NCBI GenBank assembly: GCA_016758965.1
Contig: JAEPRB010000059.1
Location: 1 to 64,000, forward strand
Direction of reading: 5' to 3'
DNA: 64,000 bases
DNA from: Circinella minor
Lineage: Eukaryota > Mucoromycota > Mucoromycetes > Mucorales > Lichtheimiaceae
Positions 1 through 64,000 of this stretch are shown here, piece by piece. Numbering within the stretch: the first letter of the stretch is position 1; every line of letters begins with the position of its first letter. The notes beneath the pieces were generated by a model. The model saw only the letters and a list, made by a program, of their open reading frames with translations, was not told the DNA's origin and ran no database searches. The translations under genes and the position numbers were made by a program.

Positions 1-1735
1 TATATATATATATATACTTTATATTCTTAAAAATCACTCCCCTCAATATCATTATATAACTTTTATTTATTTACTATACCACATTCTCTTTCTATTTATA
101 CTCCACTTTCCACTATATCTTTTTTAATCTTTTTATGCTTGTCTATATTTTGTTTTATGCCTTATCATTTATACATGCTTCTTATGTTTTCTTTTTGTCC
201 TTTCTTATTTATTTTATTATGCCTTAACTTGTCTCTTTCTTATACTTTATATTTCATGAATTTATGCTGCTCCCCTTTATTATATATGCTTTTACCGAAT
301 ATGATTCCTTCTTTTCTTTCTCTCCTTCATATTAAGCCATTACACGACTTATCCATACAATATACAAGTTAATAATTCTGGTTGATATAAATCCATGTAC
401 TTTATTTTAATCAAATTGTTATTGTGCTATACGAAGTCCCATATAACCGGTTTTGTTTCTTAAAATATACTTTTTATCTGTTAACTCACCGATTTCGTTT
501 TTAAATATAAATCAGCTTAAATCTGATTGTTAAATTGTTTATATAATTACTTAAATCCGTGAAAGGAATCGTAACATTAAAGAGAAAAGTCTATACAAAG
601 CGTGTCGTGCAAGCCTTTAGTAATAATATGAATAACGCGCGTTATACACTATTTCAACATATTCAACTTACTGATTGGGTGCCTTTTCCATCAATATTAA
701 ACTTGGGATTATTAATTCATTAGGCGAATTACTATATGATGTTAAATCAGAAGTAATAAAAATATGTTGTTAGTATGACGTTTGAAAGAAAAATAAAATA
801 GCACTCGTGTCAAAGTCAATCCTTTTAAGCTTAAATAAAAACACCCGTCTTTTTTTTTTTTTTACTTGCCAATCAACTAAAAGAACTGATTACACTAATT
901 GTAGATTAAAAGGAAATGATAACTATTAATATTACCGTTATTAAGAGTAGATCTTTCACTTTATAAATATGAAAAAGCGAATTAACATTGCATTTTTTTA
1001 TCATTACTTATTATTGTAAAGAAAGGAAGAAAGAAAAAAAAAGGAAACCCCCACTTCATATTTGGGATTTTTCAATTTTTGCTGGATGCCAAAGTAGTTA
1101 TTTTATTTAAGGAATAAACAGATTCTCAACCATATTTACTTTAGTCCCATTTTTCTATTTTACTACTCGTATTTATCTCATACAGATGAAAAATTTCTGT
1201 TCGTGGGGATGGGCATGATCGAAAGCAAAATCCTGTATGATACAACATTTTGTTCATTCTTTGATCATTAAAATAAAACTAGAGTGTACATTCATCCTTT
1301 CCTTAGACACCTCTTTCTATGTGTCCTTAACCATACTTTCTCGGCTCATACGTAGTGAGCATGTAGTCCAGCACTGTATCCATTTGCATTACTGATCTAA
1401 TATTCTCTATACTTTACAATAATGCAATGTTTTCATTATATATCTCGTTTGTGTGAATTTTACATATACTAGGAGTATTACTAATATGTTACTGAAGTAC
1501 AAAACCCGGTGATTGTCTGTAACAAGAGAGCAGTGATAATGACCATCGGATTATTCATTAACTTTTTTTTTGATGATTTTACATTGGTATGATATGATTA
1601 CTTTAAAATTAGGGTAACAGTAGACTATTTATGTGCTAGAATATATGATTTGCAAAAGGGATGATAATATCAGTAGCTTTGCTACAATTGATTCAAATCA
1701 ATAGTTGTAATCATAATGGGTAACAAAGTTATTTC
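1..1735. other. AT-rich intergenic region, no gene seen
   Basis: The region opens with a TA dinucleotide run (about 1-16) and is very AT-rich throughout. Short open frames occur, such as 139-372 on the plus strand, but they encode low-complexity Phe/Leu/Ser-rich peptides with no domain and look like chance frames. No tRNA, rRNA or transposon terminus was recognised. The right part is the 3' flank of the minus-strand gene that ends at 1736. Confidence 0.6.
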
Positions 1736-4196
1736 TTACAAAGTGCCTGACGATTCTTTATCGTGACTTGGAGTACCAAGTGAAGTGACAATATAATTTT
1801 GTCGAAGCACGTGACGTGGTTTTTGACGGTAAAACGCGAAACATTTTCTTGCATTTGATACCATCCATTGCTATACAGATAGAAGATCAATGTCAGTAAA
1901 AAAGATGATAAATTGGACAATCAAAACCAAGCATGAAATCATATACAGGTTTTGCTTCAACTTACTCTTACTGCTACCATTGCTTCGTATGCTTCTGGAA
2001 GCACATTGAAGTTGTGGCGTGATTGCGGTAAGTAAAAAATGCAACGCGGAATTAAACGATATGTTGCTTGATATAAGAGATCCATAACGAATACTGTACA
2101 TTTAAAGCCTAGTTTATCTCAAATCAGAAAATTATTTCGATCTCATATACAATTATAACTTAATGCTACATCACATACCTTCTATTAAAATTCCAGTAAC
2201 AAAAATTTCATCGTCATCGAATCCTTCTTTAATATAGTTATCAATGGAGTCTTTCATTTCATTTGCAAGTTTGATGAAATCGGGTCTGCTACCGTCAGCA
2301 ACCTTAACAGGCGGTTTGATTTCAACAATAACCAGCGTTTGGTTAGGTATATCCGCAAAATCAAATACCATGGACAAGTCAGCAAACCGTCCTACTTTTC
2401 CTCTTCTTGTTTTTGAACCCGTAATTTGGCTATCAGTGCTATACATACCGTAAATTTCTTAGTTTACAGTAAACTTTAAAATATTCTGCAATATATATTC
2501 ACATATACAAATACTTTACCCTTTTCGTGTAATCATATCAGTTTCCTTGAAGAACGGGAGAAGAAGCGGATCGACTGCAGCAAGTGTGAATGAACTTTCC
2601 ATTTTTGTTGCTTTTTCAGATGCATCAGGTGAGTGGGTATCAATACTATATGATAAAGTCGTTTAATGAACCAGTCAAAGAAAACAACACTACATCAGTG
2701 CGTTTGAAATGAATATGATTCTACTTACAGATTTCGTAATGAACATTCAATTCGTTCATTATATCCGAATAAATCATCGGGAAGCTGCTTAATAATTGAT
2801 TTGCATTTTGGGAACTCTTTTCTTGCAGCCTATAAATGTAATGTTTATTTGTAAATGCTCACTGAAAAGCTTTAAATAGTACATTAGAAAAAACAGAAAA
2901 AGAATTGTTACCTTTGCGAACTGGTTGATGCAATTGGTGGTATCTATTGAAAGATCTTTGATTTCATAGGGTGCATCACATTGTGTAATCATCTCCTTCC
3001 AAATGTCTTCGTCCAAACCATATATTAAACATGCATTTGATTCACAGTTGATCCCATCGATAAGAAATATACAGTTCAAAGATCTAATAAACATTTGAGT
3101 ATATGTAATCCCAAAATTAATTAGCTTATCTATTCCCGAATTTGACCGTGAAGTTCTCATATGATTTTTTTTTATTCTAGTTACTACCACTTACAATTCT
3201 TCATGAATTGATACAAGTGTACCGTTTCTAGCTTTTTCGACGGATGCTTCCCTGTATTCGATAAAATTTTTTGTGATATTCACTTCATTTATGACCCACT
3301 ATATATAATTGTTTAAATCAATTAACAACACCATGAGTATACGAAACGTTCCAGTGGATCATCATTCAGCCTGTTACCTTTTCAGTGTCACTTCTAAGAG
3401 TAACAATTGGAGCTTCGCTGTTATTAAGATAGTTAACGATCTTCTTTCGCTATTGAAAAGAATAAAACGATTAAAGACCTTTTTTTAGAACACAAAGTGT
3501 CCGAGTTGCTTTTTTTACATTAATATACTAACTCTTTTGGTAGTAGTAGTAGTGGTCTTCGATGATGCTGATGATGCTGATGTTAACTCAATTCCAGAGG
3601 ATGAGCTGCTTGCGGCTGCAATTGTGGTTTCTCTACTTCGTTTCATGGCAACGACCGTCTAAAAAAGGAGGAATATATCAGTAACAGCCAAATAAATAGG
3701 AAATAAGCTTCGATTTTGCACGTTTATACCTTTCCTTTATTTTTACTTTTGATCTAGTTTAGTTTAGTTGGATGACAAAACGTTAATATGAAGTAGCTAG
3801 ACTTATTACATCTTGTCATACAATATCATGCATTTACCTTTCTCAGCAACTCGTACCAGTCTGGTTGAGCTTTGCTAAAGTTCTGTGTGTATAGTTAGGC
3901 GAAAAATTACTAATAGTATCTCTCAAGTATATAAACAAAGACTATCATACTTGTATGTTGTTATTCTTAATGTATTTGTCGAAAATCATTAGCCAACTTG
4001 ATTTTATGTCTTCCATGTCATTGCTAAGATGCGCAGCACTGTCAAAATCGTATTGAAAGAATTCTTTTAAAGAAATAGTTCCTTCTTCTTGATTCGCATA
4101 CTTTGAAAAGTCTAAAAAAGAGTATTATTTAGTGGTTACATAGTAACTAATTGTTATGTTGATCTTACTTTTTTCGCGTTCATTATTGTTGGCCAT
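1736..4196 (-). CDS. Unrecognised family, 12 exons, PD-(D/E)XK-like motif
   Basis: I do not recognise this family by name. Exons on the minus strand: 4196-4169, 4111-3951, 3882-3838, 3658-3533, 3449-3378, 3298-3195, 3083-2912, 2829-2729, 2645-2521, 2457-2179, 2108-1966, 1870-1736. All introns have AG acceptors and, except one, GT donors with matching phase. The product is about 496 residues. Residues about 330-360 read GRFADLSMVF, then a spacer, then VEIKPP: an Asp followed about 19 residues later by Glu-x-Lys (about D338, E357, K359), the arrangement of PD-(D/E)XK nucleases. A Ser/Thr-rich basic stretch lies near residue 90. One anomaly: the exon at 2645 ends in a GGG run, and using the GT donor puts the next exon out of frame by one base. 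This may be a real frameshift or a homopolymer error. A partial copy with introns lies at 16547-17400. Existence of the gene is likely; nuclease activity is only inferred. Confidence 0.68.
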
Positions 4197-5372
4197 AATG
4201 TCTCTAGGAAGTGAGCTGTTGCTACGCAACTAAACTCGAGGCTTTGACTCTCTATTTATCAAATAATTTTAAAGACAGCAAATATTTGTGATGCATAAAG
4301 GGATAATCATTGTATTTGTGTATACTATTAGCTTATATAATATTTGTTATTTTTCAACTCTTTTTTCTATTTCATATTAATCATCAGTATTAGTTCAGAC
4401 CAGTTGGTAACAATGGTGAGTACTCTTATTATTATAATTATATCAATTTTATCTAACACATCAAATAAAGGTCAATTTATATGCATTTATATAGTTTACA
4501 GAAGCAACTTGTTAAATCAATGAGATAACAATAGGAAGAGTATAAAACCGGATAGTCAAATATTTTCTGGGATAAGATGATAAAAATATAAAAATATAAT
4601 AAAAAGAAAATACAGTCTCCAGTATAATACAAATATTCTCATATGGATGAAATGTTGTACTGCACATCGTTTTTATCTTCATCCATATATACATCCACTA
4701 CGCAAAATTTATTCTGCATAACTAATACAGTATGCCCCCGTACTTCATTCTTGGCTATTTTGTGAAATTAACCGCAATTCTTAAACACCGAAAAGGATTA
4801 ATAGTTTAAAATTTAAGTTTATCAAGGTGGAAGACTAATGGTCCTTCACCTATAGGCCTGTGGTCACTTCCTTGCGGTTCGTTAGAATCAAAATCAAATG
4901 TATACGTATATACATATAAATATAAGGGGTAGAAAATAAAAACTGAAAAAACTCCAATATGGGAAAAAGTCAAATTGATGAGACAAGAAGTTTGGTGTGA
5001 CTGGAAAGAAAATAAAAATTAAAAAAAAAGAAAGAGGAAAGAAGTTGCTAATGAAGTAGTATAAAGGTATGCTAATTTAGAGGTAAAGATTGTGTAGGAG
5101 GAGGGCTAGGGACATCCATAGCATGGTTCGTCAAAAAGAATTGATATCTGATGTTCCCCTAGCGCCCAATACCGAGAATTCAATTTTGATTTTCTGGTGA
5201 ATTGATTATCTTTTTAATTGAAGATGATGATTGTCTTAATATTCTAGCTATTTGTTTTACTTGGTTGTAGTTTAAAATTCAAACGTAAATACATCATACA
5301 TCATAGTTCTTCGTTATTTTTCGTGTATAAAAAATAAGTTATCACTTGAAAAAAAAACCAAATATATATATA
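4197..5372. other. Intergenic region upstream of the first gene
   Basis: This is the 5' flank of the minus-strand gene that starts at 4196. An ATG directly followed by GTGAGT occurs at about 4413, which could be a tiny first exon, but no continuation was found. At about 5222-5275 lies a stretch that recurs at 14222-14275. No other feature was recognised. Confidence 0.45.
5222..5275 (+). repeat. Short dispersed repeat, copy 1
   Basis: About 54 bases beginning GATGATGATTGTCTT match 14222-14275 in the same orientation with roughly seven differences by eye. Both copies contain TATTTGTTTTACTT. Each copy lies within about 150-200 bases of a sequence resembling the end of the 456-bp MITE family (5373 and 14026), so both may belong to one larger decayed element. 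Function unknown. Confidence 0.5.
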
Positions 5373-5392
5373 GGGAATTACTACGGACACTC
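5373..5392 (+). repeat. Solo MITE/MULE-type terminal inverted repeat
   Basis: GGGAATTACTACGGACAC is identical, apart from one base, to the terminal repeat of the two 456-bp MITEs at 13571-14026 and 45353-45808. No opposite end was found nearby. It sits about 650 bases upstream of a decayed Mutator-like transposase in the same orientation, so it could be the surviving left end of that element. The assignment is inferred from sequence and distance. Confidence 0.5.
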
Positions 5393-6039
5393 ACTCTATT
5401 TTTAACTTTGGACTTTGTAATAGTTCTAGTGAAATTCAGTATGGGTTAGTTTTATGTAGTAATATTTATAATTGCTATTTATATTTCGGTTTGGTGAGTA
5501 TCATTTCCTTTTATAACCGATATGACTATTATAAACTTGTTATACAGTATTGCATAAAACAAAATTATAATTGTAGAAGTGACTTCTGTGTTCCTATGTT
5601 TTACTAAACATAAATAAATTTAATACAAAAAAAAAGCAATCCTACGTATTATAAAATTGAAATCACTATGTTTAGATAAATGTTGAAACAAGAATACAAA
5701 ACATAGCGATAGATTTTATATGCTGGGTGATACGTAAAGACGATAATAAGCATAATTCTACTTCATACCTATTTATATTGATACAGAAATTTTATACGTA
5801 TTGAAATACGTCTAAAAATAATCGCGTTTCCATAAAATAATAACAATAAGAACAAAAGATCTATCGAGTAAAGAAAACATTTCCGACTGAGCGTAAATAT
5901 GAGATTTATATATACTTCAATAACTAAATAGTGTACTTGGTTAATGTCACTGTTATTGTTCTGTGTTCATTTTGTAAAATCATAAAGTGGAGCTGTACTC
6001 TCTTTTTTTTCCACATTTTCATGTTATTTTATAACGCTA

Positions 6040-7100
6040 CGTACATGATGTAAGCAAGAAGACAAGACCGAGAAATCGAACTACCAAGCAAACTGCCTGC
6101 AACTGACGTATGTATGTAAAATAGATCCGTGACAAGAAACATTGCAAAGTAAAAACAGTTAGTGATGAAGATGAAGATAACCATCCATTGGGGAAACCTC
6201 TATATTTTACCATCAGCATCACAAGATAACAACACTAGTAAAGCAACAAATTATATCAATGAGTAGTAACCCAATTAAGCCTGAAAAATATTTTAAGGAC
6301 GAATGAAACATGATGACGAATCATTTATGAAGAAAAAGGATTATACGGCTTTTGAGCGATGATTTATGAGAAAAAACAATCATGGAAGATTTTGTCGAGT
6401 ATTTGAATACCTGATTGACAATGATTATGTTACAAGATCAAGCCTAATGCGACAAAAACTAAATTAGATGCACTCTTCATGACGCATGGCGCAAATATAC
6501 CTAGTAGAGCATGGTGGTTTTATGAAATAACTGTTTTAGATGCAGCATATAAGACGAACAAGAATGATATGACTTTCTTCAATGTTGTTGGCATCAACCA
6601 TCTTGGTTCATTGAAACGCAGAATGTATTAGCTACATTTGCTTTTATTATAAATAAAAAGGAGGAGTCGTATAACTTTCTGGGCTCTCAAGACAATGCGA
6701 AGCATTATTTGTCTGTGATCAACGCAATCAAAAATCACTTTACCGATTCGAAACACATTCTTTGCGGATGGCACATAGAGCAAGACTTGAATAGCGATAT
6801 CGGTGGCTGCTTTCCAATAAAAAGTGAAGAAGTACAAGAAGTAAAAAAGGAATCAAGAATATGATTTATATATATAAGAAAGTCGAAGGCACTTTCAATG
6901 ATGTTGTAGATGATGGTTATAAAAGATTTATCCATAAAGGTGTGCTGTCATATGCTCGAGAAAATCATCAGCTAAAAAACAGAAAGGAAAATAAAAAAAG
7001 AAGATAAAGCAGGAGAAAACAACATTACAGAAGCGGATAAGAAACTAAATAAAAGCAAACCATGTAATGGCAACTTTGATAGTAGTTAAATGACAAGAAG
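6040..7100 (+). pseudogene. Decayed Mutator-like (MULE) transposase
   Basis: Plus-strand translation in shifting frames gives a recognisable but broken MULE transposase. At about 6055-6205 there is a basic stretch with the spacing of the FAR1/WRKY-GCM-type DNA-binding module, ending in DNHPLGKPL. At about 6535-6600 it reads LDAAYKTNKNDM, which aligns with the first catalytic Asp block of MULEs, followed by FFNVVGINHLG. At about 6635-6690 it reads ATFAFIINKKEESYNF, and at 6720-6795 INAIKNHFTDSKHILCGWHI, the C-x2-H block. Several stops and frameshifts separate these pieces, so it is dead. A matching terminal repeat lies at 5373; no right end was identified before the LTR at 7467. The family call is firm from motif order; the exact limits are not. 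Confidence 0.75.
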
Positions 7101-7466
7101 CAATGAAACCCTATAATAGAGATGGCCGAGAAAAAGGAGGGGGAAATGATGAATTATTTCAATTGGTAACTACAATATAAGTATGGACATAATTAGAGGG
7201 AGAGTGACGCTGTAAACAAAATATGCAAAGTTAATTTAATATGCAAATTATAATATTAATTTACAACTTAATTCAATATATGTAGTTGTCTTAAGTATAA
7301 AAAAAATTGGGCGCTCATTTTACTGGTAACCTTCTTCTTAACATAGGCATACGGCCAACATAGAGGGTGGAAGGTATGTATTGAAAAATTAAAAGTACAA
7401 TGTACTATATCCTACTGGGAGTCTGCTTGAGATAGTCCAAGTAGTAATTAGTGATGTAATACTGTC

Positions 7467-7891
7467 TGTCGTATGGCACACGTTAATCCTTCATCTCAGA
7501 TAATTCAAATATAAACTAAATATAAAAACACTAAAATAATCTCACATCGGTTGCTATCTAAATACACAAATAATAAATCTACCACAATGACACCTTATAA
7601 TAATATAATACAAACAAAGTAATCAAACATAATTTATTTATTCATAATCACACAATATACAATTTATCATAATATAACATCATCTACAAATACAGGAAAA
7701 TACACATCTAAAACATATATATATAAAACTTACTTGTAATAGAAATAATGATCTTTTTTATCTTTTTATATCATATTATTTTCATATAATAAAACACCTG
7801 AAAGATTCTCACAAGACCTATTCTGTTATCATTTCTATTCTTACCTTATTTTCTTATTAATTCATATTCATAAATATCTATAAATATCTCA
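7467..7891 (+). mobile_element. Solo LTR (425 bp) with 5-bp target duplication
   Basis: The element begins TGTCGTATGG and ends AAATATCTCA (TG..CA ends). It is flanked on both sides by the same five bases, CTGTC (7462-7466 and 7892-7896), the usual duplication left by LTR retrotransposon integrase. No internal domain, primer-binding site or second LTR adjoins it, so it is a solo LTR left by recombination. A second, truncated and inverted copy lies at 18251-19376 and carries a nested insertion that this copy lacks. Confidence 0.8.
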
Positions 7892-7896
7892 CTGTC

Positions 7897-8580
7897 AACC
7901 CCCGGTTTTTGCACACCTGAGATTTCCGATTTTTTGTTGCAGAATCGAAGACTTTCAACAAGCGAGACTTAATATATATTTAAATACGGAATCTCATCAA
8001 TTATTCTTTGTTGGCGTTGCGGGTATTTTCATATTTGAATAATGATTCGTAAGAATACCATACACAATTATTAAATTATAGTACAGTTTACTCCCGACTA
8101 GCGCAACTCGCCCAAAAATCTTGATGCAAGTTGCAAGTTGCGATTCTATTAAGTATTTCTAGCATTTCCAAAAACAAATGTGAAGAACCGAGAGATTTAC
8201 AGAAGCGTGAGGTGCAAAAGACGATAATATATTTGAGGTGTACGATAGAATAATAATTTAATTCAATAAGAAAACGTAAATAAAACGATGAGTCCTTTGA
8301 AACAGTGTTTATTCTTCAAAATAAGATAAAGATTATTATTCTATGTACTACTTGGTCTATTTATATGAATTGTTTATAATGATAAGTTATTGCTGGTATG
8401 TCATCTGAGGAATTTATCTTAAAGAATTTTATCTTAAGGTATGAATCTCCGGTAGTATTTTTACATTCTTAATTCCCTGACACTACAATATTTTAGCTAT
8501 TCAATTTTCGATAGCTTGATTTACAACTCATCACATTGCATGACACTTACTGTTTTTTTTTTTAAAAAAAAAAGAACTAC
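7897..8580. other. AT-rich intergenic region
   Basis: No coding potential or repeat end was recognised. A short direct repeat, GCAAGTTGCAAGTTGCG, lies near 8125. The region separates the solo LTR from the mariner/pogo-like element. Confidence 0.4.
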
Positions 8581-8582
8581 TA

Positions 8583-10004
8583 CAGAGGAACCCCGTTATT
8601 TCATATATGTTAACTTGCATATCCTCATTATTTTCACAGAAATTCAGCGAATGAAAAAATTGGCATAATAAAATTTTCACATTCTCATTATTTCACTTTC
8701 AAAGCAAGCAGGGGGGGTTGAAACCTTAACGGGAGTAATATACGCGCTTATAGAATTATATTATGCATTGATTTTATTGTATTAATAGTCTCTAATAGTA
8801 ATTGTGTTCAGACGAGGGTTTTCTAGTCTAAGAAATATATGTCGGCTAAACAACTTACTTTGAAGTTTAGCATATGAAGCAATTTATGCTCTTGAAGATT
8901 TTTGTTTTTAATGGAGTCAATACTCTTTGATTTGTATATGTTTCCTAAATTGACTTTCATCAACTGTTCGATATTGTAAAATTATTTTGTTAGTCACTAT
9001 TATTTGACTAGTAAATAGTTGAAAAAAAAATTAAATGTAACACCACATTGGTGAAGAAGATGGAATAAAAGTGTGTACTATTTATACGTTTCCCAAATAT
9101 TCTTTGACTTTTTATGAGATTACATATGAAACTACTTACATTGCTTGACATATATGAGCACGTTATAGGATAATAAAAGTTTTACAGTAGCACAATAAAG
9201 AAATAAGACAACATATGTGATATACAGTATACCTAATCATATAATTGCAGGAATGTTGTAGTGTCATATATGTTTTCTTGTGTATGAATATTCAGCATAG
9301 TTTATATGAAAAATCTAATGTATGTTTTTATGTAAGACAAAAATGTATTTTACAGTTGATGTTGTTGTATCCAACGTACAATGGCTTCATAATAACGGTC
9401 ATTTAATAATATATATTTAAATACAGCATATTTCAAATATGTTTCACTGACATTTTGGTATTTTACGGTATGTTTCAATGACTCTTAATATTAAAGAAGT
9501 CTGTCTTCTTTATTGGTACTATTTGACAGCTGCGTTGATATATTATTTTATCAACGGCAAAACGTATAGGATATAATGTTCACATATACCATTGTCATTA
9601 TTCATCGTCATTAACAAATCGGAAGACTATTATTGTTTCATACATGCATATTGATATACCCGACCATTGATTAGGATTTAATATAAATAGTGATAATATT
9701 TTATTATAATAAACTTCAGTTCAATTATTGTTCTTTTGGGTCTCGTTGACTTATTACTGTCTCTTTTATTTTATTAATTTCGATTGATATAACAGATATA
9801 CATATTTTCTATTTTATTTAGCATTATAATAAAAGATATGAATATCGTTACAAGTGGTATGTATATATGCAGTATCTCTTTATTATTAACCTACCCTTAA
9901 AAATAATTAACTGTATCTAGTCTCGATAACTTTCACATCCCGGTCCCCTTTATTTTCACACCAAAAATGGGAGATGTAAGTTTGAAATTAACGGGGTTCC
10001 TCTG
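8583..10004. mobile_element. Mariner/pogo-like element, non-autonomous (1422 bp)
   Basis: The two ends form a terminal inverted repeat of about 22 bases with one indel. The left end starts CAGAGGAACCCCGTTA at 8583; the right end finishes TAACGGGGTTCCTCTG at 10004. Both sides are flanked by TA (8581-8582 and 10005-10006), the target duplication of the Tc1/mariner/pogo superfamily. The interior is AT-rich and has no open frame above about 60 codons and no visible transposase, so it is non-autonomous or decayed. A second partial CCCC-containing motif lies at about 8710-8740. Confidence 0.75.
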
Positions 10005-10006
10005 TA

Positions 10007-10892
10007 TAATAGACTACAATGATAAAATTCAATTTCTTGAAAAAAAAAAACACAATACGCATTTATATGAGGAAGAATAAATGGTTGCAATGCAAGATAT
10101 ACTTGCTCATGTTTCTTTCCTCACATACTAACATTGAATTCTACAAGAACTAAACCAGGTGTGGGATAACTGCGATAAATATGATAGTAATTTTTGTTAG
10201 TGTAATACGCCAAGAAGCCATAGATTTTTGCAGCAAAACTATTTCGCCAAAAAACAGGATTACTATAAAACTTTCAGATGTACCTTCTCCCAGAAATTTT
10301 TATTGTGATATTGGCATGTTTTTATATTATCTTGTTCTTTTGAACACGCTTGAATTACAATATTATTGAGCGCCATATAACACTTCCCAAGTAGACTGCT
10401 TTTAAAAATTGTGAAGGATCATTAATCACACCAAATGGGATGACGGTACAAGAGAAATTACCTCGAGTACTTGTCAACATGAGTTTATTAATGCAGTCCT
10501 TACGTATGCACCTTAACTTGTTGATTAAACCTTTTTAATAGTAGATCCGTGTATTCGTTCAACTAATGGGCGAAGCTTGATTATAAAGTTAAAAAACAAA
10601 TCCGATATCACTACGTAGTAGTGGCCATGGGTCTCATACTGTAACTTTGTTCAATTTTTAAACTGAACACATATAAAGTATTCTTTTGCCCATGTTCTTC
10701 TTGCCATATAACACATAGAGTAACTGTCCTCTTACTCATTGACTTTGCGGTCTCTTTACATGGGTCGGTAGTATAAAGTATTTGTGATAAAGTTGTTGTT
10801 AGTCGCGCAGTATTTAGGATGAAGCTGTTACTATTTAGTTACTTGCGCAGCATCCATATATCAATGCAGAACCAATGTTTTTAAAAAAGAGG
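10007..10892. other. Intergenic region, no gene seen
   Basis: A 62-codon frame at 10181-10369 has no recognisable domain and is probably chance. Nothing else was identified before the inverted-arm element. Confidence 0.4.
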
Positions 10893-11009
10893 ATGACTAC
10901 ATGGGCTACAAAATTAATAGGGTACTTTATTAGTAACTTGTAACTCATCTCGTCTACTTGCCACATATAGATTCTGTAGCCCACCTTGTCCAATTTTTTG
11001 TGGCCCACT

Positions 11010-11384
11010 TGTAATGGTATAAGACCATTACGACGATATATTCAACCATGAGGCTGTTGATCTACATGCTTATCCGCGGAATACTAAGGATAGACGATAG
11101 CATGGTTGAGCACATGGTTGGATATAGAAATATTAGGATAGTTATTCTATATAGAAATGTTGATCATTGATATTAGATATATATTAGTTAGACGTAATTA
11201 GCCCCTGATATTTCGACGTATATAAATAAAGGGTTTGCAGGCAACTAGAAAACAGTAATCGTTTTTATTCATATATTCTCGAGCCCCTCTCTCTTTTATT
11301 CTACCTATATCTTATTTACACTTCCTCAAATTGACCGATCAAACCCGATTGTAAGTATACAATAATTGGTCATGCCGTATTACA
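11010..11384 (+). mobile_element. Solo LTR (375 bp) inserted in the left arm
   Basis: The segment starts TGTAATGG and ends GTATTACA, giving perfect 6-bp TGTAAT/ATTACA ends. The flanks are CCACT (11005-11009) and CTACC (11385-11389). Comparison with the uninterrupted arm at 13.1 kb suggests an ancestral CCACC, with one substitution in each copy. An internal TATAAATAAAGGG at about 11220 fits an LTR promoter. The left end contains an 8-bp perfect stem, GTAATGGT/ACCATTAC, with a 5-base loop. No internal retrotransposon domain is present. Confidence 0.6.
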
Positions 11385-11627
11385 CTACCTCGTCTAATTT
11401 TTTGTAACCTATTTTATCAACCCTTTTTTCTCTTTTTTTTTTTTGTAATAAAAGTTATATTACTGAGAAAGATTGAAAATATAAGATAAATTATTATTTG
11501 AAATAAAATAATAATAACAATAAATGGTAATGAAAATATCACTATGTAACAATAATATGAAAATAAAAATAGTAATAATATATATGTTTGAATAAAGATG
11601 TAAATACAGAGAAATGTAACTTAAAAA

Positions 11628-11630
<3 letters not shown>

Positions 11631-11669
<39 letters not shown>

Positions 11670-11684
11670 AGAGAGCGAGAGAGG
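11631..11684. repeat. Long poly-A run followed by GA-rich tract
   Basis: About 36 consecutive A are followed by GAGAGAGAGCGAGAGAG. This is the longest homopolymer in the window and could mark the 3' end of a retrotransposed sequence, although no coding remnant adjoins it. Confidence 0.6.
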
Positions 11685-13570
11685 GGAAGTAGAGGCTCTA
11701 ATAATAGATGTGAGTGGAGAAGAGGGTCCTGGCAGTTGCATTTTGAAAGATCGAGGGTTAGGTATCATTACTTCTACTGGTGGTGGTAGATTTATGTATT
11801 GTTGTCTTGGTAGATTCCCACTTCTAACTGACTGTGGATTTTTTACTCGGTATATATGCTATACCAATGGAATAGTACCCATAATATGGCTACGCTTACG
11901 GATATCATGTGAACTTTCAATACTTATTGTTGGCCTTCATGGGTGAGAGGATAATTTCATATATCCAATTACTCTTTTTTGATGTGCGATACAGAAACGT
12001 TTTACATAGTAAAACCATTTTTATCTTGATATGTCCTATATACTATATCAGCTTTTTTGGTCGCATCTACATATAAAAAGTAAAAATATTTAGCTAAATA
12101 AAGTATAAAGTATAAAGAACAATGTTATAAATGTTTCTCTGATAAATAAGAGAACAAATTTTTATTTTTTGATTGTGTATTTAGATAATTTATATTTTCC
12201 TTATTTTCACTTTAAATAATCGCCAAAAAGTCATTAATTTATAAAAAAATTGTTGAAACACGTATGAAATTAATTCAATAGCAAAAAACAATAAAACTTC
12301 TAAATTTAAAAAAGTTACTATAGATTGTTTATCATTGCTACGTAGATTGTTTGTTTTGGTTTACTGAATAAAAATAGATCTGTCTTCTTCAAATGACAAT
12401 GTCCTTTCTTATTACCATCCTTATTATTTTTATATAATTTTGCACTGGTCCTTTATGAAAACAGTTAAAAGTACAAGAGCACTGGTTGCTGAGTCATTTG
12501 ATAATAGTAAATACTTGTTGGCGTATAGAATTTTGAACATCGTCATATGCTTCGTTCAAAGCCTCATAGTCAGTTTTGTTCATGTTTGTACCATGATAAT
12601 CTTTGTAATTGAAATTAAGAAAAATAATAAACTTTTAAGATATTAATTTATTGTTTCTTCATGCTGGAAAATGTATGTGTTTTATGAATGATACTACGGA
12701 TATGATAGATGACGATAAAAATACTGTGCTTTTCTTCTTAATACATATAAATTCCTCCGTGCTTTGGCAATGTCGATTATAATATGGTAAAAATACTAAG
12801 CAGAAACTACTGAGCATTACAAGAAATATAAAAAATAAAATATAAAGTTTTTTCTTCTAGAAATTAAAAAGTCGTCAAAAAACGGAAGAGGTATAGCACA
12901 ATGATGTAATTTTACTATAATGTGATATAAGCGCTGTTATAATGTAAAAACGTAGTACGTAACAATGAAATTTATTATCTTGGTGATTTATACTCAAAAT
13001 TATCAAATAAAAAAAATAACAGCTATATGATATAAAAGACCTATCTTTTATTTATTAAAAACAAAGGGTTGATGAATTAGGTTACAAAAAATTGGAGGAG
13101 GTGGGCTACAGAATCTATATGTGGCAAGTAGACGAGATGGGCTACAAGTTACTAAAGTACTCTACGTATTAATTTTGTAGCCCATGTAGTAATCCTAAAT
13201 CTAAATACACAGACGTCGTGGACAAGTAGTTGTATCTAAATGATAAAAACTACCTCATCTGATATTGTTAAATGTATTTATAAGTAATCTACACAAAATT
13301 TATAAAGATTTTTAAAAAGTTGTAAACTGCACAAAAAACCACTACACAAAAAATGCACCATGAATATAATTTGAACGAAAATTTACGGTACACATATACA
13401 GTGTAACGTAAAATTAGAGCCGATCTACACGAAAAAGCCCAAACCTGCACAGTACCCAGCCATATCTTCTGGTCGTTGTCAAACTCGGTAATTACCACTT
13501 CCTGATAAGGCTCAGTTACAGAGTTTCTGTGAAAAAAAGTAATCTTATGGGTAATACATGATAGTTTGAG

Positions 13571-14026
13571 GGGAATTGCTACGGACACCCCATATTTTGC
13601 TTACGGACACCCCACAAATAAACAGTTATCAAATAAGTTCTTAGACCATATAAACTATAGTAATAGCGTTGTCAACACCAATTGCGCTTGTTTGACCGCT
13701 CATATGTAACATTAAAAGTATATATGATTCCTTTTTTGTCTTGCTTTCATAAGGCCCACAAATCCCACTTGTGTACACAATGAATATAGTAAGAAACCAT
13801 AAGAAATATTGATTGCTATTATAAAAAGTCGAGCTGATAATATAAGTTTCATAAACATTTATAAGTCGTATAACGATAATAGCTGTATAGATAGTGTATA
13901 AATGGCTGGATACGATGTGATTATATCAATTTGTTGTGTGCCCTTGAAAAAATATAAAAGTGGGGTGTCCGTAAGAGATGAAATTACTTAATATAGTATG
14001 TTTTTGGGGTGTCCGTAGCAATTCCC
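13571..14026 (+). mobile_element. MITE copy 1 (456 bp), Mutator-type 9-bp duplication
   Basis: The terminal inverted repeats read GGGAATTGCTACGGACACC and its complement. Target duplications are TAGTTTGAG at 13562-13570 and 14027-14035, both perfect. The motif TACGGACACCCCA occurs at each terminus (13580-13592, 14005-14017) and again inside each end (13602-13614, 13961-13973), giving nested double repeats. The element has no coding capacity. The inverted second copy at 45353-45808 has exactly the same length and about seven differences, so the family moved recently. Nine-base duplications and GGG.. ends fit Mutator-like transposition; a decayed MULE at 6040-7100 has a matching end nearby. Confidence 0.85.
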
Positions 14027-14221
14027 TAGTTTGAGATACCCAGATTCAAGTGTTCAGAAAGAAAATAAAAAAAAAATTGTACCTTTTTTTTTGCGATTCG
14101 TACAGCGACTCTATTTTTCATGTCGCTACACCTTTTTCATTGATCACCTTGACGCCCGTACTAGAAGCCGTGTCATCCTCGTAATTGTTAAGCACCAAAA
14201 AGAATCGAGTCACATATAGTA

Positions 14222-14275
14222 ATGATGATGATTGTCTTGGTATTGCAGTTATTTGTTTTACTTCGTTGCAGTTTA
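14222..14275 (+). repeat. Short dispersed repeat, copy 2
   Basis: This is the partner of 5222-5275, beginning GATGATGATTGTCTT, and lies about 190 bases after MITE copy 1. No function is assigned. Confidence 0.5.
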
Positions 14276-14443
14276 AAAAATACGAAGTGCGCTTCCCCGC
14301 AACAAGAATTATTTTGAACCAATCAATTTTCTCTTTTGGTAGCCTGACATTGGATGTGACTTAATTCTTTTTAGTATTTAAGGTAGTCTGCCGTTTTTCA
14401 ATTCTAGAAGAAAAGACCATTTCTCTTATACTGTACATGATGG

Positions 14444-14659
14444 TGTGGACAACTAGGTAAGGTGCGTCCTCCTAGTCCCTCAGCACTTATTGTGTCTTTT
14501 TTCTATAAGGCATTGTCATGGCAATTCTAGAGCAAGGCCGAGTGAACGGTTGTGGACAACTAGGTAAGGTGCGTCCTCCTAGTCCCTCAGCAACTGTTTG
14601 CGATTTCTTTTACGTAATGTGGACCACTAGGTAAGGTGCGTCCTTCTAGTCCCTCAGCA
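14444..14659 (+). repeat. Three copies of a 42-bp hairpin-forming repeat
   Basis: Copies lie at 14444-14485, 14551-14592 and 14618-14659. Copies 1 and 2 are identical over the 42 bases; copy 3 has two differences. Each starts TGTGGAC and ends CCCTCAGCA. ACTAGG near the start can pair with CCTAGT. In copy 3 the second arm is TCTAGT, which still pairs through a G-U. GGAC upstream could also pair with GTCC in the loop, giving a pseudoknot-like alternative. Each copy is followed within 5-15 bases by a T-rich stretch. The repeats are GC-rich against a strongly AT-rich background, and the spacers (65 and 25 bases) are unrelated to each other. The class is unknown; a small structured RNA cluster or a mobile hairpin element are candidates. 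Confidence 0.65.
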
Positions 14660-16546
14660 TTCATTGTGTTTTTGTTTTAATAAATCACTTATATAAACTC
14701 ATAAAAGGGTCGAACTATTAAAAGAGGAGTAACACTGTTTTGTTTAATTATGTACAAGAAAAATCTAACCACAATTATTGTTATAAGTAGTAGATCACAT
14801 AATATCGTTCAAGGAAATAATGTTTTGATGTAGAGAGGCATATATAACACAATGGTAATTTTTTTGTTTTTTTCTCTTGACTAATACAAGCGTAACTTTT
14901 TTTTCTGAAAGTTTTTTTCTGCTCCATTTTTATTTACGATGTGCTAACAGTGTTTATCCTAGCGTTATAACTTAGTCGGTACATGTATTAACTGGTGACA
15001 ATTACTTCAACAACACATTTCGAACATACCTCATGTATTTACGTAGCATTATTCCTAAAAGATATTCAGCAAAACGGTGTTCTTCTGTGAGCTGGAAGCT
15101 GACAGCACTCGCTAAAGCTTGCTTGTTGGTACATGGCAATTAGCAAGTTACGAATTAAGCCATGTTTTCATCAGGACAATGTGGGGAGCTTTGTATCTAC
15201 GATCTATAATATTAACTTTATAACAACTGTTCCAAATAAATATGCTTTCTATAGAAGAAAAACGTTTTAACTTTTTTTTGCTTGTTCAAAAATGATAATA
15301 ATAATATCAACATTAACCATGGTTACCAACTTTTGTATTATTTCAGTCTATTAAGAAAGATTTGAATAATTCTTTTTTTGTTTAAGAAAACAACTCCAAA
15401 TATTTGGAAGAAAAAGAGTTAAGCGTGTTGACGGATTTTACAATTAACTGTTACTTGTGATTGCGTCAAATCCGTTAATTCAGAAAAAAGAAGTATTTGA
15501 TGTATGAGCGTGTATAAAGCCATGAAAAAATATATCACTATGTATTATAGTTCAAATTCCAGCAATGGGCGTTTTTATGTAACAGTTAGACTGTTTTCCC
15601 GATAGCAGTAGATCCACAGTCAAAGTTCCCATTTTTCTTGTGAAGATAAAGGGATGTGAAAAGTATAGTTGTAGTAATGAAAAATAGTTGGAAATTGTGA
15701 TTATGAAATTGGTCATAGCAACAATCTTCTCGGTCATGAGTTATGGCAATTATTTAAATTGCACACAATCACATCAAAATAAAACATACTCTTTTTCCCT
15801 TTTTCATATTTTTCATCTCTTTGCTCGGATCAGTCAAGTTGTATTTCGAGTTTTGATTATTTCAAGTATTTTGTATGTGAAAGAACAAGAGGGTCCGTTT
15901 GGTCAAGTCTTTATTATGATTTATTAATTAGTCTTATCATTATATAGTTTTTGATTCATCCTATTATTTTGTATCGCTGGTTTCCAGTCGTATTTATTTC
16001 TTTGTATTGTTGTATCTCTGCTGTTGCAGTCGTTTATATCTCTGTCCTCCTATATTTTATTGCTATGGATCAGTCGTTTTCTTATTTCTCGTATATTGTA
16101 TCCCCAAATTTTATATCTTGTATTTCATTCTCTATTATTATTGGTTTAGCGTGACAGTCTATTTCCGCAAAAAGTACAATATAGTTGCGTTTCACATTAT
16201 ATTTTAATTTTCAATGGATCGAAAGTGATGAACATATTGAGAGTGAAAGCTAACAGCCGTATAGCAAACTAAAATGATATTAGAGACGAAAAAAAAAAAC
16301 TTATACATTGATAAACCAACAAAAAACAAAAACCAAACAGTACTTTTATATTAGAATTCTGTGCTACAACATTGATTAAATAATTTTATGTTGTCGTCAA
16401 CATAATGAAGCAATGCATAATGATTCTTCAGCCACAAATCTCACAGGATATAATACATTATTTATTCATTGAATCCATGTAAGCTTATCATTCCCAGTTT
16501 CATAAAAGAAACTATTTCTTTTTTTAAACTTGATTTTTGGTTCCTT
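14660..16546. other. Intergenic region, no gene seen
   Basis: Short frames at 15552-16207 on both strands are hydrophobic and AT-driven with no recognisable domain. No repeats or RNA genes were identified. Confidence 0.4.
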
Positions 16547-17400
16547 TTTCAGATGCATCAGGTGAGTGGGTATCAATACTATATGATAAAGTCGTTTAAT
16601 GAATCAGTCAAAGAAAACAACACTACATCAGTGCGTTTGAAATGAATATGATTCTACTTACAGATTTCGTAATGAACATTCAATTCGTTCATTATATCAC
16701 AATAAATCATCGGGAAGCTGCTTAATAACTGATTTACATTTTGGAAACTCTTTTCTTGCAGCCTATAAATGTAATGTTTGTTTGTAAATGCTTACTGAAA
16801 AGCTTTATATAGTACATTTAAAAAAACAAAAAAAGAATTGTTACCTTTACGAATTGATTGATACAATTGGTAGTGTCGATTGATAGGTCTTTAATTCCAT
16901 ATGGTGCATCACATTGTTCAATCATCACCTTCCAAACATCTTCACCCAAACCATATATTAAACGTATATTTGATGTCATCGATAAGAAATATACAGTTCA
17001 AAGATCTAATAAACATTTAAGTATATGTGATCCGAAAATTAATTAGCTTATCTGTTTTCGAATTTGACCATGAAGTTCTCATATAATTTTTTTATTGATT
17101 CTAGTTACAAGCACTTACAATTCTTCATGACTTAATGCCAAAGTACCGTTACTAGCTTTTTCAAAGGATGCTTCCCTGTATTCGATAAAATGGTTTGTGA
17201 TATGTACTTCGTTGATGACCCACTATATATAATTGTTTAGATAAATTAACAACACCATGAGTACATGAAACTTTTCAGTGAATCACCATTCAGCTTGTTA
17301 CCTTATCAGTGGCACTGCTAAGAGTGCTAGTAGGAGCTTCATTATTACTTAGTTAATTGACGATCTTTTTCGCTGTTGAAATGAATAAAAACGATTAAAA
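16547..17400 (-). pseudogene. Partial copy of the 1736-4196 gene, with introns
   Basis: This segment is colinear with 2612-3480, including introns, so it arose by DNA duplication rather than through mRNA. It covers the equivalents of exons 5 to 9 (the start of exon 9 only). The exon-6 equivalent (about 17117-17222) is still open, with many amino-acid changes. The exon-7 equivalent has lost about 11 bases and shifts frame. The exon-5 equivalent has a one-base loss that creates an early TAA. There is no 5' or 3' gene end. It is clearly non-functional as a full gene. Confidence 0.85.
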
Positions 17401-17556
17401 GACTAGTCAAAACAGTTCTTTATAAGAAGAACCGAAAAGCCGACATTATGATGGGCAAGTTATGAATTGCGAAATAAGATTTACAGATGAATAATATAGG
17501 GTATAAATTGGAGTAAACTGTTTTTTTAGGCGCTCTTAAAAGAGTCGAGTTTTATT

Positions 17557-18250
17557 TCAGACCACGTCATATTGAGAGGAGGAAAGAAGAAAGGGGTAAA
17601 AATTTTTAAACTGTTGTACTAATGTGAGTAAATCTTTTTCTAGAGTTCTTTGTAGAAGATGACTATGTATACGAGTGATGATGGTTTGAGTTATAAAAGG
17701 GATATTATTAAATATCAAATTCCAGTGAGCCTTCCAGATATGTTCTAGAATACTTGCAACGATAATAGAATTAGACAAATATGGTGGACTAGGAGGAAAA
17801 GATAACCGATAAATGGCTGCTTCAACTTGATCATGGGAGATGGAAGTTAGTGACAGATCTTGTAGAACAGATTGCCATACGTATTGGCCATTTCTTGCTG
17901 CATTTGAATATAAAGTGGTATTCATCGTCGTTTATTTGTGAACATATGGGACATGTTGATGACTGATATTCGTGTGGCAATAGTTGATGTAAAACTTGGC
18001 GACAAGAAAGTTTTTGATGCAAGATCCTATACCAGAAGTTACGGGCAATACTGGAGATCTTCATTTTCCAAAAGGTTGACCAAGTTTTGTTGTTCATGTT
18101 GTTTATGACTTGTTGGGCATTAATCTTACTATCAATAAAGTTTTGAACAAAGGCATGTTGAAACTCTTTAGATTTGATATTTATAAGTTACGTTTCGAAA
18201 AAATGCAATCAGAGCTGAATTTCTTTAATGGTTATAAGCAGCATGCACCA
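17557..18250 (-). pseudogene. LINE relic: C-terminal zinc-knuckle region
   Basis: Minus-strand translation from about 18190 reads SKEFQHAFVQNFIDS, then ARNFWYRILHQKLSCRQ, then CPICSQINDDEYHFIFKC. This is the Cys-x2-Cys..His..Cys knuckle (zf-RVT type) at the C-terminus of many LINE-like retrotransposon proteins. After KCSKKWPI a one-base frameshift at about 17885 moves the frame, and the tail continues to a stop at 17557 with EHIWKAHWNLIFNN. An in-frame stop also lies near 18195. The 5' part is missing; the relic abuts the truncated LTR at 18251. Confidence 0.75.
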
Positions 18251-19376
18251 TAACATAATAAGTCTTGTGAGAATCTTTCAGGTGTTTTATTATATGTAAG
18301 GTGCATGCTGACTTAAACCGTCATTTGTCCAAAATTGAGATATTTTCAGATACCGCCGGTTAATAATATTGCCACCAATGAGGGTGTCAAAATATCACTA
18401 GTCATAGATAAGTCTGTGAAACACTATAGAAATATATTATATATTTTATAAAAAGATGATGAAAAGAGAGATAGTATATATGTGTGTAGTATTAGAAAGT
18501 ATCGTACTATTTTACATTTTCTTTGTTACTTAGTTTTTATAGCACCATTTGATATTTCTGCTATTTCCCTAGTATTTTCTGTGAGAGTTGATTCTATTTT
18601 TGTTTATTTAATAAAATGGCAACAGCCTGGAAATCATTTGAATTTTTTTTGGTATATATAATAGTATCTTCATGCAAGTGATATCTAGAGACAATTATTT
18701 TTCGAGTTTTATTTTTGTTTCTTATAGGTATCTATTTTGCTTTTTATTGAGACTTCCTCCCATAGTTAAAAAAATGGAATGGTAAAAATCAGGAGCTATA
18801 ATCAACAAGTAGCGACCTTGTGTAACCATAATCCACCCACTTTTATAGGTTACACAGTGCTTATCCCTTTGTTGAAATATTGGTAAAATAGCATATTTTG
18901 GCAAAACTTTGAAGTGACAAATCTCGACGAAAAATGTTTTTTCTAAAAACTGTTCCGTAACATCTCTCCAGAATACTTCAATTAACATATATTACGGCTT
19001 AAAAAGTTTATAACTTCATTTCTAAAAATTTTTTGTCAATTCTTATTCCGCCTCATATTTTGACGGTTTAAGTCAGGATGTACCTTATGAAGAATAATAT
19101 GATAATAAAAGAGATGTAAAGATCATTATCTGTATTTGTAGATGATATTATATTATATTGAATTATATATTATATGATTATGAATAAATAAATTATGCTT
19201 GATTATGGCATCATATTATATTTATATACAGTACGTATTACTGTAAAGTGTCATTATTGCGGTACGTAGAGAGCAGCCGATCCGAGATTATTGTGGAGTT
19301 TATACGTACATATGTTAGCTTATACGTATTTGAATTAAACTATCTGAGATGAAGGATTGACGTGTGTCATACGACA
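18251..19376 (-). mobile_element. Second LTR copy, truncated, split by nested element
   Basis: Read on the minus strand from 19376 it starts TGTCGTATGACACACG and follows the solo LTR at 7467-7891, including the block matching CATCTCAGAT and the block containing CTCACAAGAC. Its 3' end is cut at about 18251 and roughly 50 internal bases are missing. It is interrupted by 18299-19085. No target duplication can be tested because one end is lost. Confidence 0.7.
18299..19085. mobile_element. Nested terminal-inverted-repeat element (787 bp)
   Basis: The ends form a 25-bp inverted repeat with two differences: the left starts AGGTGCATGCTGACTTAAAC, and the right is the complement of AGGTACATCCTGACTTAAAC. 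TA flanks both ends (18297-18298, 19086-19087), consistent with a mariner-type insertion. The LTR copy at 7467-7891 provides an empty site (TATATGAAAATAATATG) confirming that this is an insertion, though the exact duplicated bases are ambiguous (TA or TATG). An 88-codon frame at 18722-18988 (minus) has no recognised domain. The 11-mer GGTGCATGCTG also occurs inverted just outside at about 18239-18249. Confidence 0.7.
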
Positions 19377-19417
19377 GCATTGTAGTATAAACTAATTTAG
19401 TAGATAAGAGATATATA

Positions 19418-20240
19418 TTATTTTTCATTCTGTTCTGTGATGGCTATAGATAATTCCAAAGCTTCCTCTGGTGCTGGTTCGTCCTCATCAAAAATTTCAT
19501 TCGGTTGACTAAGGAAGTCAGTTTTTCGTAGAACTCGAATGAACGCAGGCCAGACTGCCTTCCATTTTTTTGATGATAAACCGATCTCGGATCTTGGTGT
19601 GTTGTTAATAATTAAGTCTGGTGGTGGTAGCATCGGTTATGTAATCAGTGGTATTGTACCATACTTATTTGCAAGAAACAAGAGCAGAGTTGTCAAAAGA
19701 GGACATGTCGAAAAGTGCCCATTTCGCTTTTTTTTAACCACATCGACAATTCGTAAGAGAATAGGAAGGAAACCAGTGAATACGCCACTTGATAAGTCAA
19801 TGTCGATTCTTCGAAAAAACTGGTACGTAAATATAAGCTCGGATCGATAGTACATATATTTCGCATACACTTGATGGTTTTGAATCTTTCCTCCTGGTAA
19901 TATATTGATGGCTTGATGTTGTTGCGTAATCTATTATAGCTTTGGTGTAGTGGGCTGTTGCTGGCCCGTTACGTACTAATCTGGTTGATGTTTGTCCTAG
20001 AGAAAGGAGAGCTCGACTGATCTGGACATAGTAGTTGTTAGAAATGTTTGTAGTTTAGATGTAAATTTGAGTTGTAAAGTACGTGCTCGTATTTCCATTA
20101 ATGAAAGGTCTGCCAGCAGAGCCATTGGTACAATTGTTGCTGACTGTTTGGAAGTTTTAAGATTTAAGCCCATTTTAATGCAATAACTTTGGGCGTCTTC
20201 GAGTTTAGTGAGTTGGTTTGGTGATAATGTTTTGACTGAT
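19418..20240 (-). pseudogene. LINE relic: reverse-transcriptase thumb to C-terminus
   Basis: Minus-strand translation from about 20240 reads LTKLEDAQSYCIKMGLNL, then SKQSATIVPM, then SLMEIRARTLQLKF. This is the region after the catalytic core in LINE reverse transcriptases, where an N-x-x-K-S/T block is followed by a helix-rich thumb. After a stop near 20000 and several frameshifts, a WRIHWFPS-like block appears near 19790, followed by a tail (KWKAVWPAFIRVLRKTDF) ending at 19418. The catalytic YxDD segment is absent. It looks like a different family from the zinc-knuckle relic at 17557-18250. The assignment rests on motif resemblance. Confidence 0.5.
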
Positions 20241-20249
20241 TACTTCATG

Positions 20250-21030
20250 TTTTATTTCAAAAAATTTCATCAAAGTACTGCCGGTTCTCGGTTCTTCTCA
20301 GTTCTTGTCGGTCTTGAGGAACCGAACCGACGAATCGGTCCGTGAGGTTTCCTTGCGAAGAACCTTTTGAGTTATATACACGATCCGAAACAGTACTATT
20401 GGTAAGTGTACTATGTTGGTATTTATTTTCAATTTTTATATAAAGTCAAGTGAACGAGATCCAAGCAAAATGCTAATTATAATAAAAAACATAAGAAAAA
20501 TAATAGCAAGTTAATAAATAAAGTATTATCAATACATACTTTCTTAAAAAGACACTACTATTATACCAATATTTGTGTTTTCAATTCACAATTATTTATA
20601 TAAAATGTATACGGACTTGCCATAGACAAATTGAAAAGAACTTGACTGAAATGATGAATATTTTGACATGTAAAAAATAAAAACAAATTTTATAATGTTT
20701 ATCAAGTAAAAGAGGTTAATGCTTCTTTCTTGTTAGTTTTTATTTTATTTAATTTCTTGTGGATGGTCCTTGTCACATTAAATACTTTTCCACGTGATCC
20801 TTGAACTATTTTTCATATAAAATGGATTAGATTTATTAATAGCCAAAAATAATCTGTTCCATGAAGAATAGTAAAGTCAATTAAAGTAAAGAAACAAGAA
20901 AAATCAATAGGTCTTTTTAATAAGTATGGGGCGGTTTATCAAATGGGAACCGCGCTGAAAAATATTATAAAGACATTCATAATGCGTTCTATGTCGTCGC
21001 AAACCAAAATCAGCTTAATCTCTAAATTGT
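20250..21030. other. Intergenic region left of the piggyBac gene
   Basis: A short GC-richer patch with several GGTTC/GAACC alternations lies at 20280-20350. No gene or element end was recognised. Confidence 0.4.
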
Positions 21031-21031
21031 C

Positions 21032-21075
21032 ATGAGACTAGATCTAGTCTTTGGCACTAGATCTAGTCTCCACTT
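21032..21075. repeat. Left subterminal repeats of the piggyBac element
   Basis: Two copies of the palindrome ACTAGATCTAGT lie 8-10 bases apart; the inner copy is followed by CTCCACTTTGG. The pattern GGCACTAGATCTAGTCTCC is mirrored in inverted orientation at 23500-23522 and 23316-23336. A TTAA, the piggyBac target, occurs at 21014-21017, but the exact outer end is not certain. Confidence 0.6.
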
Positions 21076-21219
21076 TGGTCTTTAATTTTGGTCCAATAAA
21101 AAACACGAATGACGTCGACAAAAAAAAATTAGTTAGTTTTACTTCATAACTATTGATGTGCAAAACGAAAAACAATATCTATTCACTACATTCAGATTAA
21201 ATTTGCAATTAACATTACC

Positions 21220-23196
21220 ATGTCTGCCACCACTAATTTTTCTAACTTTACTTTGAAAATCCCGGTTGGGACTCACGTATCTTTTCTCCCAAGAGCGCTG
21301 AAGGCCCGAGAAGCTGCTGCAATAGGAACTACAAAGTCTAGTAAGGAACGAGTATATGGAATTGTTCAATCCTACTCGAATGAGGGGAATGTTTTAATGG
21401 CGTGTGTTCATGTTGCCAATGGCGATCACTCTATATGTAAAGTCAAGGCAGGAAATCTCAAGAAAGAGAGAGAGGCTGAAGAAAACACGGTTCCTGGCGT
21501 TCCTGCTGTTGCTCAAGACGAGGACAACTCTTCTAACCCGTTGTTGAGTTTAGGGATCGACTATGAATCGGATACAGATGAATCGGATAATGGTGAAGGT
21601 CTTGAAGAGGTTCTAGGAGAACAAGGAGATGTTGATTGGGTGGATAAGAGAGTTACTATCGATGTACGACACACTGAGCCTTCTTATAAGAATGATGCAG
21701 TGTTGAATATCGAAAATCATCGGTTTTCAACACCATACATATTTTTTAAAAGGTTTCTACCAATGGATCATATTGTTGATCATGTTATTCCATCCATCAA
21801 TGCTAATGCAGTTGTTCGGTGTATTGAAAAATGGCACCCACTGACGAAGGCTGAATACTTTTTATGGATTGCACTTTGGACTTATATGGCATGGCTTCCT
21901 TGTAGTGATAGAGGTTTTTATTGGAGAACAAAGCCAACAATTCTAGTCCCATCCCCGTACAATTTCGGTCAATGGATGTCGCGCCGTCGTTTTGATGCTA
22001 TTCTGGCAGCTCATACTCTTGAGCATCCTGCCACTATAGCTGCTGGAGTAACAAGCGACCCTCTAGTTCCAATTCGTGGTTTTGTTGAAGTATACAATGA
22101 AAATCTTTTGAATGCAATGGTTCCTGGACGAGTGTTGACAATTGATGAGACGATGAACCAATGGGTTGGGAAGGTATCGCGAATGCCTAATGTGAAGAAG
22201 ATTATTTCGAAACCACATCCTGTTGGTCAAGAATTTAAAACAGTTGCTGATGCTTCGACTAACATTATTATTCGTCTTGATATCAGTGAAAAGAACTTTC
22301 AAGTGAAAAAGTTTGGTGATCAAGGTGCTGTGATTTCTACCGTCTTGCGTCTGTCTGAACCTTGGTTTGCCACTGGAAGAACAATTCTTGCAGATTCCTG
22401 GTTCGGATCCCCTAGTTGTGCTGCTGTTCTTCATCAATATGGTCTATACAGTATCATGGCAATGAAGAAAAGAAGCCATTGGCCACGTCTCGTTCCCCGT
22501 GATCTTCACATGAAGTTAGAAGGAGAACCTGTTGGAACATCGATTTCTCTGGTCAGTATTGTCAAGGACGTACCTATGTCAATTTGTATCTTGCGTGATA
22601 GAAAGATGCAATGTCTTGTTAGTACTTGTGGTAGAACAACACAAGGATCAGAGGTTACTCATGTAATCAAGGAAGGAAACAGAAGTCGCTTTGCGACATT
22701 TTATCGTCCTGCTGTTTTTGATGATTATGGTGCTGGCAAAGGAGCCGTGGATATCAATAATAACAACCGCGATAATATGGCTTCATATCATGATGTCATG
22801 CGGACACACTCCTGGGAAGTTAGAGCGTTTTCTTTCTTTTTGGCACTGGCTGAGGCAAATGCGTACCTTGCATGGCGTTCTTTTGGTCCAGTTGAACAGA
22901 GAAGTATTACCCACTTTTCTTTTCGTGAACAGTTGTGCACTGATATGATTAACGAATACTTGTATGCAGTTAATATTGTTGAAGATGATGAAGAAGATGT
23001 TGATTCATATAGAAATAACACGCGGCATGACCTAGAATCAATTGGAAAAGGGTTTCTAAAAGATAGAACCCCTTATTCACGACAATGGAAATGTCAAATC
23101 TGCAAAAAAAAAACTACACTCAGATGCAGCTGTACCCCGACAAAGGGTCTGTGTAAATCCAACTGCTACCGATTGCACCTTGTAGGTAAGCAATAA
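21220..23196 (+). CDS. PiggyBac-type transposase (DDE_Tnp_1_7), intact frame
   Basis: A 658-residue uninterrupted frame encodes a cut-and-paste transposase. The catalytic triad of the family is visible as LTIDE (D309), LADSWFG (D392) and GAVDINNNN (D511), with spacings close to those of other piggyBac transposases. The C-terminus carries the Cys-rich zinc-binding domain (CQICKKK, RCSC, LCKSNC, about 620-655), which in piggyBac recognises the element ends. Residues 1-85 form an extra N-terminal module containing GTHVSF, VYGIVQSY and ACVHVANG, followed by an acidic linker (95-140). The start at 21220 gives the full N-terminal module and no upstream in-frame ATG is closer. GC content is higher than in the flanks. 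Inverted ACTAGATCTAGT repeats lie on both sides. The gene is either a recent copy or domesticated. Confidence 0.93.
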   Translation: MSATTNFSNFTLKIPVGTHVSFLPRALKAREAAAIGTTKSSKERVYGIVQSYSNEGNVLMACVHVANGDHSICKVKAGNLKKEREAEENTVPGVPAVAQDEDNSSNPLLSLGIDYESDTDESDNGEGLEEVLGEQGDVDWVDKRVTIDVRHTEPSYKNDAVLNIENHRFSTPYIFFKRFLPMDHIVDHVIPSINANAVVRCIEKWHPLTKAEYFLWIALWTYMAWLPCSDRGFYWRTKPTILVPSPYNFGQWMSRRRFDAILAAHTLEHPATIAAGVTSDPLVPIRGFVEVYNENLLNAMVPGRVLTIDETMNQWVGKVSRMPNVKKIISKPHPVGQEFKTVADASTNIIIRLDISEKNFQVKKFGDQGAVISTVLRLSEPWFATGRTILADSWFGSPSCAAVLHQYGLYSIMAMKKRSHWPRLVPRDLHMKLEGEPVGTSISLVSIVKDVPMSICILRDRKMQCLVSTCGRTTQGSEVTHVIKEGNRSRFATFYRPAVFDDYGAGKGAVDINNNNRDNMASYHDVMRTHSWEVRAFSFFLALAEANAYLAWRSFGPVEQRSITHFSFREQLCTDMINEYLYAVNIVEDDEEDVDSYRNNTRHDLESIGKGFLKDRTPYSRQWKCQICKKKTTLRCSCTPTKGLCKSNCYRLHLVGKQ

Positions 23197-23315
23197 TAGT
23201 AGAAACAACAACAGTAAAAAAAATAAATAGAACAATTTTTATGATGTTATTCTTTTATTATTTTAAGTCTGGTTGACTTTTTTTGTTGTTGTTGGAGAAA
23301 TAATTACTCCCAAAG

Positions 23316-23522
23316 TAGAGACTAGATCTAGTCTCTCGATTTTTCACTATTTACCAACCAATTTCAATTTGTTATATATAACAACACAGTATATCCTGGA
23401 ACTTATAAATGATAAAATACATTTTTCATAACCTAAACTATATTCTATACAACTTTTATAATGTGTGGTCAATTATTTGGCTAGATATATTCATTCAAAG
23501 TAGAGACTAGATCTAGTGTCGG
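23316..23522. repeat. Right subterminal repeats of the piggyBac element
   Basis: Two copies of AGAGACTAGATCTAGT occur near 23318 and 23503, each preceded by CAAAGTA. They are inverted relative to the left copies. The outermost continues GTCGGGGG. A TTAA lies at 23540-23543, 14 bases beyond the G run. Confidence 0.6.
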
Positions 23523-23543
23523 GGGTGCAAAGATACTCATTAA

Positions 23544-24125
23544 GTAGCATTTTTTGATAAACAAAAATTATTGCGGGGTAACAATAATAGTGACTCAGTT
23601 AAGGTGGCGTGATGATGAAAAAAAAGGTTGTTCCTGAATTTATATAAATGAACAAAAGTTGGGTAAATCAAAATAAAGAAAAGCGTGGATTAGATAATTA
23701 AATAATTTATAATGCTGGCAACAATTACATGATCCACGAAAAGAACAATAAGGTAACAAGGGAATACAAGCTGAATCATTATATTATCATTCACATGGCT
23801 CACTCAGTTTTTATTTTTTAAGCGGGATGGTCTCTTTCCTTTTAAAGTTGTCTATATCTCCGCATGTAAAAACTGCTTTTTTGTCAATTATTATAATTTA
23901 TTTCCTTTCACACACAGTCCGCATTTTTTAACGACAACTTTTTTTTTTTTTTTTTTTTAATTTCTTTTCTTCTTTTTTTTTTTTTTCTTTTTCTTTGCCT
24001 AGGCCTATTATTTTATTTCATTTTTCTTTTTTTTTTGTTTCGACAAGTAAAAAAAAAACCCTTTAAAAAAAAGGGATCTCATTTCCCATAAGAAAATAAC
24101 CCCTTTTTTTCATAATTTTTTTTCT
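23544..24125. promoter_or_regulatory. T-tract-rich upstream region of the 24126 gene
   Basis: Several poly-T or T/C-rich runs lie at 23939-24040, followed by GGGATC and CCCC blocks near 24060-24110. Long pyrimidine tracts upstream of a start codon are common in fungal promoters. No specific factor site is claimed. Confidence 0.35.
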
Positions 24126-25754
24126 ATGGAATCCCCTTTACCTTGTCGAGTACAAAAGCAAGTAGAACATGATGATGATGATGATGAAAATAAGTATGTA
24201 TTTGAAGATCGTTCGATGATGGTACGAACACCACCTCCATCTTACCATTATGCTGTTTCAACTAGTCGAAAAAACGATGATGCGTGGTTAGCTCGAGTAT
24301 GTTTTTTGTTCTTTATTTAAAGTACATTCTTTTTTTTTTTTTTTTGAACGCCACATTGACTAACTATATTAAACAATAAACACAATAGATGAGTAGTTTA
24401 GATGAAACTGTATTAGAGATGAGACGTGCTGTACAGGATACACAATATATGATGAAAGATATACAAAATAAATATCAAAAATCGACGAATGAAATATTAT
24501 ATCAACCATCATCATTATCTAAAAAGCGATTAAGAACATCAAAGTAAGTTATGCTTTTATAATAATGATAAATTTATTTTAAGGTTTTAAATATTTTGAT
24601 CAAATAATAAACGATTTTGTAATATTAATATTACTATTTGTTTCCCTTGTAGATCCTTTTCTTCTTCCTCCTATTCTTTTCCTGACGACGCCGTTACGAT
24701 TAACAATAATGAAAATAATATTAAAAATAACTTTACCCCCATCGCCATCGATAATGACAACGAGAGCGAAAATAACGACGAAGAAGGGGAAGATGAACAA
24801 GAAGAAAGTAATAGTGATGATTTGGATCGAATTGCACAATCACTCCAACAATTAATAGAACAAGCTCAATCCAGTTTAAAATCCAAACTAGCTATTCGTG
24901 ATCGTAGTTATGGTAGCACGCTGCATCGTTCTAATTCATGTCCCCAGATATCTACTGTTTTTAATCTTTCAAAAGAACGGCGACAAAGTGATACCGCTAC
25001 ACCTTCAACTCCACAATTATTTGATTGGAATGGCCAACGTGAACGATTTTTTGATAGTCAATCTAAATTAGCACAAGCAATGCATGAATTAGCAACGGTT
25101 TGTTGCCAAGATAATCTTAACAACAGCACTAATAATACCTTGAACAATAGTAATAGTTTATCACTTTTTCAACTTCCACCATCCATATCTTCAGCATCAT
25201 CTATAATCGCATCATCTTCTTCGTTACAACAAGAAAAACAACAAGAAAATATCATTGTACAACATCATTATCATGAACATCATCATTATCATCATTATCA
25301 TAAACAAGAACAAAATCAAGAACGAGAAAAACAACATTATCAGCATCAAATGGGACAGATACTCAATTATGCATGGTCATCTTTACGTACAATCTCATCT
25401 AATTCAACAGCAGTAGCAGCCGAGGCTGCAGCACGTTCTTCTGCTCGATTATTGAATAATATCAACATGCTAAATCAGCAACTCATTGCTAATGACATAA
25501 ATAAACCTCTTCATATCCATCCACCAAGGATTAATCTAACCAAAACCAATTTATTACGCCTCATGGTTTATATTAGTCTGTTAATATTTTCATTTATGAA
25601 TCAACAACAACAGCAACAGCAAAATTTATCCAAGAAATGCATTACTGCCCGACGTTGTATTGGTCAATTTGTTAGTCATGCATCCGAGAATTTACCCATT
25701 TCAACATGGCTCCAACATTCTACATTGTTGGTTTATATCATGACTTTCCTCTAA
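24126..25754 (+). CDS. Orphan acidic, Gln/His-rich protein (475 aa)
   Basis: Exons: 24126-24296, 24389-24543, 24653-25754, joined in frame by GT..AG introns. I do not recognise the protein. The N-terminus has a run of six acidic residues (HDDDDDE). A second acidic Asn/Asp/Glu-rich stretch lies at about residues 120-165. His/Gln-rich runs (HEHHHYHHYH) lie near 310, and a short predicted membrane-like helix (LLRLMVYISLLIFSF, about 409-423) precedes a Gln tract. A helix with coiled-coil character follows DRIAQSLQQLIEQAQ. Low-complexity tracts come from CAT and CAA triplet repeats. It is convergent with the Irc3-like gene, with 454 bases between stop codons. Function unknown; that it is a gene is likely from codon-consistent exons. 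Confidence 0.7.
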
Positions 25755-26208
25755 AAAATCAAAAACAAAAAAAAAAAAATTGAAACAATAACCTTTTACT
25801 ATTCAAAATACCCATTAACGTCTTTTAACATCCTCCATCATTAAACCAAATAATTTTCTTTTTCTGTAAAAAAAAAAAAAAAAAGAAAATTTTTTATGTA
25901 CAAAAAATTAACTCATTCCCCAAAAAACCTTTACCCTTCCACATTTATGTTGTATATTACTCTTTTATATCTTATTTCTATTCTTCCCGCGTCCTTGCTT
26001 TTTTATATGTCATATTTTAGTGTTATTTATTATTTTGCTTTCTATTTTTTTTTTATTATTTTATTTTTGTGTTATTTTAAAATCCAAAATACAAGACTTC
26101 TTTTTTCGGTAAAATTATTTTTTACGAGTACCGACAACCCAAAAACACTTGGCTATAATCCTTTATTATTTACATATGATTTTTCTTGGTATTATTATTT
26201 ATTGTACT
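25755..26208. other. Convergent 3' intergenic region
   Basis: It contains A-rich and T-rich runs and open, AT-driven frames. It probably carries the polyadenylation signals of the two converging genes. No gene was recognised. Confidence 0.45.
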
Positions 26209-28796
26209 CTATTTTCTTCTTTTTAAAATAGCACGTTCTTGCTGTTTTTGATACTCCAACCTTTTCTTATGCTCTTGTTGCCAAATTTTTCTTTGTCCTA
26301 ATTTAAGTCGTGTAATTAAATCCATTGCTTGTCCTTTTGTTAATTTTTGTTTAACTTCTACTTTATGTCGTTTTAATATCTTAAGTTGTGCTTCTGTTGC
26401 TGGATGTTTTCGAAAAGATGCTACTCGTGACGCCATAAATTGTTGATTTCTTGGAATGTTTTGTTTAACCCAAGTATCTGCTGCACGAATAGCCATGGAT
26501 AGAGTATCTGCTGTTAATGGTAATGGAGCAGGTCGGAAAAACACTCGGCGTTGTTTATTGTTGGGACCGTGAGTAATATCATTATTATTATTATTATTAT
26601 TAATGGCGGATTCACGCGTTAACGTCCCGCGCCATATGCCATCCTTCCTAGATTGTTCTAACTTTATTGTACCGATGGTCAAAATATTTAATACACATTT
26701 ATCTACTCCAACCGTGACCCAACTATTTACTGATACTGAACGAAGTTCAGGAGATGCACTAGTTTCTATCATGAATTCATTCAAGTCATCATATTCAGTA
26801 ATTTTAATCCGAATATCCTGGGTTACTATAATAATCAAAAATAGATAATAATGTTTTATTAACTAAATTTGTCAAAATTTTTGTTCACATAGTAATAATA
26901 ATAATAATAATGATAATAATAAACCAATTGCTTACTTTCATCATCATCATTATCTTCTTGTTCTGTTTCATTAATATTGCTTGGTACCACGTGTTCTTCG
27001 TTGGTCTGTGCGACGGCTCGACGTTCCATATCAAGCACGTTTTCGTCTAATACAAATATGTATACAAATAAATAATAATAAATACAAATATTAAGTTAGT
27101 GCGACTTGAATGTGTCATCAATAATAAAAATAAAATAAATAGCTTAGGTTTTTTTTTTTTTTTACCCCGCACAACTTGAGTATGATCCAAACCCATTAAT
27201 GTGGGAAATGTAATTAAACCCTCAGAGCTGATTTTACTAAAATTATCCACAAAATCAATTACTAAACAATCTTTTTTTTCTGGAAATAATCTCATGCCAC
27301 GACCAAACATTTGTTGAAATAAAACACTTGATTTTGTAGGTCGTGCCATTAGAATACAGTCGATCCTTGGAATATCGGTGCCTTCGGTCAAAATTCCTAA
27401 ACAATCAACAACAATAACAAATTAAAGTGTTTAGTTTTGAAAAAAAAAAGACATATTATATAATTCATACACTTTACAAAATAGAAATATATATAAATAT
27501 TTTACCACAATTCACCAATACTGGTATTTCTCCATTTTTAAATTTCCTTAGTGTTTCAGTTCGGGTCAGTGAAGGTGTTTTACTTGTAACATAATCTGCA
27601 CTAACGCCATGTTTTCGGAATAGGTTACACAGCGTCAGTGTGTGTTCCATATCCACTGCAAATATCAATGTTGATTTTCGATTTTGTTCATTTTTTGCAT
27701 ATTTTTCCCAACTTTGATATATAATATCATTACGAGGCTCCACATTAACTGCCCTTGCTAATTGACCTTGTTGAAAATCATCATTACGTGTAGCGACATC
27801 ACTTATATCCACTGATGTTTGAACAGTTGTGACTTTGATAGGAGATAACCAGCCAGCTTCCATCATTTGTAATAAATCCGTGTGATAAACAATTTTATCG
27901 AAAATACCTTCGAGTGCAATACCATCATGGCGTCGAACTGTAGCTGAACAACCCCATATGAACACATGATCGGTTTCCGTGTTGTTAAAATGGTTTAAAA
28001 TGTTAACATAAGTACTGGCAGCTGCATGATGAACTTCATCGATCATAATGGTTTTAAATAGATTGGGATCATAGCGTTCAAGACGATTAGAATCTTTTCG
28101 GCCAAGTGTTTGGACAGAAGCGACAATAACATCAGCGTCCTCAATATTAGGTTTTCGTTTTCCTTGATCTACTACGACATTCTTTATGTATTTCGTTGTC
28201 AGTTTAAACCCTTATCTCTTCTATAAATAAATTAATATCTTTCTTTCTTACCCAAGATGGATTATATCTTTTGATTTGAATTTGTGCTTGATCCAACAGC
28301 TCCATCCGATGAGCTAATATCAATGTTTTATGTGCTTGAGGTGTTGGAGCAGGTATCTTGTTAATCAAATTGGACATGACAACCTGAGAAAAAATTATGT
28401 GTCAAAAAAAAAAAAAAAAAAAAAAAGACCACAAACTCTTACGTATAACAATCAACTCTTTTTTATTTTACTCTTTCTTTTATCTATTACTTACTGTCTT
28501 CCCACTACCTAATAATAAAAATAAAATAAATTGAGCCGAGAAAATGAGTAATCTATTTATTTGTTATATTTTACCTTTTTGTTTTATTTAGACACGCAAG
28601 TCAAAGTAAAAAAAAAAAAAAGAAAAAAGAAAATCATACCTACGGGTAATGACACGATTTGTTTACGAATTCCTAATTTAAATTCATCGAGACATGATTG
28701 AATACATTCTTGTTGATAATTACGTAAAGTAGGAGTTAATTGTGTATTAAACCTTCGTTGAAAAAAGGATATGAGAGAAAACTGTTGTCGTCGCAT
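26209..28796 (-). CDS. IRC3: Irc3-like mitochondrial SF2 helicase
   Basis: Seven exons: 28796-28640, 28508-28495, 28383-28252, 28181-27506, 27396-27166, 27046-26936, 26825-26209; 645 residues. The N-terminus ([17 protein letters not shown]) is basic and Phe-rich, as in a mitochondrial presequence. RNYQQ precedes Walker A GSGKT (53-57), followed by DEVH (149-152), SAT (180-182), EGTDIP (331-336) and motif [10 protein letters not shown] (355-362), in SF2 order. The C-terminal part with [13 protein letters not shown] matches the Irc3 family, which unwinds DNA in mitochondria and helps maintain mtDNA. Length is close to yeast Irc3. Exon 2 is only 14 nt and encodes most of the P-loop. An upstream GTG at 28817 is in frame, but the first ATG is at 28796. 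The name rests on domain order and C-terminal resemblance. Confidence 0.85.
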
Positions 28797-28989
28797 AATA
28801 TGTATATTTATACCCACAGGAGAACCAAAAACAAAACAAAATAAAAATTAAGGGGGAAACTGACTGAAACGAAGTAACTTTAATACCAGTGGGTTTAATA
28901 TTATTATTATTTTTTACTCCAGAAAAAAAATAAGGATGGAAATAAGCGTATATATATTTATATTTTAATATTATTTACTAATAACAATT

Positions 28990-29847
28990 TTAACTACTAC
29001 ATAAAGTTTTTACAATGGCACGTACTTCATCTACTTGTTCTAATAATCTTTGAAGTAGTCGTACCCCTTCCCTTCGTTTTTGTCTAGCAGTATCAAACCC
29101 AGAAGGGCATTCAACACCGTCCAAACTAATTAATGCTTGCATTAACTTTTCAGATAAATAAATCCCTTTATCTTGCATTGTCTTTTTATCCTTTTCATTT
29201 ACGGGTATCTTTTGTTCTTGTACAAAGGATTTGAATTGATCAATATCTGACTCTATTGTCGCCTTGATTGGATCCACGATTTTCCCAATACGTACGATTA
29301 ATCCATATTCTTCGGGATTTCCCGAAGATGTTTGTTTTTCTACGGTTTGTTTCTATATAGTATTGATTTATTTTCTCAAGGTCAGTTTTGCCTTACACTT
29401 GTTACTTCATCACTTTCTCTCCTCTCTCTTTTCTACGAAAATTTCAAATACGTACATCCACTTTATCGCCAGTAAATACCACGGTCGAGCCAGCTCGTAT
29501 CCCGCAGCTAATCAATGTAGCTGTCTCATCCTTTAAATTCGCTATAATATATTATACGATACCAAAAAAAAAAATATTTAATTTCTTAAAGCTTTATCCT
29601 ACCATCTCCCAGTTCTTATTATGGATTATACGTTACCACCGGAAACCGACAGTTTCATTACTGCTACAGGTACACCTGTCACTTCTTTTATTTTAAGTTT
29701 CAAATCTTTAAGGATGGCTTGATCAAGATTAGGATTTTTTAAAATCACCTCGAGTGGTTGTCTATTGCCCCATTGGACGTAGATGGTATTCTGGAGCTCC
29801 TTCTTTGAAGGTTTTCGCCACCCGAAAAAGGATGCCAAGGTTGCCAT
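28990..29847 (-). CDS. Ubiquitin-like/BAG-domain Hsp70 co-chaperone
   Basis: Three exons: 29847-29637, 29541-29456, 29352-28990; 219 residues, phases consistent. Residues about 20-99 form a ubiquitin-like fold (TIYVQWGNRQ.. then KLSVSGANLKDETATL, the typical last strand and loop). Residues about 121-217 form a BAG domain, a three-helix bundle with EKLMQALISLDGVE and ARQKRREGVRLLQRLLEQVDEV. BAG proteins bind the Hsp70 ATPase domain and promote nucleotide exchange; the ubiquitin-like part can link clients to the proteasome, as in BAG1. No membrane segment is visible, unlike yeast Snl1. It lies 194 bases upstream of the Irc3-like gene on the same strand. Confidence 0.85.
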
Positions 29848-30922
29848 GAAGGCTCTCCAGAGAATAAGTAAAAGTAATTCGAGTATGGTTGTAAAAGGGG
29901 GACGGAAAAAAGGAAAGAAAAAGAAAAGTGGGGGAGATTATATAATTAGATCTATATATATGTATATGTGAAAGGGATGTTAAGAAAGAACAGAGAAAAA
30001 AAAAGGAGTGTGTAGAATAAAGAACGAAATGACACTCTTTATTCCTATTTTTTCTTTGTTGTGTTCTGTTTCTATAAAGGTGTTGCTATAGCAATAACGA
30101 AGCCTTTTCGAAAATAATAAGTATGGAACGACCCAAAATGAAAGGATGGATTTGACACTCAGTGCTAATGGAAAGTTCGATTTGGTCGCACTTTCAGGAA
30201 CTTCTTTTCTTGTTTGTTGTTCCAATTAGATGTCAGTGTTTTTTTTTCAGTTTCTAGAAGTCTTAGTGAAATTTATAATTGTGCATAACGCAAGCTCCAC
30301 AATACCTTAAAGCATCTCTATTTAATAGAGGTGATACTCCATGAAATGTAGAAAGGGAAACAATAATAGTATATTATAATATTATAGCTAGGAAATAAAT
30401 CACGTTAAAATAGAATAATTACTATATGTAGTTAATTGCAGGATATACTTAAATTATTTTAATATCAACATAATAATAGACTATAGAAAATAGTGTAATT
30501 CAAATATTGATGAGTTTTTTTTCCAGGTTATGTCTATACCGGGAGAGGGATTATCAGAATGATCTCTTCAATATCAGGAACCAATAATACGTACATTGCT
30601 GCATAATGATCACCATGAATTTTCTTGTAATTTAACGAGACTTATCATGCTGTACCTACGTACAATTATTGAAAAGAATTTCAAAAAAAAAAATAGTTAC
30701 ATTTTAATGCATGAATATCATTATATGTAAGGTAGAACAATAACTGCCTATGATTTTGTGATTCGTAAGAGTTACGATATACGATATATTAACAATGAAA
30801 GAAATATTTGACCATACAAATATTTTACTTTGAAATAAAAAAAACAATTCTGATTTTGTTATGATACAGTACTGTGGATCTATTTTTATATAATACAATT
30901 TTTGTTATTATTGCTGTGAATG
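29848..30922. other. Intergenic region between BAG and Dss1-like genes
   Basis: It holds the 5' flank of the BAG gene and the 3' flank of the RNase gene. Short frames at 29980-30225 and 30704-30898 show no domain. Nothing else was seen. Confidence 0.45.
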
Positions 30923-33900
30923 TTATACAAGCTCTAATTCTACAAATCCGTTGAATGAATCTAATTTCACTATACGAGCGTTCACTACTTGTCCTATTTG
31001 TAGACTTTGCTTCAAATTTTGAATCCTTGCTTTCAAGCCCAACTCCAAGATAGTCACTCTTGCAACTTCCATAGTTCCACCGAGTTCAGATCGTGCCAAC
31101 ATATTAGGTAAATTAACCAGACAAGTCCACTCCATATTACCTTTGCCTTCGCCCATAAATCGGTTCATTAATTCAATAACCCAAAATTGTAAACAATCTT
31201 GTTGTAAAAATGAGAGCTGTTTTTCTCTAATTTCCATACGTGGTAAAAGTTGCTGATCAAGTCGTTCACGAGTGAAAGGAGCTTTTTGTTTGAGTAGGTG
31301 AGCTTTAATTTGCCAATGGGTAACAATATCCAAATAACGTCTTAATGGAGATGTGGCCTTGACATAGCCGTTCGGAATACCCATCAATACATGAGGTAAA
31401 CCTGGCGTAGTTGTCATGGATACCGGTGGTAAGATGCCCATGTATTGAATGACATTAGATAATCCAATAGTACCGGTGTTAGGATTGCGTTCGTTCAGCA
31501 TTTCGAGCCGCTGGGTAATGTCTTGATTGGATATAGTTTCATCAGATGGCCACATTTGTCTTCGATGTGGAATATCGATACCATGTTCTTGTGCAAAATG
31601 ACTGGCAATACGACCACCCAAGATCATAGCTTCAGCAACCATTTTTTTTGCAGGTGAGACAGTGGAATTATCCAATCCAATACGAATAGTAGGTAACGTG
31701 GAGGCATAGTTTGGCAACAGCGATGATGATGATGATGATGATGATGATGACCATGGAGTGAAATGAATATTAGGTAATTCTAATGGTTGTGGTTCAAGTT
31801 CAACATAAGGATTAGGTCGTACAAAATTAAGTGCACCATTTTGGAATCGGAATTGACTATGTTGTGAGGTCAATTTAAATATATCCAACAAGTCTTGTTC
31901 AAATTCCTTGGATACAGTACTAGTTTTTGATGATGATGATAGTATCTGTTGGTCTTCTGCTGTCGTTGTCGTTGTCGTATGTTGTAATGGATGTTCATAT
32001 TTTTTGTCAAAATTTACCAATGGTTCATGAGGAATTGTACTTGTTGCATAAGGTTTCAAAAATTGATCCACATCATTATAATATAACTTCTTGACATTCT
32101 TAACTAAACTTGGTTGAAGTTTCCATGCCTGCACGTTTCCATCTTCCTTATTGAGTTTGCAACTGAACGTCAACGCATATTGGGATCCATTGCTATTAAC
32201 AGTATGTGCTGTATCACCCAAACTAAATTTTTGTGATGCTAAAGCATTCGGTAAGATGGGATGATGACTTTCAGGCAAATAAAGTGATTGACCTCGTTGT
32301 TCCATGACTTTTGCCAAAGCATGGGTAGGTGGTATATAAGCAGACGGGTCAGCAATATGTACATGTAACCACATTGAGTCACTACCAGGTATCCGTTCGA
32401 TAGATATACCGTCGTCGATTTCTTTGGCTGCTTGATCATCGATTGTATAAACTGGCATATCGCCAAAATCATGTCGAATAGCATCGCATGGATCACGTAA
32501 ATAAAATCCGGATTTATCCAATTTACCTTTCAAAAACAAGTTGGAATGTAAATTCATGGTTTGATCCATTTTTTTTGCCTTGTCGGACCAAATGTAATCG
32601 TCAATGACATTGTTGGCATTTTGAATCAACTTGGCATTATCCCAAGGTTTGAACATACCGACTTGCTTCAAAAATAACATTGCTAATTTTCGATCGACAA
32701 ATAAATGATCGTCGTAACAACCCAGCGCTTTTAAAATGGTAGGTGCGAATATTTCATGTGGTGTATGGATACCTGTTGGTGGTGATTTGATCCAATCGGC
32801 AATGAAATTGACAAACATGGCATCAGTGTCGGATAATCCATATTCTTTGCTATTGTATATTTTATCTAAAGACGATTGTGAAATAGTGCCCAAGATAGGA
32901 TCTGCGTGTTCTTTATGAAATTCCACCAATTGCTTGGCTCGTTTGAGAAATTGATTGAAATCATCATTTTTGGATCGTACTGATTCAATAATTTGGGTAA
33001 TAATTTCCGTCTCTTTTTTATCACGTAAAATCCATAGCCCTGTTTGACGCACATTTGTTGTTGGGATAAAATGTATGTTATCGTTCATTAAATATAAAAA
33101 TGTGGCATGTCGTTCTACTTCAGTGACAGTAGGGCCGAATGCAAATTGTGTCAGAATATCTAACGATACGTTGTTGGTGTTGTGTGAATTTCCCGTTCTT
33201 TTATCCGTAAATTGATCATATAATTGTGTGAATCGTTTAAGCTGTATTCCTTTACGTAATTGAATTGTACGTTGATAATCCATGACACCCCGAGTAAATG
33301 ATGCGATCGGGTAGTCATCAGGTAAAGATTCAGCCGAAGAATCGAATTTAAATTTGCTTAACCGAGTATCACTTTGAATAAATTTAGGTACGACGTGTGC
33401 AACAACTGTGCTGCTGAAGTCCTTGGTTTTACCGTTGCGTAATAAAACCGTTAATACTTGACGACCACCACTTGACTTTCGTTGACCAACAACAACACCA
33501 CTGTATTGTCCATTGCTATATAAACGTAAAAGTTTTATTTTGTCAGTAAACATAGTTTACACAGGCAAATGTATATAATTTTAATCTCTCGCACTCTAAT
33601 AATGTGGCGAAACGAGTATATAAACATGTATACATACTGGAAAATTTCAACAAAGTCTCCTAACAGGATCATAGATTGTGTTGATAATTTTTTATTATTG
33701 ATGTCTTTGGATTCTGACAAGGCTTCAAGATCAGCGACAATGTCATTGGTTTCTTCGACTGGAATGGGATCTTGTTCCTCCTGGATAACTTCATTATGAT
33801 TTACTGAGGCTGTTGTTGTCTTTAATGTTTTATTTTGCGGGATTTGTCGAGGTTTTGTAATAGTATTGGTAAAATATCTTTTATCGTTGACTAGTTTGAC

Positions 33901-34005
33901 ATTGGGTGTCGATCGTGTATGTTTGGTTCGAAGTAAAACATTGCTTCGCAATCTTATACAACGAGAGAGTGTGATCGCACTATTTTGTGTTGCACGGGAT
34001 AGCAT
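30923..34005 (-). CDS. DSS1: Dss1-like mitochondrial RNase II exoribonuclease
   Basis: Two exons: 34005-33638 and 33515-30923; 986 residues. The start is the ATG at 34005; the N-terminus is rich in Arg, Ser and Thr, as in a mitochondrial presequence. The RNB catalytic domain begins near residue 470, with IDDQAAKEIDDG (481-492) supplying the metal-binding aspartates; VKATSPLRRYLDIVTHW (about 840-857) is the conserved distal block. An S1-like end (QIGQVVNARIVKLD) closes the protein. The family degrades RNA 3'-to-5'; yeast Dss1 is the nuclease of the mitochondrial degradosome with the helicase Suv3. A Ser run (about 712-721) is encoded by GAT-type triplets on the plus strand (31723-31752). Assignment to Dss1 rather than another RNase II relative is from the presequence and overall length. 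Confidence 0.85.
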
Positions 34006-35202
34006 GTCCAACTACTATTTATCTAAATGAAGTTGAAACGAAAAAAATAAATAAAAAATAAATAAAGTTCTGGCACCAGCATAATATTAGTGTGGCTTTA
34101 AAATTCCCCAGCACTTTGCTACCGAACATATCTTTTATGGATTAATAAATCTGATACACGAGAGTTACAGATATAAGAATGACTTTTTTATCCATATTAT
34201 AAGAGTGATACCTTACTTTGTAGAATATAAAAGATGGTAGACGCGAGAAGGTATATTGTTTTTAGGATGCTATAAGATAAATATATTTCATTTCAGTTTT
34301 CGGGTCACAGGATCAGGGCATGATAATAAATTCATCGCTGATAACATTGAGGGTAAACGAAGAAAATATTTAGTGTTAGGTGGGGTAGGATTATCAATCA
34401 CATCTCAGGTCGTTTTTTCGTCCGGATTTGTGTTTTTTCTAACTTGTTCGCACCCAATCACAGACTTTTTTTTTTAGCAGTGCTATACTATTCGATATTG
34501 ACAAAAAAAATTATTTATTGAGTAATCCCATTGAACATGAAAAGTTGACTACTGGTCAAGCGAAAAATAAAAAGATTACGAAATAGACAGTAAAGAAATG
34601 ATTGGACAGTTCAAATTACCCATAATAAACACAATTAAATCAGAGTGAAAAAAATACGTACGTACTACAAAAAGAACTGATTTTGATACAAGCGAGATAC
34701 TATGGTACGTATGATGGTATGTGTATGCCAAGTTTATCAATGAGCCAACAAAGTCAGTCATTTAATATATAAAACATTGTGGGATATCATTTTTTATTCT
34801 CTCTGAATCTCAGTTGTATGCTTTCTCTTGGGCTTATCCTACAAATGATTTGGTCTATGCACTGGTGTGCAGTACTCGTGGATAACCAACCTTGGGTCCT
34901 TTGATTACAAAATGTCATTTAGAAAAATTAATAGCCTCGTAGATATTCTATCTACCCCTTGCCACTTCATCCCGATTAACTGCCATACATCATATATTTG
35001 AGGGACAGCTCCCCATTAATGAACTTTAATATAACAAAAGAAAAATGCTATATAAACCATAACAAACTTGTAAGAAAAGTGATTTTGGCCACCGAACATG
35101 AGACGCGTATGTGTCGCGTAACAGAACTTTCCTTTTGCGGAGGCAACAAATTATTTTGTCGTGCCAACCTACTCCATATTTTTTTTTTCACTCAAAACCA
35201 AA
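34006..35202. promoter_or_regulatory. Divergent promoter region, Dss1-like and helicase genes
   Basis: The two genes face away from each other across 1.2 kb. ACGCGT, the MluI cell-cycle box known from yeast S-phase genes, lies at 35103-35108, about 95 bases before the helicase start, followed by CGCG at about 35114. Whether this fungus uses that box is not known. The rest of the region shows no gene. Confidence 0.35.
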
Positions 35203-38143
35203 ATGGATACCCCATTTATGCAAAAGTTAAATGAAGCACAACTTAATGCTGCTACTTGTAAAAGTAATGCGGTACAAATCTTGGCTGGTCCTGGATCTGG
35301 AAAAACAAGAGGCATGTTCAAAAATACTTTTTTTATAATATTTCTGTCAAAAATAAATAAATGACTATTACAGGTTATTACTGGTATTGACGTTGCTTGT
35401 TGTTTATATTAACATTTATGTATATACAGTCTTGACATCGCGTGTTGCTTGGTTGATATTATCTGAAAATGTCCCACCTCAAAATATTGTCGTTGTCACC
35501 TTTACAAATAAAGCAGCAAAAGAAATGAGACATCGTTTAGAATCGCCTGAATTATTGGGTCCTTCAGCAAGTGATAAGTTATGTATGGGTACGTTTCATT
35601 CTATTTGTGCTCGATTATTACGACAATATCATGATCATGTGAATCTTAAAAAGAACTTTACAATTGCTGATACCGATGCTAGGTTAGTCAAACGTATATA
35701 TATATATATATATAATTTATATGTTTTCTTTGTAATAATAATATAAAGTTCGTTTTTATTAACATGAAATTTATTACAAGTAAACATGCTATTAAAAAGC
35801 TTAAAGAAGAGTTAAAAGGTGAATTATCAAATTACGGTAGTTCTCACATGAAACCAGGTAAAGTTATTTGTTCCGCCTTTTCTTTGGATACGAAAATAAG
35901 GTTCAAATGAATTAACAAACAAATTTATATCCCAAAAAAGAGGCCTATTATAATGCAATCTCAAAAGCACGTAATGCTGGTATGAATGTGGATGAATATG
36001 TTGAAAAACATCGTAATGATTGGGATAAAAAGGATGTTTGTATTATGTTTCAGTAAGTCTGATGATGATGATGATGATGATGATGAAACGAAAAGAAGAA
36101 AGTGAAACGCATATATTTTTACTATAAAGAATTATCATCTAAAAGTTCTTGATTGTTATTATTATTTTAGAGCATATGAAGATCGAATGCATGCTGATAA
36201 TATGGTGGTAAACTTTAATATAAATCTTTTTCCGCCTTTTAATCTTCAAAAATATTGGGAGAATAACATAGTATATATCTAACTTAATAATTATTGGGAA
36301 TTCTTTAGGACTTTGATAACTTACTGCTTTATACCCGAGTATTACTTCAACGAGTTCCAAGTGCAGCCAATTTTGTTAAACACGTTCTTGTTGATGAGGT
36401 GAATATTGACTACTTTCTTCCGTTTTTCTCTCCTGCCCATTTCTTTAATACAAATCTAAACAAGTAAATCTTAACCTACAGTTCCAAGATACAAATTGTG
36501 TTCAATATGATATCGTCAAAGGCTTAACAAACAGAGGCAAAGCTCTTACTATTGTTGGTGGTAAATTTGCTGTTTATATACTTTTCTATTTCTAATTATA
36601 ATTATGCTTAAATATATATAAAATAACAATGATAACTAAAAAAGAAACAAATAACAAATAACTAACTATTATTAGATCCTGATCAAAGTATTTTTGGTTG
36701 GCGTAACGCTGATCGTGAAAATTTCATCAAAATGCAACATGATTATAAAAGCACTCAGGTTTGTAATTTGGAAGAAAATTACCGTAGTACTAAAAGTATT
36801 ATCAAGTCCTCTTTCCATGTCATTGAAAAGGGTAATGATTTTTAATGTTATGAGTTAGATTTTGGGGGGAAAAAAGTAGGTGTCGGTGACCTAGGACAAG
36901 TTTATTATGCATTGTAATGTACATATATTTATACACTGTATATAATAGATCGAAAGAGAATTAAAAAGAATTTATTCACTGGGAATGCTGAAGGTGTACC
37001 CATATCTATGTTAAGAATGGAGGATGGTACTATGGAAGCACAGTCTGTGGCTAAGGAAATTAAACGTATTATCGAATATTCCGGTGGTCTTATTACATAT
37101 AAAGATATTGCAATTCTTGTACGAATGAATTATCTCTCACGACCATTTGAAACTTCTTTGAACGGTTTAAATATTCCCTATGTTGTTGTAAGTAAATTAA
37201 ACAAAAAAAAAGGAACTTGATTCGTCTACTGAAACCAAAAAAAAAAAAAGACTTGGTAACTATTCACCGAACAACAAAAATTCTCAATTGATTATTTAGA
37301 TTGGTGGTGTCAAATTCTTTGATCGTGCCGAAGTCAAAGATATTATTGGTTATCTCCGTTTCTTTTACAATACCAATGATACTGAAGCATTTGAACGTAT
37401 TATTAATAGACCAAAACGTGGTGTAGGTGAAGTAACAATGAATAAGATCGAAGCCGAAACTCGTAGAAGTAAAACTGATATCATTACTGTTATTCGTGAT
37501 ATGACGTCTGGCAAAGCCAAAAGTCTTGCATCGATCCCAACTAAAACTAAACAAAATCTCAGAGAATTTGTCAATTTATATGATAGTGTACGCACTATGA
37601 TTGACAATAATGTAAGTAAATAATTAACAAAAAAAAATTATATAGAAAAACAGAACTAATATGTATCTATGTTTGCTTATTATTATTATCGCTCTGGACA
37701 CAGCATTATATTTACAAAATATTTGCACATATTATCAAAGATACCAATTATAAGGAATTTCTTGAAAAAGAGCATCCTGATAAAGATGGTGAATCTCGTT
37801 GGGGAAATTTGGGAGAATTAGTTACATTTGCAAAGCAATTTGGTTCACCTCCAGATGATAGATTAGCCAAGACGTCTGTTTCTGTAGTTATGCATGGGAT
37901 TGATGTGATTGAAAATGATGAAGAACAACAACGAGGACGACAAGGAGAAATACCAGATAGTCAAGAATTGAGGAATGAGCTAGAAGAACGGTTGTATGAC
38001 TTACCAAATCATACATCGGTTGAGGATTCAGAAATTGATTCAGATAACCCTGATGATAGGTAAAAATATAAGATTATTCTTTTAATTCAATTTATCGATA
38101 TATCCACCAAAAGTTGATATTACTTATTGATACTTGTATATTG

Positions 38144-38175
<32 letters not shown>

Positions 38176-38676
38176 AATTAGACTCGATGCAGGTGATCAA
38201 ATCGTTCGTTTTCTTGAATTAACTACTCTCAGTAATAATACTAAAGAAGAAGATGAGGCAGATATGGGTGTAAGTATATTGATCTATCTATCTATCGGTT
38301 TACCAAGCAGTGTCTTGAAATAGTGGGGATTAAAAACAATAGCTGATTATCTAATCTAATTATAGCGGGTGACAATTTCAACAATGCATAGTGCTAAAGG
38401 TAAATATATACATATATATAATTATTTTGTATTTTTGAAACTAAAGGAAGAGTTATTGACAACACGAAAACAAAATTATAGGTCTTGAATGGCCAGTCGT
38501 ATTCACTGTCGCTTGTGAAGAAGGTGTCATACCTCATGCAAGAACCGAAGACATGATGGAAGAATCGTAAGTCTTTAGATAACATATATTTTCATGTAAA
38601 TAATACTTTTGCAAACTAAAAAGTACTTTTTTTGTAGTCGATTGTTATATGTTGCTATGACACGTGCTAAAAGTAA

Positions 38677-38708
<32 letters not shown>

Positions 38709-39389
38709 GAAATAGCAAAAGAGTTACCACGATAAACGATACCTATACTAATCAAATATTTATTACAAATATTAGCTTTCTTATATTGTACATTTACCAA
38801 AGAACGGGAAAGCTGGGGTAAAACGGTGGCTACACATCATTCCAGTTTCTTAAAAGATATGCCAAAAGAATTATCTGTTAAACATACACCACAGTGGAAT
38901 AAAGAGACACTTGCATGGGTAGCTGATGTATTACATTTAAACTTTCCTGAAAACTTTAAGAAGGAACATAAAGGAAATAAAATTTGGGTAGAAGATGGAG
39001 AACGAAGATGGTCAAAGTAAGTAACAGAGTCTATAGATATATATAATTGTAAAATATTTATTCAATACATAAACAATAACAGTAATAGTCAATATGGTGG
39101 AGATTATAATGGATACGGCCGATCTACTTGGAGTAAAATGTCAAAACCATACACGTTTCCTGCTATTAGTAGTACGCCCAAACCCAAGCCAACTGCAAAA
39201 TCTGTTGCTTCTCAACCTTATGCAGCCTTTGGATCAGCTGCTGCTGTAAAAAGAGAACATGTGATTACAGCAACCAACAAGTCTACCACCACTGCTACTA
39301 CAACAACAACTAAATCAGCGACAGCAATCGGATTTAAACGTAAACGACCATCATATGGTGCCAACACATCACAGATACAAAAAAAATAG
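35203..39389 (+). CDS. UvrD/Srs2-family SF1A DNA helicase
   Basis: Seventeen exons: 35203-35311, 35430-35682, 35781-35857, 35941-36052, 36171-36207, 36309-36398, 36482-36560, 36676-36831, 36949-37187, 37300-37611, 37704-38059, 38182-38269, 38366-38399, 38482-38566, 38638-38672, 38776-39016, 39083-39389; 869 residues in one frame. Motifs in order: LNEAQLNAA (Q-like), Walker A GPGSGKT (29-35), [32 protein letters not shown] (DE at 225-226), [32 protein letters not shown] and LYVAMTRAK (679-687). These are SF1A 3'-to-5' helicase signatures. In fungi Srs2 removes Rad51 and restrains recombination. The C-terminus is Ser/Thr/Ala-rich with basic patches and lacks a domain I can name. Intron 1 appears to use a GC donor. 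Several introns contain (TA)n, (TG)n or GAT repeats. Confidence 0.88.
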
Positions 39390-39585
39390 ATTCCTCTCTT
39401 TTTCCCACCATATTACAAATCAGAACAAAAATAAATAGATAAATAATAATATTTAATGAATGCTTTTATGTATATGTATATAAATTATAAAATAACTATT
39501 ATTTTTTACAAACACCAATCAACGTACTATATATAGAATACAACATAATATACACATATGATAACCTTTTTGTATAATAAAATTA
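39390..39585. other. Convergent 3' intergenic region
   Basis: About 196 AT-rich bases lie between the helicase stop and the kinase stop, with several AATAAT/AATAAA-like strings usable as polyadenylation signals in either direction. Confidence 0.5.
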
Positions 39586-41211
39586 TCATTGTTGTTCTTC
39601 TTCAAGAGATTGATAAAGAAGCTTTCTAAACATCTGTAACCGTTGTGTAAAATAATGAAAATAATCAAAATCAATTTCACTTTGACTCGCCTGAACAAGT
39701 CCCCATAGGGCCCATACTAAATGAGATACCATCACCCAGCGTAAGACTTCTTGCTGTAATTCTTTCGGATCCATATCTTTGGTCATATTATTATTACTAT
39801 TATTATCGGTATCATCTTCTTCGCCAGCGTCAATATAAGCACTTAAGAATCTTAATTGTTCTTCATCATTTGGAAATTTTTCAAGATCCATACTAGCTGG
39901 GTTGTTCCCATGATAATTATACATCCATTCACAAAAATGATTGGCGATATCAAAACCTCTTGGATTATATCCAGCATATTCAAAATCCACAACAACTAAT
40001 TCCCCTGTCTTTTCGAGCTGCAGTACATTACCATATTGTGTCTATAATTGAAATTTATTCCCAATATATCATCAATTATTTAAACAAGAACATTTTTTCC
40101 ATCCATTTAATCTCTTCTACTCTCCTCCCTTTTAAAACTTACATCATTATGAGCAAATATAATAGGTGATGGAAACCTTTCGATATAATTCTTGCAAAGT
40201 TCAATTTCTTTTGGCAATTTATCCAATTCCAAAAAATTTAATTTTTCTTTCCATTCTTGTTGATTTAATAATTCACGCATAAAAGTATACCATTGTGAAA
40301 TATCTTTCCATGCTTCAATACGAACAGATGAATCATCACCAGAAGGTGGTGGATAATATTGTACAACATCATGAAGCTGTCTTAATGATTGAGCAATCTG
40401 TTGAGAGATATCAGAATCATGTATATCATCATGTGTTAATGTAGTTGAGTCTAAATATTCTTCAAATCGTCCATTACCAAAGGTGGCCAACAATTGTGGA
40501 CTTAGACTTGTGCTCATACGCGATAACCGAGCCAGCCATTCAAGCTCATGTTGTCGATCCACTAATTGATCCGCACCAATACCATAGACCCGAAGTAAGA
40601 CACAAGGATGATTTGGGGCACTCATAAAGTAAACTGCACTATATTATGTATTCAACAGAATATATATTAGTAAAACAAACAAGAAAAGCCAAGAACAGCG
40701 TTTTTCTTCTCATACGTGAAGCACAACTAGAAGACCAGAGATAGTTTCTTGGCAAAAAAAGTATTCTATGTACATTTTTAAATATAGATACAAAAAAAAA
40801 GATACTTACTTTGTCATTGCACCACTAACTCGTTCAAGCTCAACATGAGTTGCAGTTTGCCATTCAGGAAGAACTTTCCGTGCAATGTTTAATACAACTT
40901 GAGCCAAAGTGTTTTTATCTTTTAACTTTCTATAATTATACTCAATTTATCATTAGTATTTTATTCAACCTTGATTTTAATCAAGTGGACTTTTTTTTCA
41001 CGAATTTCAAAAAATTTATTTATTTATTTTTTTACCGCAAGTCAATAAGATCACCACAAGAAGGTACAACATCAAGATCACCATCTCCTTCACAACTAGG
41101 TTGTGTTTGTGGTAATGAAGAAAGTAAAAAAGCTGGACTACTTTTACTACGTATCGCTGTTGCCATAAAACCGCCATGGCGACGTGTTGGCTTATTTGTT
41201 AAACTAGTCAT
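39586..41211 (-). CDS. Choline/ethanolamine kinase
   Basis: Four exons: 41211-41036, 40929-40810, 40638-40143, 40041-39586; 415 residues. The first step of the CDP-choline/CDP-ethanolamine pathway is phosphorylation of choline or ethanolamine by ATP. SGAMTNAVYFMSAP with VLLRVYGIGADQLVDRQHE supplies the nucleotide-binding part. IFAHND (259-264) is the Brenner motif with the catalytic Asp, and VVVDFEYAGYNPRGFDIANHFCEW (from about 280) is the choline-kinase signature with the metal-binding D283. Length is typical. The C-terminal region has an Asp/Asn-rich loop (EEDDTDNNSNNN). Substrate preference between choline and ethanolamine cannot be told from sequence alone. Confidence 0.92.
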
Positions 41212-42494
41212 ATTAATATGGCCAAAAACGTATCATACAAAAAAAAGAGAGAAAGACAAAAATGGGTCATTTTGGCCAAAAATTTCATGCAAGATATAGA
41301 TGGAAACCTAAATCAAATAAGTGACTCGTTCCTGGTTGCTGTAGCTGTAGCTGGGTTTACAACATTTGGAATTCTACCCTCGAAAAACATTTGCTGCGCA
41401 ATGTTTTATTTATTTGTCCGAATATCCGTTATTTTATTACTAGTTACTATGTAATTTGGTGGCAGCTTCAAAAAGTAGTTATAATAAATACCTCTTTCCT
41501 CTTTCGTATTAGGCTCATATTATAAAAGTTGACCTGCTATTTTTTTTTCTCTAAAAACAGTTGAGTTTTTTTTATCAATAATTAAACGTCCTGCGTGTTA
41601 CTGTGCAAAGTACGTAGTAGGTCCCGGGATCGTTATTATAAACACGATCATGAAACATTATTAAGATACAACAAACATGATATTTAGTACATATAACCAC
41701 AAATGTCACCTTTTTGACTTAGTCTCGGTACTCAATTTACAAGAGACCGAGAGAAAAAAAGCCATGTGAATGCTCGGCTTCGACGTGAACAGAGAGATGA
41801 TCACATAATCTCAGCACCTTTAGTGTTATTAGAACAATAGGTTTTCTCCATTCAACCTGGATAAAAGTATGTGAACGATAGAAGTCATGATGTTTTAAAA
41901 ATTAATTTTTTGTTAGTCAGGACGCATACATGTGGTAATGGAATGACAGTTCATTGAAACCTTAGCAAAATGGAATATTGTTACTGTTTTATATTATGTA
42001 AGTCCGCGGTATAGCGCAAAAGAACATAATCAGATTTTTGTCCTTCGCAGGTTCCACCCATATAGGTATCATAAATTGAATTATTGAAAATCTTGAATAT
42101 ACTGTAATGTGGTTGCTTTGGTAGACAAGGCTTGATACTTATTTGCGAGAAGTACGTTATTATGTTCTTTACTTTGGTGATGACACAAGAAACTCGAAAA
42201 GATTCAACAAGCTATTAACAGCGAAATATTAAAAAAGAAACATGTAGCATTGCTTTCATAAAAAAATTAATGCTGTATAAAAGAGCTTATGACTTTATTC
42301 CACAATCTGTTTTAGTATAAATACAAGCTAAATTGTCCACATCAAAAAAAAAAAAAAGAAGAAAAACCTACATAATCGCTTTCGAAAGTCATCAACCCCA
42401 AAAAAAAACCAGCATGGCAATAATTGATAATATACTATAATGTTTATCATTCTAATAAATATTATTTTTAATATTATTTGTGGTGTATAAAATA
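41212..42494. other. Intergenic region, no gene seen
   Basis: It includes the kinase promoter and the 3' flank of the F-box gene. A tRNA-like string near 42003-42070 was examined and rejected. No repeats were recognised. Confidence 0.45.
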
Positions 42495-44781
42495 TTACCA
42501 ACAGTAACATTCAGCATCTATCTCCTTCATTTTAGCGAATTCTTCAATAGCTTTTGTATCTTCAATCATTGGACAGTCAGAAACAAAAATATTCTTGAGA
42601 CGGGTTGCATATTCCATTAAGAGTATCACTCCAAAAGTCGTCAAATTATTCAAATGGTAAAGGCGGATATGAGTAAGACGATCTTTTAGAATCTGAGCAA
42701 TAACAACAATTTCTTTATCATCAATAAAGTTGAATCCACCAAGTTCAACATGGGTTATGACGTTAAGTTTTTTGAACATTCTAGTCAATCCTTCCATGGA
42801 GATTTCGGTCGATTCACTATATATGCCGAACCACTTTATTGTTTTGATATTAGATATTACATCTAAAACTTTGTTTGTCAGATGGTTTGTTTCATCCGAT
42901 AATTCAATTGTATTGAGGGTTGTTGTTGTTGCCGCTGACGTTGTTGGTGTTAAATATGACGATAATGATGAAAGGGAAATATAATAATTAAATAATCGCA
43001 TTAGCTGGTTATTACTGTTTTCATTTACCAAGGCAAGCTTCAAATTTTGTAAAGGTCGTTTTGATGATAGTAAGCTATCGACTATTGTCTGTAAATTTGC
43101 TTCTTTAGGTAATCTAAGTGTGGTTAAAGCAGGGGAAAAAGAAAACGATCGTAATAAAAGACTCGCTATTGGATGTTGTTCATCTGAGATTCCAATTGTG
43201 AGGTTCTTTAATTTAGGCAATTTCAAGATATCATCCATCGCCGAAGGGCCATATTGCTGTTGTTTGCTGATGCTGCGAAAATCATAGATATTTATCACTT
43301 CAAGAGTAGTAGCATTATTCTTTATCAATGACATAAAATGTTGAAATTTCGTCACACCCGCCATTGAATAATCAGCCATATAAAGCTCCCTCAACCCGCC
43401 ATGGCGCTGAGGTAGTCCAACATGATCGTTGCTAATGAATTTATTGTCGCAAATAATCCTCCTTCTGTTTTTTAATTCACCATCAAAATTGTATCCAAGT
43501 AACTGTAGATTAGGACAATAAATCTTTAACAAATCAGTAAAATCTTCCATACAATAGTGTACATTCAAACAACGTAATTGACGGCAATGTTTCAACAAAG
43601 GTTCAATTGAAATTCTTGTGGTTTCCAAAGGGTTGAGATGTAAATCAATCAACGGATGTTCTAACGTTGTCAACCGTGTAAAATCTCCAGTAATGTTTGA
43701 TAAGCGTTTTGATACAGTATATTCCAAATGCTTAAGTTTTGGTGCAGCAAAAAGCAAATCGCTTAACTTGATAATACTAGATGCGTCCGTCTCGTTTCCT
43801 AGAAAATCCAGCGTTAGATCAGTTAAGATATTCCCTAGTTGTGGAATAACCATTGTTATCAATCCTTTTAACAAAGCCGGCTTCATATCCTTGATTGACT
43901 TCACTAACATTGTTATTATAACGAGCATAATGAATTTAAAATAAATAACGTTAACTTAGAAATTATTTCACCTATACACCCCCCCCCAAAACACAGCAGT
44001 TATTACACACTTTTATACTTTAATTACTTTTAATCTGCAGTGTCTTGACACTGTTCAAATATCCTTGGTATATATCAACCAAATATCGCGAACAAGTAAC
44101 TTGATCTTCTGTATTAATTATCAAGGTACGGATATGGGCAGAAATATGGGGTAGAATCTTTGATATCCGTCGGGTAGTAATTTGATCTCCATCATCATTG
44201 ATATTCAAGGTAGGCCAAACCATGGATCTTTTCAATAGTACATTTCGCCATTTTTTGGAAACATCCCAACAACAAATAGATTTTGATCTTTGATCTAGGT
44301 GAGAGAAAATAGAATATAAAAGTTCCTTGGGTAACTTGGTTACAAAATCAACACATTTTTTATTTTGTTGTTCGGCTTTGCTTTTTTCTTGAGTAAGTAA
44401 CTGCTGCTGAGGTGAAGAAAAATCCTTGATGTTTTCAAGCGCTGTTTCATATAAGTCGATGATGTGTTGTTGTTTCCCTTGTATTGCGTATATATTACAT
44501 AATATCAAATAACCTCTCGACAAATTTGGTGCTATCGAGATCATTTCTTTGGCATCTTTGATTGCTGCTTCAAATTTATCTAGCTTAGAAAGAGCGTAAG
44601 CGCGATGTTCAAGAACAGTGAATAATAAAGATCGTCTAATTTGGTCAATGGAAGCGGATGCCCAATTGGCTGCAAGTTTATAGTCGAGATTATCAATCGC
44701 TTTACCAACTTTGGTGAATGAAGTCGAGATTGTATTCACATCAAGTACGTACAATGGAAATGAGGGATCAATTGTCGTCAT
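42495..44781 (-). CDS. TPR/F-box protein with leucine-rich C-terminus
   Basis: Two exons, 44781-44028 and 43903-42495, joined A|TG; 720 residues. Residues about 25-135 form TPR-like helix pairs (AANWASASIDQIRRS, AYALSKLDKFEAAIKDAKEM, YLILCNIYAI). Residues 146-190 form an F-box (TKLPKELLYSIFSHLDQRSK, then WDVSKKWRNVL), the Skp1-binding element of SCF ubiquitin ligases. The rest is a string of irregular leucine-rich repeats (for example LKHLEYTV, LRCLNVHYC, LKNLTIGI, LTHIRLYHL) that probably binds the substrate. The TPR + F-box + LRR order is that of fission yeast Pof3. A Thr/Ala-rich insert lies near 580. A run of nine C (plus strand, about 43980) lies in the intron. Orthology to Pof3 is not claimed, since fungi of this group carry many such genes. 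Confidence 0.8.
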
Positions 44782-45343
44782 AGTGAGAGGAAATTGTTAG
44801 AAAGAAATGAATGGGTGCTTTTTCAGCGTGCAAGAAATTCCTGAGCATATTCATTTTCCTGCTGTGGCATAAAATAACATCATTCCTATTTCAGGCCAAA
44901 GCCATGTGGCACACAGAAGCGCTGCTCTAATTCATAGTGTCACATTATGTCCGGAAGCCATCAATTTTGATAATTTGTACAGGTTTAAATTATGAATTTA
45001 TTATCCATCTTCAAATGAAAATTCGTGCTTCTCGAAAACATATATATAAGATAATAGATGATAATAGAGCTACAATATTATTGGTCGATGAAGTTATTAA
45101 TAAGTAGTTAGAAACACACTGGTGACGTGTTGTTTTGTAATAGAAAAATAAAAGGTTGTACCATGGTATATTTCTCTTCTTTTTGACTATTATTTTCATC
45201 TCGAGCGAATTAAAAAGATTGGTTAGGTATAAATTATTACAAGTAAAACGAAAAAATTGCTTCTTAATCTTCATCGTTGATCAGTCTACTCCACAATTTG
45301 TATTAAACCGATAACAATAAGTTTGTGAACTTCATAAACTACA
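44782..45343. promoter_or_regulatory. Upstream region of the F-box gene
   Basis: AT-rich sequence with no recognised gene; an 87-codon frame on the minus strand (45011-45274) has no domain. It ends at the target duplication of MITE copy 2. Confidence 0.35.
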
Positions 45344-45352
45344 ATATTATTA

Positions 45353-45808
45353 GGGAATTGCTAGGGACACCCCAAAAACATACTATATTAAGTAATTTCA
45401 TCTCTTACGGACACCCCACTTTTATATTTTTTCAAGGGCACACAACAAATTGATATAATCACATAGTATCCAGCCATTTATACACTATCTATACAGCTAT
45501 TATCGTTATACGACTTATAGATGTTTATGAAACTTATATTATCAGCTCGACTTTTTATAATAGCAATCAATATTTCTTATGGTTTCTTACTATATTCATT
45601 GTGTACACAAGTGGGATTTGTGGGCCTTATGAACGCAAGACAAAAAAGGAATCATATATACTTTTAATGTTACATATGAGCGGTCAAACAAGCGCTATTG
45701 GTGTTGACAACGCTATCACTATAGTTTATATGGTCTAAGAACTTATTTGATAACTGTTTATTTCTGGGGTGTCCGTAAGCAAAATATGGGGTGTCCGTAG
45801 CAATTCCC
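45353..45808 (-). mobile_element. MITE copy 2 (456 bp), inverted relative to copy 1
   Basis: It is the reverse complement of 13571-14026, with the same length and about seven substitutions, one of them in the left terminal repeat (CTAGGG for CTACGG). Flanking duplications are ATATTATTA at 45344-45352 and 45809-45817, both perfect. There is no coding capacity. Confidence 0.88.
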
Positions 45809-45817
45809 ATATTATTA

Positions 45818-48800
45818 TTAATGCTTCTTCAGCTTTTTCGGTAAATAATAAGTGATCAAGAAGTATATTATTATTATTATTATTTTTAGCTTCCTGTTAC
45901 GTATAGTCACACAAAAGGACTTAAGCAGAATTAATACTTGATAAGAAGATAAAGTACGACCAGCCATATCTAAACTCACCGAAGGAATGTGTACATTTTA
46001 TTTAACTGGAAATTCCTCTATCGAACCCATAATTTTGCTGGTATCCTTTACGTACGTACTATATAACACATTCCTTTTAGTGTTTTGTTGTTAGTACACA
46101 TGCTAGTAGTGGCTCTAATGAACCCTGATAAGCTTCATCAAACCGACCAAAAAAGAGTAATCAATGGCATATTGGGACAGACTCATTTTCTTTCTCCTTT
46201 AATCTTTGATTTTAATACACATACAGTACTGTAGATTATATGTTCGATGTATAATAAGAAAAATAGGATATTGTATAATTTACTGTTAAAAACTGCTATG
46301 AAAGGAGAGAGAAATGTCTCGTTGTTTACGTATCGGAACATACAGTATAATGCAATTTCTGAAAACATGTGTATGCAGTTTTATAGACGGAAGTACAGTT
46401 CCTAAGTATTTACCGGGTTTATAAAATAGTATTATTTTATTTTATATTATATTATATTAGTCTTTTTATTGGTAAAATCAATAATACAGCCTTTCTTTAA
46501 TGTCATCTCAGCGCTTCCCTTTGTTTTCAGTTGGCTACTTTGTTTCCACAGCAATTAAAAATACACAAATCATTCTTGTCGTCAAAAGAGAGCTTCTCAA
46601 CACCTTGTTGATATCAGCGTTTCTTTTTTGCCAACTTCATACAGATGCTTTTTTTTTCTTCCTCATCTACGTACGTATGTACTTTTTTTCAACTTTGTCA
46701 TGTACTTGTTCATTACCATTGAATAAGTAATCATGTTGTTGATACGTACAATTCATTTTACTCATTTATTCAACTGCTAACCATGATCTATACTAATACA
46801 CACTTTGTTGTACGTAAATTCATTATTAATACAATCTGTGGTTCATTATCACTATTTGTTGAATACACTATTATCGTTTTTATCACAAAATTAGCTCATA
46901 GCAGCAAAGCTATATTAAGCAGCTATGAGTTTTTTTATCTTATCCGTATAGATTATTTTAATTATAGCTATTTTTCCAGTATATTCTACATATTAGTACC
47001 AGCTGCGTTTCAATTCGCTAAACCACATATACTGAGTACCGGTTTAAATAATTAACACTGCAAATATCTTTATACATACGCAGTAACATCAATGATATCA
47101 TGAGGGCCTAAAAGGCTGTACCGGTAAACTTTTAGTTTAAAGTTGTAAACGTACGTATAGTCTATACTATATATAAAAAACGACTGAAATAAAATACATG
47201 ACATATATACACCATAATAATATAATGTGTTTATATTGGAGTGGTATCATTAGCAAGAGCAAAAATAATAGAGCAGTCGAGCGGGATGAACACAACATCC
47301 TGATTTCAGCACGAGCAATTAAAAAAAGACCAAGAGATCCCCACGAAAAAACCAAATATGTCAAACTTTAAGGCATTATCATTCTACATAATTCTTTTTT
47401 TTGGTCAAATGTGAATCGATAAAGATGACTAAGAGATAAAACAACAACAGGTCTAAAAATTCCACCAAATATATTGTAGGTTGATGCTTACGTATCGTAC
47501 CGTTGGATCGATACTTAATTTACTCATTACAGTGATACGTATTGATCTTTCTTATTTTGATCTAGATTCGATAAGCATTACACCCTCGATGATACGTCGT
47601 ATGTGGACATTGAAGTAAGTCATAATTCCATCAAAGATAATGTTTGTTACTCGCGACATTTACGTATGGTATTATGCAGCAAAGCGACTGCCTTTTAGGT
47701 GATATAATGGAAAAGAAATCACAATGTGATTTCACAACCATTTTATTCGATGCTCAGATGCGTCACTATACAAGAAAGCACCATGACAGAGTAATCGCTT
47801 TTGCCAACTCATATCTTACAGTAACAGACAGTAGTACATTCAGCTTCGAGCAACCTATACATTATCTAATGCTTTCATTTCACGGACTACTAGCTCACAA
47901 ACATTTTTTCCATACAGTACTTGCGTTGGTGAGTATACTCATTATTGCTTTCTTGACGTTCATTCAATAAACAAGTAGAAAGACAATACTACTCTTACGT
48001 ATCCGAGAATATGACTTAGCATCTTGCACTGGAATACATGTGAAACATCGTTTCTACGCTGTAATAGATATGAGTCTTTTAAGTGACCAACTCCAGAAGC
48101 TATTGTGTAATTAGAGCTTATATGAAAGTCAGCTGTACTTGTATGGAACATATTTCATATAATATCCTTCCATCTTGACTAAATTTTGTGAAAACTTCCA
48201 TTTCCAAACATAGGTACCGATAGGCTATGATGTTAAGAACAGTTTCCTCCGTTTCAAGCCTATACTTGATCTTCATTTATTATGATTCACTGCAGATATA
48301 CTAGTCGATATCTAGAAAATTAATAAAGCACGTGTTTTTATCGCTTTTTATAGTGATAACGAAAGAATCTGTCTTGCTGGATGATCAATCGTTGCCAAAC
48401 TTGTACACCGAAATCTATTCAGTGAGAATTAGTTCTCTACATTTTCTAAGTCTGAATTCTTTTCGATATACCTTTCAGAGACCATTACCAATCCAATACA
48501 TCCACTATATATTCACTGGTAATGGATGCTGATTCCTGTCGCAAAGGGATATATGGTTATATAATGATCACCCTGGTTACTTTTCTCGTGCCAAGTGCAT
48601 CAGACAGAGGTTTAACCAAAATAAAAGTGCATGTTGTACAGCAGTTTTTTAAGTAAAGTCGACATGTAATACATATAAAACTTTTTACTGCCATCCTGGC
48701 AAGCATTAGTGGTATTTGTGGTATATAACTCAAGTTATATTCGATCGATATCTTATAGACATTAGAACTTTGCTGTGTATCGAGAAGTTCCGTTAGGTTT

Positions 48801-49694
48801 TAAAAAGATTAATGTACTGGTCCTTATTATCAGTGTATATAATTGCTGAAGACAGATTTATGCTGCTATTATGAGGGAAATATAACATAATGGCGGACAA
48901 AAGAAAAAAAAAGATTAAGATATGTACATCGTAAAAACATGTGTGAAAAACGTAAAAATATTTCCAAATACATATAACTTGAAATACCTCATCTTTTCTG
49001 TTTGAACTCGATAAGTACCTATTTATTATGCTTTATGAGGGAAGTAACGATGTGTTCTGCTGTTGTTGCACAAGTTGTTCCAATTGAAGCCACAAATTCC
49101 CAAAACCGGTTATTAGCTGCTTGTGTGTTGCAAAGTGTGCGTATTTGTGCATATTGATATGGCCTATATACACTTGTGTAATAAGAATAAACAAAAAAAA
49201 ATTTTCCCAAAGATTATTATACACATGCAAGTGATCGATAGATAATGATAAGAGTCGTCAATCAATGTAAAATTGAGCAAAATTAGTTGTCAGATGATGA
49301 CTTCATCCGGATTTTGTAAAAAAGAAATGGATTTGCTGTATAAGAAGCGTTCGCAAAAGTTTGTAGGAAGAAAAAAAAAGTTCCGTACGTAAGAAAAAAA
49401 AACTATGTTCTACGGATTATTATTTACAACTTTTATATGTCAGAAATCATTTTTTCTTCTTGTCAATGTTGTCTTGGTGATGTATTGTGTGTAGCTATAG
49501 TAATATATCGCGTGTTTTTTTTTTGTATTGGTTACAGTAATTTTTTTTAAAAAAAATACGCGTTCGTTGTGTGGGGAAACCACACCCCCCCTCCCCCCAG
49601 TGACTTGGGTTTGAACACGATTTTTTAAAAAAAAGATATAAAAAAAGCGCAGCGACATTTTTTTTTTTTTTGGAGTTCTTTTTTTCTTCTTTTA
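45818..49694. other. Large gene-free region, plus TAF2 upstream region
   Basis: About 3.9 kb without a supportable gene. A 108-codon frame at 47644-47970 (+) ends in a hydrophobic helix, but it begins at a non-ATG codon and matches nothing I know. Close to the TAF2 start there is ACGCGT at 49558-49563, a perfect hairpin GTGTGG-GGAAA-CCACAC at 49569-49585, and a C-rich tract at 49584-49599. These may be promoter elements. Confidence 0.4.
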
Positions 49695-52600
49695 ATGCCC
49701 TTTTGCCTTCCACACTTACTATGCGAAGCAGCACCCCAAGGAGCTTCACATTATAAGTATCCCAAACTAATAATTAACCCTTAATTATTGTTGAATAATA
49801 CGAACTAACAACCTTTTCTTCTATTTCTTGTTTATACAAGTCATGAACGGTTCGTGCTGGAATTAGACTTTGATCAACGCATTGTGGAGGTTTGAATACA
49901 ACTTTTTCTGTTTAACCAAAACTCCAATGATCATCTAATACATTAAACAATTTATTTTCTGTTTACAGGGCACTGCAGAGCTTACCATTCAACCTTCAAA
50001 CGATAAGCTATCGCACGTTCGTATAAATTGTCGACAATGCAGTAAGTAGTTTTCTTCTCTGTTGTAAATAGGGACTACGCGAAACGAGTAACTTCTATTC
50101 ATTTGTTTTTTTTTACAGCAGGGTTGTATAATAAAATACTAACAATCGGAAACATATATAAATATTCATATATTAGACGTTAAGCAAGTTCATGTAGATA
50201 ATGTATTTGCTGAATATACACATAACGATGCAACCTGTGAATTGTCATTAGACGACGATGCTGATATTACACACCATCAAGCATATAAAAGTAAATACTT
50301 GACAGCAATTAGAGAGGCCGATGAAGGCGAACTTGTTATTAAACTACCAGAAGGATCTATTCGACCTGTAAGTTTTTTTTTCCGCCTTCATCGATCTTCA
50401 AAAAGAAATAAATAATTAACCTTAACAACCGATTTTTTTTAAGCTCTCTAATGCTGAAGCTGAAAATATAGTTGACACCTCGACACCTAATAAAGGTAAA
50501 TGAAAAGAATAATTTAGAACAAACGTTGTTTTTTTTGTTACAATGACAACCGAAATAAAAAAAAAACATGAAGTAACATGACCACTCAATTATTAGCTAA
50601 TTCTCCAGAGGTGTCAACACCAACCACAATAACCGATAAAACCAATATTACAAACACGCCCACGGTAGCGACAGCGACAACAACGACTTCTGAAACAACA
50701 TCCGAAACCAAAACAGTTACATATAAGCCTATTACCATTCGTATCCAATATACCATTAACAACCCTCGAGAAGGTTTGGTATTTGTTGAACCAGATCAAG
50801 ATACTGCACCTTATGTAATTTTTTATTTTTTGGCTTTTGTTTTGACAAAAAAAAAAGAGATGGAAATAGAGAGTGAAGGGATTACATTGGATATTATGAT
50901 GAGTATGATTTTATTAATATTGATGGTCCTTTGTGTATATATCTGTAGCGATATCAACATGTATATACTGTAAACCAACCACTTCCTGGAGCAACGCGGT
51001 CATGGCTACCATGTATTGACCGAATATCTGAGCGATGTACATGGGAAATGGAATTCATTGTACCACAGAGAATGGCTACAACTATACCTGGTGAAGATTT
51101 AAATGACACGACTACAATGGATTTGGAAGAAGAAGATACAGTAGTAGTATGCAGCGGTGAGATGGTTGAACAGGTAAGAAAAGTAAACAGAAAATGTGAT
51201 TTAAGTTTTTTCTGCGTGGAATTTTGTGTAAGCATGTGTTATTGACAGATGGATATATTTTTTAAATATATTATGGATGTTAGGTTGTTCATCCAGTGGA
51301 TTCAACTAAAAAAATTGTACGTTATAATCTTTCAACACGAATATCAGCACCTAATATTGGTTTTGCTATTGGGCCTTTCGAAATGATTAAATATACACCA
51401 GCTCAATTACAAGATGAATTATACATGACAGTAACTGAATTAGACGAAGAACAACAAAAAATATTAACGGAAGCTGTTGAATGGGTCAAAAATATATATG
51501 TGTTTGCACCGCCAGGTCGTTTGGAGGATTTAAATAATACATGTAATTTTTTAATACATGTGAGTATATACATATTTATATATATATCGTGTTGGTTCCA
51601 AAAGAGAACATCGAGGGTGTATGATGTTTATTTACATGTCATTATTATATTAATTTAGGCAATGCACTTTTATTGTCAAAAATACGGACAATATCCATTT
51701 ACTGATTACAAATTGGTTTTTGTTGAAGATGCATGGTGTGAAACATCCACAAGTGCTTCATTAGCTATTTGTAGCACACATCTTCTACATTCACCTGATA
51801 TTATCGATCAAACATATCATACCCGATGGGCACTTGGTGTAGCATTAGCTAGACAATACTTTGGTGTTCATATCTCGCCTAAATCATGGCCTGATATATG
51901 GTTGATTCGTGGACTCGCCAATTTCATGGCTTCTTTATTTATTAAACAACATCTTGGAAATAACGAATATCGTTTACGGTTGAAGAGGGTAATTAGTAGG
52001 ATATTTTCTTAAAAGGAGTAATTTGTTTGCTACTATGTTCTTGAGGTGTTATTTTTTTTATTTTATACTTATGATTGCTAATCTGCTAATGGTTTTCGTT
52101 GATGGTTTTATCTAGGATATTGATCTTTGTTGCAGTTTAGATATCAATCGAGCACCATTATATAATCAACAATTACCATTTCCATTGGATCCTGAAGATT
52201 TAAATTTTATTGAATTGAAAGCACCTTTGGTTCTTTACATGCTTGACAAACGCATGTCCAAGGCTAGTAGTTCACATAGTCTCGAAAATGCGATCCATAA
52301 AATCAATTCAACGGCCATGAGTGGTCACGTTTCTCATGCCATCAGCACACATTCTTTTCTTCGATTATGTCGTAAATTTAGTGGGTTCGATACACGTACA
52401 TTTGCAGAACAATGGATTTATAAAAGTGGATGTCCCAAATTTACGTTTTCATATAATTTTAATCGAAAACGAATGATTGTTGAATTTTCAATGCGACAAA
52501 AAAACACCAATTCTCAATCAAATACAACAACTGCTAGTACAAATACTCGTGACCATAATAAGATTAGTGGTGCTAGTATTAATAATGACGATGGTCCAAC

Positions 52601-55600
52601 ACCACCACCAACCCCTGCAACTCCCCTCACTCATATTTCTTCTCAAACTGATTCTATATTGGACTATGCAACCACACCTATATTTACTGGAAGTTTAACT
52701 GCGACTATTCATGAAGCTGACGGAACACCTTACGAACATATTCTCAATATTACTAGTATGAACCATACGTTTGAAGTCCAATTTAACACCAAATATAAAC
52801 GTATTCGACGTAATACAAAACGGTTCATAGCTAAACAACAGCAAGCTGCTGCAGCAGCAGCGGCAGAATTACAACAGCAGCTTGATGTTGATTATGACAT
52901 GGATGAGATGATGGGAGCACCAACAAATACATTGGGAATTATTCCTAATTTAGGTTTGGGTATGCCAGTATTTGAAGATGAAGATCTCAAAAAAGAATGG
53001 TGCATCTCTGAGTGGGGTCAAGATGAAGAGGATAAAAGTGAAGCAGCTAGTGCAACATTTGATTGGATTCGACTGGACTCCGAATTTGAATGGTTATGTA
53101 TCATGGAGTTTGAACAACCCGACTTTATGTGGGCAGCACAATTAACAAAGGACCGTGATGTGGTGGCTCAATATGAGGTAAACTTTTATAGCTATTACTC
53201 TTGAAACGAAAGTGATAGGGATAGATAGAAGCAAACAATTTTTTAATTCTTGTTTGTTTATGCAAAACCACAAACATCTTTTTTTTGTTATTATTTTGTT
53301 AGGCGGTGAGTGCATTAAAACGAATGCCTTCTTTACAAACCTCAACAAGTCTTTTACGAGCACTTTTAGATCCAAAATGTTTTTATAAGATCCGCATGGA
53401 ATCAGCTTATGCTCTTTCTTCGGTGAGTCTTACTTTACAAAAAAAATTTAAAAAAAGGAAATGACAAAAAAAAAAGATGATAGATATAATTTATATTTCT
53501 CATATATGTATTTGTATGTTAACGATAATTATGTATCAAATATACATATTAGTGTGCCATAACCGAGTTAAATTGGGTTGGATTACTACAATTAAACAAA
53601 ATGTTCCAGAAACGCTATTGTTTCCCATTACCTGCTTCTTACATGGGTCTGGATAATATGGATACAGATGACGATAAAAGCCTCCCAATTACTCATGTGA
53701 TTCCAAAGCCGAACGATTTTGCAATTTTAACTGATTACTTTTTACAAAAAGCATCGGTTGTTGCATTCTCACAAATTCGAGATAAGCATGGTCGTACACC
53801 TTTTGCCATTCGTAGATTTATTCTGGATCTATTAAAATATAATGATAATACTGGAAATGAAGTAAGTTTATATTCATATGGGTGGGATGGGTGGATAGAT
53901 TATACTTACCAAACACCTTTTCTTCCGTTAGTTTTCAGATAACTATTATGTTTCAACCTTAATTTCCGCACTTGGGGACGCGCTTATACCATCGACTGCT
54001 TCTCATCATTACGATGAAGAATCACACACACAGAGTCCTCGAGATGAACGGTTATTAGAAGAAGCTAAAGCAGAAATTGAACGATTCCGCACACTTGACT
54101 ATGTTGTACCATCTTATCACAATGTTGTCACTATTAGTTGCTTACAGGTAAAATATAATTTTAAAATTATCCAACAGCGAGTTATAATTACAAAGGCTAA
54201 GAGATTATCATGGTAACTGACTACATGTCTTTTTTTTTAATTTTAGACACTTACAAAATTCATGCTGAATGGATTAATGCCTATAGACGTCGAGTCGTTC
54301 CTTTATTATACAAGGTAATATTGAAATATACTTTTTCTATCCGGAAAAAAGTCGAGTATTTACTTACTATTTTAACACTTTTTTTTGATTTTAGATATGG
54401 CAATTATATCGGTGTTCGTTGCGCAGCTTTTGATAGCCTTATTATATTGTGTGGTTTAACCAACAATGACCTTGTACAGTATTATTTCAATGTCATTAAA
54501 ACGGATCCATCAGTTTGTGTATCTCACTATGTTGCACGATCGATGCTTGCATGGCTTGGTCTTGCCATGAAAGACAAAGTTGAAGCTACATCATTATCAT
54601 CATCTGGATCAGGACAAAATGGGTCTTCGATGATGGTAGAAGAATTTGCAGAAGAAGAAGGTCGTGGTGTTGTAGAAAACGAACAAATTCGATTACAATT
54701 GATGGCACAGCAACAGCAACTTCAAGAAGGAATTGAAGGCTTACGCAAACGATTTGAAAATAATAGTGAATTACAAAAGAATATGTGGGATATGCTTACG
54801 TATGTGCCTTTTTTTAAAAAAATTCTACATATCATTAGAATCTCTTAAACCAACAAACGAATTAATTTAATAATATACGCTTGATGTTGTTTATAGATCT
54901 ACCGAAAATTTATCAGAATTGGATCATTGTACACGAAAATATTTACTACAGCTTTGTGAATACATGTATAAACCAATCGATTCTGGACTAAAGGTTACCA
55001 TCAAAATGCCACCTTTACAAATGCCAACAGAGGAACAGCAACAAGGATCACAAGATCAAACAAATGGAATTATTGTAGAGGAACCCCAGGAAGTGGAAAA
55101 ATCTGTACAAAAACCTGCTACAATTCTTCGCATCAGTGTTCCAAAACGACCCGTGCCATCACCATCTGAAGAACCCAAAGAACGAGAAGGTAAAAAAGAA
55201 AAGAAAAAAATAATAATACATATATCAATGTACACAAGTAAAAAAAAAATAGGATATTAAATATAAAGTCGACTAACAAATATATGGTTACTAATATTAG
55301 TGGAGCAAGTACCCATACCATCAACACCCAAAAAATTATCAAAGAAACCTATTGTTCGTATTAAAACACAACCTACCAAAATCATACCAGTATCTCCACC
55401 ACCTTCATCTACGACATCACCAGAACCCACCGCACGACCTCCTTCTGTTGCCACGAAAACACCATTTACACCATTATCTAAATCTCTTCCTACCGGTATG
55501 CCAACTGATCAAGCCAAAGATTGTCGTCGTATCCTGGGTAAACTTCAAAAGAATCGTGCAGCACTTTTATTTGTAGAACCTGTAAATGAAGCTCTTGACG

Positions 55601-57652
55601 GCGCACCTGACTACTACAAGATCATAAAGTAAGTACACTTGTTTTTTTATTTATGATGAGCATAGTTGAAAGAAGCTGATAAGGAAATCGTCATACATAA
55701 TTTTTATTTATTTTATACAAGAGAACCAATGGATCTTGGAACCATCAAGGTAAAAAAAAAAGTTTCCTTTTTTTAAAGCAAAGGAGAAGAACGGAGTGGA
55801 GTTAGGCAATTACATATGAAACTTATACTTACACATTTTTTAATCCTTATAGGCCAAACTGGATCGAAATATTTATAGTTCATTTGATGAATTTGAAAAA
55901 GACATTCGATTGATCTTTAACAATTGCTACACTTATAATCGACCAGGAACCTATGTATATAACGAAGCGCAATCATTAGAGTCCATATTTGATACTGAAC
56001 TTCAAAAGCTCAGAGGTATTGAAGAAATGCAAAACATGACTATTGTTGAAGGTCCGATCGAATCAGGAACACAAGCAGCAACAAACAATCAGCATGTATC
56101 CTTAATAGGTGCACAAACAACACAATCAATAGCAGCAGAAGAGACAACGACAACAGTATTCACACCTACTATGGACAACTCATTAACACCCAACACCGAT
56201 GATACCCTTGTGGAAGGAAAAACGGAGATGCAAAAATGTGCCGTCATTCTATCCCATATTATGGAAAATCAACATGCGTTTGAATTTCTTCGCCCTGTCG
56301 ACCCAATCAAACAAGGCATTCCCGACTATGCACAAATTATTAAGAACCCAATGGATCTTGGTACGATTAAGGCCAAACTCACTAATAACGAATACATTGA
56401 CGCGAATCAATTTGATCACGATGTACGGTTGATGTTCAGTAATTGTTATGCATTTAATCGACCTGGTACTTATGTATATAATGAAGGATATCAACTGGAA
56501 CAAGAATACAAGATGTATTGGAAACAATGGTTTGGTCAAGATGAACAAGAGAATGAAAAGTTGGGTGATAAACGAAAAGCAAGAGAAGATGTTTTAGGTA
56601 CTCCTCCTCCTACTTCTAAACCTCGATTAGAATCGGTCGAAAGTGTTCATGATCAGGATATTAGTCCATCGCTTCATATTATGGTTAAAAAAGAACCGAA
56701 TCAAAATACTAATGGCGTTGAACAAAAAGACATATCAACAGAAGCAGTAAAGCGACACCACAAGAAAAAAGGGAAAGAGATGGATAGTAGTAATCGTCGA
56801 AGATGTGGACGGATTCTTGAAAAACTTTGGGTTCACGCTAGTTCAGAACCTTTCAGACATCCAGTAAGTAATACTCATTATGTTAATTGACTTATGAGAT
56901 TTGCTTTTTTTTTCTTTTGACGAACACACCTTTTCTAATCTGTATAATCTTACATGTATATTTAGATTGATCCCAATGATGTTCCACAATATCACGAAAT
57001 GATTAAACGACCTATGGACTTATCGACCATCCGAGCCAACCTTGAATCATCTGATCATTATTTAAATATCCATGAACTAGAACGTGATGTTCGACAAATC
57101 TTTTGGAACTGTTATCAATTCAATAATAAATTTGCTCCAGTATCACAACAAGCCAAAACTCTTGAAAAATATTTCAATGAATTATGGGCTAACAAATATG
57201 GTTCTTCGGATCGATTAAAGCCAGGGGATTATGGTTACGAAACAGCTCACAAGGTCATCGAAAAACTACGATCTCATGATGCATCTTATATATTTAATGA
57301 ACCTGTGGATATAACGGTGATTACGGATTATCTTTCAACTATCAAGAAACCTATTGATCTACGGACCATCTCTGAAAAATTGGAATCGGGCCAGTATGAC
57401 AAGTTACAGCAAGTAGATGCTGATATACAACTCATGTTTTCGAATTGTTATGCTTATAATAATCCAATAACGTTTGTTCATCAGCAAGGCAAAAAATTGG
57501 AACGATATTATAATAATACTGCAGGCCATGATATGAAGCATTGTATCAAGGTGTTAGAGGAAGGTGGTGATTTGAATGCCCTGACTCTTTCTTTGAAAGT
57601 ACCTTCAACATCTGCTAAAAAATCAAAAAGCAAAAAGAAAAAGCAATCCTAA
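49695..57652 (+). CDS. TAF2: TAF2 homologue fused to four bromodomains (about 2000 aa)
   Basis: Twenty exons: 49695-49756, 49841-49889, 49969-50041, 50177-50367, 50444-50495, 50597-50814, 50949-51173, 51284-51559, 51659-51988, 52116-53177, 53303-53422, 53553-53861, 53932-54147, 54247-54314, 54395-54799, 54897-55189, 55301-55628, 55722-55749, 55853-56863, 56966-57652, all phase-compatible. Residues 25-500 form the M1-aminopeptidase-like part of TAF2 (ELTIQPSNDKLSHVRINC; FAIGPFEMIKY; VEDAWCETSTSASLAI). The zinc motif HExxH is replaced by ALGVALARQ, so it is not a peptidase. Further TAF2 blocks are GFDTRTFAEQWI, FEQPDFMWAAQL and FSDNYYVSTLISAL. TAF2 is a core TFIID subunit. After a Pro/Thr-rich linker come bromodomains at about 1390-1492, 1561-1659, 1752-1848 and 1864-1955. 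Each keeps the acetyl-lysine-binding Asn (CYTYN, CYAFN, CYQFN, CYAYN). A basic tail (KKSKSKKKK) ends the protein. The first exon is the least certain. Confidence 0.9.
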
Positions 57653-58366
57653 AAATTTTCGACAACCACACATATTTCATAATATAGCATTTATCTCTCA
57701 ACCGCCATTTTTTCCCCTCTCCTCGTATCATCTTTTTATACATATCTTTAAAAAAAGAAACAAAAAAATTATTGCATATTTTATCCATTTTTTCCACCCT
57801 CTTTCATCACTATTATTATCCGTCACATATTTCCTCCCTACCTCCTTTTAACTTCCTTCTTCCTTTGTATTTGTGTAAAATTTGGGTTTATAGTCCCTTC
57901 TCTCTTTCAACACTTTCAATTAAAAACAACAAAAAACATGTACATACAATAACTTTATATAATAAAACCAAACTGTTCTATTTTTTTAACCTTCACAATT
58001 ATTCCATAAATAACCCCTCTCCCTCTATCACCCTCTTTCTATTCTGTAAAAACCGAAATTATAAAAAGCCTTTTGACTATATTTTCTTTTGAATTATTAA
58101 TAAATAATATTGGCGTAATTAATTTTAATTTGCCCAACATACAATTTTTTTTTGGTTTCTTTGTGTGTTAAATGGTATGTTACAGTGAATAAGTGTACAA
58201 ATATGAAGAGAGGAGTGAATAAAATAATTGAGGAAGAAAGATAATAATAAACGCTGGATGATGACTTTATATATATTGCGTAAGCTCTTTTGTTATTCTA
58301 ACCCCAACAGGATTTTGGTCTAATAAGTTGTAATGATGAATAAAATATATAAGATAGAAAGAGAAA
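57653..58366. other. Convergent 3' intergenic region
   Basis: Pyrimidine-rich stretches and several AATAAA-like strings (for example near 58100) lie between the TAF2 stop and the stop of the minus-strand mitochondrial gene. No gene recognised. Confidence 0.45.
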
Positions 58367-58975
58367 TTATGGCTTGATGTTCTTTGTTACTGTCGTTGTT
58401 GTATTAATAGTACTGGCTCCTGCACCAGTTTGTTTTGCAGCACCAAATAATCTTGGCGCATATTTGCTCCAACCCAAAGCGTGAATTTTACGAACAAAAG
58501 CCGGGGTAATAGCGGCTGTTACCGTTACTCGAAAAGGTAAAAACAAAGTCTTGTGTATACCGTAGGCCAAAACAAACACTGATGCCAATGATGCTCCTTC
58601 TTTTTCTTGACTAGGATCTCTTTCAGGCCTTGGTGGTAAACCACGCCATTCATTCACTGTATTCATTACTTTATCTTCCAACACCTTGACCTTGTCCTGT
58701 CCAAGAACCTGAATCCCGGCAAATGTCAAACCAAGATCCACCACTCCAATACCCAAATAAACAATAACACCTGCTGCACCATATTTTTGTGCTAATTCCT
58801 TGAGTTTACCTACTTTGGGTGCCGCTTTTTCTTTCGCTTTTTCTTTAGCTTCGGCAACTTTAGGTTTAATTGTTTCTGCAAACTTAGACTTGGTGGTTGG
58901 GTTGGTAGGTGTAGTATAAGCGCGTCGAAAGACAACGGATTGAGCAGCTGCTCTTCGGATCGGATTCATGAACAT
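58367..58975 (-). CDS. DUF1279 (FAM210/Nat2-like) mitochondrial protein
   Basis: A single exon of 202 residues from the ATG at 58975. The N-terminus MFMNPIRRAAAQSVVFRRAY is a clear basic, amphipathic mitochondrial presequence; an upstream in-frame ATG at 59041 would add 22 residues including a Lys run and was not chosen. A charged Ala/Lys/Glu helix (about 35-60) is followed by the DUF1279 core, with GAAGVIVYLGIGVVDLGL (67-84, a membrane segment) and a second hydrophobic helix (ASVFVLAYGIHKTL, 131-144). Yeast Nat2 and animal FAM210A/B share this domain and are mitochondrial inner-membrane proteins; the molecular role is poorly defined. Confidence 0.85.
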   Translation of the reverse strand: MFMNPIRRAAAQSVVFRRAYTTPTNPTTKSKFAETIKPKVAEAKEKAKEKAAPKVGKLKELAQKYGAAGVIVYLGIGVVDLGLTFAGIQVLGQDKVKVLEDKVMNTVNEWRGLPPRPERDPSQEKEGASLASVFVLAYGIHKTLFLPFRVTVTAAITPAFVRKIHALGWSKYAPRLFGAAKQTGAGASTINTTTTVTKNIKP

Positions 58976-59580
58976 TGAAGATTTTTGATAGATTTGATTT
59001 AGTAGTTTTTTTTTTAAAAAAAAAGAGACCACCCTCTTCAAAAGACTTTTTGAAATTAGAAAATGAAATATAAAAAAAAAATGGGTCGTGCGTTACTTTT
59101 TTTTTTTTTACTTTTCGTTGTTTTTTTCTCGGCTAATTTGTTTAAGCTTTTAAAAATTGTTTTGACGCATTTTCGTTCCGAACGGAAGGTATTCTTATAT
59201 CTTCCGCCATGGATTTTTTTTTGTATTATTACCACGACCACATCAATTTCTCAAGGATGTTAACCATGGCACGTAAGCTTGAATCTAAAATAAAATTATT
59301 GGGTCGTATTTAATCAATTATTGCTTGATATTTATTCCAAATAACTGAAAAAAAAGAGAACAAAGATTATTGTCAATAAGTATGTTTTTTAATTTCAATA
59401 TGTAAACTTTTATCATTTCTCTATTCCTCTAGTTCAACAATATTTTCTAGCTCTTAATTATCACTAGTTTTATTAACTTAAAGGTTTACCACGCAAAAAA
59501 ATCATGCGTACATAGCACATGTTTCGTTTGTTTATAGTACCGGTATATATAATGAGTAAATAAAAAAATTAAGCTCTATA
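58976..59580. other. Intergenic region, no firm gene
   Basis: A 66-codon plus frame (59063-59263) is hydrophobic and T-run driven. An ATGGCACGTAAGC string at 59266 could be a start directly followed by an intron donor, but joining it to the only nearby acceptor yields a 12-residue peptide, so it is not called. Confidence 0.4.
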
Positions 59581-59766
59581 TCATGTTTCTTCTGGTAATG
59601 GAGTATAACCAGAAAAAAGAAACTTTAGATTTTTCGAATCAAACAATGACCAATCACTTTGTGATAACCATCTTCTTGTTTGACTACAGATTACAGTTTT
59701 ACATGCCTGTTTTTTATCTTCCTTGGGTGTGATTCTATAAAGTATTGCATACTTAGTGAATGACAC
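59581..59766 (-). pseudogene. Decayed C-terminal duplicate of the HET-domain gene
   Basis: The 61-codon frame shares its framework with the last 75 residues of the HET-domain protein at 60102-61838: KYAILYRI versus KYAILYGI, and FSGYTPLPEET versus FSDYTPSPEET, with matching DNA around the stop. Nothing of the HET domain precedes it. It is a leftover from a tandem duplication or a truncated paralogue. Confidence 0.7.
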
Positions 59767-60101
59767 CTATTAATTTGTTATGACACAGCCCAAAGGCTGG
59801 TTTATTATAGCAAAAAAAAATTACATGGATATTGTCTCCAAACATATTTGCATTGTTCATTTCTATGCAACAAAATACTGTAACTACTATATGTATTGTT
59901 ATTGTGTTCAGGAGTTAATATTTTATTGTTGCTGGATAAAGCTATAATTGTTTTAATGGAAACATTAAATGTTATGCTTTTAAGTATTTTGTTCCTTTAA
60001 GAACATGTTTAGTATGTGTATCAATGAGTAAAAATAGAATAATAATAAAAATAACTACGTAATAATAAGATAATTATTGGGATATGATATGTAATAGAAT
60101 T

Positions 60102-61838
60102 TTAATGGATAATAAATGTTTCTTCTGGTGATGGAGTATAGTCAGAGAAAAATTTTTCACTAGTGTGAACCAAACAATGACCAATTGCTTTGTAATAATC
60201 ACCATCTTTTCTGACCACAGGATACATTATTTCCTTGTTATTTGTATCATCCTTGAAAGGTATGCCATAAAGAATGGCGTACTTGGCAGAATAGTCTACT
60301 TTCTCTGTTAAGGAAAGTAAGAATCTCATGAGTGTCCCACTAGCGTCTAATTCAGCTTGATTTTCAACCCAGAAAAATTCCTTCTTGTCAACCGGCATGA
60401 AAAGTGATAGAAGAGACATTTGTTTGGTGATCAGGCTACGATAAAGTTCTTGATGTTCAGAATTTGGTCTATGAAATCTTGCATGTAACAATTTGGGTGT
60501 ATCACATCCAGGAAGTTGAACTTTGACTGCAAGCGTGTTATACAAATCATATTTCTCTTCTGGTAAATATGGCAAATCCTCTAGTTCAATCGGCCTAAAT
60601 GGGTCAATGTTGATTGTTGAACGGGGATTATCAATGGACCAAATAGGAGAACAGTGAACTTTCATAAACCGGCCGTCGATAGAATAGTTTTTGAAATCCG
60701 TTTTCCACAATCCGGTAGAAGTACCTCCACCAAATAGTTCATGCTGCCCGTTTATACCAGTCCAAGAAGGTAAATCATACTTTCGAATCAAAATAGCAGT
60801 ATTTTCTTCACCTTCCTCCTGTTCAATAAAGTTTTCTTCTATGCCTTTGTAATGCTCTCCATCTTCACCAAAGCAAAGTATAGAAAGATCTTCTTGAGCC
60901 ATCATTCCATAAAACTTAAGTAACAATCCATCTAGATCTTGTTTGTAATTAACGTCAATTCGGTCCATTAAATGGGGATATAAATTGGCAAGTGCAAACA
61001 CTCGATCATGTGCATTTGTACAATCACGTGAGTGGGCAAAATATAAAACAGTGGCAGCGTTCCAACGTGATGGTTTATCTGCTAATGCACCCAATGAAGC
61101 CCATTCTACCGCAACAGGGCCTAACATATATGTATCCTTGCCAACAAAGAGTAATTGTTTAGATATCATAGCTTCTTCTAACGTCCACATACGTTGCATC
61201 CAATCTGAATACGATAAGCCAATGGTTCGAATAGCTCGATATGTTCCCATATTGTGTGACCACATTTCCGTTTCTAATTCCGGTACATGGACGATAGTAC
61301 AATAAGCATTACCATAAACCCGATGCATCTGCTTGATTTCACGATGTTTTTCTTCTTTGTCTTCTTGATTAATGCACATTTGATCAAACCAAATATAATT
61401 GATATTAAAGTCTTTACACATTTGTTGAATAATGCCTTCAAACATGACATACTTGATTTCACCAGATGAGGAAATATCCTCTTGATCATCGTGATCTTCT
61501 GAATTAGGTGGTGTATCTACATTTTTGGGTGGGAAGATAATTTGGTGTTCTCCATTATCGACGCGTACGCTTTTTCCTCCTTGTACAATATTATTTTCAC
61601 CAGACCAACTCCAAGAATAAGACAATGCACAATATCCTTCGTCTTTCACGGTACTTCCTTTGACTACTTTCATATCAGATACCCGAACAAGCTTGGTAGG
61701 CATGAACGGATCTTTTGATTTTGGTATTATTGATGGAAATAACTTGGGTGGTTCAGTGTGTCGTTCAACAGTAAATGTATCTTTATTTATATAATACTGG
61801 TTTGTTTCGTACGTGACATACATTTTTTCTATCAACAT
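60102..61838 (-). CDS. HET-domain (heterokaryon incompatibility-type) protein
   Basis: A single-exon frame of 578 residues. The HET domain occupies about 66-225, with its usual blocks: YCALSYSWSW (69-78), YIWFDQMCINQED (149-161), then the Tyr/Ala block MHRVYGNAYCTIVHVPE (171-187) and MQRMWTLEEAM (214-224). AHDRVFALANLYPH (264-277) follows, as in most HET proteins. In ascomycetes HET proteins trigger cell death after fusion of incompatible hyphae; in early-diverging fungi their role is unknown. A Ser/Asp-rich insert (about 108-127) interrupts the domain between the first two blocks. The C-terminal third has no recognised domain. A decayed partial copy lies 335 bases downstream. Confidence 0.88.
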   Translation of the reverse strand: MLIEKMYVTYETNQYYINKDTFTVERHTEPPKLFPSIIPKSKDPFMPTKLVRVSDMKVVKGSTVKDEGYCALSYSWSWSGENNIVQGGKSVRVDNGEHQIIFPPKNVDTPPNSEDHDDQEDISSSGEIKYVMFEGIIQQMCKDFNINYIWFDQMCINQEDKEEKHREIKQMHRVYGNAYCTIVHVPELETEMWSHNMGTYRAIRTIGLSYSDWMQRMWTLEEAMISKQLLFVGKDTYMLGPVAVEWASLGALADKPSRWNAATVLYFAHSRDCTNAHDRVFALANLYPHLMDRIDVNYKQDLDGLLLKFYGMMAQEDLSILCFGEDGEHYKGIEENFIEQEEGEENTAILIRKYDLPSWTGINGQHELFGGGTSTGLWKTDFKNYSIDGRFMKVHCSPIWSIDNPRSTINIDPFRPIELEDLPYLPEEKYDLYNTLAVKVQLPGCDTPKLLHARFHRPNSEHQELYRSLITKQMSLLSLFMPVDKKEFFWVENQAELDASGTLMRFLLSLTEKVDYSAKYAILYGIPFKDDTNNKEIMYPVVRKDGDYYKAIGHCLVHTSEKFFSDYTPSPEETFIIH

Positions 61839-64000
61839 GTATTAATATATAACAGTTAGTTGGCCATACATATAATATTTGTTAGTGTATCTCTCTCAAC
61901 AAGAATACGTAATAATATGCTAAAATATTAAAGATTTACCACAGCCGTAAAAGTATATTGTGATCAAAAAAAAAGTGTGCAAAAAATTAATAGTGTATTT
62001 CTATTATGTGAAAAAGAATAGGATCAAAAGTAAAATCTGATTATATAGATAAAATAAAAACTCGAGAAATAAATAAGTTAAAGAGGTAACCAATTTATAA
62101 GCTTTCATTGCGACTGTTTATTTATTTATCTGTTTACTTTGGCAGTACGTACCACAATCGTTGGTGTAACTTCTTGAAAAGAAAGATGAGAAAACCAATA
62201 TCCTTTCATGAATGTTTCACAACCAAATAAATTATCATCGATATATAAGAAAAATATTTATGTTGTCATTTAAGGCATTAAGGTCCTCTTAAGATAGTGA
62301 TCAAAATTCATAATTTTGGGGTACTATAATAGGAATACTTATTGAAAAGACTCACTTAAATGGAAAAAAAAATTGGATCTTTCAAAGTATCTTGAATTAC
62401 GTTTTCTGTTTATGCTGAGTCTCCCTGGTAAGTAGATAGGCATTCTTTTAAAAATTTTAGTGATTGATCTACGTAAAATGGTCCCGTAAAGAAGTAGACG
62501 TCGGCTAGCTAGTATTATTTTTTTTAGTTTATATGTTATTGTTTAGAGATATTCCATAAGGTTAGGCGATATCGTCTTACTAAGTATGCACGGTTGTATG
62601 ACCTTTTGTGGTTTGTTTGTGTTCAAAGAGTATTTTGGGCTTAGCATGTTGTACAAAGCCGTTTGAAATGAATATAAAGTATTTATTATATGAGTGAGAA
62701 AAAAAATTGCGGCAATCTACCAATATGGATTAAAGTTTTATAAGTATTCAGTTACCTGCTATCCTCTATGTCCCGGCTTTTTCTTTTGGTTATATAAAGA
62801 AGAAATAACAAACATATTTATCAGCTAGCACCTTCCTCAAAAATAATAAAATATAACTTTCTTTTATCCACTGTCTAAAATTTTATGATACTTCAAAATC
62901 AATGAAACCAGTATTTTTTTTTTATCTTCAAGGTATTATTTGAGCGAGTTGTTTTGGTGGTACAGTTCTGAATCGACGCTTAAATTAGAAAGTACCAGAA
63001 CAGATGGTTGCTGGGATTAGAAGACTGTAGTCCTAATTTATAGTTTGGAAAATCATTACAATAAAAGAAGTTGATTGTTGGCCAACTTTTTATTATAATG
63101 GAAGAAAAATTTGAAAAAATGAAATGTATATTTTAGGTTTTTGTTTTTATTAGTATCTCTGACTAAACTTTATGCTATATTGTTAGTATACTGTTTATAC
63201 GTATTCTCATTATTAAATACCGACTGTTTTTATCTAGTACATATTATATTATGTATATATGATATATGTTACATAAGTATCATTTATATTATAAGGATAC
63301 TTACGCATTAATTAACCAGATTGTGATAGTGTGAAAAGGGTCAATTAATAGTGTTTTGGATATAGGCAAATCAAAAATCCGATTTTGTGTATTCTTCGTT
63401 GCAAATTGTTTTTTTAATGCTGTGCGTATACATTTATTTTTCATAGAGTGTACTGATTATATAAAAGTGGTACGTACGTATGTGAAAGTTAATGGTACGT
63501 AGAAGAAAGATATTGCAAAAATACCATGGATCTGGATCATGGTAGTAAAGCCGAGAAGGTCAAAAACTGCCTTGTATCTTTTTATATCTTGAAGAAATAT
63601 AGTAACTAGATTTATAATAGTCTCAAACCCTAGTATTAACAATAGTGATAGCCATATACAAAATAATGAAAAGCTCTGAAGTTATTTATAATACGTAAAA
63701 GTTTGTTTCGGAGACGGTCCATATGATAATCGGAAAAAAAAATCGGAATCATTGGTTAAACAGTTACCAATTTTCATGTAATAATCACTCTCGTTTCTAA
63801 TCAGTGAATAGATTCTTGATTTGTTACCATTTTTAATATTCTTGAAAGATATTTCAAAAAGAAAACATATTCAGTGGAATAAACAATCTTTTTTGTTAAA
63901 GAAAGAATATTTCGAAAACCATTGGCTTGTCTTTTTTTTTTGTTCGCTTCTAAAAATCATTTCTTGTCAATCGACATAAAAGTAGATAATAACCTGAGTA
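61839..64000. other. AT-rich intergenic region to window end
   Basis: The start is the promoter flank of the HET gene. A 61-codon minus frame (63457-63642) shows no domain. No repeat end, RNA gene or transposon was recognised. Confidence 0.45.

What the first reader, a model, noticed from the sequence alone, without database searches (positions are those of the whole stretch)
49695..57652. TAF2 subunit of TFIID carries four bromodomains in one reading frame
Seen directly: 20 exons with compatible phases run from the aminopeptidase-like TAF2 part into four bromodomains, each with the conserved CYxxN asparagine, and no stop lies between them. Established: in animals the TFIID bromodomains are on TAF1; in yeast they are supplied by the separate protein Bdf1; TAF2 in those groups has none. 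Inference: in this lineage the acetyl-lysine reading role may have moved to TAF2, perhaps compensating for a TAF1 without bromodomains. I cannot tell whether this is already described for related fungi.
Basis: partly seen in the sequence, partly recalled or inferred. Interest (0 to 1): 0.87.

Follow-up and report, generated by a model that had tools for sequence, protein, structure and literature searches.

The report
Fungal TAF2 with four acetyl-lysine readers
A core subunit of the machine that starts gene reading (TAF2 of TFIID) carries four histone-acetylation-reading domains in this mould; such domains sit on TAF2 in nearly all the non-ascomycete fungal copies examined and in none of the few ascomycete ones, so the model yeasts may be the exception rather than the rule.

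Summary
A 20-exon gene model at 49695-57652 (+) encodes a 1996-aa TAF2 with four bromodomains (BDs); all four keep the pocket Asn and ZA-loop Tyr. It is very probably one gene: in the genome's second TAF2 copy (contig C12, six BDs) a single intron-free exon runs from the TAF2 body into BD1, and the linker is conserved in Zychaea (162 of 210 aligned residues identical). The genome is very probably Circinella minor (Mucorales).

Of 110 named non-ascomycete fungal TAF2 clusters retrieved, 106 carry BDs; the 4 misses are short models. Ascomycota 0 of 5, named non-fungal 0 of 3. "Compensating for TAF1" is only half right: TAF1 here lacks BDs, but 21 of 22 Mortierellomycotina TAF1 have one, and Mortierella TAF2 has four. 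The window copy is a longer-branched 4-BD paralogue. Origin and number of gains of the BDs are unresolved. Likely function: a multivalent acetyl-histone reader on TFIID's TAF2 tail. I found no paper stating this architecture, but a key review could not be read and databases already record it.

The parts
49695..49756 (+). exon 1 (start codon; least certain exon)
   Evidence: phase fits exon 2, but relative P0002 has another N-terminus
49841..49889 (+). exon 2
49969..50041 (+). exon 3
50177..50367 (+). exon 4
50444..50495 (+). exon 5
50609..50814 (+). exon 6 (acceptor chosen by score; an alternative start 12 nt upstream, 50597, keeps the frame)
50949..51173 (+). exon 7
51284..51559 (+). exon 8
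51659..51988 (+). exon 9; most of the M1-aminopeptidase-like stretch (aa 377-483), no HExxH in the protein
52116..53177 (+). exon 10; holds the TAF2 Ig-like domain (PF25316, aa 592-823, 52425-53120)
53303..53422 (+). exon 11; TPR/HEAT-like region (PF25577, aa 824-1140, runs from the end of exon 10 to exon 15)
53553..53861 (+). exon 12
53932..54147 (+). exon 13
54247..54314 (+). exon 14
54395..54799 (+). exon 15
54897..55189 (+). exon 16, linker between TAF2 body and BDs
55301..55628 (+). exon 17, linker and first part of BD1
55722..55749 (+). exon 18, inside BD1
55853..56863 (+). exon 19, rest of BD1, BD2, start of BD3
56966..57652 (+). exon 20, most of BD3, BD4, Lys-rich tail, TAA stop
55525..56008 (+). 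bromodomain 1 (aa 1388-1483, interrupted by two introns)
56240..56527 (+). bromodomain 2 (aa 1561-1656)
56807..57193 (+). bromodomain 3 (aa 1750-1844, one intron)
57248..57529 (+). bromodomain 4 (aa 1863-1956), 18 aa after BD3: tight tandem pair

Best explanation
The gene encodes a TFIID subunit TAF2 whose C-terminal tail carries four bromodomains. The aminopeptidase-like/HEAT body (shown by homology) would build TAF2 into TFIID next to promoter DNA (inferred from known TFIID). The tail (shown) would hold the acetyl-lysine pockets (pocket residues shown, binding inferred) towards acetylated histone tails of the +1 nucleosome, so that TFIID binds acetylated promoters multivalently. BD3-BD4 form a tight tandem of a kind seen in most of these proteins. 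The architecture was probably already present in the common ancestor of the sampled fungi and was lost in Ascomycota (inference). The window copy is a Lichtheimiaceae paralogue (TAF2a) that keeps BD1-4 but lacks the BD5-6 of the second copy on C12.
Against: No expression, binding or complex data. The window copy has a longer branch than the C12 copy, so it may be specialised or decaying. A BET gene with two BDs (C503) could do the TFIID-linked reading, as proposed for yeast Bdf1. A single gain is not proven: in the BD tree the TAF2 BDs do not form one clade (Cryptococcus BD1 falls beside C22, Powellomyces BD3 beside SNF2) and the basidiomycete BDs do not group with Mucoromycota BDs of the same rank; the tree is poorly resolved and one TAF2 clade is not rejected (p-AU 0.202). 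Only 5 ascomycete and 3 named non-fungal TAF2 (two species) were in hand.
Confidence: 0.8

Rival explanations
1. Handover in this lineage: the reading role moved from TAF1 to TAF2, and the TAF2 BDs arose to compensate for the loss on TAF1.
For: TAF1 of this genome has no BD. Among the 120 listed TAF1 clusters (of 1088 found): Mucoromycotina set 0 of 49 (includes Calcarisporiella and unnamed rows), Zoopagomycota and Basidiobolus 0 of 7, Basidiomycota set 0 of 40 (includes unnamed rows). TAF2 of these groups has BDs (no Basidiobolus TAF2 was among the hits).
Against: Mortierellomycotina (21 of 22) and Geosiphon (1 of 1) TAF1 have a BD while Mortierella alpina TAF2 has four, so both kinds coexist. 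Window BD3 and BD4 group with chytrid TAF2 BDs and BD2 with Mortierella BD2, with moderate support, so they look older than Mucorales. A common TAF1+TAF2 BD clade is neither shown nor rejected (p-AU 0.117).
Confidence: 0.15
2. The window copy is not the TFIID workhorse: it is a specialised or decaying duplicate, and the 6-BD gene on C12 is the standard TAF2.
For: Second copy C12/P0012 has 6 BDs. The window clade has longer branches and fewer BDs; Zychaea and Dichotomocladium also have both copies.
Against: Open frame, all four pockets intact, core 641 of 866 aligned residues identical to Zychaea_a, kept in three genera. Duplication age is unsettled (p-AU 0.042 against one Lichtheimiaceae clade).
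Confidence: 0.3
3. Two neighbouring genes, TAF2 and a separate multi-bromodomain gene, wrongly joined.
For: No RNA data; an intron-containing linker of about 250 aa without a Pfam domain; many alternative splice paths are formally possible.
Against: The C12 copy has a single uninterrupted exon across the junction; the linker is conserved (162 of 210); 106 clusters from other fungi are single predicted proteins with both parts.
Confidence: 0.02

Closest known systems
TAF2 of TFIID (human TAF2; Komagataella Taf2, PDB 6hqa)
   Same: Aminopeptidase-like body, TAF2 Ig-like domain, HEAT/TPR-like C-terminal part; clear sequence match
   Different: The window protein continues into four bromodomains. 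In budding yeast the Taf2 C-terminal residues instead dock Taf14, a YEATS-domain protein (passages of PMC6220335)
TAF1 double bromodomain of animals
   Same: Bromodomains on a TFIID subunit; a close pair; TAF1 among the matches of BD1 in solved structures
   Different: Different subunit and four domains; a BD relationship specific to TAF1 is neither shown nor excluded
BET proteins / Bdf1
   Same: Several acetyl-lysine readers linked to TFIID; similar BD sequences
   Different: The window protein has no ET-domain match; a separate BET gene lies on C503
Cryptococcus neoformans CNAG_03273 (TAF2 orthologue)
   [quoted passage not shown] a C. neoformans TAF2 cluster here (P0236) has 3 BDs
   Different: Three BDs instead of four; that paper does not discuss the architecture in the passages seen
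Polybromo-1
   Same: Several bromodomains in one chain; first to fourth match by sequence for each of the four BDs
   Different: A chromatin-remodeller subunit without a TAF2 body (recalled)

Membership tests
TAF2 | TAF2-specific Pfam domains TAF2_3rd and TPR_TAF2_C | tested here: met
   99.8 and 202.7 bits against cut-offs of 27
TAF2 | M1-aminopeptidase-like part without the HExxH zinc motif (that TAF2 lacks it is recalled) | tested here: met
   Peptidase_M1 29.2 bits, cut-off 27.7; no HExxH in the protein
TAF2 | Closest solved structure is Taf2/TAF2 | tested here: met
   aa 1-616: only two matches at E up to 0.001, 6hqa Taf2 and human TAF2
TAF2 | Assembles into TFIID | not testable with these tools
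   No interaction data
Bromodomain | Pfam bromodomain profile | tested here: met
   4 stretches, 311.8 bits in all
Bromodomain | Pocket Asn and ZA-loop Tyr | tested here: met
   Both in all four window BDs
Bromodomain | Four-helix bromodomain fold | tested here: met
Bromodomain | Binds acetyl-lysine | not testable with these tools
   Needs binding assay
BET (Bdf1/BRD4) | ET domain (PF17035) after the BDs | tested here: not met
   Not among Pfam hits (E up to 0.001) of the 1996-aa protein
TAF1 | DUF3591 core | tested here: not met
   No DUF3591 among the Pfam hits of the window protein; TAF1 is a different gene, on C189

The most novel reading that the evidence does not exclude
Outside Ascomycota, the acetyl-lysine reader of fungal TFIID is the TAF2 tail, usually with three to six bromodomains and a tight tandem pair. 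Budding yeasts are the derived exception, having replaced this built-in reader at the same place (the Taf2 C-terminus) with the docked YEATS protein Taf14, and with Bdf1. TAF1's own bromodomains were then lost several times because TAF2 already did the reading.
Probability: 0.45. Interest if true: 0.72.

Novelty: new variant of a known kind. Interest (0 to 1): 0.55.

Why it matters
TFIID is taught from animals (bromodomains on TAF1) and budding yeast (none built in; Bdf1 and Taf14 outside). If most fungal phyla carry several bromodomains on TAF2, the yeast arrangement is derived. Fungal TFIID would then have its own built-in chromatin reader on a different subunit from the animal one, in moulds, smuts, mushrooms, chytrids and Cryptococcus. 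It makes a clear question testable: is there always one acetyl-reader on TFIID, and does evolution move it between subunits?

Tried and rejected
Two-gene reading: rejected by the C12 exon and linker conservation.

Uniqueness of the splice path: a count of stop-free paths gave about 18 million, so an open frame alone is no evidence for these exact exon ends.

Chimeric assembly: unlikely, since the same architecture is in many genera.

BD origin (TAF2 alone, TAF2 with TAF1, TAF2 with BET): AU tests rejected none of the three groupings (p 0.202, 0.117, 0.241). The free tree (73 rows, 101 columns) has none of them, and places Cryptococcus BD1 and Powellomyces BD3 outside the other TAF2 BDs. No conclusion. 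It used 14 of the 136 TAF2 clusters plus the window; BD fragments under 80 aa were dropped.

Age of the TAF2 duplication: p-AU 0.042 against a single Lichtheimiaceae clade, with a long branch in play (20 clusters plus the window): left open.

Animal and chytrid TAF1: only 120 of 1088 matches were listed, none an animal or a chytrid. The TAF1 contrast therefore covers only Mucoromycota, Zoopagomycota and Basidiobolus, and Basidiomycota.

Counts: taxa were sorted by hand from names. Misses kept: short TAF2 models without BDs (P0198 1027 aa, P0226 1274, P0248 681, P0254 795) and one short Mortierellomycotina TAF1 (P0134). Left out of the taxon tally: 18 unnamed TAF2 clusters (6 with BDs, 12 without) and the hits that are not TAF2 (P0070-P0072, P0260-P0268). 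The three named non-fungal proteins come from two species. P0034 (Bifiguratus) is a chimeric gene model, counted as it stands.

Literature: 10 searches. None of the listings showed a paper stating that fungal TAF2 carries bromodomains. Only the top rows were seen where there were more (20 of 40, 30 of 73, 20 of 826, 20 of 560, 20 of 64). The most relevant review, Antonova et al. 2019 on TFIID evolution, is recalled and not held; it may already describe this. Passages only were read of PMC4030286, PMC6220335, PMC8266393 and PMC12844337.

Fold search: TAF1 and polybromo do not appear in the 50 tied rows; nothing is drawn from that.
Full report
What is there. The plus strand of 49695-57652 holds a gene of 20 exons. 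Starting from hand-read splice sites, a search over alternative GT and AG sites within 25 nt, scored by splice consensus, gave a stop-free best path of 1996 aa. It is the best path, not the only one: about 18 million stop-free combinations exist within those limits, all entering the last exon in the same phase, so the exact exon ends rest on consensus and homology. Pfam finds the TAF2-specific domains TAF2_3rd (aa 592-823) and TPR_TAF2_C (824-1140), a weak M1-peptidase match (377-483), four bromodomains, and DUF7877 inside BD4. The first 616 residues match solved Taf2 of Komagataella (1.3e-78) and human TAF2 (3.1e-56), and nothing else at E up to 0.001. HExxH is absent, which fits TAF2 as I recall it. 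A profile built from these domains places the BDs at aa 1388-1483, 1561-1656, 1750-1844 and 1863-1956. The first exon is the weakest part of the model.

One gene, not two. The genome has a second TAF2 gene on contig C12. There, one exon of about 700 nt (L019:3933-4628) runs without stop or intron from the end of the TAF2 body into BD1, in one frame. In the Zychaea relative P0001 the linker aa 1141-1387 has 162 identical residues of 210 aligned.

Which organism. Protein P0012 (Circinella minor INT45_010166) matches C12 (204 of 204 residues in its last exon), and its contig length of 371633 equals that of C12. TAF1 residues 400-1196 are 99% identical to those of Circinella umbellata. The window is thus very probably from Circinella minor, Lichtheimiaceae, Mucorales (lineage). 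The best match listed for the window gene was 66% identical, so this copy may be missing or broken up in the public annotation (inference).

How widespread. Two TAF2 searches gave named clusters that I sorted by hand. Bromodomains are present in 34 of 34 Mucoromycotina (4-7 counted; the 7 in P0033 includes broken pieces), 5 of 6 Mortierellomycotina plus Calcarisporiella, 3 of 4 Zoopagomycota, 9 of 11 chytrids and Neocallimastigomycota, and 55 of 55 Basidiomycota (54 with three, 1 with one). They are in 0 of 5 Ascomycota and 0 of 3 named non-fungal proteins (Dictyostelium, and two from one flatworm). The four fungal misses are short models of 681-1274 aa. Of 18 further unnamed clusters, 6 have BDs and 12 do not. 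An oomycete table also lists TAF2 without and TAF1 with a bromodomain (passage of PMC4030286). In 95 of 111 proteins with two or more BDs, a pair lies within 20 aa of each other; in the window it is BD3-BD4.

Paralogues. In the tree of the TAF2 body (45 rows) the window gene groups with P0001 (Zychaea) and P0002 (Dichotomocladium), all with four BDs. This group is apart from the 6-BD copies of Circinella C12, Zychaea, Dichotomocladium and Fennellomyces, plus Phascolomyces (5 counted, the last one partial). The window branch is longer than that of C12. Holding both Lichtheimiaceae groups together is only marginally rejected (p-AU 0.042), so the age of the duplication is open. In the BD tree (73 rows) window BD1-BD4 group by position with C12 BD1-BD4. 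BD5 and BD6 have counterparts in Endogone and Mortierella but are absent from the window gene, which suggests loss. BD3 and BD4 also group with chytrid BDs with moderate support; the basidiomycete BDs stand apart, and two TAF2 BDs fall outside the rest, so a single origin of all TAF2 BDs is not shown.

TAF1 and the compensation idea. TAF1 of this genome (C189) splices to 1196 aa and ends 82 aa after a zinc-knuckle motif, without any BD. Of 120 listed TAF1 clusters (of 1088 found), a BD is present in 21 of 22 Mortierellomycotina and in Geosiphon. It is absent in 49 of 49 of the Mucoromycotina set, 7 of 7 Zoopagomycota and Basidiobolus, and 40 of 40 of the Basidiomycota set; 1 unnamed row also lacks it. 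So a TAF1 BD survives beside TAF2 BDs in Mortierella alpina (clusters P0131 for TAF1; P0035 and P0037, four BDs each, for TAF2). The order of events that fits best is early gain on TAF2 and later, repeated loss on TAF1; this is inference, as chytrid TAF1 was not seen. The BD tree does not settle from which family the TAF2 BDs came. A BET gene with two BDs and an ET domain is on C503, a further ET match is on C187, a second two-BD gene is on C22, and three loci have YEATS matches.

Mechanism. In yeast the Taf2 C-terminus docks Taf14, and this module was proposed to give yeast TFIID the chromatin binding that animals have through the TAF1 bromodomains and TAF3 PHD (passages of PMC6220335). Bdf1 was proposed to substitute for the missing Taf1 BDs (passage of PMC8266393). 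The best-supported model is a TAF2 tail that binds acetylated +1 nucleosomes multivalently and so stabilises TFIID at active promoters.

Known or new. The domain combination is visible in public domain annotation (Pfam column). A 2026 paper reports that the Cryptococcus TAF2 orthologue was hit through the Spt7 bromodomain region (passage of PMC12844337). No paper in the listings of my ten searches states the architecture, but the most relevant review could not be read. I therefore call it a new variant of a known kind (bromodomains on a TFIID subunit), with a real chance that it is already in print.

Noticed in passing
G000:C12:178000-187900 (L019): Second TAF2 gene of the same genome, with six bromodomains (P0012).
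   Followed up: yes
L029 (C98) and L028 (C3): Two related loci in which a bromodomain ORF is followed, in the same order, by kinase-like ORFs; possibly a bromodomain-kinase protein family. For L029, Pfam finds the bromodomain and Pkinase in separate ORFs; L028 was compared by eye only.
   Followed up: partly
window 60102-61838 (-): Intronless 578-aa ORF with a HET (heterokaryon incompatibility) domain near TAF2.
   Followed up: no
window 21220-23196 (+): 658-aa uninterrupted ORF with the transposase domain DDE_Tnp_1_7 (piggyBac type, recalled).
   Followed up: no
window 58367-59041 (-): FAM210A/B-like protein just downstream of TAF2, convergent.
   Followed up: no
window 30923-33553 (-): 876-aa ORF with RNB ribonuclease domain.
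   Followed up: no
C72:132330 and C37:220008 (L025, L027): Two SNF2-type ATPase genes with bromodomains, another duplicated chromatin factor in this genome (family by eye).
   Followed up: no
P0131, P0148 and related proteins: Mortierellomycotina and Geosiphon TAF1 carry one bromodomain, unlike the other fungal TAF1 proteins listed.
   Followed up: partly
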